This document shows, piece by piece, positions 1-64,000 of a DNA stretch of 64,000 bases; the stretch's first letter is position 1, and each line of letters begins with the position of its first letter. Location: contig NZ_JAIQDG010000011.1 in the NCBI RefSeq assembly GCF_020037125.1, positions 186,001 to 250,000 on the forward strand. Direction: 5' to 3'. Under the pieces are notes generated by a model, which saw only the letters and a program-made list of their open reading frames with translations, was not told the DNA's origin and did not search any database. A program made the position numbers and the translations under genes. Source of the stretch: Myxococcus sp. RHSTA-1-4 (GTDB taxonomy: Bacteria; Myxococcota; Myxococcia; Myxococcales; Myxococcaceae).

Positions 1-901
1 CCATCCCCCGCGTCGCGGACTCGGTGAGCTGGAAGCCGAGGAAGTTGGTGGAGAAGTAGAGGACGCCGCCGGGCGCGAGCAGCGTGCGGATGGCCGCGAG
101 CAGGCGCGGGTGGTCTCTCTGCACGTTGAAGCTGCCCGTCATCTTCTTCGAGGTGGAGAAGGACGGCGGGTCGCACACCACCAGGTCGTACCGCTCCGGC
201 CCTCCGGCCTGCGCCTCCACCCACGCCTTGGCGTCCGCGCGGATGAGCACGTGCCGCGCGTCCGCCAGCCCGTTCAGGTCCAGGTTGTCCTCGGCCCAGT
301 CGAGGTACGTGTTGGACAGGTCCACCGTCGTCGTGCTCCTGGCGCCTCCCGCGGCGGCGTAGACGGTGAAGGCGCCCGTGTAGGCGAAGAGGTTGAGGAA
401 GCGCTTGCCCTTCGCCTCCGCGCGCACCCTCGCGCGGGTGTTGCGGTGGTCCATGAAGAGGCCGGTGTCGAGGTAGTCGCCCAGGTTCACCCAGAACTTC
501 AGGCCCTGCTCCTCCACGACGATGCGCCCGCTGCCCTGGCCCACCCGCCCGTACTGCGAGCGGCCCCAGGGCTGGGGCGTGTGCGTCTTCACGAAGATGC
601 GCTCCGGGGGCACGTCCAGCACCTCCGTCACCGCGGCGAGCACCTCCTCGCGCTGCGACTCGGCCGTGCCGGACTTGAGGGCGCGGCGGCGCGGGTACTC
701 CACCACGTGCGCGCAGTCGCCGTAGAGGTCCACCGCGTAGGGGTACTCGGGAATGTCCCGGTCATAGACGCGGAAGGCCGTCAGCCCCTGGGCGCGGGCC
801 CACTTGCGGAAGCGCTTCGCGCCCTTGCGGAGGCGGTTGGCGAACATACCCGCCGGGTCGGGTGCCTCTTGCGTGTCGTGGTTACCTTCTGAATCAGCCA
901 T
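1..901 (-). CDS. 23S rRNA methyltransferase, RlmI/RlmK-like (partial, 3' end outside window)
   Basis: The minus strand reads without a stop from 901 to the window edge (about 300 residues), so the C-terminus is missing. It shows a class I SAM-methyltransferase core: motif I in FLNLFAYTGAFTVYAA, an acidic residue after the next strand (TTVDLSNTYLDWA), and a catalytic DPPSFSTSKKM motif. This DPP-[ST]-FS form is typical of the RlmI and RlmK families that methylate 23S rRNA. I chose the ATG at 901 because a GGGAGGA ribosome-binding site lies 12 bases upstream; an internal ATG at 847 is an alternative. The start codon sits in the palindrome CATG (899-902), which also supplies the divergent start of the uracil-DNA glycosylase gene. 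The enzyme class is fairly sure; the exact rRNA base is not determined. Confidence 0.85.
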   Translation of the reverse strand, partial: MADSEGNHDTQEAPDPAGMFANRLRKGAKRFRKWARAQGLTAFRVYDRDIPEYPYAVDLYGDCAHVVEYPRRRALKSGTAESQREEVLAAVTEVLDVPPERIFVKTHTPQPWGRSQYGRVGQGSGRIVVEEQGLKFWVNLGDYLDTGLFMDHRNTRARVRAEAKGKRFLNLFAYTGAFTVYAAAGGARSTTTVDLSNTYLDWAEDNLDLNGLADARHVLIRADAKAWVEAQAGGPERYDLVVCDPPSFSTSKKMTGSFNVQRDHPRLLAAIRTLLAPGGVLYFSTNFLGFQLTESATRGM

Positions 902-1589
902 GCCCAAGCGTCCTCCCGTCCAGACCGCCGCCCCTCTCATCCCCGAGTCTCCGACGTACGACAAGCTCAGAAAGGCCGCCGCCGGCTGCCGGGCCTGCCC
1001 CCTGTGGAAGACGGGGACCCAGACGGTCTTCGGCGAGCCCGTCGGCAGGCCCCACCCCGGCCCCCGCGTCATGCTGGTGGGGGAGCAGCCGGGAGACCAG
1101 GAGGACCGGGCGGGGAAGCCCTTCGTGGGCCCGTCCGGCCGGCTGCTGGACGAGGCGCTGGAGGCGGCCGGCATCGACCGCTCTCAGGTGTACGTCACCA
1201 ATACGGTGAAGCACTTCAAGTGGACCGGCCAGGGCAAGCGCCGCCTCCACGCGAAGCCGAACACGACGGAGATTCGCGCCTGCCTGCCGTGGCTGGAGGC
1301 GGAGATTCGCGTGTTCCGCCCGGACGTCATCGTCTGCCTGGGTGCCACGGCGGCGCAGGCGCTCATAGGCAAGGACTTCCGGGTGACGCAGTCGCGCGGG
1401 CGGCCCATGCCTTCGGATTGGGCCCGCGTGGTGGTGGCCACGGTGCACCCGTCCTCCATCCTCCGCGCGCCGGACCCGGAGGCCCGCGAGGCGCAGCTCG
1501 AGGCGTTCATCGACGACCTGCGTGTGGTGGCGCGGCTCATCCACGGCCGTGGCGCGGAGGCGGGAGAGGGCGCGCACGCGCCGATGTGA
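900..1589 (+). CDS. udgX: UdgX-type uracil-DNA glycosylase
   Basis: 229 residues. This is a uracil-DNA glycosylase superfamily protein of the UdgX type, which excises uracil and in the family stays covalently bound to the abasic site. Motif A is GEQPGDQED (61-69) and the C-terminal motif is HPSSILR (183-189). The UdgX-specific loop KRRLH is present at 113-117; its His (H117) corresponds to the nucleophile that traps uracil-DNA in the mycobacterial enzyme. Four cysteines (C30, C33, C128, C146) are placed to hold a 4Fe-4S cluster as in family 4 enzymes. The start at 900 gives the usual N-terminus; an in-frame ATG at 804 would read deep into the divergent gene. No ribosome-binding site is evident upstream, so the start is less certain than the family. 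Confidence 0.9.
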   Translation: MPKRPPVQTAAPLIPESPTYDKLRKAAAGCRACPLWKTGTQTVFGEPVGRPHPGPRVMLVGEQPGDQEDRAGKPFVGPSGRLLDEALEAAGIDRSQVYVTNTVKHFKWTGQGKRRLHAKPNTTEIRACLPWLEAEIRVFRPDVIVCLGATAAQALIGKDFRVTQSRGRPMPSDWARVVVATVHPSSILRAPDPEAREAQLEAFIDDLRVVARLIHGRGAEAGEGAHAPM

Positions 1590-1765
1590 GCGGAGCTCCG
1601 GCCGCGCGCAGTGCGTCATGGCCGGGGCCATGCCGCGCGTGAGGTCCACCATGTCCCCTGCGATTCCGGCACCCGCCAGGGTAGGCTCCCGCGCCGAGTG
1701 CAGAGGGGCCGTCACCGAGGCGCACACCCCTCTGGACCTATGACCCCGCGCCGGAGGACCTCAGA

Positions 1766-2215
1766 ATGACTGCAAGCCGTTGGTTGGGACTGGCCACGCT
1801 GACCGTGCTGTTCGCCACGAGTGCCCTGGCCGAGGAGGCGACCCCGGTGGGGCGCTGGACCACCATCGATGACGAGACGAAGAAGCCGAAGTCCGTCATC
1901 GCCATCTACGAGGAGGGGGGCAAGCTGTTCGGGAAGATCGAGAAGCTCTACCGCGAGCCCAACGAGGAGCAGAACCCCGTCTGTGACAAGTGCGAGGGGA
2001 CGCTGAAGAACCAGCCCATCATCGGGATGGTCATCATGCGCGACCTCAAGAAGGACGACGACGAGTGGACGGGCGGCTCCATCCTCGACCCGGCCAACGG
2101 CAAGACCTACAAGTGCAAGATTGCCGTCGAGGACAAGGGCAAGAAGCTGAAGGTCCGCGGCTACGTCGGCATGGCACTGCTCGGCCGCACCCAGCACTGG
2201 GTCCGCGCGGAGTAG
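1766..2215 (+). CDS. Secreted DUF2147 family protein
   Basis: 149 residues. A signal peptide is visible (MTASRWLGLATLTVLFATSALA, cleavage near residue 22), followed by a single small domain beginning VGRWTTIDDETKKPKSVI and containing LFGKIEKLY, VCDKCEG and a C-terminal RGYVGMALLGRTQHWVR. This matches the DUF2147 family, a lipocalin-like secreted or periplasmic beta-sheet domain with no settled biochemical role. The CDKC pair could form a disulfide or bind metal. It has its own 170-base upstream spacer, in which no clear promoter was seen, and lies just ahead of the enoyl-CoA hydratase gene on the same strand. Family assignment is good; function is unknown. Confidence 0.82.
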   Translation: MTASRWLGLATLTVLFATSALAEEATPVGRWTTIDDETKKPKSVIAIYEEGGKLFGKIEKLYREPNEEQNPVCDKCEGTLKNQPIIGMVIMRDLKKDDDEWTGGSILDPANGKTYKCKIAVEDKGKKLKVRGYVGMALLGRTQHWVRAE

Positions 2216-2294
2216 GCCGTAGACGGTGGGTTCGCCCGGGCCAGCGCCAGCCGGGGCGCTGGACCCGGGCCGCGTGCCGGCGGACACTCGGCCC

Positions 2295-3056
2295 ATGAGC
2301 GTTCGCATCGAGAAGAACGGCCCTGTCACCACCGTCGTCCTCCACCGCCCCGAGGTGCGCAACGCGGTGGACGCTCCCACCGCCGAGGCGCTGGTCGCCG
2401 CCTTCCGCGCCTTCGACGCGGACCCGGACGCCCACGTGGGCGTGCTGTACGGCGACGGCGGCACCTTCTGCTCGGGCGCGGACCTCAAGGCCATCTCCCA
2501 GGGGCGGCTGAACCGGCTGGCCCCCGACGGCGACGGCCCCATGGGCCCCTCGCGCATGGTGCTGAGCAAACCCGTCATCGCGGCCATCTCCGGCCATGCG
2601 GTGGCGGGCGGCCTGGAGCTGGCGCTGTGGTGCGACTTGCGCGTGGCGGAGGAGGACGCCGTGCTGGGCGTCTTCTGCCGGCGCTGGGGCGTGCCGCTCA
2701 TCGACGGCGGCACGGTGCGGCTGCCCCGGCTCATCGGCCTGTCCCGGGCCCTGGACCTCATCCTCACCGGACGGCCCGTGCCGGCCCAGGAAGCGCTGGC
2801 CATGGGCCTGGTCAACCGGGTGGTGCCGAAGGGGCAGGCCCGCGAGGCGGCCGAGGCGCTCGCCCGCGAGGTCGCCGCCTTCCCCCAGGGCTGCATGAGG
2901 GTCGACCGGGCCTCCGCCCATGAGCAGGCGGGGCTGGGCCTCGAGGAAGCACTGCGTCAGGAGTTCAACCGGGGCGTCACCGTCATGGAGGCGGAGGCCG
3001 TTGGCGGAGCCGCCCGCTTCGCCCGGGGGGCGGGCCGGCACGGGAAGTCCGAGTAG
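2295..3056 (+). CDS. Enoyl-CoA hydratase/isomerase family protein (crotonase)
   Basis: 253 residues from the ATG at 2295 (MSVRIEKNGPVTTVVLHRPE); a longer in-frame start at 2226 adds a Pro/Gly-rich tail that looks non-coding. The crotonase fold is shown by the first oxyanion-hole segment GTFCSGADLKAI, the second in ISGHAVAGGLELALWCDLRV, and the downstream helix ending LTGRPVPAQEALAMGLVNRVVP. The segment before the second active-site strand reads CRRWGVPLIDGGTVRLPRL, where many hydratases have a catalytic Glu; here a Val-Pro pair and an Asp occupy that area, so reaction type (hydratase, isomerase or other CoA chemistry) is not fixed. It precedes the PLP enzyme gene by about 60 bases and a MaoC hydratase follows that, so acyl-CoA metabolism is a plausible setting. 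Confidence 0.88.
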   Translation: MSVRIEKNGPVTTVVLHRPEVRNAVDAPTAEALVAAFRAFDADPDAHVGVLYGDGGTFCSGADLKAISQGRLNRLAPDGDGPMGPSRMVLSKPVIAAISGHAVAGGLELALWCDLRVAEEDAVLGVFCRRWGVPLIDGGTVRLPRLIGLSRALDLILTGRPVPAQEALAMGLVNRVVPKGQAREAAEALAREVAAFPQGCMRVDRASAHEQAGLGLEEALRQEFNRGVTVMEAEAVGGAARFARGAGRHGKSE

Positions 3057-3119
3057 GCGCCGGGCGGGTCCGCGGCACTCCTGGTGCGTGGCAGGGAGGG
3101 CTGTGTTAGTTCCCCGCCC

Positions 3120-4265
3120 ATGCGCTTCGACACGCTTGCCATTCATGCCGGCCAGGAGCCGGACCCCACGACGGGCGCCATCATGACGCCCGTCTATCTG
3201 ACGTCCACCTATGTCCAGGACGGGCCCGGGGAGCACAAGGGCTACGAGTACAGCCGGACGCAGAACCCCACCCGCAAGGCGCTCCAGGACTGCCTGGCCG
3301 CGCTCGAGGGCGCGAAGTACGGCGCCGCCTTCGCCTCCGGCCTCGCGGGCACGGACATGCTGATGCACATGCTCAACGCCGGGGACCACGTCGTCGTCTC
3401 GGATGACGTGTACGGCGGCACCTTCCGCATCTTCGACAAGGTCTTCAAGCGCTCCGGCCTCGACTTCTCCTTCGTGGACCTCTCCAAGCCGGAGAACTTC
3501 GAGGCGGCGATTACGCCGAAGACGAAGATGGTGTGGGTGGAGACCCCCACCAACCCGATGCTCAAGCTCATCGACCTGGCGCGCATCGCCGAGGTGGCGA
3601 AGAAGCGGAACATCCTCTCCGTCGCGGACAACACCTTCATGACGCCGTACTTCCAGCGCCCGCTGGACCTCGGCTTCGACGTGGTGGCGCACTCCACCAC
3701 CAAGTACCTCAACGGCCACAGCGACGTGGTGGGCGGCTTCGTCTGCACCAGCCGCGATGACGTCGCCGAGCGGATGTACTTCCTCCAGAACGCCGTGGGC
3801 GGCGTGTCCGGCGCCTTCGACAGCTTCCTCGTGCTGCGCGGCGTGAAGACGCTGCACGTGCGCATGGACCGCCACGCGCAGAACGCGATGAAGGTGGCGC
3901 AGTACCTCGCCACGCACCCGAAGGTGAAGAAGGTCACCTACCCGGGCCTGGAGACGCACCCGCAGCACCAGCTCGCGCGCCAGCAGATGAAGGGCTTCGG
4001 CGGCATGCTGACCTTCGACATCCACGGCGGCCTGGAGGCGGCGCGCAGCTTCCTCAAGACGGTGAAGGTGTTCGCCTGCGCCGAGTCGCTCGGTGGCGTG
4101 GAGTCGCTCATCGAGCACCCGGCCATCATGACCCACGCCTCGATTCCGCGTGAGACACGCGAGAAGCTCGGCATCGCCGACGGCTTCATCCGCCTGTCCG
4201 TGGGCATCGAGGACGCGCAGGACCTCATCGACGACCTCGCCCAGGCGCTCGACGTGGTGAAGTAA
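3120..4265 (+). CDS. Cystathionine gamma-synthase/lyase family PLP enzyme
   Basis: 381 residues from ATG 3120. It is a Cys/Met metabolism PLP-dependent enzyme (fold type I). Family features are YEYSRTQNPTRKALQ near the start, the cofactor-stacking Tyr in SDDVYGGTFR, WVETPTNPMLK, the PLP Asp in SVADNTFMTP, and the Schiff-base Lys in HSTTKYLNGHSDVVGG. The C-terminus has SLGGVESLIEHPAIMTHAS and ETREKLGIADGFIRLSVGIED, as in cystathionine gamma-synthase and gamma-lyase. The two cannot be separated by eye. A cystathionine beta-synthase gene 0.6 kb away on the opposite strand favours cystathionine gamma-lyase in reverse transsulfuration (cystathionine to cysteine, 2-oxobutanoate and ammonia), which is an inference. 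Confidence 0.9.
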   Translation: MRFDTLAIHAGQEPDPTTGAIMTPVYLTSTYVQDGPGEHKGYEYSRTQNPTRKALQDCLAALEGAKYGAAFASGLAGTDMLMHMLNAGDHVVVSDDVYGGTFRIFDKVFKRSGLDFSFVDLSKPENFEAAITPKTKMVWVETPTNPMLKLIDLARIAEVAKKRNILSVADNTFMTPYFQRPLDLGFDVVAHSTTKYLNGHSDVVGGFVCTSRDDVAERMYFLQNAVGGVSGAFDSFLVLRGVKTLHVRMDRHAQNAMKVAQYLATHPKVKKVTYPGLETHPQHQLARQQMKGFGGMLTFDIHGGLEAARSFLKTVKVFACAESLGGVESLIEHPAIMTHASIPRETREKLGIADGFIRLSVGIEDAQDLIDDLAQALDVVK

Positions 4266-4339
4266 GGCCTCCCGCGGACCGCCTGGCACAAGGCACGCCC
4301 TCGCTGGTGTCGGAGGGCGCATGGCCCTATATGGGGCCC

Positions 4340-4783
4340 ATGCGCTACTTCGATGACTTCCAACCGGGAGAGGTGAGCGAGTTCGGGCCGTATGTCGTTT
4401 CGCGTGAGGAGATCATCGCCTTCGCGAAGCAGTTCGACCCGCAGCCCTTCCACCTGAGCGACGAGGCCGCCCGCGAGGGCATCTTCGGCAGCATCGTCGC
4501 CAGCGGCTGGCACACCGCCTCCATCTGCCACAAGCTCATCGTGGAGGGCCTGCTGGGCAAGGCCGCGAGCCTGGGCTCGCCCGGCCTGGACGAGCTGCGC
4601 TGGCTCAAGCCGGTGCGCCCCGGGGACACGCTGTCGGTGCGCACGGAGGTCCTCTCCACCACGCCCTCGCGCAGCAAGCAGGACCGCGGCGCCATCAAGT
4701 TCCGCTTCGAGGTCCGCAACCAGCACGGCGACGTGGTGATGAGCGAGGTGGCCAACGCGCTCTTCGCCCGGCGGACGCCGTAG
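4340..4783 (+). CDS. MaoC-like (R)-specific hydratase
   Basis: 147 residues. Hot-dog fold of the MaoC/(R)-hydratase family: the N-terminal MRYFDDFQPGEVSEFGPYVV, then FAKQFDPQPFHLSDEAA carrying the family's Asp/His dyad (D and H of FDPQPFH), followed by IVASGWHTASICHKL, the substrate-facing helix. The C-terminal strands read FRFEVRNQHGDVVMSEVANALFARR. Such proteins hydrate trans-2-enoyl-CoA or related thioesters; the substrate here is unknown. The start at 4340 was chosen because the family begins close to the FDD/FxxG segment; in-frame ATGs at 4307 and 4331 are possible. It ends just before a strong inverted repeat that separates it from the convergent cystathionine beta-synthase gene. Confidence 0.87.
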   Translation: MRYFDDFQPGEVSEFGPYVVSREEIIAFAKQFDPQPFHLSDEAAREGIFGSIVASGWHTASICHKLIVEGLLGKAASLGSPGLDELRWLKPVRPGDTLSVRTEVLSTTPSRSKQDRGAIKFRFEVRNQHGDVVMSEVANALFARRTP

Positions 4784-4791
4784 AAACACCA

Positions 4792-4829
4792 AGGGCCTCC
4801 CACTCCCGCGCCGGGAATGTGGAGGCCCT
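4792..4829. terminator. Bidirectional hairpin terminator between convergent genes
   Basis: An inverted repeat pairs AGGGCCTCCCAC (4792-4803) with GTGGAGGCCCT (4819-4829), with one bulged C and a 15-base loop. It lies between the stop of the MaoC gene (4783) and the stop of the cystathionine beta-synthase gene (4861), where either transcript could end. There is no clear U-run on either side, so it could act as a transcript 3'-end stabiliser instead of a classical intrinsic terminator. Confidence 0.6.
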
Positions 4830-4860
4830 CCGTGCTTCAGCCACCCGTGGGGGCTTCGGA

Positions 4861-6228
4861 CTACGCCGCCGTGCGGTGCAGGTAGTCGATGAGGTCGATC
4901 TTCGTGACGATGGCGACGACCTTCTCGCCCTCCTTCACGACGGCCACGTTGTCCGCCGCGAAGACCTCACGCAGGCGGGCGATGCTGGTGTCCAGCGACA
5001 GCGCGCCCTGCAGCGGCGCGACGATGGCGTCGATGGTGTCGGTGAACTTCACCTTCCCGGCCACCAGCGCGTTGAGCAGGTCGTACTCGTGCACCATGCC
5101 CACCGCGCGCCCGTCCTCCGTCACCACCGGCATCTGGCTGATGCCCAGCGCGCGCATGGTCTCCACCACCTGGTCCACGCGGTCACCCTTGCGCGCCGTC
5201 TTCACCTCGCGGCGCTTGTCCCCGATGATGTCGCGGACGGTGCCGGAGCCCTTGTCCTCCAGGAAGCCGTTGTCGCGCATCCACTCGTCCGAGTGGAACT
5301 TGCTGATGTAGCTGCTGCCCGAGTCCGGGAGCACGACGACAATCGTCTTGCCCTTGCCCACTTCCTTGGCGAGCTGCACGGCCACGTGCACCGCCGCGCC
5401 GGAGGAGCCACCCGCGAAGATGCCCTCCTCGCGCGCCAGGCGCCGCGCCGCGATGAAGCACTGGCGGTCATCCACCTGCCGCACGTCGTCCACGACCTTG
5501 AAGTCCATGGCGCCGCACAGCATGTCCTCGCCGATACCTTCCACCTTGTAGACGTGCGGCTCGGTCAGCTTGCCCGTCTTGAAGTAGCCCTCGTACACCG
5601 AGCCCACCGGGTCCACGCCGACGTTCTTCAGGCCGGGAATCTTCTCCTTGAGGAACTTGCCGGCGCCGCTCATGGTGCCGCCGGTGCCCAGGCCCGCGAC
5701 GAAGTAGTCGAACTTCCCCTCGGTCTGCTCGTAGATTTCAGGCCCGGTGAGCTTGTAGTGGGCCTCGATGTTGTCGGGGTTGTGGTACTGGTTCAGCATG
5801 AACGCGCCGGGCGTCTCGCGGTACAGGCGCTTGGCCGTCTCGTAGTAGCTGCGCGGGTCCTCGGCCGGCACGTTCGTCGGCGTCACCACGACCTGGGCGC
5901 CGAGCGCCTTCAGGCGGTTGATCTTCTCCAGGGACATCTTGTCCGGCATGGTGAAGATGCACTTGTAGCCCTTCACCGCCGCCGCCAGCGCCACGCCCAT
6001 GCCGGTGTTGCCGGACGTGTTCTCCACGATGGTGCCGCCGGGCTTGAGCTTCCCCTCCCGCTCGGCCTTCTCGAGGATGTAGAGCGCCATGCGGTCCTTG
6101 ATGGACGCGCCCGGGTTCATGAACTCGCACTTCACGAGCACGGTGGCGTCGTTCGGCCCGACGAGCTTGTTGAGCTTGACCAGGGGCGTGTGGCCGATGG
6201 CGGTAAGAATGGTGTCGTGGATGTCCAT
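4861..6228 (-). CDS. Cystathionine beta-synthase with C-terminal CBS domains
   Basis: 455 residues from ATG 6228 (MDIHDTILTAIGHTPLVKLN), preceded by a GGAAG ribosome-binding site. The first 330 residues are a fold type II PLP enzyme: the lysine in MNPGASIKDRMAL, the phosphate-binding loop partner TSGNTGMGVALAAA, LNQYHNPDNIEAHY, and the glycine loop GLGTGGTMSGAG. The last 120 residues hold two CBS motifs (QVVETMRALGISQMPVV and REVFAADNVAVV), as in pyridoxal cystathionine beta-synthases that respond to adenosyl ligands. The N-terminal heme-binding region of the animal enzyme is absent. It would condense serine or activated serine with homocysteine; cysteine synthase activity is the alternative. 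The neighbouring gamma-lyase-like gene supports transsulfuration. Confidence 0.9.
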   Translation of the reverse strand: MDIHDTILTAIGHTPLVKLNKLVGPNDATVLVKCEFMNPGASIKDRMALYILEKAEREGKLKPGGTIVENTSGNTGMGVALAAAVKGYKCIFTMPDKMSLEKINRLKALGAQVVVTPTNVPAEDPRSYYETAKRLYRETPGAFMLNQYHNPDNIEAHYKLTGPEIYEQTEGKFDYFVAGLGTGGTMSGAGKFLKEKIPGLKNVGVDPVGSVYEGYFKTGKLTEPHVYKVEGIGEDMLCGAMDFKVVDDVRQVDDRQCFIAARRLAREEGIFAGGSSGAAVHVAVQLAKEVGKGKTIVVVLPDSGSSYISKFHSDEWMRDNGFLEDKGSGTVRDIIGDKRREVKTARKGDRVDQVVETMRALGISQMPVVTEDGRAVGMVHEYDLLNALVAGKVKFTDTIDAIVAPLQGALSLDTSIARLREVFAADNVAVVKEGEKVVAIVTKIDLIDYLHRTAA

Positions 6229-6565
6229 TGCTGCTTCCGGAAAAGGGTTCGCGGCGCGTCTTATATGTCGCCGCCCGGGCCCGGTCGACAGCACATGGCG
6301 TCTCGGTCCCTCGGGGTGGAACAGGTCCGGCCCCCGCGTCCTTCCGGACCCCGGGGCGGGAGGCACTTCGGGCGGGCCCCGGCCCCGCCGCCCGGTCCCC
6401 AGGCGCTCCGACGCGGCGCGACGTGGTGGGGGCCAGGGGGCCCGTCTCGTACGTGACAGGCCGGGGGGCTTCCGGGCGTTCTCCTCTCGCGGCCTTTGAC
6501 CCGCACCGACGCGCCTCCCATACTCGGGAGTCACGTTTCAACCCCCTCCGGAGAACCCCGTCGAT

Positions 6566-7606
6566 ATGGAACTCGAGGCCGCCCTGCGCGACCAGGTGGG
6601 ACAGGCCGTTGGCCGTCCCGTGCCCCACGCCGCCATCAAGAAGCTGAAGGGCGACGCCAGCAACCGCTCCTACTACCGCGTCGGCGCGCCACCGGAGAGC
6701 TGGGTGGTGATGGTGATGCCCCCGGACGCGACGAAGAAGAGCGAGGAGGCCACCAAGGGTGAGCCGCCGAAGGAGCTGCCCTTCATCAACGTGCACCGCT
6801 ACCTGGAGAGGCTGGGCGTGCGGGTGCCGCGCATCCTCCGTTACGACGAGCCTGCGGGGATGATGGTGCTGGAGGACCTGAGCGACATCACCTTCGAGGC
6901 CGCGCTCGAGGGCGGCAAGCACCGGGAGGCGCTCTACACCCGCGCGGTGGACCTGCTGGCGCGCCTGCGCGCGGCGGCGGAGAAGCAGCAGGACCCGGAC
7001 TGCCTGGCCTTCACCCGCGCCTTCGACGAGGACCTCTACGACTGGGAGCTGCACCACTTCCGCGAGTGGGGCCTGGAGGCGTGGAGCGGGAAGAAGCCCA
7101 CCGACGCCGAGCGCGCCGAGCTGGACCGCACCTTCCGCGACATCGCGAAGCAGCTCGCCGCCGCGCCGCGCGGCTTCACCCACCGCGACTACCAGAGCCG
7201 CAACATCATGGTGAAGGAGGGGGAGCTGGTCGTCATCGACTTCCAGGACGCCCTCCAGGGCCCGCGCCAGTACGACCTGGTGGCCCTGCTGCGCGACAGC
7301 TACGTGGAGCTGGACCGGGCCTTCGTGGACACGATGCTGGACCGCTACATCGCCACCTTCCAGGAGGCGACCGGCGAGCGCATCGACGCGGCGTCCTTCA
7401 AGTCCTTCTTCGACCTGCTCACCATCCAGCGCAAGCTGAAGGACGCGGGCCGCTTCGAGTTCATCCACCGCGTGAAGGGCAACCCGGGCTTCCTGGTGTC
7501 CATCCCCGCGTCGCTGCGCTACGTGCGCGACGCGTTCGCCCGGAAGCCGGAGCTGCGGAAGCTCCAGGACCTGGTGGCGAAGTACGTCCCCGAGCTGGCG
7601 GCCTGA
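6566..7606 (+). CDS. amgK: AmgK-like sugar kinase (aminoglycoside phosphotransferase fold)
   Basis: 346 residues. The aminoglycoside-phosphotransferase/choline-kinase fold is shown by LKGDASNRSYYRV near the nucleotide loop, MVLEDLSD at the hinge, the Brenner motif HRDYQSRNIMV with catalytic Asp and Asn, and the metal motif VIDFQDALQGPRQYDLVALL. Length and this last motif fit the AmgK family, which phosphorylates MurNAc or GlcNAc at the anomeric carbon in peptidoglycan recycling. The next gene, 28 bases on, is a sugar-1-phosphate nucleotidyltransferase of MurU type, which is the partner arrangement known from Pseudomonas. The pair would feed recycled MurNAc to UDP-MurNAc; the assignment to that pathway is from context. 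The upstream gap of about 340 bases to the divergent CBS gene carries no other gene and no clear promoter. Confidence 0.78.
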   Translation: MELEAALRDQVGQAVGRPVPHAAIKKLKGDASNRSYYRVGAPPESWVVMVMPPDATKKSEEATKGEPPKELPFINVHRYLERLGVRVPRILRYDEPAGMMVLEDLSDITFEAALEGGKHREALYTRAVDLLARLRAAAEKQQDPDCLAFTRAFDEDLYDWELHHFREWGLEAWSGKKPTDAERAELDRTFRDIAKQLAAAPRGFTHRDYQSRNIMVKEGELVVIDFQDALQGPRQYDLVALLRDSYVELDRAFVDTMLDRYIATFQEATGERIDAASFKSFFDLLTIQRKLKDAGRFEFIHRVKGNPGFLVSIPASLRYVRDAFARKPELRKLQDLVAKYVPELAA

Positions 7607-7634
7607 GTCCGGCGTCCGGAAAGGGGAGGCGACA

Positions 7635-8642
7635 ATGAAGGCGATGGTCCTCTGCGCGGGCCTGGGTACCCGCCTGCGCCCGCTCACCGAGCGCTGGCCC
7701 AAGCCGGCCATGCCGCTCCTGGGGCAGCCGCTCTTGCGCTACCACCTCGCGGTGCTGAAGGCCGCGGGCGTGACGGCGGTGGGCATCAACACCCACCACC
7801 TGCCGGACACCATGGCGGAGGTGGCCCGCGCCGAGTGCGAGCGCGCGCAGCTGCCGCTGCACGTGGTGCACGAGCCCGTCATCCAGGGCACCGGCGGCGG
7901 CATCCGCGGCCTGCGCGAGTTCCTCTCCGGGGACGACTTCCTCGTCTTCAATGGGGACATCCTCTACCCGGTGGACCTGCGGCCGGCGGTGGCCATGCAC
8001 CGTGCATCCGGCGCGGTGGCCACCATGGTGCTGCAGGCCATGCCGGAGGGGGAGAAGTACGCGGCGGTGGAGCTGGATGCGTCCGGCCACGTACGGCGCA
8101 TCGCCGGCCACGGCCCCGGAGGCGAGGGCCTGACGCCGTGGCACTTCACCGGCGTGCACGTGATGTCCCCGCGCATCTTCGACTTCATGACGCCGGAGGG
8201 GCCCGAGGACATCAACCGCGAGGTCTACGTGCGCGCCATGCAGGCGGGCCAGACGGTGCGCGGCGTGCGGGTGGACGGGTACTGGTCCGACCTGGGCACG
8301 CCGTCACGCTACCTGGCCACGGTGCTGGACGTGCTCGCCGGCCGCGTGCGGCTGGAGTGGCTGGGCGCGGACGCGCCCGGCCCGTCCTGGGTGCATCCGG
8401 AGGCGCGCGTGGGCACGAAGTCCGTGGAGGGCCCGGTGTACCTCGGCCGCGGGGCCACCGTGGCGGAGGGGGCCTCCGTGGGCCCCGGCGTGTCCGTGGG
8501 CGCGGGCGCGAAGGTGGGCACGGGCGCGAGAGTCCAGCGGGCCGCCGTCTTCGAGGACACCGAGGTGGCACCCGGCGAGACGCTCACCGAGGTGCTCGCG
8601 TGGGGGACGCACCGGATTCCCGCGCCGCTGTCGGGGCGCTGA
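7635..8642 (+). CDS. murU: MurU-like sugar-1-phosphate nucleotidyltransferase
   Basis: 335 residues. The N-terminal 220 residues are a nucleotidyltransferase: signature MVLCAGLGTRLRPLTERWPKP, metal-binding FLVFNGDILYPVDL, PWHFTGVHVMSPR and GYWSDLGTPSRYL. A C-terminal extension of about 100 residues has hexapeptide-like turns (VHPEARVGTKSVEGPVYLG, VSVGAGAKVGTGARV) typical of left-handed beta-helix. Pseudomonas MurU lacks this second domain, so the protein resembles mannose-1-phosphate guanylyltransferases as well. The coupling to the AmgK-like kinase suggests conversion of MurNAc or GlcNAc 1-phosphate to the UDP-sugar; a GDP-mannose or glucose-1-phosphate role is the alternative. Confidence 0.8.
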   Translation: MKAMVLCAGLGTRLRPLTERWPKPAMPLLGQPLLRYHLAVLKAAGVTAVGINTHHLPDTMAEVARAECERAQLPLHVVHEPVIQGTGGGIRGLREFLSGDDFLVFNGDILYPVDLRPAVAMHRASGAVATMVLQAMPEGEKYAAVELDASGHVRRIAGHGPGGEGLTPWHFTGVHVMSPRIFDFMTPEGPEDINREVYVRAMQAGQTVRGVRVDGYWSDLGTPSRYLATVLDVLAGRVRLEWLGADAPGPSWVHPEARVGTKSVEGPVYLGRGATVAEGASVGPGVSVGAGAKVGTGARVQRAAVFEDTEVAPGETLTEVLAWGTHRIPAPLSGR

Positions 8643-8707
8643 GAGACTCCGGACCGCGAGCGCGCGCCGGGCCGCGTGCTCCGGTGCCCGGACCGTGGGC
8701 TTCCTCC

Positions 8708-8737
8708 GGGAGTCTGGAGCTCGAGACTCCAGACTCC
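8708..8737. terminator. Hairpin between convergent murU-like and PP2C genes
   Basis: Perfect inverted repeat: AGTCTGGAG (8711-8719) pairs with CTCCAGACT (8727-8735), extended by two G-C pairs, with a 7-base loop. It sits just past the + strand gene and inside the first bases after the PP2C stop (8746), so it can serve both convergent transcripts. No U-tract follows. Confidence 0.65.
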
Positions 8738-8745
8738 GCGGGTGC

Positions 8746-9510
8746 TCAGCTCGCGTGGTAGCGCGCCAGCACGCAGGTGACGTTGTCGTTGCCGCCGGCG
8801 GCGTTGGCCAGGTCGATGAGCTGACCGCAGGCCTTGTCCAGCTCGGGGGTGCGCAGGAGGATGTCCTGCATCTGCGCGTCCGTCACCATGCCGCTCAGGC
8901 CGTCCGAGCAGAGCAGGAAGATGTCGCCCTCCTGCGGCTCCACGCGCGACACATCCACCTGGACGTTCTCCTTCATGCCGAGCGCGCGGACGATGACGTT
9001 CTTGTGCGGGAAGTTCTCGATTTCCTCCGGCGAGAGCTTCTTCGCCTTGAGGTAGTCGTTGAGGAGCGAGTGGTCCTCCGTCACCTGCTTGAGGGCGCCG
9101 GCTCGGAAGAAGTACACGCGGCTGTCGCCCACGTGGCCCACATAGGCCACGTCGGCAGCGAAGTGCACGCTGACGATGGTGGTCCCCATGCCCTTGTACT
9201 TCGCCTCGGTGCTGGCCTTCTCGTAGATGCGCGCGTTGGCGAGCTTGATGCCGGTGGAGAGCCGGTTCTCGTCGTAGTTGCGGGCCTTGTCCATCTTGAA
9301 GGGCCAGGTGCAGTCCTGGTCCTTGGACGTCATCCGGTAGAACTCACCGAGCTCGTCCACCGCGATGCGGCTCGCAATCTCGCCGGAGGAGTGGCCACCC
9401 ATGCCATCCGCCACGCAGAAGAGGTTCTCCTCCTGGAGCACCAGGAAGTTGTCCTCGTTGTGATTCCGTTTCATCCCGACGTGGGTGCTGCCGGCGACCT
9501 CGATGCGCAT
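8746..9510 (-). CDS. PP2C-family Ser/Thr protein phosphatase
   Basis: 254 residues. The PP2C/PPM metal-dependent phosphatase motifs are complete: RNHNEDNF with metal-binding Asp, VADGMGGHSSGEIAS, GMGTTIVSVHF, HVGDSRVYFFR, LCSDGLSGMV and GGNDNVTCVLARY. No membrane segment or extra domain is present, so it is a soluble single-domain enzyme that removes phosphate from Ser/Thr of proteins. The size and domain make-up fit the Stp/PrpC type and Pph1 of Myxococcus xanthus, though orthology to Pph1 was not tested. Two Ser/Thr kinases lie elsewhere in the window and could be counterparts. It lies 92 bases downstream of the DUF192 gene on the same strand. Confidence 0.92.
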   Translation of the reverse strand: MRIEVAGSTHVGMKRNHNEDNFLVLQEENLFCVADGMGGHSSGEIASRIAVDELGEFYRMTSKDQDCTWPFKMDKARNYDENRLSTGIKLANARIYEKASTEAKYKGMGTTIVSVHFAADVAYVGHVGDSRVYFFRAGALKQVTEDHSLLNDYLKAKKLSPEEIENFPHKNVIVRALGMKENVQVDVSRVEPQEGDIFLLCSDGLSGMVTDAQMQDILLRTPELDKACGQLIDLANAAGGNDNVTCVLARYHAS

Positions 9511-9602
9511 GCTCGGGAACTCTTCTGGAGGGGGCGGAAAAACTCGCGGCGGAGGTTAACAAAGCCCTCGGAAAACGGTCAAAACTCATGCCTGCCGGCT
9601 CT

Positions 9603-9986
9603 TCAGGCAGGGAAATGGGGGGTGGGCGGCTGGGAGACCGGCTCGAAGCTCAACCGGTCACCTTCCCGCGTTCCGCTGGCCTCCAGGACGCCCGCGGGCA
9701 GCTCCAGGACGGAGCGTGATTGAAAGTACACGGAGGTTGCCCGCCAGGGAGGGAGCGCTGAGAGCTGCTTGACGATGACGCCCTGGGCGTCCAGGAAGGC
9801 CACGTCAATGGGGATGCGCATGAAGAAGGTGTGGATGGAGTTGCAGGGAAGGATGTGCAGCCCCTCGCCCACGGCGAGCGAGCGCCGCCCCATGAGTCCC
9901 TTGAAGCGGTGGAGGAACCCGGTGGCCCGCTCGGCCCGGTCCGCCAACAGCCGCTGCCGTGTCTCGTTGTTCACCCTCCAGCGCAT
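9603..9986 (-). CDS. DUF192 family protein
   Basis: 127 residues. The DUF192 fold is recognised by ATGFLHRFKGLMGRRSL, GEGLHILPCNSIHTFFMRIPIDVAFLD and LELPAGVLEASGTREGD. Many members are periplasmic with a signal peptide, but this one begins MRWRVNNETRQRLLADR without one, so it is probably cytoplasmic. Biochemical function is unknown for the family. Its start (9986) is only 17 bases from the chosen start of the divergent trmL gene (10004), so promoters and ribosome-binding sites of both genes must overlap their coding ends. It is followed by the PP2C gene. Confidence 0.85.
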   Translation of the reverse strand: MRWRVNNETRQRLLADRAERATGFLHRFKGLMGRRSLAVGEGLHILPCNSIHTFFMRIPIDVAFLDAQGVIVKQLSALPPWRATSVYFQSRSVLELPAGVLEASGTREGDRLSFEPVSQPPTPHFPA

Positions 9987-10003
9987 GTAGCGCGTTCTAC
10001 CCC

Positions 10004-10507
10004 ATGCTCGAACCCCTGGCGCGTCCTCTGCATCTGGTCCTGGTCTCCCCGCAGATTCCCCCCAATACGGGCAACGTGGCCCGGCTGTGCGCGGTGACGG
10101 GCTGCCGCCTCATCCTGGTGGAGCCGCTGGGCTTCTCCATCGACGACCGGCACCTGAAGCGGGCGGGGCTGGACTACTGGGACAAGGTGTTCCTCCGGCT
10201 GTATCCCACCTATGCGGCGTACGTGGCGGACTACCCGGAGGCCCGGCGGTGGCTCTTCTCGGCGCGGGCGGAGACGTCCCTGTACGAGGCCCGGTTCCAG
10301 GAGGGCGACCACCTGGTGTTCGGCTCGGAGGTGACGGGGCTCCTGCCGGAGGTGATGGAGGGGGGGACGGGGACGGCGGTGACGATTCCGATGCTACAGG
10401 ACCGTCGCAGCCTGAATCTGTCCACGGCGGTGGGGATTGGGGCCTATGAGGCCCTGCGGCAGGTGGCCTTCAGCGGAGCGGGCAGGCAGGCCCCCCCGGC
10501 AAGTTGA
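10004..10507 (+). CDS. trmL: tRNA (cytidine/uridine-34-2'-O)-methyltransferase TrmL
   Basis: 167 residues from ATG 10004 (MLEPLARPLHLVLVSPQIPP). SPOUT-class TrmL: PQIPPNTGNVARLCAVTGC, LEPLGF near residue 50, WLFSARAE, HLVFGSEVTGLLPE and the knot-forming IPMLQDRRSLNLSTAVGIGAYEALRQ. TrmL methylates the ribose of nucleotide 34 in the wobble position of certain leucine tRNAs. A longer start at 9959 would overlap the divergent gene and adds an atypical tail. The gene ends 34 bases before the giant J-domain protein gene, so the two may be co-transcribed. Confidence 0.92.
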   Translation: MLEPLARPLHLVLVSPQIPPNTGNVARLCAVTGCRLILVEPLGFSIDDRHLKRAGLDYWDKVFLRLYPTYAAYVADYPEARRWLFSARAETSLYEARFQEGDHLVFGSEVTGLLPEVMEGGTGTAVTIPMLQDRRSLNLSTAVGIGAYEALRQVAFSGAGRQAPPAS

Positions 10508-10541
10508 GGGGAGGGGCGGAGGGACTACACTGCGGCGGAGC

Positions 10542-13500
10542 ATGACCCCGTCGCAGGCCGCCGAAGCGCTGTATTCCGCCCACAAGTCCCGAGCCACCGG
10601 GTGGCTGACGCTTTCCGCGGGAGGGCGTGAGTCCCGGCTGTTCCTGCGCGAGGGGAACCTCGTGGGCACGCGGCTGGGGTTCGGGTACCAGAGCCCGGCG
10701 CAGGCGCTCTTGCAGAGTGGGATGCTGGGCGCGGAGGCGCTGGATGCGCTGTGGGCGCGCGGCGGGGCGGGGGCGCCGGACGAGGAGTTGCTGGAGGAGT
10801 ACGGCCTGGAACCGGACGTGGTGGTGGAGCAGCAGGTGCTCGCCCACGTGCGGAGGCTGAGCGAGCTGGCCGAGCGCGCCGCGTTCGAGCCCGGCTCGGT
10901 GGAGGAGGACTTCCGCCCCATCGCGGGGGCGCGCGTGGTGCGCGCGGCGCTGGAGACTCCGCACGGTGCGGCGCCGGTGGTCCGGGTGTTCCGCTGCGAG
11001 GATGTCGCGGCGTGCGAGCCGTGGCTCACGGATGAGTCGGAGCGGGAGTTCTTGGAGACGCTGGCGGAGTTCCGGCAGCCGGAGGGGTTGACGGCCGCGC
11101 AGGAGGCACTGCTGCTCGTGCTGGAGCGCGAGGGGTGTGTCCAGGCGCTGTCGGTGGAGGAGTGGGAGGCGCGGGAGCAGGCTCGGCGGGAGGAGGAGGC
11201 TCGGCGGAGGGCGGAGGAGGAGGCACGCCGACTCGCGGAAGAAGAGGCACGCCGCAGGGCCGAAGAGGAACGGCTGGCCGAAGAGGCTCGACTGGCGGAG
11301 GAGGCCCGGCTGGCCGAAGAGGCTCGGCGGGCTGAAGAGGCTCGGCTCGCTGAAGAGGCTCGACTGGCGGAGGAGGCCCGGCTCGCTGAAGAGGCTCGAC
11401 TGGCGGAGGAGGCCCGCCTCGCTGAAGAGGCTCGACTGGCGGAGGAGGCCCGGCTCGCTGAAGAGGCTCGACTGGCGGAGGAGGCCCGGCTCGCTGAAGA
11501 GGCTCGACTGGCGGAGGAGGCCCGCCTCGCGGAGGAGCGTCGTCTCGCGGAAGAGGCCCGGCTCGCTGAAGAGGCTCGCCGCGCGGAAGAAGCGCGCCTC
11601 GCGGAAGAGCGTCGCCTGGCGGAGGAGGCCCGTCTCGCTGAGGAGGCTCGGCTCGCGGAGGAGGCCCGTCTCGCCGAGGAGGCCCGCCTCGCGGAGGAGC
11701 GTCGTCTCGCTGAGGAGGCCCGGCTGGCTGAAGAGGCTCGCCGCGCGGAAGAAGCGCGCCTCGCGGAAGAGCGTCGCCTGGCTGAGGAGGCCCGTCTCGC
11801 TGAGGAGGCTCGGCTCGCTGAGGAGGCTCGGCTCGCTGAGGAGGCTCGGCTCGAAGAGGAGCGTCGTAGGGCCGAGGAGGAAGCGCGTCTGGCTGAGGCT
11901 GCAAGGCTCGAAGCAGAGCGCCTCCGCGCGGAAGAAGAGGCTCGGCTGGCCGAAGAGGCGCGTCTGGCGGAGGAGCGCCGTCGCGCCGAAGAGGAGGCCC
12001 GTCTCGCGGAAGAGGCTCGCCTGGCCGAGGAAGCCCGCCTTGAGGAAGCGCGTCGTCTTGCCGAGGAAGCTCGCCTTCGGGCTGAGGAAGAGGAGCGGCG
12101 CGCCGCCGAGGAACGTCGCAGGGCCGAGGAAGAAGCGCGTCTGGCGGAGGAGGCGCGCATTGAGGAGGAGCGCCGGCTGGCCGAAGAGGCGCGTCTCGCG
12201 GAAGAGGCCCGGTTGGCCGAAGAGGCCCGCCTGGCGGAGGAGCGTCGTCTCGCGGAAGAGGCCCGGCTCGCGGAAGAGCGGCGCTTGGCTGAGGAGGCCC
12301 GCCTCGCCGAAGAACGGCGCCTCGCTGAAGAGGCTCGGCTGGCTGAAGAGGCTCGTCTCGCTGAGGAGGCTCGGCTGGCTGAAGAGGCTCGTCTCGCTGA
12401 GGAGGCTCGGCTGGCGGAAGAGGCTCGCCTAGCGGAGGAGGCTCGTCTCGCTGAAGAGGCCCGGCTCGAAGAGGAGCGTCGTCTCTCGGAAGAAGCCCGG
12501 CTGGCGGAGGAGGCTCGCCTTGCCGAACAGCGACGCCTGGAGGCTGAAGCGCGTCGTGCAGAGGAGTTGAGGCTCGCGGAAGAGGCTCGGCTGGCCGAGG
12601 AAGCGCGCCTCGCGGAGCAGGCGCGCCTCGAAGAAGAGCGTCGCCTCGAAGAAGAGCGTCGCCTCGAAGAGGCTCGGCTGGCGGAGGAAGCGCGCCTTGC
12701 TGAAGAGGCTCGCCTCGAAGAGGAGCGCCGACGAGAAGAGGCCCGCCTGGCCGAAGAGGCCCGGCTTGAAGAGGAGCGTCGTCTCGCTGAAGAGGCTCGG
12801 CTCGAAGAGGAGCGTCGCCTCGCGGAGGAGGCCCGTCTTGCCGAGGAGGCCCGGCTCGAAGAGGAGCGTCGCCTCGCTGCGGAAGAAGCGCGGCTGGCCG
12901 AAGAGGCCCGTCTTGCTGAACAGCGACGCCTGGAGGAAGAAGCGCGTCGCGCGGAGGAACTGAGACTCGCAGAGGAAGCGCGCCGGGCTGAGGAGGAACG
13001 CCGCAGAGTCGAAGAAGAGCGCCGCGCGGAAGAGGCTCGGCTGGCGGAAGAAGCTCGCCTCGCCGAAGAGGCTCGCCGCGCGGAAGAAGAGCGTCTGGCG
13101 GAAGAGGCTCGACTGGCTGAGGAAGCTCGCCTCGCGGAGGAAGCCCGCCTTGAAGAGGAGCGTCGTCTCGCGGAAGAAGCGGCTCGCCTTGCCGAGGAGG
13201 CCCGTCTAGCCGAGGAGGCCCGCCGCGCCGAAGAAGCGCGCCTCGCCGAAGAGGCACGGCTGGCGGAAGAGGCCCGCCGCGCCGAAGAAGCGCGCCTCGC
13301 CGAAGAGGCACGGCTGGCGGAAGAGGCTCGTCTCGCCGAAGAAGCGCGTCGCGCGGAAGAGCGTCGCCTCGCCGAGGAGGCCCGTCGGGCCGAAGAGGCA
13401 CGGTTGGCGGAAGAGGCTCGCCTCGCGGAAGAAGCGCGCCTCGCGGAAGAGCGTCGCCTGGCTGAGGAGGCCCGGCTGGCGGAAGAGGCTCGCCTCGCGG

Positions 13501-16166
13501 AGGAGGCCCGTCGGGTCGAGGAGGCTCGCCGCGCCGAAGAAGCGCGCCTCGCCGAAGAGGCCCGGTTGGCGGAAGAGGCTCGCCGCGCCGAAGAGGCTCG
13601 CCGCGCCGAAGAAGCCCGGTTGGCCGAGGAGGCCCGTCTAGCCGAAGAGGCTCGCCTGGCTGAGGAGGCCCGGCTGGCGGAAGAGGCTCGCCTCGCAGAG
13701 GAGGCCCGTCGGGCCGAAGAGGCACGGCTGGCGGAAGAAGCACGCCTTGCGGAAGAAGCGCGCCGCGCGGAGGAGGCTCATCGGGCCGAAGAAGCACGCC
13801 GCGCCGAGGAAGCCCGCCGCGCGGAGGAGGCCCGCCGCGCCGAAGAAGCACGCCGCGCCGAGGAAGCTCGTCGCGCGGAAGAAGCGCGCCTGGCCGAGGA
13901 AGCTCGTCGCGCGGAAGAAGCGCGCCTGGCCGAGGAAGCTCGTCGCGCGGAAGAAGCGCGCCTGGCCGAGGAAGCTCGTCGCGCGGAAGAAGCGCGCCTG
14001 GCTGAGGAGGCCCGTCGCGCCGAGGAACTTCGTCTCGAGGTGGAGCGCCGCCGTGCGGAAGCGGTGCGCAAGGCGAAGGAGGCGCGACTCGCGGAACAGG
14101 CGCGGCTCGCGGAGGAAGCTCGTCGCGCGGAGGAGGCTCGTCGCGCGGAAGAGGCCCGCCGTGCCGAAGAGGCCCGCCGCGCGGAGGAAGCCCGCCTCGC
14201 CGAAGCGGCCCGTCAATCCGCCGCCTCCGCGCCCGCGCCGGACGACGCCGATGCGCTCGCCCTCGATGTCGGAGACATCATCGTTCCCGACTCCGAGGCG
14301 CGGCAGTCACCGGACGCCTCCTGGGCGGACGCCGTCTCGCGGGCAGCATCTTCCACCCTGGACCTCCCGTCCTCGGCCGAGGACCCCGAGGCCCTGCGGG
14401 TCGCACGTCAGCGCGCCCAGGCCGCGCTCCTCCACGACATGCAGGAGGCCATCCGCCGCTCGAAGACGCAGCCGCTGGAGCCCTGGCTCGCAGAGGAGCC
14501 TCCTCGCGCCACGCCTCCCACGCGGACGAAGGACCTCGTCCCCGCCCAGCACGAGCCGTGGAGCGCCCGGGAGACCACCCTCTCCCCCCCGTCCGAGGCC
14601 GACCCGGCGGAAACCGAAACCGACCTGCCCCTGCTGGAGCTCGAACCCGAGGCTCTGCTGGAGGCCACCCCGGTCCCCGAGCCACTCCCGAAGCCCGCCG
14701 CTCCGGCCCGGGCCTCCACCTCGGGGCCACCCGTCCTCACCCCCGCCGCGCCCCCCAAGTCCAAGGGCGGGCCGCCCGTCCTCACCCCCGTCGCCGCCCC
14801 GCAGCCCCCCACCGCGGACGTGCTCGACGGGGGAGACGACGCCAGCCTGTGGACCTCGCGCCCGGCGCCGCTGGCGGCCCCGCCCCCGCTCCGTCTGGGC
14901 CCGGCCGCCCCCAAGGCAGGCGAGGAAGACCTGTGGCGCATCGTCTCCTTCGACAAGGACGAGGGCGCGGCGAGCCTGACGGCCTCCTTCGAGGCGGCGC
15001 TCATGCAGGTGGACTCCCACCTGGAGTCGCTCATCCGCTCGGATGTCAATCAGGCGGGCGTCGATTTCAACGAACCCCCCGTCGAAGCCATTGTTGAAGC
15101 GACGATCGAACCGGGGGACCCCCTGGATCCAGGTTTCATCCCCGGTGACAACCGAGATGCAACTGGACAGACTGCATGGGCCGAGCCGTCCGGGGACCTG
15201 GACGACTGGGACTTCGACGAGGACGACGTGGCGGCAGACCCCTCCAATCCCGACGAGGCAGCGAAGCTCCGGCGCCAGCGCCTGCTGCGCCGTGCGATGG
15301 AGAACATGGGCGTACTCGGCTCGCGTGGACCCGCCGTGGTGGGTGCCACACCCACCGCCGAGCCCGCCCAGGCCACCCCCACGCCGCCCGCGCCTTCCGA
15401 GCCGCCCAAGCCGGACGAGGCGCGGCTCGCCCAGCAGATTGAGCAGCGCTACTCGGACGTCCAGGCCCGCAGGGACCACTTCTTCGTGCTCGGCGTCCCG
15501 CAGGACGCTTCCCGCGAGCAGGTGAAGTCCGCCTTCCTCAGCCTCGCCAAGCTCTTCCACCCGGACCGGCTGCCGCCAACGCTGCCCCACCTGGCGCCGA
15601 AGATTACCGCCGTCTTCGAGGCCATCCGCGAGGCCTACGAGGTCCTCTACGACGACGCCCGGCGCAAGGCGTATGTGCAGAGCCTCCAGGCCCAGCAGGC
15701 CCTGCCGAAGGCGCCCGCGCAGGCCTCTTCGTCCGCTCCCGCCGCCCGGACCGCGGGCCGTCCCGACAGCAGCCCGGACGACCTCTACAAGATGGGCGAG
15801 GTCTACTTCCGCAAGCGGGACTTCACCACCGCCTCGGACCACTACGACCGCGCCTACTCGATGGACCCGAAGCCCCTGTACCTGGCCGCCCGCGCCTGGG
15901 CCATCTACATGGACCCGGCCCGCAAGGCGGACATCCCCAAGGCCAAGCAGATGATGGCGGACGCGGTGCGCGCCGACCCCAACTGCGACCGCGCCCACTA
16001 CCAGCTCGGTGTCATCGCCCGCGTCGAGGGCGACATGGACCGCGCCGAGCGCCACTTCCGTGAGGCGGTGCGCGCCAACTCCAAGCACCTGGAGGCCAAC
16101 CAGGAGCTGCGCCTCATCGAGATGCGCAAGAAGAACCCGCCCAAGAAAGGTGGCTTCTTCCGCTGA
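10542..16166 (+). CDS. Giant PATAN (DUF4388) - charged helix - J-domain - TPR protein
   Basis: 1,874 residues from ATG 10542. Residues 1-140 are a DUF4388 (PATAN) domain (TGWLTLSAGGRESRLFLREG, GNLVGTRLGFGYQSPAQALL). Residues about 205-1226 are an almost unbroken array of the hexad LAEEAR with variants RAEEAR and LEEERR: a very long charged helix, either coiled coil or single alpha-helix, roughly 150 nm if extended. A Pro/acidic linker follows. A DnaJ-type J domain with the HPD motif is at 1673-1675 (LAKLFHPDRLPP), and TPR-like repeats occupy 1746-1865 (DDLYKMGEVYFRKRDFTTAS; HYQLGVIARVEGDMDRAERH). There is no signal peptide. I infer a scaffold that can recruit DnaK through the HPD. The start at 10437 offered by the frame overlaps trmL. 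The role is unknown. Confidence 0.88.
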   Translation: MTPSQAAEALYSAHKSRATGWLTLSAGGRESRLFLREGNLVGTRLGFGYQSPAQALLQSGMLGAEALDALWARGGAGAPDEELLEEYGLEPDVVVEQQVLAHVRRLSELAERAAFEPGSVEEDFRPIAGARVVRAALETPHGAAPVVRVFRCEDVAACEPWLTDESEREFLETLAEFRQPEGLTAAQEALLLVLEREGCVQALSVEEWEAREQARREEEARRRAEEEARRLAEEEARRRAEEERLAEEARLAEEARLAEEARRAEEARLAEEARLAEEARLAEEARLAEEARLAEEARLAEEARLAEEARLAEEARLAEEARLAEEARLAEERRLAEEARLAEEARRAEEARLAEERRLAEEARLAEEARLAEEARLAEEARLAEERRLAEEARLAEEARRAEEARLAEERRLAEEARLAEEARLAEEARLAEEARLEEERRRAEEEARLAEAARLEAERLRAEEEARLAEEARLAEERRRAEEEARLAEEARLAEEARLEEARRLAEEARLRAEEEERRAAEERRRAEEEARLAEEARIEEERRLAEEARLAEEARLAEEARLAEERRLAEEARLAEERRLAEEARLAEERRLAEEARLAEEARLAEEARLAEEARLAEEARLAEEARLAEEARLAEEARLEEERRLSEEARLAEEARLAEQRRLEAEARRAEELRLAEEARLAEEARLAEQARLEEERRLEEERRLEEARLAEEARLAEEARLEEERRREEARLAEEARLEEERRLAEEARLEEERRLAEEARLAEEARLEEERRLAAEEARLAEEARLAEQRRLEEEARRAEELRLAEEARRAEEERRRVEEERRAEEARLAEEARLAEEARRAEEERLAEEARLAEEARLAEEARLEEERRLAEEAARLAEEARLAEEARRAEEARLAEEARLAEEARRAEEARLAEEARLAEEARLAEEARRAEERRLAEEARRAEEARLAEEARLAEEARLAEERRLAEEARLAEEARLAEEARRVEEARRAEEARLAEEARLAEEARRAEEARRAEEARLAEEARLAEEARLAEEARLAEEARLAEEARRAEEARLAEEARLAEEARRAEEAHRAEEARRAEEARRAEEARRAEEARRAEEARRAEEARLAEEARRAEEARLAEEARRAEEARLAEEARRAEEARLAEEARRAEELRLEVERRRAEAVRKAKEARLAEQARLAEEARRAEEARRAEEARRAEEARRAEEARLAEAARQSAASAPAPDDADALALDVGDIIVPDSEARQSPDASWADAVSRAASSTLDLPSSAEDPEALRVARQRAQAALLHDMQEAIRRSKTQPLEPWLAEEPPRATPPTRTKDLVPAQHEPWSARETTLSPPSEADPAETETDLPLLELEPEALLEATPVPEPLPKPAAPARASTSGPPVLTPAAPPKSKGGPPVLTPVAAPQPPTADVLDGGDDASLWTSRPAPLAAPPPLRLGPAAPKAGEEDLWRIVSFDKDEGAASLTASFEAALMQVDSHLESLIRSDVNQAGVDFNEPPVEAIVEATIEPGDPLDPGFIPGDNRDATGQTAWAEPSGDLDDWDFDEDDVAADPSNPDEAAKLRRQRLLRRAMENMGVLGSRGPAVVGATPTAEPAQATPTPPAPSEPPKPDEARLAQQIEQRYSDVQARRDHFFVLGVPQDASREQVKSAFLSLAKLFHPDRLPPTLPHLAPKITAVFEAIREAYEVLYDDARRKAYVQSLQAQQALPKAPAQASSSAPAARTAGRPDSSPDDLYKMGEVYFRKRDFTTASDHYDRAYSMDPKPLYLAARAWAIYMDPARKADIPKAKQMMADAVRADPNCDRAHYQLGVIARVEGDMDRAERHFREAVRANSKHLEANQELRLIEMRKKNPPKKGGFFR
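11155..14220 (+). repeat. 18/36-bp tandem repeat array coding LAEEAR hexads
   Basis: About 3 kb built from an 18-base unit coding LAEEAR and its variants. Some blocks are near-identical 36-mers in series, for example around 11340-11525 (alternating GCTGAAGAGGCTCGACTG and GCGGAGGAGGCCCGGCTC) and four copies at about 13860-14000. Other parts are diverged only at synonymous sites. The strict 18-base period keeps the reading frame for any gain or loss of units. Confidence 0.93.
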
Positions 16167-16182
16167 GGCGGCCCCGGCTCCC

Positions 16183-16205
16183 CGCCCTCACGGAGGGTGA
16201 GGGCG
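16183..16205. terminator. Hairpin after giant J-domain gene
   Basis: GCCCTCAC (16184-16191) pairs perfectly with GTGAGGGC (16197-16204), extended by a C-G pair, with a 5-base loop. It begins 17 bases after the stop codon at 16166. No U-tract follows, so termination strength is uncertain. Confidence 0.5.
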
Positions 16206-16267
16206 AGGACGGGCACGAGCCGCCTGTCCGGCCGGGGGACAGCCGGATTCCCCGTCTTCCCAAGCCA

Positions 16268-16297
16268 TTGACATGCCTGGAAAGCGGGCAGGATGCT
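16268..16297 (+). promoter_or_regulatory. Candidate sigma70-type promoter for the PATAN response regulator
   Basis: A perfect -35 hexamer TTGACA (16268-16273) is followed after 18 bases by GATGCT (16292-16297), a partial -10. An in-frame ATG at 16293 would lie inside this -10, which favours the GTG at 16347 as translation start. Confidence 0.5.
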
Positions 16298-16346
16298 CCC
16301 GCGCCAGGCTCTCTGTAGAAGTCCGCAGCGACGAAAGGCAAGTAAC

Positions 16347-19154
16347 GTGGCCAAGCAGCACCTGCTCCTGGTCGATGGTGACGCAAAGAGCCTCCGCGTG
16401 ATGGAGGTCAGCCTGAAGAAGGCCGGCTTCTCCGTGACGACGGCCATCCACGGCAAGGATGCGCTCGAGAAGGTTCAAATCAGCCCACCGGACCTCGTGC
16501 TCGCGGACACGAAGATGCCGGAGATGGACGGCTTCGAGCTCTGCAAGGCGCTCAAGTCCGACGAGCGCTTCAAGTTCATCCCCTTCGTCTTCCTGACGAA
16601 CCAGAAGTCGGTCGAGTTCAAGGTGCGCGGCCTGGAGCTCGGTGGCGACGACTACCTGACGAAGCCCATCTACATCAAAGAAATCGTCACCCGCGTGAAG
16701 ATGATCCTCCAGAAGGCGGAGAAGGAGAGGATCGAGAAGCGGGAGACGACGAAGGGCGGCTTCGCCGGCAGCCTCGCCGACATGGGCGTGGTGGACCTGG
16801 TGCAGACGTTCGAGATTGGCCGCAAGACGGGCATCATCTCCATCCAGGGCGAGCGCACCGGCACCGTCTACTTCAAGGAAGGCCGGGTCATCGACGCGGA
16901 GCTGGGGCGGCTGAAGGGCGAGAACGCCTTCTACCGCATGCTCAACACGTTCGAGGGCCAGTTCGAGGTGCAGTTCACCGCGCTCGACCGCCCGGAGCGC
17001 ATCGAGGTCTCCACCCAGGGCCTGCTGATGGAAGGCATGCGCCGCCTGGACGAGTGGGGCCGCATGCTCGAGCAGCTCCCGCCGCTGGAGACGGTGTTCG
17101 AGATTGACTACCACCAGCTCGCCGACCGGCTCTCGGAGATTCCGGACGAGGTCAACGGGCTGCTGCGCCTCTTCGACGGCAAGCGCACCCTGAGCCGCGT
17201 GGTGGAGGACTCGGACTTCGAGGACCTCGCCGCGCTGGGCATCATCAGCAAGCTGTACTTCGAGGGCCTCATCCGCGAGCTGGGCAACGCCCCGCTGGAG
17301 CCGGTGCCGAGCAGCAAGCCCGGCATCGAGCAGTGGCTCAACGCGGCGCCGCCTCCCAGCGCGCCCGTGGAGCCCGCGCCCGCCACGCCTCCGGAGCCGC
17401 CGCCCGCCGCCGTGGCCGCGCCTCCGGAGCCGCCGCCCGCCGCCGTGGCCGCGCCTCCGGAGCCGCCGCCCACGCCCGCCGCGCCCGAGCCGCCGCCCGC
17501 CGCGCCCGTGGAGGCTCCGCCCGCGCGCGCCATGCCCCCGAGCGTGCTCGCGCCGCCCGCGGGCGTGGAGGACCCGGGCGCGTCCGCCAGCCCCGCCACC
17601 GGGGCCCAGCCCGCCAACGTCGTCGTCTTCCCGGCGCGGCCCCGGCGCAACGGCGCCGTCCCCGCGACGCCGGATCCGGAGGACACTCCCGCGCTTCCGC
17701 CCACGGCGGAGGGCTCGTCCTTCCTCGTGGAGCCGCCTCCGGCCCACCGCGCCCGCGAGCACGCGCACCGCAGCCTGCTGCTGGACTGGAGCCGCGTGGA
17801 CACCGAGGGCATCAGCTCGGCCTCCACGTGGGGGCCGGGCTCCGGCTGGGCTCCCGGGCCGCGCGCCTACCCGAGCAACAGCGCCCCGGCACAGGCCCAG
17901 GGGACTTCGGCCTCCGAGACGGCACCGCGCGCTCCCATCTTCGGTGGCGCGGCCGTGGGGCCCAACCCCTTCCCGCCCGTGCCTCCTCCCGCGCCGGCGC
18001 CTCCCTCGTCCGAGGTGACGCTGGTGAGCGGCAGGGGCGGCGCGGCTCCGGCCGCGGTGCCGCCGGTGGCGCCCGTGTCCGTGGAGCCCATCGCGGAAAT
18101 CGAGGAGGTTCCTCCGACTCCGCAGCTCGCACTGCCGCCGTATCCGGGCCACGGGGCTCCCCCGCCCGTGACGCCGGTGGCGCCCGAAATCCCCGAGGAG
18201 CCGCGCACGCCGAGCTCGCCGCCGCCCGCGGTCGCCGTGGCGCCTCCTGTCGAGACGAAGCCGGCGGAGGTGAAGCCCACCGAGACGAAGCCGCAGCCGC
18301 CCGCCGCCGAGGCGAAGCCCGCGACGGTGGCGCCCGCGAAGCCGGCGGGGACTCCGTCGGAAGATGACGCCGCGCTTGCCGCGGTGGTCCGCCCCAAGCG
18401 CACCGGTCTGTACGTGGCCGCCGGCCTGCTGCTCATCGGCGCCGTCGCCGCGGTGGTCGCTCTGGGCGGTGGCTCGGGCTCCTCGGACCCGCGTCAGGCT
18501 CCGCCCCCGAAGGCCCCGGTGGAGACGCCGGCACCTTCCAACACGGTGACGCCGCCGGGCACGGACACGCCCACGCCGCCGCCCGAGGCCGCCACGCCTC
18601 CGGCCGCCGAGGATGCGGGAGCCGCCACGGCCACCGCGGCCACGCCTCCGGTCACCGAGGACGCGGGAGCCGCCACGGCGACCGCGGCCACGCCGCCTCC
18701 CGCCGCCGCGCCGGACGCCGGGACGGCCACCGCGGAGACTCCGCAGCCCCCGGGTGGGGAGACGCCGCCGGTGGACCCGGAGGTGGAGTACGCGAACCTC
18801 GTGAAGCAGGCGAAGGCGGCCATCGTCGGTGGCCGCCACAAGTCCGCCGCCATCAGCTACCGCAAGGCGCTGGCCCTCAAGCCGGCCTCGATGGAGGCGA
18901 AGGCGGGCCTGGGCATCGCGCTGGTCAACGGCTCCACCTCGGACGCGGCCTACCGCGAGGCCGCGAAGCTGCTCCAGGAGGTCGTCCGGGAAGAGGACCG
19001 GAATGCGCGCGCCTGGCTGTCGCTCGGCATCGCGCTGCAGATGACCGGAAAGAATTCCCAGGCGGCCGAGGCCTACAAGCGGTACTTGTTCCTCGAACCG
19101 ACGGGAGCCTCCGCCACTGAGGCCCGCTTGATGCTCAAGCAACTGGGCAACTGA
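16347..19154 (+). CDS. Response regulator with PATAN (DUF4388), transmembrane segment and TPRs
   Basis: 935 residues from GTG 16347, with AAAGG upstream. Residues 5-120 are a receiver domain: phospho-acceptor D54 ([12 protein letters not shown]), T84 and K106 (DDYLTKPIY); the acidic pocket has GD where DD is usual. Residues 135-235 are a PATAN/DUF4388 domain ([36 protein letters not shown]). A winged-helix-like part follows, then a long Pro/Ala linker with repeats, one membrane segment ([17 protein letters not shown], near 686-702), a second Pro/Ala stretch, and C-terminal TPRs (about 815-930, [20 protein letters not shown]). The signalling part would be cytoplasmic and the TPRs on the other side of the membrane. 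No cognate histidine kinase is adjacent. The neighbouring giant gene carries the same PATAN domain. Confidence 0.85.
17396..17480 (+). repeat. 33-bp in-frame repeats in Pro/Ala linker
   Basis: Units coding [11 protein letters not shown] recur back to back (about 2.5 copies) in the linker of the response regulator gene. A second pair of longer repeats ([15 protein letters not shown] / [15 protein letters not shown]) lies at about 18603-18696 in the same gene. Confidence 0.8.
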
Positions 19155-19200
19155 GCGGCAAGGCGGCCCGCCTCCCATAGCCTCGGAGAAGTGAGCCGCC

Positions 19201-20196
19201 TTGCTCGTCCTCGGACTGGAAACCTCCTGTGATGAGACCGCCGCCGCCGTCGTGGAGGACGGGCGGCGCGTGCTCGCCGACGTCGTCTCCACCCAGGTGG
19301 ACATCCACCGGCGCTGGGGTGGGGTGGTGCCGGAGCTGGCCAGCCGCAACCACATCGTCCAGGTGATGCCCGTCATTCACGAGGCCCTCACCCGCGCCCA
19401 GAAGACGCTCGACGACGTGGACCTCATCGCCGTCACCTCCGGCCCCGGCCTCATCGGCGCGTTGCTGGTGGGCGTGCAGGTGGCCAAGGGGTTGAGCCTC
19501 GCCACCGGCAAGCCCTTCGTGGGCGCCAACCACCTGGAGGGCCACCTGCTGGCCATCCGGCTCATCGAGGAGGCCCCGGAGCCGCCGTTCCTCGGGCTCG
19601 TCGTCTCCGGCGGGCACTCCAGCCTCTACGAGGTGCAGGCCTATGGCCGCTACCGGCTGGTGGGCAGCACCCGCGACGACGCGGCCGGCGAGGCCTACGA
19701 CAAGACGGCGCGCATCCTCGGGCTGCCGTACCCGGGCGGGCTGCCCATCGACCAGCTCGCGCAGAAGGGGGACCCGGAGGCCATCCGCTTCCCGCGCGCG
19801 CTCCCCGGCGACAACTTCGACGTCTCCTTCTCCGGCCTGAAGACGGCGGTGCTGCACCACGTGCAGAAGCACGGCGTGCCCGAGGGACAGGCGCTGGCGG
19901 ACCTGTGCGCGTCCTTCCAGGAGGCGGTGGCGGACGTGCTGTCGAAGAAGCTGGTGGCCGCCGCGCGCCGGCTGGGCCACAAGCAGCTCGTGCTGTGCGG
20001 GGGCGTGGCGGCCAACTCGCGGCTGCGCGCGCTATGCAGCGAGCGCGCCCGGGAGCGGGGGCTGAACATGTTCCTGCCGCCGGTGCGGCTGTGCACGGAC
20101 AATGGCGCCATGATTGCCGTGGCGGGTTATGAGGCGTACCGCAGGGGGCTGCGCGGGGACTTCCGCCTGGCGGCGGACCCCGCGTGGCGCATGTAG
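19201..20196 (+). CDS. tsaD: tRNA threonylcarbamoyladenosine transferase TsaD
   Basis: 331 residues from a TTG at 19201, with GGAG upstream; no ATG or GTG is in frame at the right place. TsaD/Kae1 hallmarks: LGLETSCDETAAAVV, RWGGVVPELASRNH, SGPGLIGALLVGVQ, the metal-binding HxxxH in NHLEGHLLAI (H111, H115), LVVSGGHSS, DDAAGEAYDK, SFSGLKTAV, CGGVAANSRLR and CTDNGAMIA. It transfers the threonylcarbamoyl group to A37 of ANN-decoding tRNAs, together with TsaB and TsaE, which are not in this window. RsmA follows 15 bases downstream, so the two are likely one transcript. Confidence 0.95.
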   Translation: MLVLGLETSCDETAAAVVEDGRRVLADVVSTQVDIHRRWGGVVPELASRNHIVQVMPVIHEALTRAQKTLDDVDLIAVTSGPGLIGALLVGVQVAKGLSLATGKPFVGANHLEGHLLAIRLIEEAPEPPFLGLVVSGGHSSLYEVQAYGRYRLVGSTRDDAAGEAYDKTARILGLPYPGGLPIDQLAQKGDPEAIRFPRALPGDNFDVSFSGLKTAVLHHVQKHGVPEGQALADLCASFQEAVADVLSKKLVAAARRLGHKQLVLCGGVAANSRLRALCSERARERGLNMFLPPVRLCTDNGAMIAVAGYEAYRRGLRGDFRLAADPAWRM

Positions 20197-20211
20197 AGGG
20201 AGGGAGACCGG

Positions 20212-21069
20212 GTGGAATCGCCGCGAGAAATTCTCAAGAGACATGGCCTGCGCCCCAAGCACAGCTGGGGGCAGAACTTCCTCGGTGACGAGGATGCCCT
20301 GGAGACCATCGCCGACGCGCTCAACCTGCGCGAGGGCGAGCCGGTGGTGGAGCTGGGCCCGGGCCTGGGCCACCTCACGCGCTTCCTCGCCGCCACCGGC
20401 GCCCGCGTCACCGCGGTGGAGCGGGACCGGGACATGCTGACGGTGCTGGAGAAGGAGGCCATCCCCGGCGTGCGCGTGGTGGCCGGCAACGCCGCCACGG
20501 TGGACTTCGCCGAGGTGGCCGGCGCGCCCGAGGTGGCCGTGGTGGGCAACCTCCCGTACCACCTGACCAGCCCCATCCTCTTCCGCGTGCTGGAGCAGCG
20601 CGCCCACGTCACCCGCGCCGTCTTCACCCTCCAGAAGGAGGTGGTGGAGCGGCTCGCCGCGGAGCCCGGCAACCGGGACTACGGCCTGCTCACCGTGCTG
20701 CTCGGCATGCACTTCGACGCGGAGAACATCCTCACCCTGGAGGCCTGGCGCTTCCACCCGCCGCCCAGGGTGGACTCCGCGGTGCTGCGCCTCACGCGCC
20801 GCAAGGCCCCGCGCGCCCCCATCATCGACGAGGCCCGCTTCACCCGCGTGGTGAAGGCCTCCTTCGCCCACCGGCGCAAGACGCTGCTCAACTCCATCAA
20901 GTCGGACCCCGCGCTGGGCACGCCCGAGTCGCTCGCCGCCGCGCTGGAGGCCGCGGGGGTGGACCCGCAGCGCCGCGCGGAGACGCTCGCGCCCGAGGAG
21001 TTCGCCGCCATCGAGCGCGCGCTGGGCCCCGTCGTGGAGAAGCTCCCACCGCCGACGCTGGAGGAGTAG
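20212..21069 (+). CDS. rsmA: 16S rRNA dimethyladenosine transferase RsmA (KsgA)
   Basis: 285 residues from a GTG at 20212 with a purine-rich AGAGGGAGGGAGA ribosome-binding site. Dimethylates the two adjacent adenosines in the 3' hairpin of 16S rRNA. Motifs: RPKHSWGQNFLGDEDALE (KsgA N-terminus), VVELGPGLGHLTRFLAATG (SAM motif I), VTAVERDRDM (acidic motif II) and the catalytic VVGNLPYHLTSPIL. The C-terminal helical domain contains FHPPPRVDSAVLRL and ASFAHRRKTLLNSIK, both typical. Directly downstream of tsaD. Confidence 0.95.
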   Translation: MESPREILKRHGLRPKHSWGQNFLGDEDALETIADALNLREGEPVVELGPGLGHLTRFLAATGARVTAVERDRDMLTVLEKEAIPGVRVVAGNAATVDFAEVAGAPEVAVVGNLPYHLTSPILFRVLEQRAHVTRAVFTLQKEVVERLAAEPGNRDYGLLTVLLGMHFDAENILTLEAWRFHPPPRVDSAVLRLTRRKAPRAPIIDEARFTRVVKASFAHRRKTLLNSIKSDPALGTPESLAAALEAAGVDPQRRAETLAPEEFAAIERALGPVVEKLPPPTLEE

Positions 21070-21078
21070 GGCGGAGGC

Positions 21079-21360
21079 CTAGCGCCCCCGCATGCCCAGC
21101 GCCTGGAGCAGGCCGCCCTGCTGCTCCAGCCAGGCGCGGAACTCGGCCTCGGGAATGCGCATGCGCGCCAGCACGCCGCGGAGGATTTCCTCCACGGTGC
21201 CGTCCTGCCGCCGCTTCAGCTCCAGGGCCGCCTTCAGCAGCACCACGCCGTAGAGAGGATCCGGCTCCACCGGCGGTGCGGGTGGCGCCTTGGGGGCCGT
21301 GCTCTGACGGGCCTCTTCCAGCCGTACCACCGTCTTCGCCCGCTGCCTGCCGCCACTCAT
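21079..21360 (-). CDS. Small conserved-looking hypothetical protein
   Basis: 93 residues from ATG 21360 (MSGGRQRAKTVVRLEEARQS). A basic N-terminus and Pro/Ala linker are followed by a compact helical part: PLYGVVLLKAALELKRRQDG, TVEEILRGVLARMRIPEAEF, WLEQQGGLLQALGMRG. I do not recognise the family. The helical C-terminus and orderly codon use support a real gene. It is convergent with rsmA (10 bases apart) and divergent from the deoxynucleoside kinase gene. No signal peptide or membrane segment. Confidence 0.65.
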   Translation of the reverse strand: MSGGRQRAKTVVRLEEARQSTAPKAPPAPPVEPDPLYGVVLLKAALELKRRQDGTVEEILRGVLARMRIPEAEFRAWLEQQGGLLQALGMRGR

Positions 21361-21583
21361 GTCCGGAGACCACCCCGCGCACACGCCAGGAAATCGCGGG
21401 GACCGTAGGGGATGACCTCCGGAGCGTCAAGGGAGCCTGGCATCCCCGACGCGGGGTGCGGGCGCGCGAAATTGCCGGATTCGGACGCCCGTGTTGTGTT
21501 ATCCGCCCGGATGCGTGGCCGGGCCCCCTGAGATATGGGCGCGCGGCTTCAGTGCGCATTCCGCGGTCGGGAGGCCTCGGCGG

Positions 21584-22228
21584 ATGGACTACCGGTACAT
21601 CGTGGTCGAGGGGCCCATTGGCGTGGGCAAGACCAGTCTCTCCAACATCCTCGCCGAGCGGCTGGGCGGCCGGCGCATCCTCGAGGTGGTGGAGGAGAAC
21701 CCCTTCCTCTCCAGCTTCTACTCGGACCGGCAGAAGTTCGCGTTCCAGACGCAGATATTCTTCCTCCTGTCGCGCTTCCGGCAGCAGCAGGAGCTGTTCC
21801 AGCAGGAGCTCTTCAGCTCGATGACGGTCAGCGATTATCTCTTCGCCAAGGACCGCATCTTCGCCCACCTCAACCTGGACGCCCACGAGCTGTCGCTCTA
21901 CGAGCGCGTCTTCGAGGCGCTCGGGCCCCGCGTCACCAAGCCAGACCTGGTCATCTACCTCCAGGCCCGCCTGGACGTGTTGCTGCACCGCATCAAGAAG
22001 CGGGGGCGCGAGTTCGAGCGCAAGTTCGACTCCGAGTATCTGGAGGGGCTCGTCCACGCCTACAACACGTTCTTCTTCCATTACACGGAGACGCCGCTGC
22101 TGGTGGTCGACACCTCGGACATCGACTTCGTCCACCACGAGGCGGACCGGGAGGACCTGCTGGCCGCCATTCGCAAGGCGAAGCCGGGCACCCAGCATTA
22201 CCTTCCAAAGGCTTCCCGACGGGCCTGA
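21584..22228 (+). CDS. Deoxynucleoside kinase (dNK/dGK-dAK family)
   Basis: 214 residues from ATG 21584. P-loop YIVVEGPIGVGKTSLSN, the active-site Glu in VVEENPFL, the DRS-like segment LFAKDRIFAHLNL, and the lid RIKKRGREFERKF followed by YLEGLVHAYNTFFFHY mark the deoxyribonucleoside kinase family. It would phosphorylate deoxyadenosine, deoxyguanosine or deoxycytidine with ATP for nucleotide salvage. The earlier in-frame ATG at 21491 adds an unlikely Cys/Pro/Gly tail. The upstream 200 bases have no clear promoter. The panB and panC genes follow, 170 bases on. Confidence 0.9.
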   Translation: MDYRYIVVEGPIGVGKTSLSNILAERLGGRRILEVVEENPFLSSFYSDRQKFAFQTQIFFLLSRFRQQQELFQQELFSSMTVSDYLFAKDRIFAHLNLDAHELSLYERVFEALGPRVTKPDLVIYLQARLDVLLHRIKKRGREFERKFDSEYLEGLVHAYNTFFFHYTETPLLVVDTSDIDFVHHEADREDLLAAIRKAKPGTQHYLPKASRRA

Positions 22229-22387
22229 GAGACCAGCGCCCGGCGGGCAGGTCGTCCTCCAGGCCCCCACGACCGCCCGGAGGGCGTTAGAGTGCGGTGG
22301 ACGGGCCCCTGGCCCCCGGTGATCCCCTGACGGGGACGGCGAGGGGCGAAAGGGTCCGTTACAGGTCGTTCAACCCGTCGACTCAAC

Positions 22388-22396
22388 AGGAGGTGA
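22388..22396 (+). promoter_or_regulatory. Near-perfect ribosome-binding site deciding the panB GTG start
   Basis: AGGAGGTGA is almost fully complementary to the 16S rRNA 3' end and lies directly before the GTG at 22400. It fixes GTG as the panB start. Confidence 0.85.
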
Positions 22397-22399
22397 ACC

Positions 22400-23311
22400 G
22401 TGAAGGACAAGGTCACCATCCACACGCTGAAGCGCTTCAAGCAGATCGGCCAGAAGATCTGCATGGTTACCGCCTACGACGCCACGTTCGCGCACATCCT
22501 CGACCAGGCCGGAGCGGACGTGCTGCTCGTCGGGGACTCGCTGGGCATGGTGGTGCAGGGGCATGACTCCACGCTGCCGGTGACGATGGACCAGATGGTC
22601 TACCACTCCGCCGCCGTCACCCGGGGCGCGCGCCGCGCCCACGTGGTGGGGGACCTGCCCTTCATGAGCTACCAGGTGTCGACGCACGAGGCGGTACGCA
22701 ACGCCGGCCGGCTCGTCTCCGAGGGCGGCGTGGGCAGCGTCAAGCTGGAGGGCGGGGCCGAGTTCGCGGAGACGGTGCGCGCGATTACCCGCGCCAGCAT
22801 CCCCGTCATGGGCCACCTGGGGCTGACGCCGCAGTCCGTCCACAAGATGGGCGGCTACGTCGTGCAGGGCCGCGACGAGGAGCAGGCCCGCAAGATTCTC
22901 GATGACGCGCTGGCGCTGGAGCAGGCCGGTGCCTACGCGCTGGTGCTGGAGGGCGTGCCGCTGGAGCTGGCGCGCACGATTACGCAGAGCCTGTCCATCC
23001 CCACCATCGGCATTGGCGCGGGCGTCGACTGCGACGGCCAGGTGCTCGTCTGCTACGACCTGCTGGGGATGAACCCGGACTTCAAGCCGAAGTTCGTCAA
23101 GCGCTACGCCAACCTGCACGGCTCCATCACGGAGGCGGCCGGCGCCTTCTTCTCCGAGGTCCGCCAGGGCGCGTTCCCGGACGAGGACCACTCCTTCAAG
23201 TCCAGCAAGAACATCCGCCTGGTGGCCGGCAACCCCGCGGCGCGCGCGGAAGTGCCCGCGGCCGCCGAGGGCGGAGAGAAGATTGGCCCTGTCTACGGGG
23301 TTCCGGTCTAG
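22400..23311 (+). CDS. panB: 3-methyl-2-oxobutanoate hydroxymethyltransferase PanB
   Basis: 303 residues from GTG 22400. First committed step of pantothenate synthesis: transfers a hydroxymethyl group from methylene-THF to 2-oxoisovalerate. Motifs: [34 protein letters not shown] (metal-binding Asp), [29 protein letters not shown] and [19 protein letters not shown]. The final 30 residues ([20 protein letters not shown]) are a low-complexity tail beyond the usual end. panC follows with a 2-base gap, so translation is probably coupled. Confidence 0.96.
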
Positions 23312-23313
23312 CC

Positions 23314-24171
23314 ATGGCGCCCGTCGTCCTGCGCACCGTGGCGGAAGTGAAGTCGTGGGCGGCGGGCCTTCGCCGTGAGGGGCGCCGGCTCGCGCTGGTG
23401 CCCACCATGGGCTACCTGCACGACGGCCACCTCTCGCTCATGCGGGAGGGGCGCCGTCGTGCGGACGGGGTCGCCACCTCCATCTTCGTCAACCCCACCC
23501 AGTTCGGTCCCCGGGAGGACCTGTCCCGCTATCCCCGGGATTTGGAAGGGGACGTGGCGAAGTGTGCCAGCGCCGGGGTGGACGTCGTCTTCGCCCCGGA
23601 AGACCCCCACGTCATGTACCCGCCGGGGTATCAGACGTACGTGGAGGTGACGGAGGTGAGCCAGGGGCTGTGTGGCGAGCGGCGCCCGGGCCACTTCCGC
23701 GGGGTGGCCACCATCGTCACCCAGCTGCTGTGCCTCTTCCGGCCGGAGGTGGCCCTCTTCGGGGAGAAGGACTACCAGCAGCTCCAGGTCATCAAGGCGC
23801 TCAACCGCGACCTGCACCTGGGCGTGGATATCGTCGGCATGCCGACAGTGCGCGAGCCCGATGGGCTGGCCATGAGCAGCCGCAATGCGTACCTGTCCCC
23901 GGAAGAGCGGCGGCGGGCCCTGTCCCTGTCGAGGGGGCTGAGGGCCGCCCAGGCGCTGCTCAAGGAGGGCACCCGGGAGGCAGGCGCGCTGGTGGGCGCC
24001 GCGCGGCGCGAGCTGGAGGCAGCGGGACTGCGCGAGGACTACGTGGAGCTGGTGGACGCGGAGCGGCTCACGCCCCTGGCCTCGGTGGCGCCAGGGCAGG
24101 CCGCCCGCATGCTCGTCGCTGCCTTCAGCGGGACGACACGCCTCATCGACAACATGCCGCTGGACGGTTAG
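23314..24171 (+). CDS. panC: Pantothenate synthetase PanC
   Basis: 285 residues. Condenses pantoate with beta-alanine using ATP, the last step to pantothenate. Shows the HIGH-type nucleotide motif MGYLHDGHLSL, IFVNPTQFGPREDLSRYPRD, RPGHFRGVATIV, FGEKDYQQLQVI and the KMSKS-like loop in REPDGLAMSSRN. C-terminal domain complete, ending TTRLIDNMPL. It immediately follows panB; the beta-alanine source (PanD) is not in this window. Confidence 0.96.
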   Translation: MAPVVLRTVAEVKSWAAGLRREGRRLALVPTMGYLHDGHLSLMREGRRRADGVATSIFVNPTQFGPREDLSRYPRDLEGDVAKCASAGVDVVFAPEDPHVMYPPGYQTYVEVTEVSQGLCGERRPGHFRGVATIVTQLLCLFRPEVALFGEKDYQQLQVIKALNRDLHLGVDIVGMPTVREPDGLAMSSRNAYLSPEERRRALSLSRGLRAAQALLKEGTREAGALVGAARRELEAAGLREDYVELVDAERLTPLASVAPGQAARMLVAAFSGTTRLIDNMPLDG

Positions 24172-24186
24172 GAGACGCGGGAGCGT

Positions 24187-24675
24187 ATGGCATCCGGTGG
24201 CAAGTCGAAGGGACCCGGCGGTGAGCCCGGGGTGAAGGTCATCGCCGAGAACCGGCGTGCGCGCTTCGACTACACGGTAGACGAGAAGCTGGAGGCCGGG
24301 CTGGAGCTGACCGGCAGCGAGGTGAAGTCGTTGAGGGAGGGTATCGCCAACCTGTCGGACGCCTATGCGCTCCCCAAGGGTGACGAGCTCTTCCTTCACA
24401 ACGCCAACATCGGCTCCTACAAGGCGGCCAGCGTCTTCGACCATCTCCCCACCCGGGGCCGGAAGCTGCTGATGCACCGGGCGGAGATTGACCGTTGGAC
24501 GGCGAAGGTGCGGGAGCGGGGTTATTCCATCATCCCGCTTGTGCTGTACTTCAAGAACGGGCGGGCCAAGGTGGAGCTGGGGCTCTGCCGAGGCAAGACA
24601 CACGAGGACCGGCGCCAGGACATCAAGGAGCGGGAGACGAAGCGGGAGATGGACCGGGCGATGCGCCGACGTTGA
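24187..24675 (+). CDS. smpB: SsrA-binding protein SmpB
   Basis: 162 residues. Partner of tmRNA in trans-translation: binds the tRNA-like domain and carries it into the stalled ribosome A site. Core motifs: IAENRRARFDYTVDEKLEAG, LTGSEVKSLREGIANLSDAY, LPTRGRKLLMH and GLCRGKTHEDRRQDIKER; the basic C-terminal tail REMDRAMRRR is the part that probes the empty mRNA channel. The 16-residue N-terminus before VKVIAENRR is slightly longer than usual. It follows panC by 15 bases and precedes an SspB-like gene. The tmRNA gene itself lies in this window at 60.6 kb. Confidence 0.95.
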   Translation: MASGGKSKGPGGEPGVKVIAENRRARFDYTVDEKLEAGLELTGSEVKSLREGIANLSDAYALPKGDELFLHNANIGSYKAASVFDHLPTRGRKLLMHRAEIDRWTAKVRERGYSIIPLVLYFKNGRAKVELGLCRGKTHEDRRQDIKERETKREMDRAMRRR

Positions 24676-24708
24676 GAGGGGCGCCCGAATTTCTCTCGCC
24701 GTACACGG

Positions 24709-25227
24709 ATGGACGACAAGAAGGGTCTCGACAAGAAGGAGCGGCTGCTGGCCGCGCTCGACCAGGGGATGGTGATGATCCACCTGGACGCGCGCCGCCC
24801 CGGCGTGCTCGTCCCCGCGTCACTCAAGAGCGAGGCCCACCTGCGCCTCAACCTCTCCTACCGCTTCGACCCGCCCGACCTCACGGTGGGCGAGTGGGGC
24901 GTGCGCTGCACGCTGAGCTTCTCCGGCTCGCGCTTCACGGTGGCGGTGCCCTGGTCGGCGCTGTTCGCCATCGCCAGCCACGTGACGAAGGAGTTCTGGA
25001 TGTACCCGGACGACATGCCGCCGGAGCTGCTCCAGCAGCCCGCCTCGGCGCGTCCGCCGCAGCCCGTGCCGGTGGTGCCCGTGGCCGCGGAGCGCCCGCG
25101 CACCTTCCTGCGCGAGGTGCCCAGCGTCAGCGCCGAGCGGACCAGTGAGCCCACCGACGTCCCGCCCGAGGGCCCCAAGGATGAGCCGCCGACGCCGCGC
25201 CGGGGCCACCTGCGCCTCGTCAAGTGA
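24709..25227 (+). CDS. sspB: SspB-like ClpXP adaptor
   Basis: 172 residues. Residues about 15-95 (MVMIHLDARRPGVLVPASLK, LNLSYRFDPPDLTVGEWGVR, TLSFSGSRFTVAVPWSALF) fit the SspB substrate-binding fold that holds ssrA-tagged proteins. A variable Pro-rich linker follows and the protein ends RRGHLRLVK. That C-terminal tail resembles the short basic/hydrophobic XB motif by which SspB docks on the ClpX N-domain. It lies 33 bases behind smpB, consistent with a tmRNA-linked job. Sequence similarity to Escherichia coli SspB is modest, closer to the alphaproteobacterial type. An in-frame open stretch after the stop is described as a finding. Confidence 0.82.
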   Translation: MDDKKGLDKKERLLAALDQGMVMIHLDARRPGVLVPASLKSEAHLRLNLSYRFDPPDLTVGEWGVRCTLSFSGSRFTVAVPWSALFAIASHVTKEFWMYPDDMPPELLQQPASARPPQPVPVVPVAAERPRTFLREVPSVSAERTSEPTDVPPEGPKDEPPTPRRGHLRLVK

Positions 25228-25228
25228 G

Positions 25229-25246
25229 GGGCGGGGGGCTCCGCCC
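25229..25246. terminator. Short hairpin after sspB
   Basis: GGGCGG (25229-25234) and CCGCCC (25241-25246) form a 6-bp stem right after the sspB stop, between convergent genes. Weak, with no U-run. Confidence 0.35.
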
Positions 25247-25314
25247 TCGACGGCGGGGCGAAGCTCCTGCTCTCGGTGCTCCAGCGCTGGGTGAAGTGAG
25301 CCAGGGGCGGCGGC

Positions 25315-27030
25315 TCAGCGCTCCAGCGCTACCTGGAGCTGGACGGGCTCGCCGCCGCGGAAGGTGCCCTTCCACGCGCGGTAGCCCTTGAGCCTCACCT
25401 GCACGGGGATGGACGTGGCGGGGTAGAGGTTCTCCAGCGTCACGGGCGTGGTGCCCACGTCCCTGCCGTCCACCCGCACCGTGGCGCCCGGGGGCTCGCT
25501 TTGGATGGTGAGCACCGGCGCGGCGGGCCGGATGTCCAGCGCGGCGAAGACCTCGCGCTGCACCGAGCCGCGCGCGCTCCACAGCCAGAAGCCGCCACCC
25601 GCGAGCACGGCCACCCCGCCCAGCAGCACCAGGGCGCGTTTCCAGCGCCCGCGGGCCGGTGGCTCCTCCCAGTCGCTCTCCGGACGTGGTGCGCGCTCGG
25701 CCAGCTCCAGCGAGTCCGCGGGCATCTCGAGCACGCTCCTCGCCGGGGCTGTCTCGGGGCGCGGCTGGAGGTCGTCCGCGATGGACAGGGTGGGGGAGGG
25801 CTCCATCGCGGGCGTCCTGGCGCTCGTGGCCCCCGGAGCCGGCGCGCGCGAGGAAGACGGGGGCCGCCCCATGGGCGCGGTGGAGGAGACCGGGGTGAAG
25901 GCCGGCGAGGGCGGGGCGAGCTCCTCGGCGCAGCGGTCACACGGCGCGCGCGGCGCGGACAGCGGGGCGCCACAGCGCGCGCAGTGGTGCACCACCCGCC
26001 CGCTGGCGCTCATCGCCGCGCCACCCGGCAGGGCCTCCTCCGCGCCCTGCTCCGCCCACTCCAGCTGCGCGAGTGGAGGTACCGGGGGCGGGGCCAGGCG
26101 CGGGGCGGGGTCCGCCTCGCCCAGCTCCCGGAGGGTGGGGGCCAGCCGCAGCGTCCGCAGGAAGTCCGCGAGCGCGTGCGACGTGGCGGGCTCTCCGGCC
26201 TGGGCCAGCCACCGCGCGAGCGCCTCGCTCACGGCCTCCGGCGTCGGGAAGCGCGCATCGGGGGCCCGGGCCAGCATGCGCATGACGGTGGCGGCCAGCG
26301 GCGCGGGCACGTCCGGCGGGGGCGGTGGAATCTCGCGGGACAGGATGGCGTACGCCACCGCCATGGGCTCCCGCAGCTCATGGAAGGGGTGCCGGCCCGT
26401 GAGCAGCTCGTACAGGACGATGCCCAGGGAGAACTGGTCGCTCCAGGCGGTGGCGGGGGCGCCTTGAATCACCTCGGGCGCGCTGTAGGCCTCCTTGCCC
26501 CGGAAGATGCCGGGCTCCGTGAAGGAGCCACTCCCCAGCCGGGCGATGCCGAAGTCCGTCACCTTCACCTCGCCCTCGCGCGACACGAGGACGTTGGAGG
26601 GGGACACGTCGCGGTGGGCCATCATCACCGGGCGCCCATCGTGCTGCTTCCGGTAGGCGTGGCAGAGGCCGGCCAGGACTTGAAGCACGACGAAGGCCGC
26701 CAGGTGCGGCGGGAAGCGCAGTCCCTGCCGCGCGGCGGTGCGCAGGACGATGCCGAGGTCCCAGCCGTCCACCAGCTCCATCACCAGGAAGAGGCCGCCG
26801 GCGCCCTGGCCCACGTCGTAGACGGTGGCGATGTTCTGGTGCTGCAGCAGCATGGCCAGCCGCGCCTCGGCCAGGAACATGCGGGCGATGTCCGGCTCCC
26901 GCGCGAGCTGCGGCAGCACCCGCTTGATGGCCACCGTGCGCTCGAAGTCCCCGGTGCGCGCCACGCCGAGGAACAGCTCCGCCATGCCGCCGGTGGCCAG
27001 GGGCCGTACGAGCCGATAGCGTTCGTTCAC
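25315..27030 (-). CDS. Membrane Ser/Thr protein kinase with zinc-finger-like motif and PEGA domain
   Basis: 571 residues from GTG 27030 (MNERYRLVRPLATGGMAELF). Kinase domain at 5-270: glycine loop, K36 in TVAIKRVLPQL, catalytic loop HRDVSPSNVLV (139-149), DFG at 159-161, and APEVIQGAPATAWSDQFSLG. Near 344-370 is a CxxC-x(n)-CxxC pair (CARCGAPLSAPRAPCDRCAE). After a Pro/Ser linker there is one membrane helix (VLLGGVAVLAGGGFWLW, about 465-483), and beyond it a PEGA domain (PPGATVRVDGRDVGTTPVTL), so the PEGA part is outside the cytoplasm. The activation loop has the usual bacterial Hanks-type form. It is the last gene of a minus-strand run that includes an HD-GYP protein. The PP2C at 8.7 kb is a possible phosphatase. 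Confidence 0.92.
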   Translation of the reverse strand: MNERYRLVRPLATGGMAELFLGVARTGDFERTVAIKRVLPQLAREPDIARMFLAEARLAMLLQHQNIATVYDVGQGAGGLFLVMELVDGWDLGIVLRTAARQGLRFPPHLAAFVVLQVLAGLCHAYRKQHDGRPVMMAHRDVSPSNVLVSREGEVKVTDFGIARLGSGSFTEPGIFRGKEAYSAPEVIQGAPATAWSDQFSLGIVLYELLTGRHPFHELREPMAVAYAILSREIPPPPPDVPAPLAATVMRMLARAPDARFPTPEAVSEALARWLAQAGEPATSHALADFLRTLRLAPTLRELGEADPAPRLAPPPVPPLAQLEWAEQGAEEALPGGAAMSASGRVVHHCARCGAPLSAPRAPCDRCAEELAPPSPAFTPVSSTAPMGRPPSSSRAPAPGATSARTPAMEPSPTLSIADDLQPRPETAPARSVLEMPADSLELAERAPRPESDWEEPPARGRWKRALVLLGGVAVLAGGGFWLWSARGSVQREVFAALDIRPAAPVLTIQSEPPGATVRVDGRDVGTTPVTLENLYPATSIPVQVRLKGYRAWKGTFRGGEPVQLQVALER

Positions 27031-27061
27031 GGACGGCCTCCAGGCACGAGGGCCTTCATCC

Positions 27062-27400
27062 TCAGGTGGCGGGCTGGGTGACTTCGCGCAGCAGCTTCCA
27101 GGGGTAGATGCCGGTGGTGTGGCCGTCGCTGAAGACGAAGGCCAGCGCGTAGTTGCCCACCGGCTGGACCTGCTGGATGCGCAGGTCCGCGGGCACCTTC
27201 GCCGGGTCCAGGGTGCGTTTGTTCGTCCACTCGTCCACACACGCGGCGCAGGGGCACTGCTGGCGCAGCACCTGCGCGCTCGCGCCCGTCTTCACGCCGT
27301 CGTCCCATGCCAGCTCCAGCCGCGCGCCGTCGGAGGACAGCCGGACATCCGTCGCGCTGACGGGCTTGGGGGCGGGCTTGATGCGGTCCCAGAAGCTCAA
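27062..27400 (-). CDS. DUF971 domain protein
   Basis: 112 residues. A single DUF971 domain, the small fold also found at the N-terminus of gamma-butyrobetaine hydroxylase: VRLSSDGARLELAWDDG, LRQQCPCAACVDEWTNKRTL, VPADLRIQQVQPVGNYALAF, FSDGHTTGIYPWKLLRE. The conserved CPCAAC cysteines may bind zinc; in some bacteria these proteins accompany Fe-S cluster factors. Function here is open. 31 bases upstream of the kinase start and on the same strand, so likely co-transcribed. Confidence 0.88.
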   Translation of the reverse strand: MSFWDRIKPAPKPVSATDVRLSSDGARLELAWDDGVKTGASAQVLRQQCPCAACVDEWTNKRTLDPAKVPADLRIQQVQPVGNYALAFVFSDGHTTGIYPWKLLREVTQPAT

Positions 27401-27495
27401 CGTTCCACCTTCTTCGTCTGGAGTCTCAACAGCACGGGGCCTTCCCTAGCATCCTTCCGCCCCGGCGGCTGGGGGAAGCGCGCGCCCGTGCCCCG

Positions 27496-29202
27496 TCAGG
27501 AGGCGAGTTTGACGGGCAGCCGGTGGCCCTCCAGCCGCACGCCCTGCTTCGCCAGCACCTGCCGCAGCGCCGCCACCACCTTCGGGTCCAGCTGCGCGCC
27601 GCTGAGGTTGTCGAGGATTTCCATCGCCTTCTCCAGCGGCATGGCCTTCTGGTACGGGCGCGTGGAGGTGCACGCGTCGAAGGTGTCCGCGCACGCGACG
27701 ATGCGGGCCAGCAGGGGGATGTCCTCGCCCTGGAGCCGGTCCGGGTAGCCGGTGCCGTCCCAGCGCTCGTGGTGGTGGCGCACGCACGCGCGCACCGCGC
27801 CCAGGAAGCTCACCGGACCGATGATGGCGTCGCCGATGGCCGGGTGCTCTCGCATGATGGCCATCTCCTGGTCCGTCAGCCGCGACTGCTTGCAGAGGAT
27901 GGACTCGACGATGCCAATCTTGCCGATGTCGTGGAGGATGCCGCCGTACTGGAGCTGCCGCAGCTCGCGCTCGGTGAGGTTCAGCTCGCGGCCAATCTGC
28001 ACCGCCACGTCGCCCACGCGCTGGCTGTGGCCGCGCGTGTACGCGTCCTTCGAGTCGATGGAGTTGGCCAGCGCGACGATGGTCTCCAGGTAGCCCTTCT
28101 CCAGGCTCTCGTAGAGGCCGCGGTTCTCCATGTCGTACGCCAGGAGCTGCTTGCTCATGTAGTTGAACGTCTGGGCCAGCTCGCCCAGCTCGTTCTTCTG
28201 CGGGACGTCCACCTCCACGCCGAACTTCCCGCGCGCCAGCTCCAGCGCGCTCTGCGTGAAGCCCTTGAGGGGCCGCGTGAGGTTGCGCGAGAAGAGCGCC
28301 GCCAGCACCAGCGCCACGAGGATGGCGCCGCCCAGGCCCAGGAGGATGCGGCGCTCCATGGTCTCCACCTGGAGGTAGGCGTGCTCCACCGGCTGCTCGG
28401 AGATGATGGCCCAGCCGAGCTCCGGCAGCACCGTGTACGCGGCCACCACCGCGCCCCGGCCCTCGCCGAAGTTGCCCACGTGGAATAGCTCCGTGTCCGG
28501 GTTGTGCTCGAGCTGCCGCAGCAGGTGCGCCACCGGACTGCGTCCCGACACGTCCCCGCCCAGGTCCGCCACGCCGCCACCACCAACGACGAGGTGGCCG
28601 TGACGGTCCGCCAGGTACGCGAAGCCGGTGCTGCCCACACGCTCCTGCTCCAGCATCCGCCGCAGCTCACCCAACGACAGGTCCGCCGCGACGTAGCCCT
28701 GGACGGGCTCTCCCACCGGGAAGGCCAGCGTCACCACCGGCTCGCTTCCACCCGCCTCCATCACCGCGTCCGAGTAGCGCAGCCCGTCGATGTCCTCCAG
28801 CAGCGCGCGGGCGCGCTCCTCGTGAGCGGCCAGCGCGGTGGGGGGCACGTCGTGCTTGGAGAAGGCCTGCAGTCCCGGCAGCCGCTGCCGGTCCGGACCG
28901 AACACGGTGAGGGCCAGCACCTCGCGCCGCTGCGTGAGCACCGACGCCAGGTGCGTCTGCTGGGCCTCCCGCGGCAGCCGGAAGAAACCGGGTACGCGCG
29001 CCAGCCCCAGCACCGTGTTGGCGGGCTCGCCCAGGAAGTCCTCCGCCTTGAGCCGCAGCTGCTTCACCCGTTCCTGTGCCAGCTCCTGCGCGTCGCGCAC
29101 CAGCAGCTCGCGCGTGTGGGACACGGAGAGCCAGCCCACCATCAGCGTGGGGACGAAGCTCACCACCAACATCAGCAGGAGGATGGCTTTGAACAGGCGC
29201 AC
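27496..29202 (-). CDS. Membrane Cache-HAMP-HD-GYP cyclic dinucleotide phosphodiesterase
   Basis: 568 residues. A first membrane helix (ILLLMLVVSFVPTLMVGWLS) and a second near 290-307 (LLGLGGAILVALVLAALFS) bracket a periplasmic Cache-like sensor (GSTGFAYLADRHGHLVV, AAYTVLPELGWAIISEQPVE). A HAMP linker follows (TRPLKGFTQSALELARGKFG), then a complete HD-GYP domain: YTRGHSQRVGDVAV, GILHDIGKIGI, REHPAIGDAII, and HHHERWDGTGYPDRLQGEDI. Such enzymes hydrolyse c-di-GMP or, in some deltaproteobacteria, 3'3'-cGAMP; the nucleotide is not decidable from sequence. It lies 19 bases behind the LysM gene and after a FecR lipoprotein gene, which suggests an envelope-sensing set. Confidence 0.93.
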   Translation of the reverse strand: MRLFKAILLLMLVVSFVPTLMVGWLSVSHTRELLVRDAQELAQERVKQLRLKAEDFLGEPANTVLGLARVPGFFRLPREAQQTHLASVLTQRREVLALTVFGPDRQRLPGLQAFSKHDVPPTALAAHEERARALLEDIDGLRYSDAVMEAGGSEPVVTLAFPVGEPVQGYVAADLSLGELRRMLEQERVGSTGFAYLADRHGHLVVGGGGVADLGGDVSGRSPVAHLLRQLEHNPDTELFHVGNFGEGRGAVVAAYTVLPELGWAIISEQPVEHAYLQVETMERRILLGLGGAILVALVLAALFSRNLTRPLKGFTQSALELARGKFGVEVDVPQKNELGELAQTFNYMSKQLLAYDMENRGLYESLEKGYLETIVALANSIDSKDAYTRGHSQRVGDVAVQIGRELNLTERELRQLQYGGILHDIGKIGIVESILCKQSRLTDQEMAIMREHPAIGDAIIGPVSFLGAVRACVRHHHERWDGTGYPDRLQGEDIPLLARIVACADTFDACTSTRPYQKAMPLEKAMEILDNLSGAQLDPKVVAALRQVLAKQGVRLEGHRLPVKLAS

Positions 29203-29221
29203 GGTGCGGCTCCTCCGGTGG

Positions 29222-30118
29222 CTACTGCCACTGTCCCTTCTTCACTTCGAGCTTGAGCTGCTCCGGCGCCAGCTCGAAGCGCCGGGCGAGGCTGGGCTCG
29301 GAACGGCCCGACGGGCCCACCGCGCGCACCGTCCACCGGTACCGGCCGGCCGGTAGCACGGGCAGCTTCACGTCCACGGAGGTGACGTCCTGGGTGAAGA
29401 CGGAGGCGCCCTCGCTGTCGCTCGACACCTCCACCACGTAGCGCTCCGCCCCATGCACCGGCGCCCAGGCCAGCCTCACCGGCCCCAGCCGGCCCGCCTT
29501 GTCCGGGCGCCGCTTCAAGAGCTCCCCATCCTCCGGCAACGCGGGGCGGGGCGCCACCAGGGGGGCGGCGGGCGCGGGGGGCGGGTTGCCCCTCTCCACG
29601 CGCAGCGACTCTCCAGGGGGGACGGGCCGGGTGACACCCTGGGCCTCCACCCGCACCGGGGGGCCGCGGCTGACGGTGACGGTGGTGGTGCCCCCATCCG
29701 CGCCCACCTCCACGGAGAAGGCGGAGGAGGCGTGCGTCGTGGGCGGCTGCGCTCCGTGCTTTCCGGCGGCGTTGGCCGCCTCGGACGCCTGGGCGTAGCG
29801 GCCGGCGCGGAAGTGCGTCTCCGCCTCCTTCAGCCGCACCTCCGCCTCCGGAGACGCGCCCGCGTCCCCCACGAGGGTCCGCGCCGTCTCCAGGGCCTTG
29901 CGCGCCAGCACGCGGTCATGGCCCGGCACCTTCAGCCGCGTGCCCGCGGCCACCGCGTCCGAGCTCAGCCCGTTGAGCGCCATGATTTCCGCCGCCGCGT
30001 CCGGGTCCCCCACGGTGCGCTCCGCCACCTGGCGCAGCGTCTCGTTGGGACCCACCACCGCCGTGTCCTGCGCGGCGGCGGCCAGCCATGGCAGCAGCAG
30101 GAAGAGGGGTAGCCTCAT
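29222..30118 (-). CDS. Exported LysM protein paired with FecR
   Basis: 298 residues. Signal peptide MRLPLFLLLPWLAAAA. Residues about 20-67 form a LysM-like domain (VVGPNETLRQVAERTVGDPD, MALNGLSSDAVAAGTRLKVP), suggesting binding to peptidoglycan or a glycan. A short helical segment (RLKEAETHFRAGRYAQASEA) follows, then a Pro-rich linker, and a C-terminal fibronectin/Ig-like beta domain (AWAPVHGAERYVVEVSSDSE, PAGRYRWTVRAVGPSGRSEP). The start overlaps the stop of the FecR lipoprotein gene by 4 bases (ATGA), so translation is coupled. FecR-LysM pairs are often linked to cyclic-nucleotide signalling proteins in deltaproteobacteria. Confidence 0.85.
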   Translation of the reverse strand: MRLPLFLLLPWLAAAAQDTAVVGPNETLRQVAERTVGDPDAAAEIMALNGLSSDAVAAGTRLKVPGHDRVLARKALETARTLVGDAGASPEAEVRLKEAETHFRAGRYAQASEAANAAGKHGAQPPTTHASSAFSVEVGADGGTTTVTVSRGPPVRVEAQGVTRPVPPGESLRVERGNPPPAPAAPLVAPRPALPEDGELLKRRPDKAGRLGPVRLAWAPVHGAERYVVEVSSDSEGASVFTQDVTSVDVKLPVLPAGRYRWTVRAVGPSGRSEPSLARRFELAPEQLKLEVKKGQWQ

Positions 30119-30588
30119 TGGAAGACAATCTCCCTTCCCGCCTGGATGGTGGCCGCCGGCGTGGTGACGGAGAGGGACTGCGCCGCCGGCCTCTCCAGCT
30201 CCGCGTCGATGCGGCCGCGCAGCACCGTGAGGTCCGTGCGCTGCTGGCCCGGCCGGAGCCGCGTCTCGGCGATGCCGATGAGTGAGTCGGCGCCCAGGTG
30301 CACCGTGCCGCCGTCACTGGCGAAGACGAGGTCCGCGCGCGCGCCCGCCTCGGTGCGCACCTTGTCGTTCTCGAACAGCGGCAGGTCCTCCTGCGCGGGG
30401 CTCCAGTCGTCCGCGGCGGCGCGCTTCACCTGCACGGCCCCCTGGAGGCTCCGCAGGTGCGCGCGGGGCGACGGCGCCGGTCGCGCGGAGGACGCGGGCG
30501 CGGGAGCCTTCTCGTCGGCGGTGCAGCCGAGCGGTGAGGCCGAGAGCGCGAGCGCGAGCAACATGGGAGACCAGCGTCGTCGGTTCAC
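30115..30588 (-). CDS. FecR-domain lipoprotein
   Basis: 157 residues from a GTG at 30588, which gives a basic n-region (MNRRRWSPM) before the hydrophobic stretch and lipobox SPLGC; an ATG at 30564 is an alternative. After a Pro/Ala linker comes a FecR domain: LRSLQGAVQVKRAAADDWSP, LFENDKVRTEAGARADLVFA, GGTVHLGADSLIGI, VLRGRIDAELERPAAQSLSV. The protein should be lipid-anchored in the periplasm. It is not next to a sigma factor or TonB receptor, so the classical iron-citrate role is unlikely; a structural or sensing role with the coupled LysM protein fits better. Confidence 0.85.
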   Translation of the reverse strand: MNRRRWSPMLLALALSASPLGCTADEKAPAPASSARPAPSPRAHLRSLQGAVQVKRAAADDWSPAQEDLPLFENDKVRTEAGARADLVFASDGGTVHLGADSLIGIAETRLRPGQQRTDLTVLRGRIDAELERPAAQSLSVTTPAATIQAGREIVFQ

Positions 30589-30659
30589 GTGGGGGTCCGG
30601 GGAACCTGCACAGTCTAGCGGGGATGGACCCGCGCGAAACGGGCCCGGCCACCCGGACG

Positions 30660-31463
30660 CTAGTCCAGCCGACGGTGTTGCAGGCAGGGCAGATTCCTGC
30701 GGATGCGCGCCTGGAGCTCCGGGTCCACCGGCGCCAGCGCCAGCCCCTCGCCCTCGGACGCCCGCGCCGTCACCAGCCCCCACGGGTCCACCACCATGGC
30801 GTGGCCATAGGTGAGGCGGTTGGCGGAGTGTCTCCCACCCTGGGCGGGTGCGAGCACGTACGCCTGGTTTTCGATGGCGCGCGCCCGCAGGAGTACCTCC
30901 CAGTGGTCCTTGCCCGTCATCAGCGTGAAGGCCGCCGGCACCGCCAGCAGCGTGGCGCCGTCCTTCGACAGCCGCCGGTACAGCTCCGGGAAGCGCAGGT
31001 CGTAGCAGACGGACAGGCCCAGCCGGCCCACCTCCGTGTCCGCGCCCACCACCTCCGTCCCCGGCGCCACGGCGGCGGACTCCTGGTAGGTGGCACCATC
31101 TCCCACCTCCACGTCGAACAGGTGCATCTTCCGGTAGACGGCCAGCCGCTCGCCCCCGGGCCCGAAGAGGACGCTGGTGTTGTACAGGCGGCCGCCCGGC
31201 GCTCCCGCCTCCAGCACGCTGCCGGCCAGCAGGGTGACTTTCAGCTCCCGGGCCAGTTGCGCCATGCGGGACAGCGTGGGGCCGTCCAGGTCCTCGGCGG
31301 CGCCCGGACGCTCGGGCTCGGGGCCCATCCAGGAGAAGTTCTCGGGGAGGCCCACCAGGCGAGCCCCCAGCCCGGCCGCCCGCCGCACGAGGCGGGCGGC
31401 GACGTCCAGGTTGTGGCTCTTGTCCGCGGTGGACACCATCTGCGCGGCGGCAATGAGGTGCAT
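30660..31463 (-). CDS. Nitrilase-family hydrolase, Nit/deaminated glutathione amidase type
   Basis: 267 residues from ATG 31463 (MHLIAAAQMVSTADKSHNLD). The nitrilase catalytic triad is present: Glu in LVGLPENFSWMG, Lys in YRKMHLFDVEV, Cys in LSVCYDLRFPELYRRL. The DLRFPELYR context is typical of the Nit1/Nit2 branch, which repairs deaminated glutathione or acts as omega-amidase. It is the first gene of the minus-strand run ahead of the FecR gene (71-base gap) and divergent from rimP; cotranscription with the FecR-HD-GYP set is possible but its function seems independent. Confidence 0.9.
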   Translation of the reverse strand: MHLIAAAQMVSTADKSHNLDVAARLVRRAAGLGARLVGLPENFSWMGPEPERPGAAEDLDGPTLSRMAQLARELKVTLLAGSVLEAGAPGGRLYNTSVLFGPGGERLAVYRKMHLFDVEVGDGATYQESAAVAPGTEVVGADTEVGRLGLSVCYDLRFPELYRRLSKDGATLLAVPAAFTLMTGKDHWEVLLRARAIENQAYVLAPAQGGRHSANRLTYGHAMVVDPWGLVTARASEGEGLALAPVDPELQARIRRNLPCLQHRRLD

Positions 31464-31560
31464 GGGCGCCGTTATAACGTCCCTCGGGGGGCTCGGAACC
31501 CCTGGGAATTCCTTGCCCTGTCGGGCAGGTTTCACCCCGAGCACGAGGGTGCGTCCTTCC

Positions 31561-31590
31561 TTTACACCCCGACGGGGCGTGTGCTACGGA
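31561..31590 (+). promoter_or_regulatory. Weak promoter-like hexamers upstream of rimP
   Basis: TTTACA (31561-31566) and TACGGA (31585-31590) at 18-base spacing lie in the 209-base divergent gap between the Nit gene and rimP. The -35 is good, the -10 poor. Confidence 0.3.
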
Positions 31591-31672
31591 CGCCCCACAT
31601 TTTTCGATGATGGACCTCGAAAAGTGGGCCGCGTGCCCGCTTTTCGCGTTTTTGGAGACCTGTTTCCCGGCT

Positions 31673-32158
31673 ATGTCGGAGAAGAACATCAAGCAGACAG
31701 TGGAGGAGAAGGCCGTCGCCTTGCTCGACCCCATTGTCGCCGGTGAAGGCCTGGAGCTCGTGGACCTGGAGTTCGTCCGGGAGCGCGAGGGCTGGGTCCT
31801 CCGGCTGTTCATCGACAAGCCGGGCGGACGGGTCGGGCTGGACGAGTGCACCCAGGTGTCGCGCGCCGTGGACCCGGCGCTCGACGTGGAGGATTTCATC
31901 CCCCACGAGTACAACCTGGAGGTCTCCAGCCCCGGGGTGAACCGGCCGCTCAAGAAGCCGGCGCACTTCGACCGGGTGAAGGGACAGAAGGTGAAGGTGA
32001 AGACCTTCGGGCCGCTGGGAGACCCCCCGCGCAAGAACTTCACCGGCACGCTGGCCGAGGTGTCAGGCGACGGCATCTCGGTGGATGTGGAGGGCGCCGG
32101 AACCTTCCACATCCTCTTCAAGGACATCGCCAAGGCGAACCTGGAGTTCGAGTTCTAG
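31673..32158 (+). CDS. rimP: Ribosome maturation factor RimP
   Basis: 161 residues from ATG 31673 (MSEKNIKQTVEEKAVALLDP); in-frame ATGs at 31607/31610 would add 21-22 residues. Needed for 30S subunit maturation. Shows LELVDLEFVREREGWVLRLF, IDKPGGRVGLDECTQVSRAV, LEVSSPGVNRPLKKPAHF and GTLAEVSGDGISVDV, the RimP N- and C-domain patterns. First gene of the rimP-nusA-infB cluster; nusA follows 62 bases on. Confidence 0.94.
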   Translation: MSEKNIKQTVEEKAVALLDPIVAGEGLELVDLEFVREREGWVLRLFIDKPGGRVGLDECTQVSRAVDPALDVEDFIPHEYNLEVSSPGVNRPLKKPAHFDRVKGQKVKVKTFGPLGDPPRKNFTGTLAEVSGDGISVDVEGAGTFHILFKDIAKANLEFEF

Positions 32159-32220
32159 ACGTCGACATACAGGGTGCCCCTCCGAGCGGGGACGCCCGTG
32201 GACCCTTTTAGGAGAAGACC

Positions 32221-33921
<1,701 letters not shown>

Positions 33922-33940
33922 GCTAGGGAAGGGAGGGGAC

Positions 33941-34249
33941 GTGGGGCGCCCGACCGGCCGTTCGGTGCCGGGAGAGCAGAGCGCGGAGTCAGGTCCGGTC
34001 CGGACGTGCGTCGGATGCGGGTCACGGCGACCGCAGGCGGAGCTCACCCGGTTCGTGGTAGGGCCTGGGGGCGCTGTGGAAGTGGACAGGGCACGGCGGC
34101 TGCCTGGACGGGGCGCCTACCTGTGCGGTGCCGGTTGTCTGACGGCGGCGCTGAAGCGGAAGGCGTTTGGCAGGGCCTTTCGCGGCAAGGCGGGGCAGGT
34201 TGACCCGTCGCAGCTCGGGCAGGCTTGGAAGCCGGGGACGGGGAGCTAA
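33941..34249 (+). CDS. ylxR: YlxR family RNA-binding protein (DUF448)
   Basis: 102 residues from GTG 33941, preceded by GGGAGGGGAC. The YlxR fold is shown by RTCVGCGSRRPQAELTRFVV, DRARRLPGRGAYLCGAGCL and ALKRKAFGRAFR. The family is a nusA-infB operon nucleic-acid-binding protein, reported in Bacillus as an RNase P modulator (RnpM). A longer in-frame start at 33866 would overlap nusA. Ends 110 bases before infB. Confidence 0.9.
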   Translation: MGRPTGRSVPGEQSAESGPVRTCVGCGSRRPQAELTRFVVGPGGAVEVDRARRLPGRGAYLCGAGCLTAALKRKAFGRAFRGKAGQVDPSQLGQAWKPGTGS

Positions 34250-34358
34250 GGGGTGTGGGGGGGGAGTGGGTGTTAAGGACCACTCGCACACATTTTCGGG
34301 TTTGGACTAGGGTGCTGCGCCCCGGAAGCCGGCGGAGCAGAAGGCCAACAAGGGCAAT

Positions 34359-37300
34359 ATGTCGAAGAAGCGCGTCCATGAAATCGCCAAGGAGCTCAAG
34401 GGCCACGGAATTGAGCTCGACAACAAGGAGGTCGTAAACGAGCTCGCTGCGCTCGGGTACGACGTCAAGAGCCACTCGTCTTCGCTCGATGACGACCAGG
34501 CGACCGCAGCCGTCCAGAAGATCCTGGACAAGCGCAAGCCGAAGCAGGCCGCGCCGCCCGTGACGGCGAAGGGATTCGTCGTCCGCCGCAAGGTGGGCGC
34601 GCCCGCCGGTGGTGCGTCCGCCGAAGGGGGAGCCGAGGGCCAGCAGGCCGAGGCTCCGCAGTCCGCCTACGAGGCGCCCGAGGCTCCGGCCATCACGGCC
34701 GCGCCGGCCGAGGAGCCGTCGAGGGCTCCCTCCGTCGAGGCCCCGCCGGCCGTCCAGGTGCCGCAGGCTCCCGCCGAAGCACCGCGTGCCGCCGAGCCGT
34801 CCCGGCCGGTGGAGGCCGTTCCCCAGGCTCCGGAGGCTCCCGCCGCCGTCGCCGCCACCCCGCAGCAGCCCGCGCCGGTAGCGGAGGCCCCCCAGGCTCC
34901 CGCCGCCGCCGTGAGCCAGCCCACGCCCCCCGCCGAGGCCCCCAGGGCCCCGGTGGAGGCGCCCCGCGCCGCCGTGCAGCCGCCCGTCGCCGCGCAGCCA
35001 CCTTCCCCAGCTCAGGAGCGCACCACCTTGCCCCAACCTCCCCCCCGCTCACCGGTCCCGCCGACTGTCCGGACGCCTTCGAGCACTTCCACGTCCGCGA
35101 CCGTCGTGTCCCGAGGCCCGGGTTACGTCCAGCGCGGTGGGCCCGGCGGTGGTCGTCCCGGAGGCCCGGGCGGCCCTGGTGGACGTCCGGGTGGGCCGGG
35201 CGGCCCTGGCGGACGTCCGGGTGGCCCGGGCGGCCCGGGTGGGCGTCCGGGTGGGCCGGGTGGCCCCGGTGGCCGTCCGGGTGGTCCCGGCGGTCGTCCC
35301 AGCTATCAGGGGCAGCCGTCCTATCAGGGGCAGGGTGCTCGTCCGGGCCAGCCGCCCGTGCGTCCCACCGCGGCTCCGGGCGCCGGTGCGCAGGCTTCCG
35401 CCGGCGGCGCGGCCGCTCCGCAGGGGCCCACCATCATGGTGGGCGGCGTGCCGCACGCCCAGGTGGCGCCCTCCGCCGGCCAGGCGCGTCCCACGGCCAC
35501 GCAGGCCGTCGTCATCTCGCGCCCGCTCATCCAGGTGCGCCGGGTGACGCCCACCACGGGCCAGGCCAAGCAGTACCCCATGGCCCCGGGCCGCGCCGGC
35601 ATCCCCGAGCGGCGTGAGTACAAGGTCGTCCCGGACCACCTGGGCCGTGGCCGCGAGCTGGTGGACGTCTCCAAGAACAAGGAGCGTGGCCAGCGCAAGC
35701 GCACCAGCGGCGATACGCAGAGCGTGTCCAAGCAGGAACTGACGGACATGGTCTGGGGCCGCGTCACCATCCCGGTGCGTGGCAAGAAGAAGAAGCCCAC
35801 GAAGAAGGGCGCCAAGACGCAGATCACCCAGATGGCCGAGGAGAAGAAGGTCATCAAGCTCCAGGAGGGCATCAGCGTGTCCGACCTGGGCCAGCGCATG
35901 GGTGTGCGCACCGCGGACATCATCAAGAAGCTGATGGGCCTGGGGAAGATGGCCACGGCCAACCAGCTCGTCGACGCGGACACCGCGGAGATGATTGCCG
36001 GCGACTACGGCTGGAAGATCGACCGTGTGGGCTTCGAGGTGGAGGACTACCTGCCCGAGGTGGAGGCCCGTCCCGAGGACGAGCGTCCGCGCCCGCCGGT
36101 GGTCACCATCATGGGCCACGTCGACCACGGCAAGACGAGCCTCCTGGACGCCATCCGCAAGGCCAACGTGGCGGCGGGCGAGGCGGGCGGCATCACCCAG
36201 CACATCGGCGCGTACAGCATCTCCACGTCGCGCGGTGACGTCACCTTCCTCGACACCCCGGGCCACGAGGCCTTCACGTCCATGCGCGCCCGTGGCGCCG
36301 ACGTGACGGACATCGTGGTGCTGGTGGTCGCCGCGGACGACGGCGTGATGCCCCAGACGATTGAGGCCATCAAGCACGCCAAGGCGGCCGAGGTGCCCAT
36401 CGTCGTCGCCATCAACAAGATGGACGTGCCGGGCGCCAACCCGGACCGCGTGAAGAAGGACCTGGCCAACCACGAGCTCGTCCCCGAGGAGTGGGGCGGC
36501 GACACCATCATGGTGCCGGTCTCCGCGAAGACGAAGGAGAACCTGGACCTGCTGCTGGAGAACCTGGCCCTCCAGGCCGAGGTGCTCGAGCTGACGGCCA
36601 ACCCGGCCCGTCCGTCCGTGGGCGCCATCATCGAGGCGAAGCTGGACCGCGGCCGCGGCCCGGTGGCCACGGTGCTGGTGCAGGAAGGCACGCTGAAGCT
36701 GGGCGACGCCATCGTCACCGGCACGCACTACGGCCGGGTCCGCGCCATGACGAACAGCCGCGGCGAGCAGGTGAAGGAAGTGAAGCCGGGCTACTGCGCC
36801 GAGGTCATCGGCCTGTCCGGCGTGCCCAGCGCGGGCGACACCATCAACGTGGTGGCGGACGAGAAGGCGGCCAAGCAGATCGCCGAGCACCGCAACATGA
36901 AGGAGCGGCAGACCGAGCTCGGCAAGGTCAGCCGCGAGTCGCTGGAGCAGCTCTTCGCCAAGACGAAGGCGGGCGGCGGCCCCAAGGAGCTGCGCGTCGT
37001 CATCAAGGCGGACGTGCAGGGCTCGACCGAGGCCGTCAAGCAGGCCGTGCAGAAGCTCTCCACGCACAAGGTCAAGGTGGAGATCGTCCACTCCGGCGTG
37101 GGCGCCATCACCGAGGGCGACGTGATGCGGGCGGCGGCCTCCAAGGGCCTCGTCGTCGGCTTCAACGTCAACCCCGAGTCCGGCTCCGAGGCCGCGGCCA
37201 AGGCGCAGGGCGTGACGCTGCAGAGCTACTCCATCATCTACGAGCTCATCGACGGTGTCCGCTCGGCGATGGAGGAGCTGCTGGAGCCCATCCGCACCGA

Positions 37301-37598
37301 GCGGAAGCTGGGTCGCGCGGAGGTGCGCAACACCTTCAACGTGCCCCGCCTGGGCACCATCGCCGGCGCGGCGGTGCTGGACGGCGTCATCAAGCGCGGC
37401 TCGTTCGTGCGGCTCATGCGCGAGAACAAGCAGCTGTTCTCCGGGAAGATGGCGTCGCTGCGGCGCTTCAAGGACGACGTCAAGGAGGTCGCGCAGGGCT
37501 TCGAGTGCGGTATCGGCATCGAGAACTTCAACGACCTCAAGCCCGGTGACATCATCGAGGCGTACGAGATCGAAGAGACTCGTCAGAGCCTCACGTAG
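34359..37598 (+). CDS. infB: Translation initiation factor IF-2, large form
   Basis: 1,079 residues, much longer than most IF2 (about 750-900). Residues 1-60 are the IF2 N-terminal helical domain ([20 protein letters not shown]). A long Ala/Pro/Glu linker (about 90-245) and a Gly-Pro-Arg repeat tract (about 260-320) follow. A second IF2_N domain ([20 protein letters not shown]) precedes the GTPase: [14 protein letters not shown] (near 585), DTPGHEAF and NKMD, then domains II-IV ending in the fMet-tRNA-binding C2 region. It delivers initiator tRNA to the 30S subunit. A large IF2 with such an arm is known from Myxococcus xanthus, supporting the lineage. Confidence 0.96.
35150..35310 (+). repeat. 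Gly-Pro-Arg tandem repeat inside infB
   Basis: About five copies of a roughly 30-base unit coding [10 protein letters not shown], followed by two copies of a unit coding SYQGQ(P/G). The reading frame is kept throughout and codes the flexible arm of IF2. Confidence 0.85.
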
Positions 37599-37708
37599 TC
37601 GACAGTCCGTGCCCTCCCTGACCCCCTGGGAAGACCCCATCTTCCCAGGGTGCTGATGCCCCGGTGGCCGCTTCGTCATGCGCGGCCGCCGGTGGCCGGG
37701 GGACTTCT

Positions 37709-38332
37709 ATGTTTGTTGGTGTCGCACGCCTGACCCTCCAGATTCCGGACAGCGGCTCGCTCAAGTCCAAGCGACAGGTGCTCCGCCGGGTGACGGACCG
37801 GGTAAAGGCACGGTTCAACGTGGCCGTGGCCGAGGTCGATGACCAGGATCTCTGGCAGAAGGCCGCGCTCGCCCTGGCCGTGGTGGGGAATGACCGCCGC
37901 CATGTGGACGAGCAATTGGAGAAGATCATCCACTACGTGGAGGAGATGTACGTCGCCCCGCTGATGGCGAGGGAGACGGAGATTTTCGGCTTCGGCGACC
38001 AGCTCTTCGCGAGCGGCGGGACGACGCGCTCGCCCGGCCAGGCCCGGCCTCCGGTGGAGGACGAGGCCGGCGGCGAGGACTCGGAGGAGGTATCCCCCGA
38101 GGACGCCGCGGCGCAGTCCGAGGCCGCCATTGCCCGCTTCCTGCGTGGCGAGCGCGCCTCGCTGGCGGAGGCGGAGGGGCTGGGCGACTGGGAGCGCCGG
38201 CACGAGGGTGACAACGACGGTGGCCCCGGTATGGGCCGCCCGTCTCCGTCGGGCGGTGGACGGATGACGCTGGACGAGGCGCGGGCCCGGGCCCGCTCCC
38301 TGCGCAACCCGCGAGACTGGGAGAAGAAATGA
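37709..38332 (+). CDS. DUF503 (YlxP-like) protein with acidic C-terminal extension
   Basis: 207 residues from ATG 37709. Residues 1-95 are the DUF503 domain: [60 protein letters not shown]. Family members sit between infB and rbfA in many genomes and are normally about 95 residues. The extra 110 residues here are acidic and low in complexity ([40 protein letters not shown]) and end with [19 protein letters not shown]. Its stop overlaps the rbfA start by 4 bases (ATGA). Confidence 0.85.
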
Positions 38333-38688
38333 CGACGCATTCCCGACCGGAGCGTGTGGGGCAGGAAATCCAGGCGGCCATTGGCGACCTGCTCGCCCGG
38401 GGCATGCTGAGGGACCCGCGCATCGGCTACATCACCATCACCGGCGTGAAGGTCTCCCCCGACCTGCGCGTGGCGCGTGTCTTCTACTCGATGATTGGCG
38501 GCGAGCAGGAGCGCGCGGAGACGCAGAAGGGGCTGGACGCCGCCAAGGGCTTCGTGCGCCGCGAGGTGACGTCCGCCGTCAACCTGCGCGTGTCGCCGGA
38601 GATCTTCTTCACCTTCGACGAGTCCGTGGGTGAGGGCGACAAGATTGACCGTCTGCTGCGCGAGGTCCGGAGCAAGGAAGGCTGGTAG
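38329..38688 (+). CDS. rbfA: Ribosome-binding factor RbfA
   Basis: 119 residues. KH-fold 30S assembly factor that binds near the 5' helix of 16S rRNA. Characteristic: [48 protein letters not shown] and [21 protein letters not shown]. Translationally coupled to the DUF503 gene and followed by truB 32 bases later. Confidence 0.94.
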
Positions 38689-38720
38689 TTCCTTCCCCGG
38701 GCCCACAATATTGGCGTGAC

Positions 38721-39590
38721 ATGGACGGCGTCCTGGTCATCGACAAGCCTGGCGGCCCCACGTCTTTTGACGTGGTGCGACAGGTGCGTTCGCTGCTGAA
38801 GCTGAAGAAGGTGGGCCACACGGGGACGCTGGACCCGATGGCCACCGGTGTGCTGCCGCTCTGCCTGGGTGAGGCCACCAAGGTGGCGGGCTTCATCACC
38901 GAGGGCGACAAGGCCTACGACGCCACGGTGCGGCTGGGCTCGGAGACGGACACCCAGGACGCGCAGGGGCAGGTGACGGCGAGCGCGCCGGTGCCGCCGC
39001 TGACGCCGGCCCTGCTGGAGTCCGCGCTGGCGCGCTTCCGGGGCACGTACGAGCAGGTGCCGCCCATGTACTCGGCGGTGAAGGTGGCGGGGAAGCGGCT
39101 TTACGAGCTGGCCCGCGCCGGCGAGGAGGTGGAGCGGGCCGCCCGCCAGGTCACCGTCTACGAGCTGGTGCTGCGCGACTACTCCGCGGAGCGGCTGCAG
39201 CTCTCCGTGCGCTGCTCCAAGGGTTTCTTCGTCCGGACGCTCGCCCATGAGCTCGGCCGGGCGCTGGGCTGCGGCGCGCACCTGGAGGCGCTGCGCCGGA
39301 CGCAGAGCGGCCCCTTCTCGCTGGCCCAGGCGCTGCCGCTGGCGGACGTGCCGGCCCTGGTGAAGGAGGGCGTGCTGGCGTCCCGGCTGGTGTCCATGAC
39401 CGACGCGCTGGCGGAACTGCCCGCGGTGCGGGTGGGCGCGGCGGAGGCGCAGCGTGTCTCGCACGGCGTGCCGGTGGAGGTGCCCGCCGGGCGGCCCGGC
39501 CGGGTGCGGGTGATGGGCCCCGACGGAGCACTGCTGGCGGTGGCCGAGGTGGTCGGCGGCCGGCTCCGCTACCTCCGGGTGCTCGTCTAG
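38721..39590 (+). CDS. truB: tRNA pseudouridine-55 synthase TruB
   Basis: 289 residues. Makes pseudouridine 55 in the T loop of tRNAs. Motifs: GVLVIDKPGGPTSFDVVRQV, the catalytic Asp in KVGHTGTLDPMATGVLPLCL, KAYDATVRLGSETDTQD, YEQVPPMYSAVKVAGKRLYE and CSKGFFVRTLAHELGRALG. The C-terminal PUA-like part is short (GVPVEVPAGRPGRVRVMGPD). Last gene before the separately promoted rpsO. Confidence 0.95.
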   Translation: MDGVLVIDKPGGPTSFDVVRQVRSLLKLKKVGHTGTLDPMATGVLPLCLGEATKVAGFITEGDKAYDATVRLGSETDTQDAQGQVTASAPVPPLTPALLESALARFRGTYEQVPPMYSAVKVAGKRLYELARAGEEVERAARQVTVYELVLRDYSAERLQLSVRCSKGFFVRTLAHELGRALGCGAHLEALRRTQSGPFSLAQALPLADVPALVKEGVLASRLVSMTDALAELPAVRVGAAEAQRVSHGVPVEVPAGRPGRVRVMGPDGALLAVAEVVGGRLRYLRVLV

Positions 39591-39669
39591 CGGGACTATT
39601 CACCCCTCCCGGGTTGTAAGTCTTCGCACTGTCTCGCGCCGCGGGCGCCTGGCAGGCAGGCGTCGAAGG

Positions 39670-39698
39670 TTGACCCTGCGGGGGGCGAAGCTTATAAG
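39670..39698 (+). promoter_or_regulatory. Sigma70-type promoter for rpsO
   Basis: TTGACC (39670-39675) and TATAAG (39693-39698) at exactly 17-base spacing, each one base from consensus, about 100 bases before the rpsO start. The best promoter match in the window. Confidence 0.8.
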
Positions 39699-39794
39699 CG
39701 CCCCGCTCGTTAGAAGGACGAGACCCGGTCTGTACCCCTCCGCGGACCGCGGCTCGAAGCAGTCCTCCACCGGAGTGGGCGAAGGAAGAGGCAC

Positions 39795-40067
39795 ATGTCG
39801 GCATTGCATCAGGAGCGCAAGTCGGAGCTGGTCAGCAAGTTCCGCACGCACGAGACGGACACGGGTTCTCCCGAGGTGCAGGTGGCGCTGCTGTCCGAGC
39901 GCATCAACATGCTCACCGAGCACTTCAAGACCCACAAGAAGGACCACCACTCCCGGCGCGGTCTGCTGAAGCTGGTCGGTCAGCGTCGCCGCCTGCTGGA
40001 CTACCTCAAGTCCAAGGACGTGACCCGGTACAAGAAGCTCATCGAGGGTCTCGGCATCCGCAAGTAG
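39795..40067 (+). CDS. rpsO: 30S ribosomal protein S15
   Basis: 90 residues, with GAAGGAAGAGG ribosome-binding site. Primary 16S-binding protein S15: [80 protein letters not shown]. The gene has its own promoter and a hairpin directly after it, as in other bacteria where S15 and PNPase expression are tuned apart. The 100-base leader may carry S15 autoregulation, but no fold is evident by eye. Confidence 0.97.
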
Positions 40068-40084
40068 TCAGCTGAGCAGCACCC

Positions 40085-40110
40085 GGGGCGCTGGTGGCAA
40101 CCAGCGCCCC
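40085..40110 (+). terminator. Hairpin after rpsO
   Basis: Perfect 10-bp stem GGGGCGCTGG / CCAGCGCCCC with a 6-base loop, 18 bases behind the rpsO stop. Only three T follow (GCGCGTTT), so it may be a partial terminator that lets some transcription through to pnp, or a processing site. Confidence 0.65.
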
Positions 40111-40465
40111 GCGCGTTTACGACGTATGCGGTAGGCAGCACGTTGTTGGTAGTGAAGCAGCAGAAGCGCGGTGGGTGGAGGCGGGCAAGGGAGTGGTGCC
40201 GTCGGAGGTTTTGGTTTCCGTTCGGACCGGCTGACCTCGGAGTCGAAGTCAGCCGGTGCGATCAGGGATCAAAAGTTCCGAGACATCCCTCCGGCGCTCC
40301 GCAAGCGCCCTCCGCAGTACAGGCCGGCGGTTGCCTGACCTGAGCCTGTCCAAGGCCCTGGCGACCGCTCAACACACCCCGAGGGCCCTCCCGGGGTGCC
40401 GGGTCCTTTTGCGGGCCGGGTGCGCGCGGTGGGGTCCTCGCCCAGCAGGACACAGAGGCAAGGAC
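40111..40465 (+). promoter_or_regulatory. pnp leader region with stem-loop
   Basis: The rpsO-pnp gap is 398 bases without a convincing gene. It holds the rpsO hairpin, a second perfect 10-bp stem ACCGGCTGAC / GTCAGCCGGT (40226-40235 with 40248-40257), and a G/C-rich stretch near 40378-40440. In enteric bacteria the pnp leader stem is cut by RNase III and then used by PNPase for self-control; a like role here is an inference. No good promoter seen. Confidence 0.5.
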
Positions 40466-42643
40466 ATGCTGAAGAAGAGCGTCAAGATTGGTGGGAGCGA
40501 GCTGAGCATCGAGGTGGGCCGTCTGGCCAAGCAGGCCGACGGCGCCGTGGTGGTGCGCTACGGCGACACCATGCTGCTCGTCACCGCGGTGAGCGCGCGT
40601 GAGAAGAAGGACGTGGACTTCCTCCCGCTCACGGTGGAGTACCAGGAGAAGCTGTACTCGGCGGGCCGCATCCCCGGCAGCTACTTCAAGCGCGAGGGCC
40701 GGCTGACGGAGAAGGAGACGCTCGCCAGCCGCCTGGTGGACCGCTCCTGCCGCCCCCTGTTCCCGGACGGCTACGCGTACGAGACGCAGGTCATCTCCAG
40801 CGTCATCTCCGCGGACCCGGAGAACGAGGGTGACATCCACGGCATCACCGGCGCCTCCGCGGCGCTGTGGGTGTCGGACATCCCGTTCAACGGCCCCATC
40901 GCCGGCATCCGCGTGGGCCGCGTCAACGGCGAGCTGGTGGCCAACCCCACCGCGAAGCAGCGTGAGCAGAGCGACCTGGACCTGGTGATGGCGGTCAGCC
41001 GTGACGCCATCGTCATGGTCGAAGGCGGCGCGGAGGAGGTCTCCGAGGTGGACATGGTGGCCGCGCTCGAGTTCGGCCGCAAGTCGGCCCAGCCCGCGCT
41101 GGACATCCAGGACGAGCTGCGGCGCGAGCTGAACAAGCAGGTGCGCGCCTACGACAAGGCACCGTCGGTGGACGAGGGCCTGCGCGCCAAGGTGCGCGAG
41201 CTGGCCATGGACGCCATCAAGGCGGGCTACGGCATCAAGGAGAAGGGTGCCCGCTACGAGGCGCTCTCCAAGGCGAAGAAGGACGCGCTCGCGAAGCTCA
41301 AGGAGCAGCTCGGCGAGGGCTACACGCCGCTGGTGGAGAAGCACGCCAAGTCGGTGGTGGAGGACTTGAAGTACGAGCACATGCGCGAGATGACGGTCAA
41401 CGGCGGCCGCATCGGCGGGCGGCCCCACGACGTGGTGCGCCCGATTACGTGCGAGGTCGGCGTCCTGCCGCGCACGCACGGAAGCGCGGTCTTCACCCGC
41501 GGCGAGACGCAGGCGCTGGTCGTGGCCACGCTGGGCACCAGCGAGGACGAGCAGCGGCTGGAGATGCTGAGCGGCATGGCCTTCAAGCGCTTCATGCTGC
41601 ACTACAACTTCCCGCCCTTCAGCGTGAATGAGACGAAGCCGCTGCGCGGCCCGGGCCGGCGTGAAATCGGCCACGGCGCGCTGGCGGAGCGGGCGCTGCG
41701 CAACATGGTGCCCAAGAGCGAGTCCTTCCCGTACACGGTGCGCGTGGTCTCGGACATCCTGGAGTCCAACGGCTCCTCGTCCATGGCCTCCGTCTGCGGC
41801 GGCACCCTGGCGCTGATGGACGCGGGCGTGCCCATCAAGGACCCGGTGGCCGGCATCGCCATGGGCCTGGTGAAGGAGGGCGACAAGGTCGCCATCCTCT
41901 CGGACATCCTCGGTGACGAGGACCACCTGGGCGACATGGACTTCAAGGTGTGCGGCACCTCGAAGGGCATCACCTCCATCCAGATGGACATCAAGATCAC
42001 CGGCCTCACCACGGAGATCATGAGCCGCGCGCTGGAGCAGGCGCGTCAGGGCCGCATCCACATCCTGGGCGAGATGCTCAAGACGCTGGCCGCTCCCCGC
42101 AAGGAGATCAGCCAGTACGCGCCGCGCATCACCACCATCCAGATTCGTCCCGAGTTCATCAAGAACGTCATCGGGCCGGGCGGCAAGGTCATCAAGGACA
42201 TCATCGCCCGCACCGGCGCCGCGATTAACATCGAGGACTCCGGCCGCGTGGACATCGCCAGCGCCAACGCGGACGCGGTGAAGGCCGCCATCGCGATGAT
42301 TCAGGCGCTCACGCGCGAGGCGGAAATCGGGAAGATCTACACGGGCACGGTGCGGAAGATCGCCGAGTTCGGCGCCTTCGTGGAGCTGTTCCCGGGCACC
42401 GACGGCCTCATCCACATCTCCGAGCTGTCCGACAAGCGCGTCAAGAGCGTGTCCGACGTCCTGAACGAGGGCGACGAGGTGCTGGTGAAGGTGGTCAGCA
42501 TCGACAAGACGGGCAAGATCCGCCTCTCCCGCAAGGAGGCGATGGCGGAGCGCGCGGCGGCGCAGCAGGGCGCGGCCGGCGGCGACGGCCTGCCCGCGGC
42601 GCAGGCCACCCCGGCGGCCTCGCAGCCGGACGCCAAGGCCTGA
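40466..42643 (+). CDS. pnp: Polyribonucleotide nucleotidyltransferase (PNPase)
   Basis: 725 residues from ATG 40466 ([20 protein letters not shown]); an in-frame ATG at 40256 only extends into the leader. Phosphorolytic 3'-5' exonuclease of RNA decay. Two RNase PH domains (first includes [19 protein letters not shown]; second includes GRRPHD-type sequence, [32 protein letters not shown]), a KH domain ([20 protein letters not shown]) and an S1 domain ([20 protein letters not shown]). Ala-rich C-terminal tail. Ends before a strong terminator. Confidence 0.97.
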
Positions 42644-42664
42644 GCCTCTGACGGCTGAGTCACG

Positions 42665-42702
42665 AACGCCCCCTTCCGCCACCGAGCGGGAGGGGGTGTT
42701 TT
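42665..42702 (+). terminator. Intrinsic terminator after pnp
   Basis: ACGCCCCCTTCCGC pairs with GCGGGAGGGGGTGT (one G-T wobble in the stem and one near its base) around a 6-base loop, and TTTT follows. Best intrinsic terminator of this region; it closes the translation gene cluster. Confidence 0.85.
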
Positions 42703-42776
42703 CATTTCCGGCGCGGATGACTTAGACCGGGAGGTGGGGGCCGTGCGTTGCAGGGGAGCCCCGTCCCGGAGGCTCC

Positions 42777-43577
42777 GTGCCGCCCCGACCGCCGCCTGTC
42801 ACCTCGCCACCGTCCTCGAGCTTCGTCGCCGACGTGTCCCGCTTCCTCGGCGGCTTCCGGTGGGCCTTCATGCCGCTGGGGCTGTTGGCGCTGGTGGCGG
42901 TGGGGGTGCACTCGGCGGCGGACACGCTGGATGACCGGCTGGTGGCGCTGGTGGACCGCGTGGACGCGTCCTTCGATGGGCTGGTGGGGCGCTACGACGT
43001 CACCGCGCCCATGGTGGAATGGGTATCGCTGGAGCTGCGCACCCGGATTGCCCGCGGGCTGGCGCTGGCATGGGAGCTGGCGGCGGACCTGGTGCTGGCG
43101 CTGCCCGCGCTGGGCTACCGGGAGACGCGGGCGCCCGCGCCGGCGGAGGCGTGGCGCATGGCGATGGGCAACGCGCCGGCGCGGCCTTCGTGGCGGGCGC
43201 TGTGGGCGCGGTGCGTGCGGCGGCCCACGCCCATGCGGTGGCTGCGGCCGCTGGCCACGGCGGCGGTCGCGCTGGCCGGCGCGTGCGCGGTGGCGCGGCT
43301 CATCCAGGGCACGGTGTACCTGTCCTGGCGCGAGCTGATGGGGGACGGCGCGGCGGACGTGCTGGCGCGGGGACTGGCGGTGGGCGCGCTGGTGGGCGTG
43401 CTGGTGACGCTGGGCTGGCGCGTGGTGCTGCGCAACCTCCAGCACGCGGACGCGGCCTGCGAGGTGGAGGGAGGGAAGGGGGCCTTCCGGCGCGGGCTGC
43501 TGGGGTGCGCGGTGGTGGTGCCGCTGGCGGTGGCCGCCGTGGTGGATGCGTCTCCGGTGCTGTCCTTCCTGCGCTGA
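42777..43577 (+). CDS. Multi-pass membrane protein of unknown function
   Basis: 266 residues from GTG 42777, with GGAGG at ideal distance. A Pro-rich N-terminus precedes a membrane helix ([20 protein letters not shown]), then a helical soluble part, and three further hydrophobic segments ([59 protein letters not shown]). I do not recognise a family. The next gene, 15 bases on, encodes an M23 peptidase; the two are probably cotranscribed and may act together at the envelope. Confidence 0.75.
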
Positions 43578-43592
43578 AGAGGGCCCGCCGCC

Positions 43593-44603
43593 ATGTTCCC
43601 GAGCCGCGCGAAGGGGTTGCTGGACTTCTGCATGGCCGCCCTGTGCCTGTGGGCGGCGTACCACCACACGCCCGCGGGCGCGCTGGTGCGCAAAGGCGTG
43701 GCGTGGGCCTCGGGGACGCGGAGCACCGCGCGCCCGCTGCTGGCGTACTACGACGGGGTGAGCGGCACGTCCGTGTCCGAGCCCCTCGTCGCGCCCCTGC
43801 TGCCGCTGGCCCGCCCGCTCACGGACGCGGAGGCCTTGGCCTGGGGCACGCACCTGGCGCTCAAGGGGCTGGAGCCCCGCGCCCGGCAGCCGGCGCTGGC
43901 GCTGGCCACGGAGCTGGGCGTGTCCTCGACGGCGCTGCTGGACGTGGAGGCGGGGCCCGCCGCGGCGAGGAAGCTGCACGAGGCGCTGGTGACGGACTTC
44001 CCCGGGGAGGAGGCGCGGCTGGCGGCGCTGTTCGCCGGGCGGGTGCCCGCGCGCTACGCGCTGGAGCGGGTACGGGCGGAAGGGGAGGCGCCCACGCTGG
44101 AACGGCTGGCGCGGCAGCTCCCCCCGGGGTTCGAGGGTGCGTCCGTGGGCGCGGCGCAGGCGCTGGCACTGGCCACGGCGTTCGGTCTGGCGTGGCCCGT
44201 CCACGAGGCCGCACGGGTGACGAGCCCCTTCGGTGAGCGCATCCACCCGGTGCTGGGCACCCGGAAGCTGCACACGGGCGTGGACCTGGGCGTACCCATC
44301 GGCACGGAGGTGGTGGCGGTGGCGGAGGGCGTGGTGCGGCGCGCGAGCGAGGACGCCGTGAATGGCCGCGTCCTGGTGCTGGACCATGGCCGGGGCGTGA
44401 CGACGGCGTACTGCCACAACTCGGAGCTGGTGGTGGCGGTGGGGCAGCGCGTGGAGCGTGGACAGCTCGTCGCGCGCTCGGGCAACACGGGCCGCTCCAC
44501 CGGGCCCCACCTGCACTACCAGCTCGAGCTGGCCGCGCGGCCCATGGACCCGCTGAAGTTCCGCACCGCCATCCGGACCGCGGCGAGGGACGCGACGCAC
44601 TGA
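43593..44603 (+). CDS. M23 (LytM-type) peptidoglycan endopeptidase
   Basis: 336 residues. N-terminal hydrophobic segment ([20 protein letters not shown]) acts as signal or anchor. Central helical part of unknown role. The C-terminal 130 residues are a LytM domain: [20 protein letters not shown] with zinc ligands His and Asp of HTGVDLGVP, and the HxH in [12 protein letters not shown]. Both key motifs are intact, so it should cleave peptide cross-links in peptidoglycan rather than only activate amidases. Coupled to the membrane protein gene ahead of it. Confidence 0.92.
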
Positions 44604-44650
44604 GTGGGCCGCGTCCCGGCTGGAAACTGGCTTCAGTGGGGCGGTGTGGC

Positions 44651-45118
44651 ATGAAGGTCCACATGGCCTCTCCGCTGATTGTGAAGGTGCGTCGCGTGCG
44701 CGCGCACCCGGACCCGCTGCCCCTGCCCCGGTACGAGACGGAGCTCGCCGCCGGGCTGGACCTGCGCGCGGACATCGACGGGGAGCGCGTGCTCCGGCCG
44801 ATGGAGCGGATGGCGGTGCCCACGGGCCTCGCGCTCACCCTGCCGCCGGGCTACGAGGGGCAGGTCCGGCCCCGCTCGGGGCTCGCGCTCCGGCATGGCG
44901 TCACCCTGCTCAACGCACCGGGGACGGTGGACGCGGACTACCGGGGGGAGGTGCAGGTCATCCTGGTGAATCTCTCCGGCGAGCCCTTTACCCTGCGTCG
45001 TGGGGACCGCGTGGCGCAGTTGGTCGTGGCCCCCGTCACCTCCGTGGAGCTGCGCGAGGTGGAGGTGCTGGACGAGACGGCGCGGGGCGCGAACGGCTTC
45101 GGTTCCACCGGCCGGTAG
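44651..45118 (+). CDS. dut: dUTP diphosphatase
   Basis: 155 residues from ATG 44651; ATG 44663 is also possible. Hydrolyses dUTP to dUMP, keeping uracil out of DNA. All five trimeric dUTPase motifs are visible: AGLDLRADI (I), [11 protein letters not shown] (II), [15 protein letters not shown] (III), [14 protein letters not shown] (IV) and the C-terminal GFGSTGR (V). Genetically complementary to the UdgX at the window start, though 43 kb away. Confidence 0.95.
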
Positions 45119-45165
45119 GGGAGACGTCGCTCGTCGTTCCTTGCTGTCAGGGGAGCGGTCAGAAT

Positions 45166-47970
45166 ATGAGGTCGGGCCGCCCCCCGTGGTGGCCACCCCC
45201 GACTGGCCCCTGGAGTCCGACTGCTTTGCTCTGCTACCGCTGCGGCAGCCACGTCCCAACCACGACCGACACCTGTCCCACCTGCGGGCTGAAGTTCGAC
45301 GCGGCGTCGCGCCAGGCGGCCGGCGCCGCCCGCAGAAGGGGACTGGAGGGCGCCCCCTTCAAGCCGGGGGACGTCGTCGCTGGCCGCTACGCCATCCAGG
45401 AGGTGGTGGGCGCCGGGCCCATGGGCTTCGTCTTCCGGGCCCAGGACCAGGAGATTGACGTCGAGCTGGCCCTCAAGGTCGTGCACCCGCGCCTCGTGCA
45501 GCAGCCCGAGGAGCGCACCCAGTTCTCGCTGTCCCTCCGGGTGGGGAAGAAGCTCAACCACCCCAACCTGCTGCGCGTGTACGAGGAGGGCCTGGACGGG
45601 GACCGGCCCTTCTTCACCATGCAGCTCCTGGAGGGGATGACGCTGCGGCGGATGCTGGAGCAGCGCGTCGCTCGTGGGCAGCTCTTCTCGCTGAAGGACG
45701 TGGAGCCGCTGCTCGCGCAGATGGCCGCCGCGCTGGACGCCGCGCACCGCTTCGGTCCGCACTCGGACCTGAAGCCGGAGAACGTCATCGTCCTGCCGGA
45801 CCTGCTGAAGGTGACGGACTACGGGCTGGGGCTGGCCGTGCCGCACCTGCCCTTCGCCCAGGCCCAGAAGGGCCACCGCGCGGACGTCTACATCGCGCCG
45901 GAGTACGTGAGCGGTGGCGAGCTGGACACGCGCATGGACGTGTACTCGCTCGGCGTCATCATGGGCGAGCTGGTCACCGGACTCCTGCCGGAGGAGGGCG
46001 TCATTCCCGGGTTGACGATGCACCACCCGGACCTGCCGATGTCCTTCGAGGCGCTCTACCGGCGCGCGCTCAACCCCAACCCGCTGGCACGGCCGAAGAC
46101 GGCGGGGGAGCTGCACGCGGAGTTCGCCAACATCCTCTCGCGCCAGCCGGCCGCCGTCGTGACGCGCCAGCGCGCGCCGTTGCCCGCGCCGGGCTCGCCG
46201 CAGGCCGGTGGCGCGAAGGCACCTCCCAGGCCGCCCCCGCCTCCGCCCGTGCCCACCGGCATGCTCCCGATTCCCGAGGGGCTGGCGTCGCCTGGAGTCG
46301 CCTCGCCCGGTGTCGCCTCGCCGGGAGTGGCCGCACCGAGGGTGCCCGTGCCCGTGGAGGAGGAGGAACCGCCCCCGCCCGACGCCACGCAGCCGCTCGA
46401 CGCGGCGACGCTGGCCGCCATCATGGGGAGCAAGCTTCCTCCACCGCCGGCCAGCAGCGGAAACGCCTCGCAGCGGCTGACGGAGCAGGCCCTGCCGTTC
46501 ATCGCACCGCCTCCGCCCAAGGCGCCTCCCGCCGCGCCGGAGCCGCCTCCCGCGCCTCGTGCCTCCGGGCCCGCGCCCCGGCCCTCGGGTGCGGTGCCCG
46601 CGCATGTCCGCGCCGCCCCGCGTGGAGAGGACCGGAACGGCGCGCCCACGGGGGACGCGTCCCCGGCTGTCTCTCGAGACCGGAACGGCGCACCGGCGCT
46701 GGAGCCCTCACCGGCCGCTTCGCGAGACCGGAACGGCGCACCGGCGCTGGAGCCCTCACCGGCCGCTTCGCGAGACCGTCACGCCGCGCCGACGCTGGAC
46801 TCGGCACCAGCGGTCTCCGGTGCCCGCTCCGCCGCGCCCACGTTGGAGTCTTCGCCCGCCGTCTCCGGTGCCCGCTCCGGCCCTCGCACCCTGGAGTCTT
46901 CGCCCGCCGTCTCCGGTGCCCGCTCCGGCCCTCGCACCCTGGAGTCCGCGCCCGCCGTCTCCGGTGCGCGTACAGGCCCCCGCTCGCTGGACGCGTCGCC
47001 CACCATGTCGGGGGCGCGCTCGGGGGCTCGCAGGCTGGACTCGCCCACGATGTCCGGTGCGCGCTCGGGCGTCCGCGGCCTGGATTCCCCCACGATGTCC
47101 GGTGCGCGCTCGGGCGTCCGGGCGGCGCTGCCCACCCAACCGGTGATGCGGGCCTCGAAGTCGAAGACCCGCTCCGTGCTGGGCCTGGTGCTCCTCACCG
47201 TGGGCGGCCTGATTCTGGGGGGGGGAGGTGGCTACCTGGTGCTGCGGTTCGTGGTCCCGATGTTGAAGCCGGCACCGGTGCCCCCTGGAGCGCCAGTCAC
47301 GGTGCCGCAGGCGCCGGCCGGGCAGGGCGGCGTCGAGGGGACCACCTCCGCACCGGCAGGGGGGGCATCCGCGGTGGCCGCGCCCGTGGGAGGCTGCCCC
47401 GCGGGCATGCGGCTGGTGAGCGGTGGTGCGTTCAAGATGGGGACGGCACCGGACGACTCCATGAGCTTCCTGGACGAGCGTCCGCTCACGAGCGTCCAGG
47501 TCCCCTCCTTCTGCGTGGATGAGTACGAGTACCCCAACCAGGCCGGGGCCCGGCCGAAGGTGGGCGTGACGTGGGAGGAGGCCCAATCGCTGTGCGAGCA
47601 GGCCGGGAAGCGGCTCTGCACCGAGGAGGAGTGGGAGAAGGCATGCAAGGGTCCGGGCAACGCGCGGTTCCCGTACGGCAACACGTACGACGCCGACGCC
47701 TGCAACACCGAGACGTCCCAGGGCATGGACCGGACGCTGGCGGCGTCCGGGAGCTTCGCACGCTGCCGCTCCGCTTATGGCGTGGTGGACATGTCCGGCA
47801 ACGTGGCGGAGTGGACGTCCACGCGCTTCGACGCGGCGGACTTCACGCACAAGGGCGGCGCGTTCGACCGGCAGGACTACACGTCGCGCTGCTCGGCCCG
47901 GAAGAACGCGGCACCCACGGACCACTCGGACTCGGTGGGCTTCCGCTGCTGCGCGGGCGTGCGGCCATGA
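45166..47970 (+). CDS. Ser/Thr protein kinase fused to a formylglycine-generating-enzyme-like (FGE-sulfatase) domain
   Basis: 934 residues from ATG 45166; a TTG at 45227 giving MLCYRCGSHV is a good alternative. Zinc ribbon (CYRCGS, CPTCGLKFD) at about 23-40; kinase domain about 75-330 with VVGAGPMGFVFR, Lys in LALKVVHP, catalytic HSDLKPENVIV (HSD for HRD) and DYGLGLAV (DYG for DFG). The Lys and both Asp are kept, so activity is likely. A long Pro/Ala/Ser linker with tandem repeats follows, one membrane helix (VLLTVGGLILGGGGGYLVL, near 672-692), and an extracytoplasmic FGE-sulfatase domain (MRLVSGGAFKMGTAP, WEEAQSLCEQAGKRLCTEEE, NVAEWTS, GFRCC). FGE domains in such fusions usually serve as sensors or ligand binders. 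Confidence 0.88.
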   Translation: MRSGRPPWWPPPTGPWSPTALLCYRCGSHVPTTTDTCPTCGLKFDAASRQAAGAARRRGLEGAPFKPGDVVAGRYAIQEVVGAGPMGFVFRAQDQEIDVELALKVVHPRLVQQPEERTQFSLSLRVGKKLNHPNLLRVYEEGLDGDRPFFTMQLLEGMTLRRMLEQRVARGQLFSLKDVEPLLAQMAAALDAAHRFGPHSDLKPENVIVLPDLLKVTDYGLGLAVPHLPFAQAQKGHRADVYIAPEYVSGGELDTRMDVYSLGVIMGELVTGLLPEEGVIPGLTMHHPDLPMSFEALYRRALNPNPLARPKTAGELHAEFANILSRQPAAVVTRQRAPLPAPGSPQAGGAKAPPRPPPPPPVPTGMLPIPEGLASPGVASPGVASPGVAAPRVPVPVEEEEPPPPDATQPLDAATLAAIMGSKLPPPPASSGNASQRLTEQALPFIAPPPPKAPPAAPEPPPAPRASGPAPRPSGAVPAHVRAAPRGEDRNGAPTGDASPAVSRDRNGAPALEPSPAASRDRNGAPALEPSPAASRDRHAAPTLDSAPAVSGARSAAPTLESSPAVSGARSGPRTLESSPAVSGARSGPRTLESAPAVSGARTGPRSLDASPTMSGARSGARRLDSPTMSGARSGVRGLDSPTMSGARSGVRAALPTQPVMRASKSKTRSVLGLVLLTVGGLILGGGGGYLVLRFVVPMLKPAPVPPGAPVTVPQAPAGQGGVEGTTSAPAGGASAVAAPVGGCPAGMRLVSGGAFKMGTAPDDSMSFLDERPLTSVQVPSFCVDEYEYPNQAGARPKVGVTWEEAQSLCEQAGKRLCTEEEWEKACKGPGNARFPYGNTYDADACNTETSQGMDRTLAASGSFARCRSAYGVVDMSGNVAEWTSTRFDAADFTHKGGAFDRQDYTSRCSARKNAAPTDHSDSVGFRCCAGVRP
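46655..47130 (+). repeat. Tandem repeats in kinase linker
   Basis: Units coding RNGAPALEPSPAASRD (48 bases, two nearly exact copies at about 46680-46775) run into a series coding variants of SPAVSGARSGPRTLES and SPTMSGARSGVRGLD (about eight units). Confidence 0.85.
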
Positions 47971-47999
47971 ACCAGAAGTTCGAAAGGGTCTACAAGTGA
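47967..47999 (+). CDS. Possible coupling minicistron, 10 codons
   Basis: ATG at 47967 overlaps the kinase stop (ATGA), codes [10 protein letters not shown], and its TGA (47997-47999) overlaps the purB GTG start (47996). It could link kinase and purB translation. Existence as a translated peptide is unproven; it may be chance. Confidence 0.35.
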   Translation: MNQKFERVYK

Positions 48000-49309
48000 T
48001 TCCGCGATACAGCCGACAGGAGATGTCGTCCCTCTGGTCCGACGAGGCCCGCTACCGCCGCTGGCGCGACGTGGAGCTGGCCGCGCTGGAGGGCATGGTG
48101 GAGGCGGGGCTCGCCCCTCGCGAGGCGCTGGAGGATTGCCGTCAGCGCGCCGGGGACTTCACGCCCGAGGACTCCGCGAAGATTGAAGAAATCGAGCGGA
48201 CCACCAAGCACGACGTCATCGCCTTCCTCACCTTCATGGAGCAGCGGGTGGGGCCCAGCGCGCGCTGGCTGCACCTGGGCATGACGTCCTCGGACGTGCT
48301 CGACACGTCCCTGGGCCTCACGCTCCGCGACGCGCTCGACCTCATCCTGAAGGACCTGGACCGCGTCATGGCGGCGGTGGAGAAGCGCGCCTTCGAGCAC
48401 AAGCACACGCTCCAGATGGGCCGCAGCCACGGCATCCACGCCGAGCCCATCACCTTCGGTCACAAGCTGGCCATCTGGTACGACGAGCTGCGCCGCGGCC
48501 GCACGCGCCTTCTGGCCGCGCGGGACACCATCGCCGTGGGCAAGATTTCCGGCGCGGTGGGCACCTTCGCGCACCTGCCTCCGGCGGTGGAGGAGCACGT
48601 CTGCCGCAAGCTGGGGCTGAAGCCCGCGCCGGCCTCCAGCCAGGTGGTGCAGCGTGACAGGCACGCGGAGTTCTTCACCGCGCTGGCGCTGCTGGGCTCG
48701 AGCATCGAGAAGTTCGCGGTGGAGATTCGCCACCTGCAGCGCACGGAGGTGCGCGAGGCGGAGGAGCCCTTCACCGCGGGGCAGAAGGGCTCCAGCGCGA
48801 TGCCGCACAAGCGCAACCCGATTCTCTCGGAGAACCTCACGGGCCTGGCGCGCCTGCTGCGCGGCTACGCGGTGAGCGCCATGGAGGACGTGGCGCTGTG
48901 GCACGAGCGGGACATCTCCCACTCCTCCGTGGAGCGCGTCATCGGCCCGGACGCCACCATCCTGGCGGACTTCATGCTCATCCGCTTCGCTCGGCTGATG
49001 GAGGACCTGCGCGTCTACCCGGAGCAGATGAAGAAGAACCTGGACCTGCTCGGCGGCGTGGTGAACTCGCAGCGGCTCCTGCTGGAGCTGGCGCGCAAGG
49101 GCATGGACCGGCAGGCCGCGTACGTCATCGTCCAGCGCAACGCGATGAAGCTGTACGAGGAGGGCGTGGACTTCAAGAAGGCCCTGCTCGCCGACGCGGA
49201 CCTCTTGAAGATGATGACGCCCGAGGAGATTTCCGACTGCTTCTCCCCGGGCTACCACACGCGGCACATGGACGACGTGTTCCGCCGCGTCTTCGGCCGG
49301 AGCGAGTAG
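47996..49309 (+). CDS. purB: Adenylosuccinate lyase
   Basis: 437 residues from GTG 47996 ([20 protein letters not shown]), with AAAGGG upstream. Cleaves SAICAR and adenylosuccinate in purine synthesis. Fumarase/aspartase superfamily motifs: [40 protein letters not shown] (catalytic His), and the signature [20 protein letters not shown] with active Ser. The C-terminal helical domain is complete. The convergent neighbour is purC. Confidence 0.96.
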
Positions 49310-49318
49310 ACGCTCCGG

Positions 49319-49340
49319 ACCGGGGCTCCATGGCCCCGGT
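49319..49340. terminator. Hairpin between convergent purB and purC
   Basis: ACCGGGGC / GCCCCGGT form an 8-bp stem with a 6-base loop in the 46-base gap between the two stop codons. No U-run. Confidence 0.55.
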
Positions 49341-49355
49341 CTCCACCGGAGAGGG

Positions 49356-50315
49356 CTACTTCAGGTAGCCCTTCTCACGCAGGTTGCGCTCGATGCGCGC
49401 GTGCACGTCACCCGGCACCAGCGCCAGCGGCGTGCCGGTAATCCGCTCGTAGGCGGCGAGGTACTTGGTCGCCAGGTCCTCGCGCACGCTGTCCGGGATG
49501 ACGGGCGGCGTGCCCTGGCCGGAGAAGTTCCGCTCGCGGATGAGCCACTGGCGGATGTTCTCCTTGTCCAGCATGCGCTGGTCCTCGCCCCTGGCGAAGC
49601 GGGCCTCGTACTCGTCCGCCACCCAGTAGCGGCTGGAGTCCGGGGTGTGCATCTCGTCGATGACGTAGAGCGTGTCGCCCACCTTTCCGAACTCGTACTT
49701 GGTGTCCACGAGGATGAGGCCGCGCGTCCGCGCCCACTTCTGGCCCTCCAGGAAGAGCCCCTTGGCGGCCTCGGTGATGCGGGCCCAGTCACGCGCGCTG
49801 GCCAGCCCGCGCGCGAGGAGCTCCTTCTCGGAGATGGGCTCGTCGTGCTGCCCGTACTCGGCCTTGGTGGACGGGGTGATGATGGGCTCGGGGAAGGCCG
49901 CGTCCTTGCGCATTCCCTCCGGGAAGGGCAGGCCGTAGGCCGTGTGCGCGCCCTTCTGGTAGTCGCGCCACAGGCTGCCGGTGAGGTAGCCGCGGACCAC
50001 CACCTCGATGGTGAAGGGCTGGCAGGCGCGGGCCACGGTGACGTTCGGGTCCGGCACGTCCAGCACGTGGTTGGGGCAGATGTGCTTCGTGCGCTCGAAC
50101 CAGAAGGCGGACAGCCGGTTGAGCACCTCGCCCTTGAAGGGGATGGTGGTGAGGATGTGGTCGAACGCGGACAGCCGGTCCGTCGTCACCAGGATGAGCC
50201 TGTCACCCTGCCGGTACGTCTCGCGGACCTTGCCGCGATAGTGCTGGCCGAGCGACGGCAGGTCCGTCTGCTTGAGCGTCAGGGAAAGCTGAGCGTGAAG
50301 TGCGGAGGTATCCAC
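49356..50315 (-). CDS. purC: SAICAR synthetase
   Basis: 319 residues from the GTG at 50315 (MDTSALHAQLSLTLKQTDLP), which has GAGG just upstream; GTG 50333 adds six residues. Joins CAIR and aspartate with ATP. Motifs: HYRGKVRETYRQGDRLILVT, TDRLSAFDHIL, GYLTGSLWRDYQKG, GLILVDTKYEFGKVGD and DEMHTPDSSRYW. It is the long plant/yeast-like PurC form (about 300 residues) rather than the roughly 240-residue enteric one. The lipoprotein gene lies 73 bases upstream on the same strand. Confidence 0.95.
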   Translation of the reverse strand: MDTSALHAQLSLTLKQTDLPSLGQHYRGKVRETYRQGDRLILVTTDRLSAFDHILTTIPFKGEVLNRLSAFWFERTKHICPNHVLDVPDPNVTVARACQPFTIEVVVRGYLTGSLWRDYQKGAHTAYGLPFPEGMRKDAAFPEPIITPSTKAEYGQHDEPISEKELLARGLASARDWARITEAAKGLFLEGQKWARTRGLILVDTKYEFGKVGDTLYVIDEMHTPDSSRYWVADEYEARFARGEDQRMLDKENIRQWLIRERNFSGQGTPPVIPDSVREDLATKYLAAYERITGTPLALVPGDVHARIERNLREKGYLK

Positions 50316-50388
50316 GAGCGCCTCGCGACCCACCCCCTCGCTGGGAGTGGCGAGAGAAAGGTGGGCCTTCCGGAAGAGGCGCGCGACT

Positions 50389-50979
50389 CTACTGGAGGCT
50401 GGCCGGCATGGAAGCGGGACCGTAGGCCGCCGCCAGGTACAGGAAAGCCGGATTGATGCGGAGGATTCCGTCCACGTAGGCCACCGCGTACGGCGCGCCC
50501 GAGGCCCGGTCCACCTGCACCGTGCCCTCCGGGTGGATTCCCCAGTGGGCCAGCAGCGTGCGGGCCACCAGCTCCGCCGCCTCGCGCTCGGACAGCCCTT
50601 GCAGGCCCTCCCGGCGGTCCTCCGGCCAGCGCTCGCCGTAGCGCGCGTCGAACACGAGCTGGAGGCCGCCGCCCGCGTCCGGAGACTGGAAGAGGTCCAT
50701 CTTCGCGTCGAAGCCCGGCGCCGCCAGCAGCTCGCCCTGCCGGGTGATGGGGAACAGCACCAGCGCCTGCGCGGCCTGGCCGGCCTCCACCACGGACTGG
50801 CGCGCCACCTCGCGGTACAGCTCCAGCCGCGTCGCCGGGGGCTCGAACTCCAGGAACTCCGGCGGATTGGTGAGGGCCTGACGGGCGCTCATGGTCGCGA
50901 GCACGGGCTTGCCGGCCTCGCCGCAAGCGGTGAGGACCGTCAACACAGAGAGGAGCAGCCCAGGGAGCCAGCGACGCAT
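50389..50979 (-). CDS. Uncharacterised lipoprotein
   Basis: 196 residues. Type II signal peptide with lipobox: MRRWLPGLLLSVLTVLTACG. The mature part contains LEFEPPATRLELYREVARQS, ALVLFPITRQGELLAAPGFD, VFDARYGERWPEDRREGLQG and VARTLLAHWGIHPEGTVQVD. I recognise no family. Divergent from the TrmJ-like gene (53 bases between starts) and upstream of purC, with which it could be cotranscribed. Confidence 0.8.
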   Translation of the reverse strand: MRRWLPGLLLSVLTVLTACGEAGKPVLATMSARQALTNPPEFLEFEPPATRLELYREVARQSVVEAGQAAQALVLFPITRQGELLAAPGFDAKMDLFQSPDAGGGLQLVFDARYGERWPEDRREGLQGLSEREAAELVARTLLAHWGIHPEGTVQVDRASGAPYAVAYVDGILRINPAFLYLAAAYGPASMPASLQ

Positions 50980-51032
50980 GACCCGGGGAATATACCGATC
51001 TCCTCCCGGATCAACCAGCTAAACTCGGAGGC

Positions 51033-51773
51033 ATGCGTCCAGGGGAGTATCTCACGGTTGTCCTGCATCAAACTCGCTCTCCGGACAACCTGGGGGCGGT
51101 GGCGCGGGTGATGGCCAACTTCGGGTTTTCACGGCTGATTCTGTCGGACCCGGCCACCTATTCCTTCCGGGGGGCCGAGCGCCTCGCCGTGAAGGGTGAC
51201 GCCGTGCTGGAGCGCATGGCCGTGGCGCGCGATCTGCCGGAGGCGCTCACCGACTGCGTGTACGCCGTTGGCACCACGTCTCGCACCCAGCTCAAGGGCC
51301 GGACGGCGCTGACGCCGGAGGAGGCGGCGCGGCGGCTGGCGGAGGAGAGCACGCGGGGACGGGTGGCGCTCGTCTTCGGCGGCGAGCAGCGGGGAATGTC
51401 CGACGAGGAACTGGCGCGCTGCACGGACGTGCTCGTCATCCCCACGTCGGACGTGCAGCCGTCCATGAACCTGGCACAGTCCGCGGCGGTGCTGCTCTAT
51501 CTCTGCCACCGGCAGGGGATGGAGCCGGCCCAGTCGCCTGGGGAAGCCGCCGCCGAGCCCGGAGCGCGCCTGGGCACGCTCAACGCGCTGGCGGCGCGGA
51601 TGCGCGAGGTGTTGCTCTCCGCGGAGTTCCTCAACCCGCAGGCGCCGCAGCACGTGCTGCACGAGCTGGAGTTGACGTTGATGCGAGCGCGGCTCACCCA
51701 GCGCGAGGCGGAACTCTGGCTCACCGCCTTCAAGCACCTGGGCCGCGCGGTGGCTCGGGGCGCCTCCACCTGA
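51033..51773 (+). CDS. TrmJ/TrmH-like SPOUT RNA 2'-O-methyltransferase
   Basis: 246 residues. SPOUT knot motifs: VVLHQTRSPDNLGAVARVMA, LVFGGEQRGMSDEELARC and PTSDVQPSMNLAQSAAVLLY. Order and spacing match TrmJ, which methylates nucleotide 32 in tRNAs, including a C-terminal helical extension (AARMREVLLSAEFLNP, LTLMRARLTQREAELWLTAF). Substrate remains unproven; other TrmH-family rRNA roles are possible. ATG 51033 is preceded by CTCGGAGGC. Confidence 0.88.
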   Translation: MRPGEYLTVVLHQTRSPDNLGAVARVMANFGFSRLILSDPATYSFRGAERLAVKGDAVLERMAVARDLPEALTDCVYAVGTTSRTQLKGRTALTPEEAARRLAEESTRGRVALVFGGEQRGMSDEELARCTDVLVIPTSDVQPSMNLAQSAAVLLYLCHRQGMEPAQSPGEAAAEPGARLGTLNALAARMREVLLSAEFLNPQAPQHVLHELELTLMRARLTQREAELWLTAFKHLGRAVARGAST

Positions 51774-51812
51774 GAGGAGGGGCGCCCCGTCGCCGCGGGG
51801 ACAGCGACGGCT

Positions 51813-52079
51813 CTAGGCCGCCGCCTCCTTCTTGTACGTCTCGCCGTAGTGCTTCTCGCACAGGCCGGCCTTGAAGGTCTTCACGCGGCACTCGGCCTTG
51901 GAGCAGGTGCGGTAGCGGGTGTGGGGCAGCTCACCCTGCCGCCACTTCTTGAAGTGGAAGAAGCAGTAGCTCTTGGCGCGGTAGGGGCGCTTGCAGCCCT
52001 CCACCGTGCACGCCTTCTTGCCATTGCCCTTGGCGGTACGCGGCCAATGGGTGAGCTTCGTCGTCTGGGCCTCGGCCAT
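51813..52079 (-). CDS. Small Cys-rich protein with two identical zinc-knuckle spacings
   Basis: 88 residues from ATG 52079 (MAEAQTTKLTHWPRTAKGNG). Two repeats of C-x4-C-x9-C-x2-H: C24, C29, C39, H42 and C59, C64, C74, H77. Pattern and flanks (GCKRPYRAKSYCFFHFKKWR; ECRVKTFKAGLCEKHYGE) resemble the zinc-knuckle found in many phage and actinobacterial DNA/RNA-binding proteins. Rich in Lys/Arg, so nucleic-acid binding is likely; function unknown. A longer start at 52160 adds a Pro/Arg-rich piece that looks like leader sequence. Confidence 0.8.
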   Translation of the reverse strand: MAEAQTTKLTHWPRTAKGNGKKACTVEGCKRPYRAKSYCFFHFKKWRQGELPHTRYRTCSKAECRVKTFKAGLCEKHYGETYKKEAAA

Positions 52080-52230
52080 CTGGAACTCTCCTGCGAAACG
52101 ATGCGGAACCGCGGCGCCACACCGAGGTGGACCCGCCGCCGGGTACGGAAAAAGGCGCACTGTCTAGCGCCCATGCAACCCGAACGCAAGGAGGCCGGAG
52201 AAGGCCGGGAGCCGGCAGGCCCTTCCTCCC

Positions 52231-53484
52231 TCAGGGCACGGGTGCACTGTCCTCGGAACCCGGGGCGCCGGGCGCGGCTTCCTGCTTGCCGGGGGCCGCC
52301 GGGCCGGCCTTCGGGCGGGGGACCGGTGAGAGCAGGTCCTCCAGCACGGACTGGGCGCGGGTGGGACGGCGCCCCTGGGAGCTGGCGGCCAGGGCGGGGG
52401 CGGGCGCTTCCTCGGCCGGCATCTCCTCCAGCTTCACCTTCACCCGCATCGGGCGGCCCAGCCGGTGGATCTGGAGCTTCACGTCGCGGCCCACGCCGCG
52501 AGCGGCCACCTGCCAGCGCAGGGTGTGGGCCCGGTGCACGCGCCGGGCATCCAGGCCGACGATGACGTCGCCGGGCTGCAGGCCCGCCCGCTCGCCCGGC
52601 CCGCCCTCGGCCACGTCCGTCACCACCACGCCCCGGCCGCGCGGCAGGTTGAAGGCGTCCGCCACCTCGGGCGAGAAGTCCTGCACGCTGATGCCCATCC
52701 ACCCCCGGCGCACGCGGCCGTGGGCCTTGAGGTGCGGAATCACCGTCTTGGCGATGTCGATGGGGATGGCGAAGCCGATGCCCTGGCCCGCCACGTTGAC
52801 GGCGTTGGCCACGGCCACCACGTCACCGTGCAAATCCAGCACGGGGCCACCCGAGTTGCCCGGGTTGATGGACGCGTCCATCTGGATGTAGTCGAAGTCG
52901 CCGTCGCGCCCGTTGGGCGTCACGTCCGTGCGGCCCATGTAGCTCACCACGCCCACCGTCACCGAGTGGGCCAGGCCGAACGGATTGCCGATGACGACAA
53001 TCCAGTCCGCCGAGCGCACGTGCGACGCGGAGGCCAGCTTCAGCACCGGCAGCCGGCGCGGGGCGTCGATTTTCAGCAGGGCGCAGTCGGTGCGCACGTC
53101 CTCGCCCACCACGCGCGCGACGTACTCCTCCACGCCGCCGCGCGGGTGCAGCACGGAGATGAGCACCTCCGACGCGCCCTCCACCACGTGCGCGCTGGTG
53201 AGGATGTAGCCGTCCGGGTGGATGATGAAGCCGGAGCCGATGCCCTTCTGCGGCTCCTCGCCGGAGACCGCCGTCTCCGCGGTGCCCTGCTTCGTGGTGA
53301 TGGACACCACGGCCGGCATCGCCCGCCGGGCCACCTCGCTCAGCGTGGCGCGCTGCTGGTTGAGCGCGCGGTTCTTCGACTCCAGCCACAGCCGCTCACG
53401 CCCGCTCCCGGCGGCCCGCGCTGGCAGCACCAGCGCGCACGCCAGTGCGAAGAATACGACGCTCCTGAGTTGCGCCCTGCCCAT
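52231..53484 (-). CDS. HtrA/DegP-like serine protease with PDZ domain
   Basis: 417 residues. Signal peptide MGRAQLRSVVFFALACALVL to about residue 24. Trypsin-like protease domain with triad H99 (LTSAHVVEG), D133 (TDCALLKI) and S211 (INPGNSGGPV). One PDZ domain follows (GWMGISVQDFSPEVADAFNL, GERAGLQPGDVIVGLD), then a Pro/Ala-rich C-terminal tail (about 340-417). Periplasmic quality control of misfolded envelope proteins is the family role; with one PDZ domain it resembles DegS-type architecture but lacks an anchor other than the signal. Upstream gene is a small membrane protein. Confidence 0.93.
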   Translation of the reverse strand: MGRAQLRSVVFFALACALVLPARAAGSGRERLWLESKNRALNQQRATLSEVARRAMPAVVSITTKQGTAETAVSGEEPQKGIGSGFIIHPDGYILTSAHVVEGASEVLISVLHPRGGVEEYVARVVGEDVRTDCALLKIDAPRRLPVLKLASASHVRSADWIVVIGNPFGLAHSVTVGVVSYMGRTDVTPNGRDGDFDYIQMDASINPGNSGGPVLDLHGDVVAVANAVNVAGQGIGFAIPIDIAKTVIPHLKAHGRVRRGWMGISVQDFSPEVADAFNLPRGRGVVVTDVAEGGPGERAGLQPGDVIVGLDARRVHRAHTLRWQVAARGVGRDVKLQIHRLGRPMRVKVKLEEMPAEEAPAPALAASSQGRRPTRAQSVLEDLLSPVPRPKAGPAAPGKQEAAPGAPGSEDSAPVP

Positions 53485-53564
53485 GGCCCCGCCTCCACCC
53501 CGACCACCTGCTGCGGCAAGCTAGGGAGTGGGGATTTTCAGCGGAAGCGGGCCTGGCGTACGGG

Positions 53565-53846
53565 CTACTTCTTTTGAGCGATGATGCGGTTCACCGCCGC
53601 ACGGTCCTCGGCGCTGATGCGCTCGCGCGGGGGCGCATCCGTCGGGCGGGAGACAGCGTCCTTCGCGTCCTCGTACGCGTCCTCCAGCCCGTCCTTCATC
53701 CGGTCCATGGCGGACGGATTCACGCTGCGCTTCCAGGCCCGCTCCATGTGGTCCAGCGGCGTCCGCCCGTCCACCTTCGCCGTGGCCAGGAAGATGCCGA
53801 GTCCCACCGCGCAGGCCGTCCAGATGATGAATTTCAGTGCACCCAT
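53565..53846 (-). CDS. Small single-pass membrane protein
   Basis: 93 residues. N-terminal hydrophobic segment MGALKFIIWTACAVGLGIFL, then a charged helical part (MERAWKRSVNPSAMDRMKDG, LEDAYEDAKDAVSRPTDAPP, ISAEDRAAVNRIIAQ). I do not recognise it. 80 bases before the HtrA start and on the same strand, so a shared transcript is possible. Confidence 0.7.
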   Translation of the reverse strand: MGALKFIIWTACAVGLGIFLATAKVDGRTPLDHMERAWKRSVNPSAMDRMKDGLEDAYEDAKDAVSRPTDAPPRERISAEDRAAVNRIIAQKK

Positions 53847-53948
53847 TCTTCACAGCCTCCTACCTGTTCGTACATCGGGCGGGGGCGGCTGGCCAGTTTC
53901 CGACCGCGGGTGTGTGCAAGGCGCTGACAGGGCGGGGTGGGGCCTTTA

Positions 53949-55025
53949 ATGTCCGCGGGCTTGCAACCCGAAGAGCTCTTTCAGGCCGCCCGTGAGCGGG
54001 CGGCGACGCTGGATGTGGGACGTGGGGACGCGGCGGTGGAGCGTGTGCGCGCGGCGGCCTCCGCGCTGTTCGCCCGCATCCCCGAGCCACCGGTGTACCG
54101 CCGCGCGGAGGACCCCTCGCGCAAGGCGGCGCAGGCGCTGCTGCCGGAGGTGGAGCGGGTGCTGGCGGAGGCCCTGGCGGCGGGGAGGGAGCCCGCGGCG
54201 CTGCCGGCGCTGGACAAGCTGGTGAAGGCGCTGCTGGCCCACGGCGAGGCGCTGTGCCACACGGCGGACGGCCGGCTGGAGGCCGCCGAGACGGCGTGGC
54301 GCCGCGCGCAGGAACTGGAGCGGGCGGCGCACCCCACGCGGCACCTGGTGACGGCGCCGCCGCGCCCTCCGCCGGTGTTCGACAAGGCGTCCGGCAGCTC
54401 GCGGTACGACCCGCGCCCCGCGCCCCATGCGACGGTGAAGCTGGTGTGCCCCAACACCGGCTGCAAGCGGGTGAACGACTTCTCCTTCCACACGAGCCAC
54501 CCCTACAACCGCTTCGTCTGCCCGGCGTGCAAGACGCCCTTCCTGGCGTACTTCGGCGAGCTGCGCGGGCTGGAGGTGGAGGTCCGCCGCAGCTCCAAGC
54601 GCTACTTCTTCACGGTGGACGAGGTGGGCCCCGCGGGCACCACGCGCATCGAGTTCGAGGAGGCCAGCGGCCAGGACTTCCCCGCGGCGCGGAGGGACTT
54701 GCTGGCCTTCCTCTACACGGAGGCGCGCGAGCTGAAGGTGGTGGTGAACCTCACCAACCAGCGGCTCATGTGGGTGAGCCCGGCGTCCTCGTGCTTCGTG
54801 GCGACGGCGGCCTTTGGCGAGGGCGCGCCGGAGCTGGTCGCCTTCCGTGCGTACCGGGACGAGGTGCTGCGCAAGAGCGTGCTCGGCCGGGCCTTCATCC
54901 GGGGCTACTATCGCTTCGGCCCCGATGTGGCGGCCTGGGTGTCACACCGCCCGGCGGCCCGGAGCGGAGTGCGCTGGGTGTTGCGGCGGGTGCACGGCCG
55001 CCTGACGAGGAGTGGATTCGAGTGA
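53949..55025 (+). CDS. CFI-box domain protein with zinc-ribbon-like cysteines
   Basis: 358 residues from ATG 53949. The N-terminal 150 residues are helical (AAQALLPEVERVLAEALAAG). A cysteine region follows (KLVCPNTGCKRVN and RFVCPACKTPF, possible zinc site), then a beta-rich part. Near residue 280-345 is the CFI-box segment SSCFVATAAFGEGAPELVAF, RAYRDEVLRKSVLGRAFIRG, YYRFGPDVAAWV, which is found at the C-terminus of many myxobacterial proteins. Function unknown. The stop overlaps the GTG of the thioredoxin gene (GTGA). Confidence 0.8.
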   Translation: MSAGLQPEELFQAARERAATLDVGRGDAAVERVRAAASALFARIPEPPVYRRAEDPSRKAAQALLPEVERVLAEALAAGREPAALPALDKLVKALLAHGEALCHTADGRLEAAETAWRRAQELERAAHPTRHLVTAPPRPPPVFDKASGSSRYDPRPAPHATVKLVCPNTGCKRVNDFSFHTSHPYNRFVCPACKTPFLAYFGELRGLEVEVRRSSKRYFFTVDEVGPAGTTRIEFEEASGQDFPAARRDLLAFLYTEARELKVVVNLTNQRLMWVSPASSCFVATAAFGEGAPELVAFRAYRDEVLRKSVLGRAFIRGYYRFGPDVAAWVSHRPAARSGVRWVLRRVHGRLTRSGFE

Positions 55026-55600
55026 ATCAGGAAGGCATTGGGGCTCCACCGCCGCCCCCGAAGACGGCCCGCGGGATGAAGGTGGTGCTGGGGCTCGTGG
55101 CGGGGCTGGGGCTGGCGGGCGTGGTGTACCTCGGAGTGATGGAGGCCCAGCGCGCGAAGCTGGTGCCGGACGGCACGTCGGCGCCGGAGCTGGAGCTGGC
55201 GCGCCATGACGGCGGCACGCTGAAGCTGTCGGAGCTCCGGGGCCAGGTGGTGATGCTGGACTTCTGGGCGACGTGGTGCCCGCCCTGTCGCGAGGAGATG
55301 CCGGCACTGGTGAAGCTGGCGAAGGAGTACGAGCCCCAGGGGCTGGTGTTCGTGGCCGCCAGCCGTGATGACGGACCGAAGGCGGACCGGCTGGTGGAGT
55401 CCTTCCTCAAGCGCACCCTGCCGGACCTGCGGCCCTACGTGGTGTACGCGAACGACGACGTGGCGCGGACCTTCCAGGTGACGGCCCTGCCCACGCTCTA
55501 CTTCCTGGACCGCGAGGGCAAGGTGATGGACGCGCAGCGGGGCGCCCTGTCCGAGGACGCCCTGCGCCGCCGCATCGAGCGCGCGCTGAAGCAGCAGTGA
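55022..55600 (+). CDS. TlpA/ResA-like membrane-anchored thioredoxin
   Basis: 192 residues from GTG 55022, which overlaps the upstream stop codon. A membrane helix (VVLGLVAGLGLAGVVYLGVM) is followed by a thioredoxin fold with redox motif WCPPC (LDFWATWCPPCREEMPALVK), VFVAASRDDG and cis-Pro in VTALPTLYFLDREG. The catalytic domain faces the periplasm. ResA/TlpA proteins reduce cysteines of apocytochromes or copper proteins; the partner here is not known. The upstream CFI-box protein, itself with cysteines, is a candidate by coupling. Confidence 0.9.
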   Translation: MNQEGIGAPPPPPKTARGMKVVLGLVAGLGLAGVVYLGVMEAQRAKLVPDGTSAPELELARHDGGTLKLSELRGQVVMLDFWATWCPPCREEMPALVKLAKEYEPQGLVFVAASRDDGPKADRLVESFLKRTLPDLRPYVVYANDDVARTFQVTALPTLYFLDREGKVMDAQRGALSEDALRRRIERALKQQ

Positions 55601-55618
55601 GCCGCGTGGCGCGCCCCG

Positions 55619-57370
55619 CTACTTCCCGGGCGGGACGACGGTCTCCTTCTTCTCCGTCTCCACCTCGGAGCGGACGAGGCGGAAGTCGACGCGGCGGTTC
55701 TTCGCGCGGCCCAGCGCGGTGTCGTTGGTGGCGATGGGCCGGTCGAAGCCGAAGCCCTTCGACGTGAGGCGCTTGCGGTCGATGCCCTTGCTCACGAGGT
55801 ACTCGAGCACCGAGCGCGCGCGCTTGTCGGACAGGCTCATGTTGAGGGCTCGCGAGCCGCGGTTGTCCGTGTGGCCCTCGATGAGGACGGGGCCCAGCGT
55901 GGGGTTCTTCCGCAGCACCGTGGCCACCTCGTCCAGCAGCGGGTACGAGCGCTTCTGGATGACGGCGGAGCCCGTCTCGAAGAGCACGTTGCCCTTGATG
56001 CGGATGCGGTCGGACTCGACGAAGACGTAGGGCGGCGAGTCGAACGGGCAGCCGTTGTTCTCCGGCGGGCCGAACATGTCGGGGCAGTCGTCCTCGGCGT
56101 CGGGCACCTCGTCCCCATCGCTGTCCGGGCAGCCGTCGTAGTCCTTGGGGCCGGGCTTGTCCGGGCACTTGTCGAAGTCGTCGGTGACGCCGTCGCCGTC
56201 GCTGTCCTTCTCCGGGCAGCCCTTGCGCTCCTTGGGGCCCTTCTCCATGACGCAGCCGTCCTCGCCGTCGACGATGCCGTCCCCGTCGTTGTCCGGGTCC
56301 ATGCAGCCGTCGTTGTCCTGGAAGCCGTCCCGGTCCTCGGCCTCGGTGGGGCACCTGTCGCGCACGTCGGGCACGCCGTCGCCGTCCGAGTCGAGGAACT
56401 TCTCGTCGTAGCGCAGCGCGAACATGACGCGCAGGGCCTCGCGCCCGTAGCCGCTGGAGAGGTTGATGCCTCGGCCCAGGTTCAGCTCCAGGCCCCAGTT
56501 GCCCCACACCTTCGCGCGGGCGCCCACCAGCACCTCCCACGGCGACTTGAGCGAGTCGGCCTGGTCGAAGTTGAAGGGGCGCACCAGCGGGGTGCCCAGG
56601 TGCATCTCCGCCACGCCCTCCACGTCCGTGAAGCGGCCCATGTTGGGCAGCTCCGCCACCGCGCCGGCGCCCAGCGTCAGCTCGTCGTCCACGAGCAGGT
56701 TGAGGTACTGGGCATGGGGCCGGAGGCGGACGCCCACGTTGCCCAGCGCGCGGAAGGGCACGGGCAGGAAGGTGAAGCGCTGCTCCACCGCCAGGCGCGG
56801 GGCGAAGAGGACGCCGCGCTCGCCGGTGAAGCTGGACGCGTCACCGGTGGGCAGGCGCACCTCGGCCACCAGCGACAGGCCCACGGGGAACGTCTCGCGG
56901 TCCAGCAGGTGGACGCGCGGCAGGAGGCGCACGTCGCCCAGGGTGGTGCTGCTGACGGCCGCGGCGCCCGGGAAGTCCGGGGCGCCGAGCTGCTCCCCGA
57001 GCAGGTCGAAGTTGCTGCCCTGCAGCAGCGTGAATGGGATGTCCAACCCCAGCTCCAGCCGCTCGTGGAGCTGGTACGCGAAGAGCAGGTGCGCGTCGAG
57101 CCGGTAGGGCAAGAGGTCGCCCACCTTCTCGTCGCCCAGCTTCAGCGAGAGGATGCGCCAGTTGAAGTCGAACAGGAGCGCGCCGCGGAAGCTGCCGACG
57201 GGCTCCTGACTGGACGTACCTTCCAGCGCGATACCACTGCGCTGCGCCGCGGTGGCCTTCACTGGCACGGCGTCGAAGCCGCGGGAGAAGGGGTCGTGTT
57301 CCGCGCGAGCCGACACCGTGGCCAGCAGCAGGCCGAGGGTCGCGAGTCGGATGGCCGGGAAACCTCGCAT
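55619..57370 (-). CDS. OmpA-family protein with TSP3 repeats
   Basis: 583 residues from ATG 57370 (MRGFPAIRLATLGLLLATVS, signal peptide ending near ARA). Residues 30-330 look like an outer-membrane beta-barrel. Thrombospondin type 3 repeats follow with Ca-binding patterns (DSDGDGVPDVRDRCPTEAED, DNDGDGIVDGEDGC, DSDGDGVTDDFDKCPDKPGP). The C-terminal OmpA domain (LIEGHTDNRGSRALNMSLSD, RLTSKGFGFDRPIATNDTAL) holds the peptidoglycan-binding DNR motif. So it joins outer membrane and cell wall. It lies 75 bases downstream of the M16 gene, separated by a hairpin. Confidence 0.9.
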   Translation of the reverse strand: MRGFPAIRLATLGLLLATVSARAEHDPFSRGFDAVPVKATAAQRSGIALEGTSSQEPVGSFRGALLFDFNWRILSLKLGDEKVGDLLPYRLDAHLLFAYQLHERLELGLDIPFTLLQGSNFDLLGEQLGAPDFPGAAAVSSTTLGDVRLLPRVHLLDRETFPVGLSLVAEVRLPTGDASSFTGERGVLFAPRLAVEQRFTFLPVPFRALGNVGVRLRPHAQYLNLLVDDELTLGAGAVAELPNMGRFTDVEGVAEMHLGTPLVRPFNFDQADSLKSPWEVLVGARAKVWGNWGLELNLGRGINLSSGYGREALRVMFALRYDEKFLDSDGDGVPDVRDRCPTEAEDRDGFQDNDGCMDPDNDGDGIVDGEDGCVMEKGPKERKGCPEKDSDGDGVTDDFDKCPDKPGPKDYDGCPDSDGDEVPDAEDDCPDMFGPPENNGCPFDSPPYVFVESDRIRIKGNVLFETGSAVIQKRSYPLLDEVATVLRKNPTLGPVLIEGHTDNRGSRALNMSLSDKRARSVLEYLVSKGIDRKRLTSKGFGFDRPIATNDTALGRAKNRRVDFRLVRSEVETEKKETVVPPGK

Positions 57371-57391
57371 GCCTCCGGCTCTTAGCACTCG

Positions 57392-57429
57392 ATACCGGAG
57401 GGTGGAAGGAAATGACCCACCCCCGGTAT
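57392..57429. terminator. Hairpin between M16 gene and OmpA gene
   Basis: ATACCGG(A)GGGTGG pairs with CCACCCCCGGTAT with one bulged A. It sits after the second M16 gene stop (57446) on the minus strand, so could end or stabilise that transcript before ompA. No U-run. Confidence 0.45.
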
Positions 57430-57445
57430 TTGATACAGCCCTGTC

Positions 57446-59062
57446 TTATTTCTCCATCACGGTCTGCGCGGGGACGACCTGGATGGCGTCCGGGCGCACG
57501 GGGAGCTTGAAGGTGGAGATGTCCTTGTCCTGCTCCAGCAGCGCCTGCTCCTTGGGGGAGGCGTAGGTGATGGGCGAGGGCGCGCCGGAGCGCAGGGCCT
57601 GGGCGAGCCCCTCCGCGTCCTGGGTGACGAACGCGAAGTTGAGCGCGTCCGGGTGGACGTGGCGGCGCAGGGCCTCCTGCACGGACCGGGGCGTCATCTT
57701 CGAGAGCGCCTGGCGGTACTCCTCGAGGAAGTTGGGCGTGCCGTAGAAGAGCGAGTCGATGGCGTAGCCCAGGCGCCGCTGGTCGGTCTGCTCCCAGAGG
57801 CGGGTGTAGCCCTGGAGGTAGCCCTTCATCAGGTCGAAGCGCTCCTGGGGGATGCCCTCCTTCACCAGCTTGTCCAGGAAGAACACCGCGCCGCGCGTGG
57901 CGAACACGCCGTTGGCGGGCACCACGGGGCGAATCCAGAGGCTGTGGAGCTGCTGGGTGCGGGCGATGTTGGTGCGGTTGTACGTGGAGCCGGGGTCCTC
58001 GATGAAGTTCTCGGCGTAGGCGTAGTTGCCGTAGTTGAGGCCGCGCTTCTCGCGCAGCTCGTTGAAGAGCACGCCCAGGAACTGGCGGTGCTCCCCCAGG
58101 TGGGAGAACGCGAAGGCCAGCGGATAGAAGTCCGGGTCCCCGCGGCGCACGGGCGTGACGTAGCCCAGGCTGATGGCGGTGGAGAGGGTGGGCTTCTGGA
58201 CGATGAGGGCGCGGCCCGCCGTGGTGGGCACGGGGGGCAGCTCCACGCGAGGGGCCCCCTGGGCGGGCAGCGCGGACAGGCGCGAGGTGAGGGCCTGCTT
58301 CAGCGCGTCGTCCACCGGGCCGGCCAGGCCGATGACGAGCCGGTCCTGCGTGAAGACGCGCCGTGCGTGGGCCTTCACGTCGTCGAGGGTAATCGCCTTC
58401 AGCCCCTGCACGGTGCCGCCGACGTAGTGCGCGTACGGGTGGCCCTGGTAGAGGAGCGCGTCGAGCGCCACCTTGCCGAGCGCCTCGTCATTGGCGCTGC
58501 GCAGGCCGTTCTCCACGTCGCTGATGGCGTTGGCGCGCAGGCGCTCCAGCTCGGCCGCGTCCAGGCGCGGGTTGAGCAGGACGTCGGTGAAGATGTCCAT
58601 GAAGCGCGGGAGGAAGTCCTTGTGGACGCGGCCGGAGAAGGTGGTGAACTCCTTGTCCGTGTACGCGGAGAGCTGCGCGGCCATGGGGTAGAGCGCGTCC
58701 AGGAGCTGGGCGGAGGTGAGCTTCTGCGTGCCGCCCTCGGCCATCAGCGTGGAGGTGAGGTCGGTGAGGCCCTCCTTGCCCTTCGGGTCATCCACCGAGC
58801 CCGTGTGGAACACGAGCCGGAAGGAGACGATGGGCGTGTCCGGGCGCTCCAGGACGACCAGCTCCATGGGCCTGGGCTGGCGCAGCGGCGTGGCGGGCAC
58901 GGCCTCCGGGCGCGCGGGGGGCTGGGCGGGCTGCTGCTCCAGCGCGGCGGTGGACGGCACCGCGGGAGGCGGCGCGTTCGGGTCCACGGGGGGCTTGGGC
59001 GTGGTGGCGCAGCCCGCGAGTCCGAGCAGGGCGGCGAGCGAAACGAGAGCACGGGTCTTCAT
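57446..59062 (-). CDS. M16 peptidase-like lipoprotein lacking the zinc motif
   Basis: 538 residues from ATG 59062. Lipoprotein signal with lipobox in MKTRALVSLAALLGLAGCAT, then a Pro-rich linker. The M16 fold is recognisable (MELVVLERPDTPIVSFRLVF, NELREKRGLNYGNYAYAENF), but the zinc-binding HxxEH position reads DLTSTLMAEGG, so no catalytic zinc site exists. This is the non-catalytic half of an M16B-type heterodimer. It overlaps the stop of the active M16 gene by one base (TGATG), so the two subunits are coupled. Confidence 0.9.
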   Translation of the reverse strand: MKTRALVSLAALLGLAGCATTPKPPVDPNAPPPAVPSTAALEQQPAQPPARPEAVPATPLRQPRPMELVVLERPDTPIVSFRLVFHTGSVDDPKGKEGLTDLTSTLMAEGGTQKLTSAQLLDALYPMAAQLSAYTDKEFTTFSGRVHKDFLPRFMDIFTDVLLNPRLDAAELERLRANAISDVENGLRSANDEALGKVALDALLYQGHPYAHYVGGTVQGLKAITLDDVKAHARRVFTQDRLVIGLAGPVDDALKQALTSRLSALPAQGAPRVELPPVPTTAGRALIVQKPTLSTAISLGYVTPVRRGDPDFYPLAFAFSHLGEHRQFLGVLFNELREKRGLNYGNYAYAENFIEDPGSTYNRTNIARTQQLHSLWIRPVVPANGVFATRGAVFFLDKLVKEGIPQERFDLMKGYLQGYTRLWEQTDQRRLGYAIDSLFYGTPNFLEEYRQALSKMTPRSVQEALRRHVHPDALNFAFVTQDAEGLAQALRSGAPSPITYASPKEQALLEQDKDISTFKLPVRPDAIQVVPAQTVMEK

Positions 59063-60420
59063 CACTTCGTCCCTCCGGCGCCGGCCGTCTTGGGGGTGAG
59101 GCTGAGCACGATGAGCCTGTTGGCGGTGAGGTAGCGCTTGGTGAACTCCTGGAGCTGCCCGGGCGTCACCTTCGTCAGGTTCTGCAGGTGCCGCTGGAGC
59201 CCGTCGGGCGTGCCGAGGATGCCGGCGTACCAGGCGAGCTGGATGCCCACGTCCCGCGGCGTCTGCAGCGACATGAGGGTGCCGTAGCGTGCATGGTCCT
59301 GGATGGCCTTGACGCGCGCGGCGTCCACGCGGCCGGCGGCGAGGTTGCTCACCTCCTTGAGGAGGGCCAGCCGCACCGTGTCGCGGTGGCGCTCGTCCTT
59401 GAGGGTGGCGGTGAGGGTGAAGAGGTGCGGGTCGCGGTGCTCGCTGAAGTCGCTGCCGATGCGCTCCACGAGCTGCTTGTCCAGCACCAGCGACTTGTAC
59501 GCGGGGCTGGTGGGGCCCGTGAGGTAGTCCACGAGGACCGTCTGCAGCGCGGCGTCCATGGTGTCCACGGACGCGGCCGGGGTGCGCCAGGCCAGCACCA
59601 TGCGGGGCTGGGTGGGCTGCGGCCAGTCGATGTGCGCGGTGCGGGGGCTGGACTGTGGGGGCTCGGCGGGGACCTTGACGGTGGCGGCCTTGCGGTTCCA
59701 CGGGCCGTAGTTCTCGCGGACGAGCTGCATCACCTTCGCGTCGTCGAAGTCGCCGACGATGAAGAGCATCGTGTTGTCGGGCGTGTACCAGCGCTCGAAG
59801 AAGGTCTTGCTGTACTCATAGGCCTGGGGCATCGCCTTGATGTCCTCGTAGAAGCCCATGGTGGTGTGGCGGTAGGTGTGGCGCGTGAAGGCGGCGGCGT
59901 TCAGCTCCTCCTCCATCTTGAGGAAGGGCGCGGCGGCGTTCTTGTGGTACTCGCCGAGCACGGCGAGGGCCTCTGTCTGGAAGGAGGGCTCGGCGTACTC
60001 GAGGTTCTGGAAGCGGTCGGCCTCGATTTCGATGAGCTGGGGCAGGCCGGCGGCGGGGCCGTAGGAGTAGTAGACGGTGACGTCGTCGGCGGTGAAGGCG
60101 TTGTCGTCGAAGCCGAAGGTCCCCATGATGCGCTCGCGCGCGCCCTCGGGGTTCTTCTTCGTGCCCTTGAACATCATGTGCTCGAAGAAGTGGGCGAAGC
60201 CCGTCTTGCCGGGCTCCACCTCGTTGCGCGAGCCCACGCGGACCACGGTGAGGTACGCGATGATTCCCTGGGACGGGTAGGGGACGCGCACCACGGTGAG
60301 GCCGTTGGGCAGGCGGTCCGTCTTGAGGGTGTAGGGGAAGGAGGCGGAAGGCCCGGACTGGGCGGCGGCCGGGAGGGCCGTGCCCAGCAGGAGCAGCAGG
60401 AGGGTGAGCAGTCGTCTCAT
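59062..60420 (-). CDS. M16 zinc metallopeptidase, catalytic subunit
   Basis: 452 residues. Signal peptide MRRLLTLLLLLLGTALPAAA. The inverted zinc motif HFFEH (H77, E80, H81) lies in KTGFAHFFEHMMFKGTKKNP. The third ligand Glu is expected in the helix EALAVLGEYHKNAAAPF. The M16 C-terminal half is present. With the coupled zinc-less partner it forms the usual two-subunit M16B protease, likely periplasmic, degrading peptides or processing proteins. First gene of a minus-strand run divergent from ssrA. Confidence 0.94.
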   Translation of the reverse strand: MRRLLTLLLLLLGTALPAAAQSGPSASFPYTLKTDRLPNGLTVVRVPYPSQGIIAYLTVVRVGSRNEVEPGKTGFAHFFEHMMFKGTKKNPEGARERIMGTFGFDDNAFTADDVTVYYSYGPAAGLPQLIEIEADRFQNLEYAEPSFQTEALAVLGEYHKNAAAPFLKMEEELNAAAFTRHTYRHTTMGFYEDIKAMPQAYEYSKTFFERWYTPDNTMLFIVGDFDDAKVMQLVRENYGPWNRKAATVKVPAEPPQSSPRTAHIDWPQPTQPRMVLAWRTPAASVDTMDAALQTVLVDYLTGPTSPAYKSLVLDKQLVERIGSDFSEHRDPHLFTLTATLKDERHRDTVRLALLKEVSNLAAGRVDAARVKAIQDHARYGTLMSLQTPRDVGIQLAWYAGILGTPDGLQRHLQNLTKVTPGQLQEFTKRYLTANRLIVLSLTPKTAGAGGTK

Positions 60421-60561
60421 GCGGGGTCCTCGTGGCCGGGCTCGGTTGGGGGCAACCCGGCGGGGAGGCGACCCTACGACGGCTTGGTCGTTGGAGGTGC
60501 AGGTTATGGCGGGAGTGTCCGCGGCCGGGCGCGAAGGTGCGAGCCGGCACCGTCAGGAGGA

Positions 60562-60589
60562 TTGACGGACCCCCGTCAGCGGTTAATGT
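60562..60589 (+). promoter_or_regulatory. Probable ssrA promoter
   Basis: TTGACG (60562-60567) and TAATGT (60584-60589) at 16-base spacing. An inverted repeat TGACGG-ACCC-CCGTCA overlaps the -35. The predicted transcript starts about 50 bases before the mature tmRNA 5' end, fitting a processed leader. Confidence 0.5.
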
Positions 60590-60644
60590 GAGGAAGCGCG
60601 GTTGAGGATGACCGCGCGGAAGTCGCAGTGGCAGTGAACCTACC

Positions 60645-61007
60645 GGGGGCGACCTGGTTTCGACGGGGGTAATGAAGTCCGAGACGCGTGCCGAGCTTGT
60701 CAGGTAGCTCGTAAATCCAACCCGGCAAAGACACAAAAGCCAACGACAACGTTGAGCTCGCGCTGGCTGCCTAACAACAGCTTCTAGTGCGCGGTCCCCC
60801 AGCTCTCGGCCCGTGGGGTTGGGACGGACCGTCATAATGCGGGCTGGCTGCCGAGGGTGCCTGGACCCGAGGTGGCGAGACCTTTCCAGGACCGGCTCGG
60901 AGGATCCCGTCCGTGGGAGCCTCCGGGACGTAGCAAATCGCGGACTACGCACGTAGGGTCGAAGGACGGACGACTTTCGGACGCGGGTTCGATTCCCGCC
61001 GCCTCCA
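60645..61007 (+). ncRNA. ssrA: tmRNA (ssrA)
   Basis: Transfer-messenger RNA of about 363 bases, which rescues stalled ribosomes with SmpB. The 5' end GGGGGCGACCTGGTTTCGAC (60645-60664) and the 3' end (T arm GCGGGTTCGATTCCCGC, then CGCCTCC, ending at 61006) pair as the acceptor stem GGGGGCG / CGCCTCC, leaving A61007 as discriminator. The following bases are CAT rather than CCA, so the CCA is added after transcription. The tag frame is at 60739-60774. Ends in an integrated-element border with a terminator just past it. Confidence 0.95.
60739..60774 (+). other. tmRNA tag reading frame
   Basis: GCC AAC GAC AAC GTT GAG CTC GCG CTG GCT GCC TAA codes tag ANDNVELALAA. The C-terminal LALAA is the ClpX degron and the N-terminal AND part is where SspB binds in enteric bacteria. 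The resume codon is taken as GCC at 60739 from comparison with known tags. Confidence 0.88.
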
Positions 61008-61009
61008 CA
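60984..61009. other. Probable attachment site (att) at ssrA 3' end
   Basis: The T-arm and acceptor 3' strand of ssrA (to 61007) directly border the integrase-bearing element. Tyrosine integrases commonly use this exact part of tmRNA genes as att. The partner copy would lie past the right window edge and was not seen. Confidence 0.5.
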
Positions 61010-61014
61010 TTCAG

Positions 61015-61053
61015 AAGCCCAGCAATCTCACCGGGTTGCTGGGCTTTTTCTTT
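61015..61053 (+). terminator. Intrinsic terminator after ssrA
   Basis: Perfect stem AGCCCAGCAA / TTGCTGGGCT around a 10-base loop, followed by TTTTTCTTT. Ends the tmRNA transcript and lies before the integrase stop codon. Confidence 0.92.
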
Positions 61054-61075
61054 GGCCGCGTGGCCTCATGTGCCC

Positions 61076-62287
61076 TCAGTGTGCCCCTCCGGCGTCTCTG
61101 CCCGGTGCGGCGTGGAGCTGGGGCACGGGCCGGTCGAGCTGCTGCACCGCGCTCTCGCGGGCCTCCGGCGCGAGGTGGGCGTACCGCATGGTCATCTCGA
61201 TGGTCGCGTGGCCCATCAGCTCCTGGATGACCTTGAGCGGGACGCCCCGCATGGCGAGGTGGCTGCCGTAGGTGTGCCGCAGGTCGTGCCAGCCGATGCG
61301 CCCTTGCTCGCGGCTGATGCCTGCCGCCTGCACCGCACGCTGGAGTGGCAGCTTCAACAGGCCATCGGTGAGCGGCTGGCCGTCCTCCTGGCAGAACACG
61401 TAGGGCCCGCGCAGGTGCCGGTGTCCCTTGAGTGCATCCACCACCGAGGCCGGAAGGTCCACCGTCCGCTCGCGTCCGCCCTTGGGCGAGCCCATCACCC
61501 CGCGCCAGATGGTGCGCCGCACGTGCAGCTTGCCGCGCTGCAAGTCCACGTCGCTCCACTGGAGCCCGATCAGCTCTCCCTGCCGCAGCCCCGTCTTGAG
61601 GGCCACCAGCAGCACCGGCCGCCACTCCGGCTCCGCGTCGGCCACAAGTCGCTCGGCCTCCTCGAAGGTGAGGAAGTCGAAGGCGGGCTTCTCCGTCCGG
61701 AAGAGCTTCACGCGAGGGACGTGGGCGATGACGCCCTGTTCCTGCGCCAGTGCGAGCAGCTTGTGCAGCACCGTGAGCACGTTGTTGATGGACTTGAGGC
61801 TCAGCAGCTTCGGGCCAGTGCCCTTGCGCTTGCGGAGGGCTGCCCGCGTGGGGGCGTCCTTCCGGGCGCGTGCGCCTGACGGCTTCTTACGCATGGCGGC
61901 CTTGAAGTCCTCAATCTCCGCAGGGCCGATGGCGTCCAGGGCCATGCTCCCGAAGGCGGACACGAGGTGGTCATCAAGAATCTGACGCTTGGTGACGACG
62001 CTGGAGTACTTGTTGTTGTTCTCGCTGTACGTGATGAAGCGCGGGACGAAATCCCCGAGGGTGAGGACCCGGCCCGGCGCGTTCTGCTTCTCCTTCCCGA
62101 AGGTGCCCGTTAGGAGGGCTTGGCGGACCTGACGCTCGTACTCCTCAGCACCCCGGCGGGTGTTGATGGGCGATGCCTTGCGGACTCGCTCCACCCTCCC
62201 GTTGGGGTGCTGGTACTTCACGTCCACCCACCACGCCTCCTGCACCTTGCCCTCCTTCGTCTTCCACTTCCGCAGCCTGACGCTCAT
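61076..62287 (-). CDS. int: Tyrosine integrase of a mobile element
   Basis: 403 residues from ATG 62287 (MSVRLRKWKTKEGKVQEAWW). The C-terminal catalytic domain holds the first Arg (LKTGLRQGELIGLQWSDVD), a Lys in the beta hairpin (GSPKGGRERTVDLP), the HxxR box (WHDLRHTYGSHLAMRGV), and the His/Trp-like and Tyr box (LMGHATIEMTMRYAHLAPEA). The N-terminal arm-binding and core-binding parts have Arg/Lys-rich segments. It catalyses site-specific integration; its place right at the ssrA 3' end points to that as target. Its start overlaps the stop of the excisionase-like gene by 4 bases. Confidence 0.93.
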   Translation of the reverse strand: MSVRLRKWKTKEGKVQEAWWVDVKYQHPNGRVERVRKASPINTRRGAEEYERQVRQALLTGTFGKEKQNAPGRVLTLGDFVPRFITYSENNNKYSSVVTKRQILDDHLVSAFGSMALDAIGPAEIEDFKAAMRKKPSGARARKDAPTRAALRKRKGTGPKLLSLKSINNVLTVLHKLLALAQEQGVIAHVPRVKLFRTEKPAFDFLTFEEAERLVADAEPEWRPVLLVALKTGLRQGELIGLQWSDVDLQRGKLHVRRTIWRGVMGSPKGGRERTVDLPASVVDALKGHRHLRGPYVFCQEDGQPLTDGLLKLPLQRAVQAAGISREQGRIGWHDLRHTYGSHLAMRGVPLKVIQELMGHATIEMTMRYAHLAPEARESAVQQLDRPVPQLHAAPGRDAGGAH

Positions 62288-62535
62288 CGCTTCTCTCCGA
62301 GCGCAGGACCGCTGTTGCCCGGCATCCAACGTAGCAAGACAATGCGGCGGATGCGGATGGATCGACCGAGGTGGAGGACACCGGGCACCTGTCCGAGCCG
62401 GATCGACTCGTAGAGCGTCTTCAGGTTCACGCGCAGGAGTGCTGCGGCCTCTTCGACGGTCAGGAACTCGGGGGCGCTTGCACCGGCCTCGCGGGTGTCC
62501 TGCGGCATCTGCTCGTCACCAGCACGCGCGCTCAT
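62284..62535 (-). CDS. Excisionase-like winged helix-turn-helix protein
   Basis: 83 residues. A MerR-type/excisionase wHTH (HTH_17) is seen in FLTVEEAAALLRVNLKTLYE and SIRLGQVPGVLHLGRSIRIR, with a short N-terminal tail. It is coupled to the integrase gene (ATGA overlap), as excisionases or AlpA-like directionality factors often are. Its start also overlaps the stop of the DUF927 gene, so the three form one transcript. Confidence 0.85.
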   Translation of the reverse strand: MSARAGDEQMPQDTREAGASAPEFLTVEEAAALLRVNLKTLYESIRLGQVPGVLHLGRSIRIRRIVLLRWMPGNSGPALGEKR

Positions 62536-64000
62536 GGTTCGTCCCCCACCATGCGGGCACCGCGCGCAGAGCCTTGCGTGTGCCCTGCCTCCATCCGCGC
62601 GTCGTCCAGCACCACGCAGTAGGCGCGGACGCGCTTTCCCTCGACGGACACCTTCCGCGTCAGGTGCCCTTCTTCCTTGAGCGCCAGTCCCTTCGTCACC
62701 AACTCCGTTAGCACCTGCCGGGTATCGAAGCGCCCCTCCCGCGCGATCTCCTGCATGGTCGGCTGGAAGATGGCGACGATGCTCCGTCCGTTGGCGTCCT
62801 TCTCGTCCAGCACCATGCCGGGGCGCTTGAGGGCGACGGGCTGGGAGAACCCGGTCCAGTTCGCGGTGACGTGGTTCATGATGAGGTCGTAGGCCGCATC
62901 GGCGGTCGTCTGCGTTTCTCGGGACTCCTTCCGCACGGCGGCACAGAAGGCTTGCCCCGCGTCGAGTGCGGCGACTCGGGCGCTGGATTCGTCTTCGCCG
63001 CAGACGAGCGTACGCGCGAGCACGTCGGCCAGTACCAGCAGCGCCGCGTAGCGTGCCTGCTCCGTCGTTTCGGTGGCCATCTTCGAGGTGAGCTGCCGAT
63101 GTTGCTCGCGAAGTTCGTCCAGACGCTCCGCACGGATGAATTGCTCCATCAGCGCGAGGATGAAGGCAGGCCCCGCGTGTCCGTGGTGCTTCTCCAAGCC
63201 CTGATGCGTGAGCGTGGCGAGGTTCGCGTCACCGAGCGGCTGGGCGCATACCTCCAGCGTGCGGTTCTTCGCTCCTGCCGCGCCGCCGACCTGCAACAGC
63301 GGCTTCTCTCCGGAGATGAAGGCCAGCGAGCGCCAGGTCTTCCGCGTGCGCAACTCTCCCGTCTGCGTCGCGCGAGCGCCGCTCGTTTCCGTTCCGACGA
63401 TGTAGGCCATCAGGTTGGTCATCCCCTCGCGCGTCACTTGCGTGTCGTCAATCCAGGTGGGCAGGTCGCGGTGCCGGGCCAGCTCGCCCTGCAACGCGGC
63501 GGACGACACATCGCCGCTGACCTTGAGGCCCGAAGGGCGGCCCCACACCGAGGTGGTGGTGGCCTGCACTGCGGACTTCCCCGCGCCGGAGGGCCCCCAG
63601 ACGGACAGACACATGCTGCGCAGGCCCAGCAGCCGCAACAGGGGCGCCGCGAAGCCGGCAGCCCACGCCATCTCCGCGATGGGGCTCCTGTCGCGCACGA
63701 CCAGCATCAGCCGCAGGTGCTCGTCCACCGAGCCGCCCGGCACCAGGGCATCAACGAAGGCCGCCTCACCGGGCATGATGACCCGGCCGGGCTCGCCAAT
63801 GACCTGCCGGCCCACGACGAAGCTGCGCATGTCCTTCGACCAGCCGCTCTGGGTGAAGATGCCAACCCGGGGCAGCCTCGCGTGCCATTGCTGCTCTTGG
63901 GCCTGGAGAAAGTCCTGCACCCGCTTGCTGTTGCTGCTGGTGATGGGGGCGCCTCTTCCGGCCAGCTCCAGGATGTCGTTCCCCGCCACCTTGGCGCGCG
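62532..64000 (-). CDS. DUF927 phage/plasmid primase-helicase-like protein (partial, N-terminus outside window)
   Basis: At least 489 residues; the frame stays open to the window edge, so the start is beyond 64000 (an internal GTG at 63989 is unlikely to be the start). It shows the DUF927 pattern: FTQSGWSKDMRSFVVGRQVI, a Walker A loop GPSGAGKSAVQATTT, an acidic Walker B-like LPTWIDDTQV, and an LAFISGEKPLLQV segment. A C-terminal winged-helix-like part follows (EIAREGRFDTRQVLTELVTK). Such proteins provide primase or helicase loading function in mobile elements. Its partners lie beyond the edge. Confidence 0.85.
   Translation of the reverse strand, partial: RAKVAGNDILELAGRGAPITSSNSKRVQDFLQAQEQQWHARLPRVGIFTQSGWSKDMRSFVVGRQVIGEPGRVIMPGEAAFVDALVPGGSVDEHLRLMLVVRDRSPIAEMAWAAGFAAPLLRLLGLRSMCLSVWGPSGAGKSAVQATTTSVWGRPSGLKVSGDVSSAALQGELARHRDLPTWIDDTQVTREGMTNLMAYIVGTETSGARATQTGELRTRKTWRSLAFISGEKPLLQVGGAAGAKNRTLEVCAQPLGDANLATLTHQGLEKHHGHAGPAFILALMEQFIRAERLDELREQHRQLTSKMATETTEQARYAALLVLADVLARTLVCGEDESSARVAALDAGQAFCAAVRKESRETQTTADAAYDLIMNHVTANWTGFSQPVALKRPGMVLDEKDANGRSIVAIFQPTMQEIAREGRFDTRQVLTELVTKGLALKEEGHLTRKVSVEGKRVRAYCVVLDDARMEAGHTQGSARGARMVGDEP

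Follow-up and report, generated by a model that had tools for sequence, protein, structure and literature searches.

A conserved J-protein of the Myxococcus group with a PATAN domain and a thousand-residue charged array: a candidate Hsp70 tether

Introduction

Why would a bacterial J domain be separated from the first domain of its own polypeptide by more than a thousand residues? The question is raised by a gene in a 64,000-nucleotide stretch of DNA from Myxococcus sp. RHSTA-1-4 (the window, meaning here the whole stretch that was analysed). A first, sequence-only reading had proposed that its product is a long molecular spacer that recruits a chaperone at a distance.

Several of the parts are known from other bacteria (papers are cited here from extracts of their text). 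The PATAN regulators of cyanobacteria have PilB or PilC as interaction partners (PMC12288463), and a system made up of DnaK1, the TPR-containing DnaJ3 and GrpE has PilB and Hfq (PMC12288463, PMC9239167); contact between DnaK1 and PilB was not detected in Synechocystis, according to the extract of one of these studies (PMC9239167). SglK and StkA, two of the 15 Hsp70-like proteins of Myxococcus xanthus, act on exopolysaccharide (EPS) and social motility (PMC4319316, PMC8265645). No paper on a protein that combines PATAN, array, J and TPR, or on its M. xanthus ortholog, was found in the open-licence literature.

Results

Gene and gene product

The protein consists, in order, of a PATAN (DUF4388) domain, a hexad array of Glu, Ala, Arg and Leu, a motif-bearing linker, a J domain and three TPRs (Table 1). 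A TTG lies in frame upstream, at 10437, and the alignment of orthologs begins at the ATG at 10542 (MTPSQAAEALY). Pfam recovers DnaJ and TPR_1 (E 4.8e-8), with DUF4388 below threshold. The hydropathy maximum is 0.81, so that a membrane segment is absent. A promoter scan for the gene found no site, and a plasmid search with the N-terminus of the protein gave no match.

Table 1. Features of the J-protein gene and its neighbours (window coordinates)
Feature	Position	Strand	Details
SpoU-type methylase gene	9959..10507	+	upstream; part of conserved neighbourhood
J-protein gene	10542-16166	+	open for 1,874 codons; 1,874 aa
PATAN (DUF4388) domain with helical insertion	10542..11189	+	residues 1-216; sub-threshold Pfam, hhalign, AlphaFold
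LAEEAR-type hexad array	11193..14216	+	residues 218-1225; predicted single alpha helix
Acidic, proline-containing linker	14217..15473	+	residues 1226-1644; presumed disordered from sequence
Conserved linker motif RRQRLLRRAMENMG	15270..15311	+	residues 1577-1590; pattern match
J domain	15474..15674	+	residues 1645-1711, HPD 1673-1675; Pfam DnaJ E 9.7e-13, AlphaFold helices
Three TPR repeats and capping helix	15774..16133	+	residues about 1745-1864; AlphaFold, Foldseek
REC-PATAN-TM-TPR response regulator gene	16293..19154	+	953 aa from first start codon of frame
TsaD gene	19201..20196	+	downstream conserved neighbour

The fusion might have been suspected to be an artefact of assembly. The J-TPR part is present, adjoining the same regulator gene, in 38 of the 40 genomes of the family that were sampled, and the complete fused frame recurs in the single-contig genomes G002, G006, G008, G014, G015, G018 and G021, which rules this out. 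Shorter frames were met in drafts, where two (G112 and G080) hit a contig end and one (G019) contains a stretch of N in the array; in G089 the frame changes inside the array without any N, which may reflect either misassembly or a genuine break. On the minus strand, an antisense frame of 941 codons (11026-13851) spans the array and presumably arises from the 18-base repeat.

Elsewhere in the window, the frame at 44644-47970 encodes a protein kinase domain and, at the C-terminal end, an FGE-sulfatase domain, and contains tandem repeats of 48 bp (46630-47120); a tmRNA gene with the tag ANDNVELALAA lies at 60645-61008.

One PATAN domain at the N-terminus

Taken alone, the window protein matches DUF4388 with E 0.0044 and 17.5 bits, against a Pfam cut-off of 25 bits, and 12 of the 15 aligned N-termini of orthologs match it at E<=0.1. 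Profile comparison supports residues 1-216 as a PATAN domain: hhalign aligned the N-terminal profile of the orthologs with five PATAN domains of the same genome at a probability of 93.5% (E 2.3e-7), while five column-shuffled control profiles gave 0.1-0.2. Moreover, a PATAN domain above the Pfam cut-off stands N-terminal to the same J-TPR part in three array-less relatives (L056, L057, L058). The first reading had spoken of several PATAN domains, whereas the profiles support only one. The AlphaFold model of this end (mean pLDDT 88.8) closes with a helix at 205-215, from which the array continues.

Searches of the PDB with the PATAN end found neither a fold match at E<=0.001 nor a sequence relative at E<=1, and the best Z of its model against solved structures in VIA-align was 4.5. 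In the same comparison, residues 45-105, the helical insertion, aligned with N-terminal domains of pilus and MSHA motor ATPases (PilF, MshE, PilB) at Z 2.1-3.4. This likeness, seen in 7 of 42 VIA-align rows, was discarded because such Z values are too low for use.

The array as a predicted single alpha helix

The expected LAEEAR array of about 1,000 residues measures 1,008, with 34% Glu, 28% Ala, 24% Arg and 12% Leu (98.6% together), a net charge of -108 and 86 exact LAEEAR units. Its hexad had been called strict. The periodicity is indeed strong, residue identity at lag 6 being 0.78 against about 0.27 from composition (0.76 two units apart), and the word is somewhat overstated, given that the hexads hold 852 residues in 14 blocks, the longest of 47 and 33 units, which are separated by phase shifts.

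Whether such a sequence forms a coiled coil or a single helix had been put forward as a matter of spacing. Charge in the array is periodic at six residues, and Leu-type residues show power at period 6 only, with none at 3.5, 3.6 or 3.67. A two- or three-stranded coiled coil, forming a stiff oligomeric rod, would draw on the abundance of Ala and Leu and on a heptad seam occupancy that averages 0.572 when Ala is counted. Shuffled arrays reach 0.615 by the same count, however, and without Ala the occupancy is 0.227 against 0.267 in shuffles. A step of six residues turns an alpha helix by 240 degrees, so that the Leu residues are spread over three of its faces. The missing 3.5/3.67 power, a seam occupancy below that of shuffles and this spread of Leu make a single alpha helix likelier, and we regard the oligomeric rod as quite improbable.

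The array has the features by which single alpha-helix (SAH) domains are recognised in sequence, namely a high content of Glu with Arg or Lys, a regular charge periodicity and the absence of a hydrophobic seam. Its i,i+4 pairs (67 from Glu to Arg, 192 from Arg to Glu) differ from the classic ER/K charge pattern. A long single-helix spacer is thus the better fit to the sequence, and the array probably forms a single-helix tether. If helical, it would have a contour of 151 nm and, with the persistence length taken as 10-25 nm, a root-mean-square span of 53-80 nm.

Signs of selection and of duplication in the array DNA

The alternative that concerns the array most directly is that it is a mostly neutral, duplication-driven expansion within an ordinary linker, whose length has no function. 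In 27 arrays, the third positions of codons for the same residue, one or two units apart, were compared with synonymous shuffles. Agreement between adjacent units exceeded the shuffles by more than 2 sd in 20 of the 27, the mark of recent duplication, and was within 2 sd or below in the other seven. In the window array it is 0.409 one unit apart (shuffle 0.398 +/- 0.013), with the excess appearing two units apart (0.506, where 0.40 is expected). The repeat finder likewise shows closer and more distant matches alternating every 18 bases, which indicates that units tend to duplicate in pairs. The longest exact DNA repeat is 108 bp in the window array and 411 bp in L049, where synonymous shuffles of long arrays average 24-39 bp, which shows that block duplication continues. 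Repeated 24-mers exceed the shuffles in 26 of the 27 arrays, an excess that also refutes codon scrambling to avoid recombination as a general rule.

All of this is what neutral expansion would produce, as are the variation in array length among same-genus and named-isolate proteins (631-1,148 residues) and the existence of outgroups that manage without an array. Against it, the synonymous agreement of adjacent units is only 0.40-0.64 across all 27 arrays, while the residues and the hexad are kept. Residues conserved over largely diverged synonymous sites point to selection on the protein, even as its length keeps changing. In addition, no array in the same-genus and named-isolate proteins falls below 631 residues. 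We consider neutral expansion an improbable account of the array.

The array also differs from its gene in base composition: GC3 is 0.67 in the array and 0.90 elsewhere in the gene (the array being lower in 27/27 cases), and GAA makes up 43% of Glu codons inside it and 13% outside.

Linker motif, J domain and TPRs

Within an otherwise variable linker, the basic motif RRQRLLRRAMENMG lies 54 residues N-terminal to the J domain. It was found by pattern in 34 of 48 sequences (a set that holds two genomes twice, as L053/L059 and L049/L060), including L057 and L058 from other families of the order. Six of the 14 remaining sequences score 11-12 of 14 identities and six score 7-8, while L061 and L081 are truncated before the motif. 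Since shuffling each of five proteins 200 times gave maxima of 7-8 identities, the six low scores are no better than chance.

The intact HPD that had been noticed in the window sequence holds throughout the group: it is kept in 27 of 27 aligned orthologs, inside the invariant string HPDRLP. Regions typical of class A and B DnaJ proteins (G/F and zinc finger) are absent, the J domain and the TPRs being the only chaperone parts found by Pfam, and a full-length DnaJ model scores 46.5 bits against a cut-off of 377.2, over the J domain only. With good confidence, judging from this HPD-bearing J domain without G/F and zinc-finger regions, the protein can be placed in class C. Class C J-proteins are a known kind, of which this one is a variant and not a new kind.

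AlphaFold models the J+TPR piece (mean pLDDT 87.7, pTM 0.53) as J-domain helices, a flexible gap, three TPRs and a capping helix; given the gap and the pTM, the placement of the J domain relative to the TPRs is not fixed. Foldseek returned 34 matches to this model at E<=0.001, mostly TPR domains. A role of the TPRs as a clamp for Hsp70 or Hsp90 tails was considered and set aside: Foldseek is uninformative here, as the clamp TPRs of CHIP, Sgt and RPAP3 rank among designed TPRs. The position in TPR1 that we take, by eye against the clamp motif, to be that of the clamp Asn is Glu in the window protein.

A neighbouring REC-PATAN regulator

The gene just downstream encodes a response regulator made up of a REC-PATAN part, a Pro/Ala-rich linker, a hydrophobic TM-like segment (706-724, hydropathy 2.58) and TPRs (Pfam Response_reg E 8.1e-23, DUF4388 E 1.3e-21, and TPR). 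Its REC domain has what we presume to be the phospho-acceptor Asp and Lys, by eye against the REC motif. Residues from about 14 to 338 are 94-99% identical among Myxococcus, Pyxidicoccus, Corallococcus, Citreicoccus and Hyalangium loci.

By eye among the matches listed, the regulator lies just downstream of the J-TPR gene on the same strand in all 38 family genomes that have both. Judged in the same way, among matches listed and with contig breaks that could hide pairs, a same-strand adjacent pair occurs in 8 of 15 genomes of the order and in the single genome of the class, and in none of the 41 other genomes of the phylum. A partnership of the regulator with the J-protein has, in our estimation, an even chance of being real. 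The PATAN domains of the two proteins align poorly (hhalign probability 8.2%, E 0.004; shuffled controls 0.1-0.6), so direct kinship of the partner domains is no argument for binding.

Beyond the regulator gene, TsaD and RsmA follow in most of the loci whose length allows a judgement, L057 and L058 from other families among them. Together with the SpoU-type methylase upstream, these translation-related neighbours might suggest that the J-protein has a housekeeping role tied to them. They are, however, ordinary housekeeping enzymes that share neither a domain nor a known step with the J-protein, and a long-standing neighbourhood is by itself weak evidence; we consider a role of this kind very improbable.

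Distribution and origin of the array

The phylum sample comprised 97 genomes (40 of the family, 15 of the order, one of the class and 41 from elsewhere in the phylum). A J-TPR match was found in 79 (E<=1e-20) and the PATAN domain of the regulator in 77 (E<=1e-25). Both are present in 38 of the 40 family genomes, the exceptions being G069 and G116, with genomes of 2.7 and 2.1 Mb. PilB occurs in 95 of the 97 (E<=1e-100; 87 over the family cut-off), and can be present without the J-protein/regulator pair, as in G069. By eye, 75 of the 87 genomes whose PilB match exceeds the cut-off have the regulator, as do 2 of the remaining 10. This co-occurrence is not used as support, because 8 of those 10 genomes are of 2.8 Mb or less.

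Arrays were compared in the window protein and 28 of 47 translated loci, with duplicates, frames truncated at contig ends and the outgroups L054-L058 set aside. Of these 29 proteins, 26 have an array of 571-1,148 residues and L080 one of 189; L082 and L085 are without an array by the array criterion, although L082 has a short helical seed in its place. The outgroup proteins L056, L057 and L058 have the architecture PATAN-linker-J-TPR, with Pro/Ala-rich linkers of 206, 321 and 191 residues that lack the hexad. In L054 and L055, which are cut by a contig end, LAEEAR-type units are absent and no charged run exceeds 117 residues. L056-L058 fall outside in a tree of the J-TPR part, where several deep branches are long, and L082 and L085 meet the array-bearing rows at an unresolved fork. 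The three array-less outgroup proteins indicate that the array is a lineage-specific addition; L082 and L085 may have lost it.

One record among the loci, L070 (Comamonas sp. KCTC 72670, BNCN01000011.1), is Myxococcus-like by its J-protein gene and neighbours, and its name looks wrong.

Paralogs and candidate Hsp70s

PATAN-J is a recurrent combination in the window genome, and what sets the window protein apart is its long array. The paralog L134 (943-aa frame) is PATAN-J-TPR with HPD. L135 (583-aa frame) is PATAN-J-like-TPR, its J-like region lacking HPD. L136 (157-5832, minus strand; 1,892 aa) has a REC-like start, a long coil, PATAN and J; its canonical HPD place reads HPL, while the letters HPD come a few residues later, outside that place.

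These paralogs bear on the possibility that the window protein is a scaffold for polarity or motility, of the kind of FrzS and AglZ, in which the rod and the PATAN domain matter and J is a secondary docking module. L136 and L135 suggest that PATAN-J proteins may manage without Hsp70 activation, and FrzS is itself a pseudo-receiver with a large coiled coil (PMC11580455). Yet the HPD is invariant across the aligned orthologs whereas the spacer is free to change, and a pure scaffold seems unlikely to us. A J-protein that acts on an Hsp70 is the reading we retain.

There are 16 J-domain matches in the window genome (15 over the cut-off) and 17 Hsp70 matches, 12 of them long and none on the window's contig (C22). 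M. xanthus DK1622 has 15 J-domain proteins, among which the ortholog of the window protein should be found; four co-precipitate with MxDnaK1 and MxDnaK2 alike and two with MxDnaK1 alone, as described in the extract (PMC11019930). MxDnaK2 (MXAN_6671) is SglK, the social-motility Hsp70. The position of the ortholog was interpolated by hand from the order of J-domain genes in three single-contig relatives, with the canonical DnaJs taken as MXAN_0750 and MXAN_3292 as anchors, and falls near MXAN_1980 (G006), 2080 (G021) and 2020 (G018); the error was about 50 tags for a J gene taken as MXAN_2745. This is hundreds of tags from all six co-precipitated proteins given in that extract (PMC11019930). 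By interpolation the ortholog is thus not one of the six MxDnaK1/MxDnaK2 binders, which counts against a role with these two Hsp70s. The PATAN proteins MXAN_3211 and MXAN_4965 co-occur with SgmX (PMC11580455); identity of the ortholog with either was considered and not established.

Discussion

Taken together, our results are consistent with a PATAN-docked class C J-protein whose long helix tethers an Hsp70 and whose neighbouring regulator controls it, an explanation to which, as a whole, we would give about equal odds for and against. The N-terminal PATAN domain of this cytoplasmic protein would be a docking or sensing end. The array would extend the last PATAN helix as a charged, semi-flexible single alpha helix, with a contour of some 150 nm. 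The linker motif, the J domain and the TPRs would make up the effector end. There the TPRs or the motif would hold a client, on which one of the many Hsp70s would be stimulated by the HPD. The membrane-anchored REC-PATAN regulator probably controls where or when the J-protein acts.

By analogy, the most likely setting would be the type IV pilus and polarity machinery, together with that for exopolysaccharide, given that the pilus motor of cyanobacteria is the site of action of both PATAN regulators and the DnaK1/TPR-DnaJ3 system. A pilus setting is nevertheless a tentative proposal, with the chances rather against it. More speculatively still, one polypeptide may join PATAN-type pilus regulation to the TPR-DnaJ/Hsp70 activity at the pilus motor, with the REC-PATAN regulator recruiting or releasing the J-protein and the arm of about 150 nm carrying a specialised Hsp70 to clients far from the pole or membrane. 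If this were true, the state of the pilus would be coupled to exopolysaccharide and social motility, and arm length would be a tuned trait.

The architecture is conserved in fruiting-body bacteria of the Myxococcus group. For the specialised Hsp70s of myxobacteria, including the two that act on EPS and social motility, it provides a candidate J-protein and a candidate regulator to control it. A natural series of spacers, from none through a short seed to arrays of 189, about 600 and about 1,000 residues, is moreover suited to testing what a very long helical spacer contributes in bacteria.

Several known systems come close to this one. AglZ of M. xanthus has an N-terminal signalling domain followed by a very long helical region; these are a pseudo-receiver and a coiled coil, and AglZ is not known to have PATAN, J or TPR. 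FrzS resembles the window protein in the same way, in a motile myxobacterium, and is likewise a pseudo-receiver with a coiled coil, without PATAN, J or TPR in the extract cited (PMC11580455). PixG, PixE and LsiR of Synechocystis have PATAN in common with the window protein, and their combination of REC and PATAN in common with the neighbour gene (PMC7690835, PMC12288463). Unlike them, the window protein has no REC, and the neighbour protein adds a TM-like segment and a TPR end.

The DnaJ3-DnaK1-GrpE system of cyanobacteria is similar in its combination of J and TPR, and in that a J-protein serves a cell-surface machine (PMC9239167, PMC12288463). DnaJ3 is separate from the PATAN proteins, whereas the window protein has PATAN, helix, J and TPR in one polypeptide, its link to the pilus being by analogy; a long helix is absent from the description of the DnaJ3 system in the extracts of both papers (PMC9239167, PMC12288463). 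Finally, the SAH domains of myosins (PMC5378345) and INCENP (PMC4571873) are, like the window array, Glu- and Arg-rich charged helices between domains, and SAHs occur in bacteria too (PMC5378345). Those of myosins reach about 200 residues (PMC5378345), while the window array, which is hexad-based and contains Leu and Ala, runs to about 1,000.
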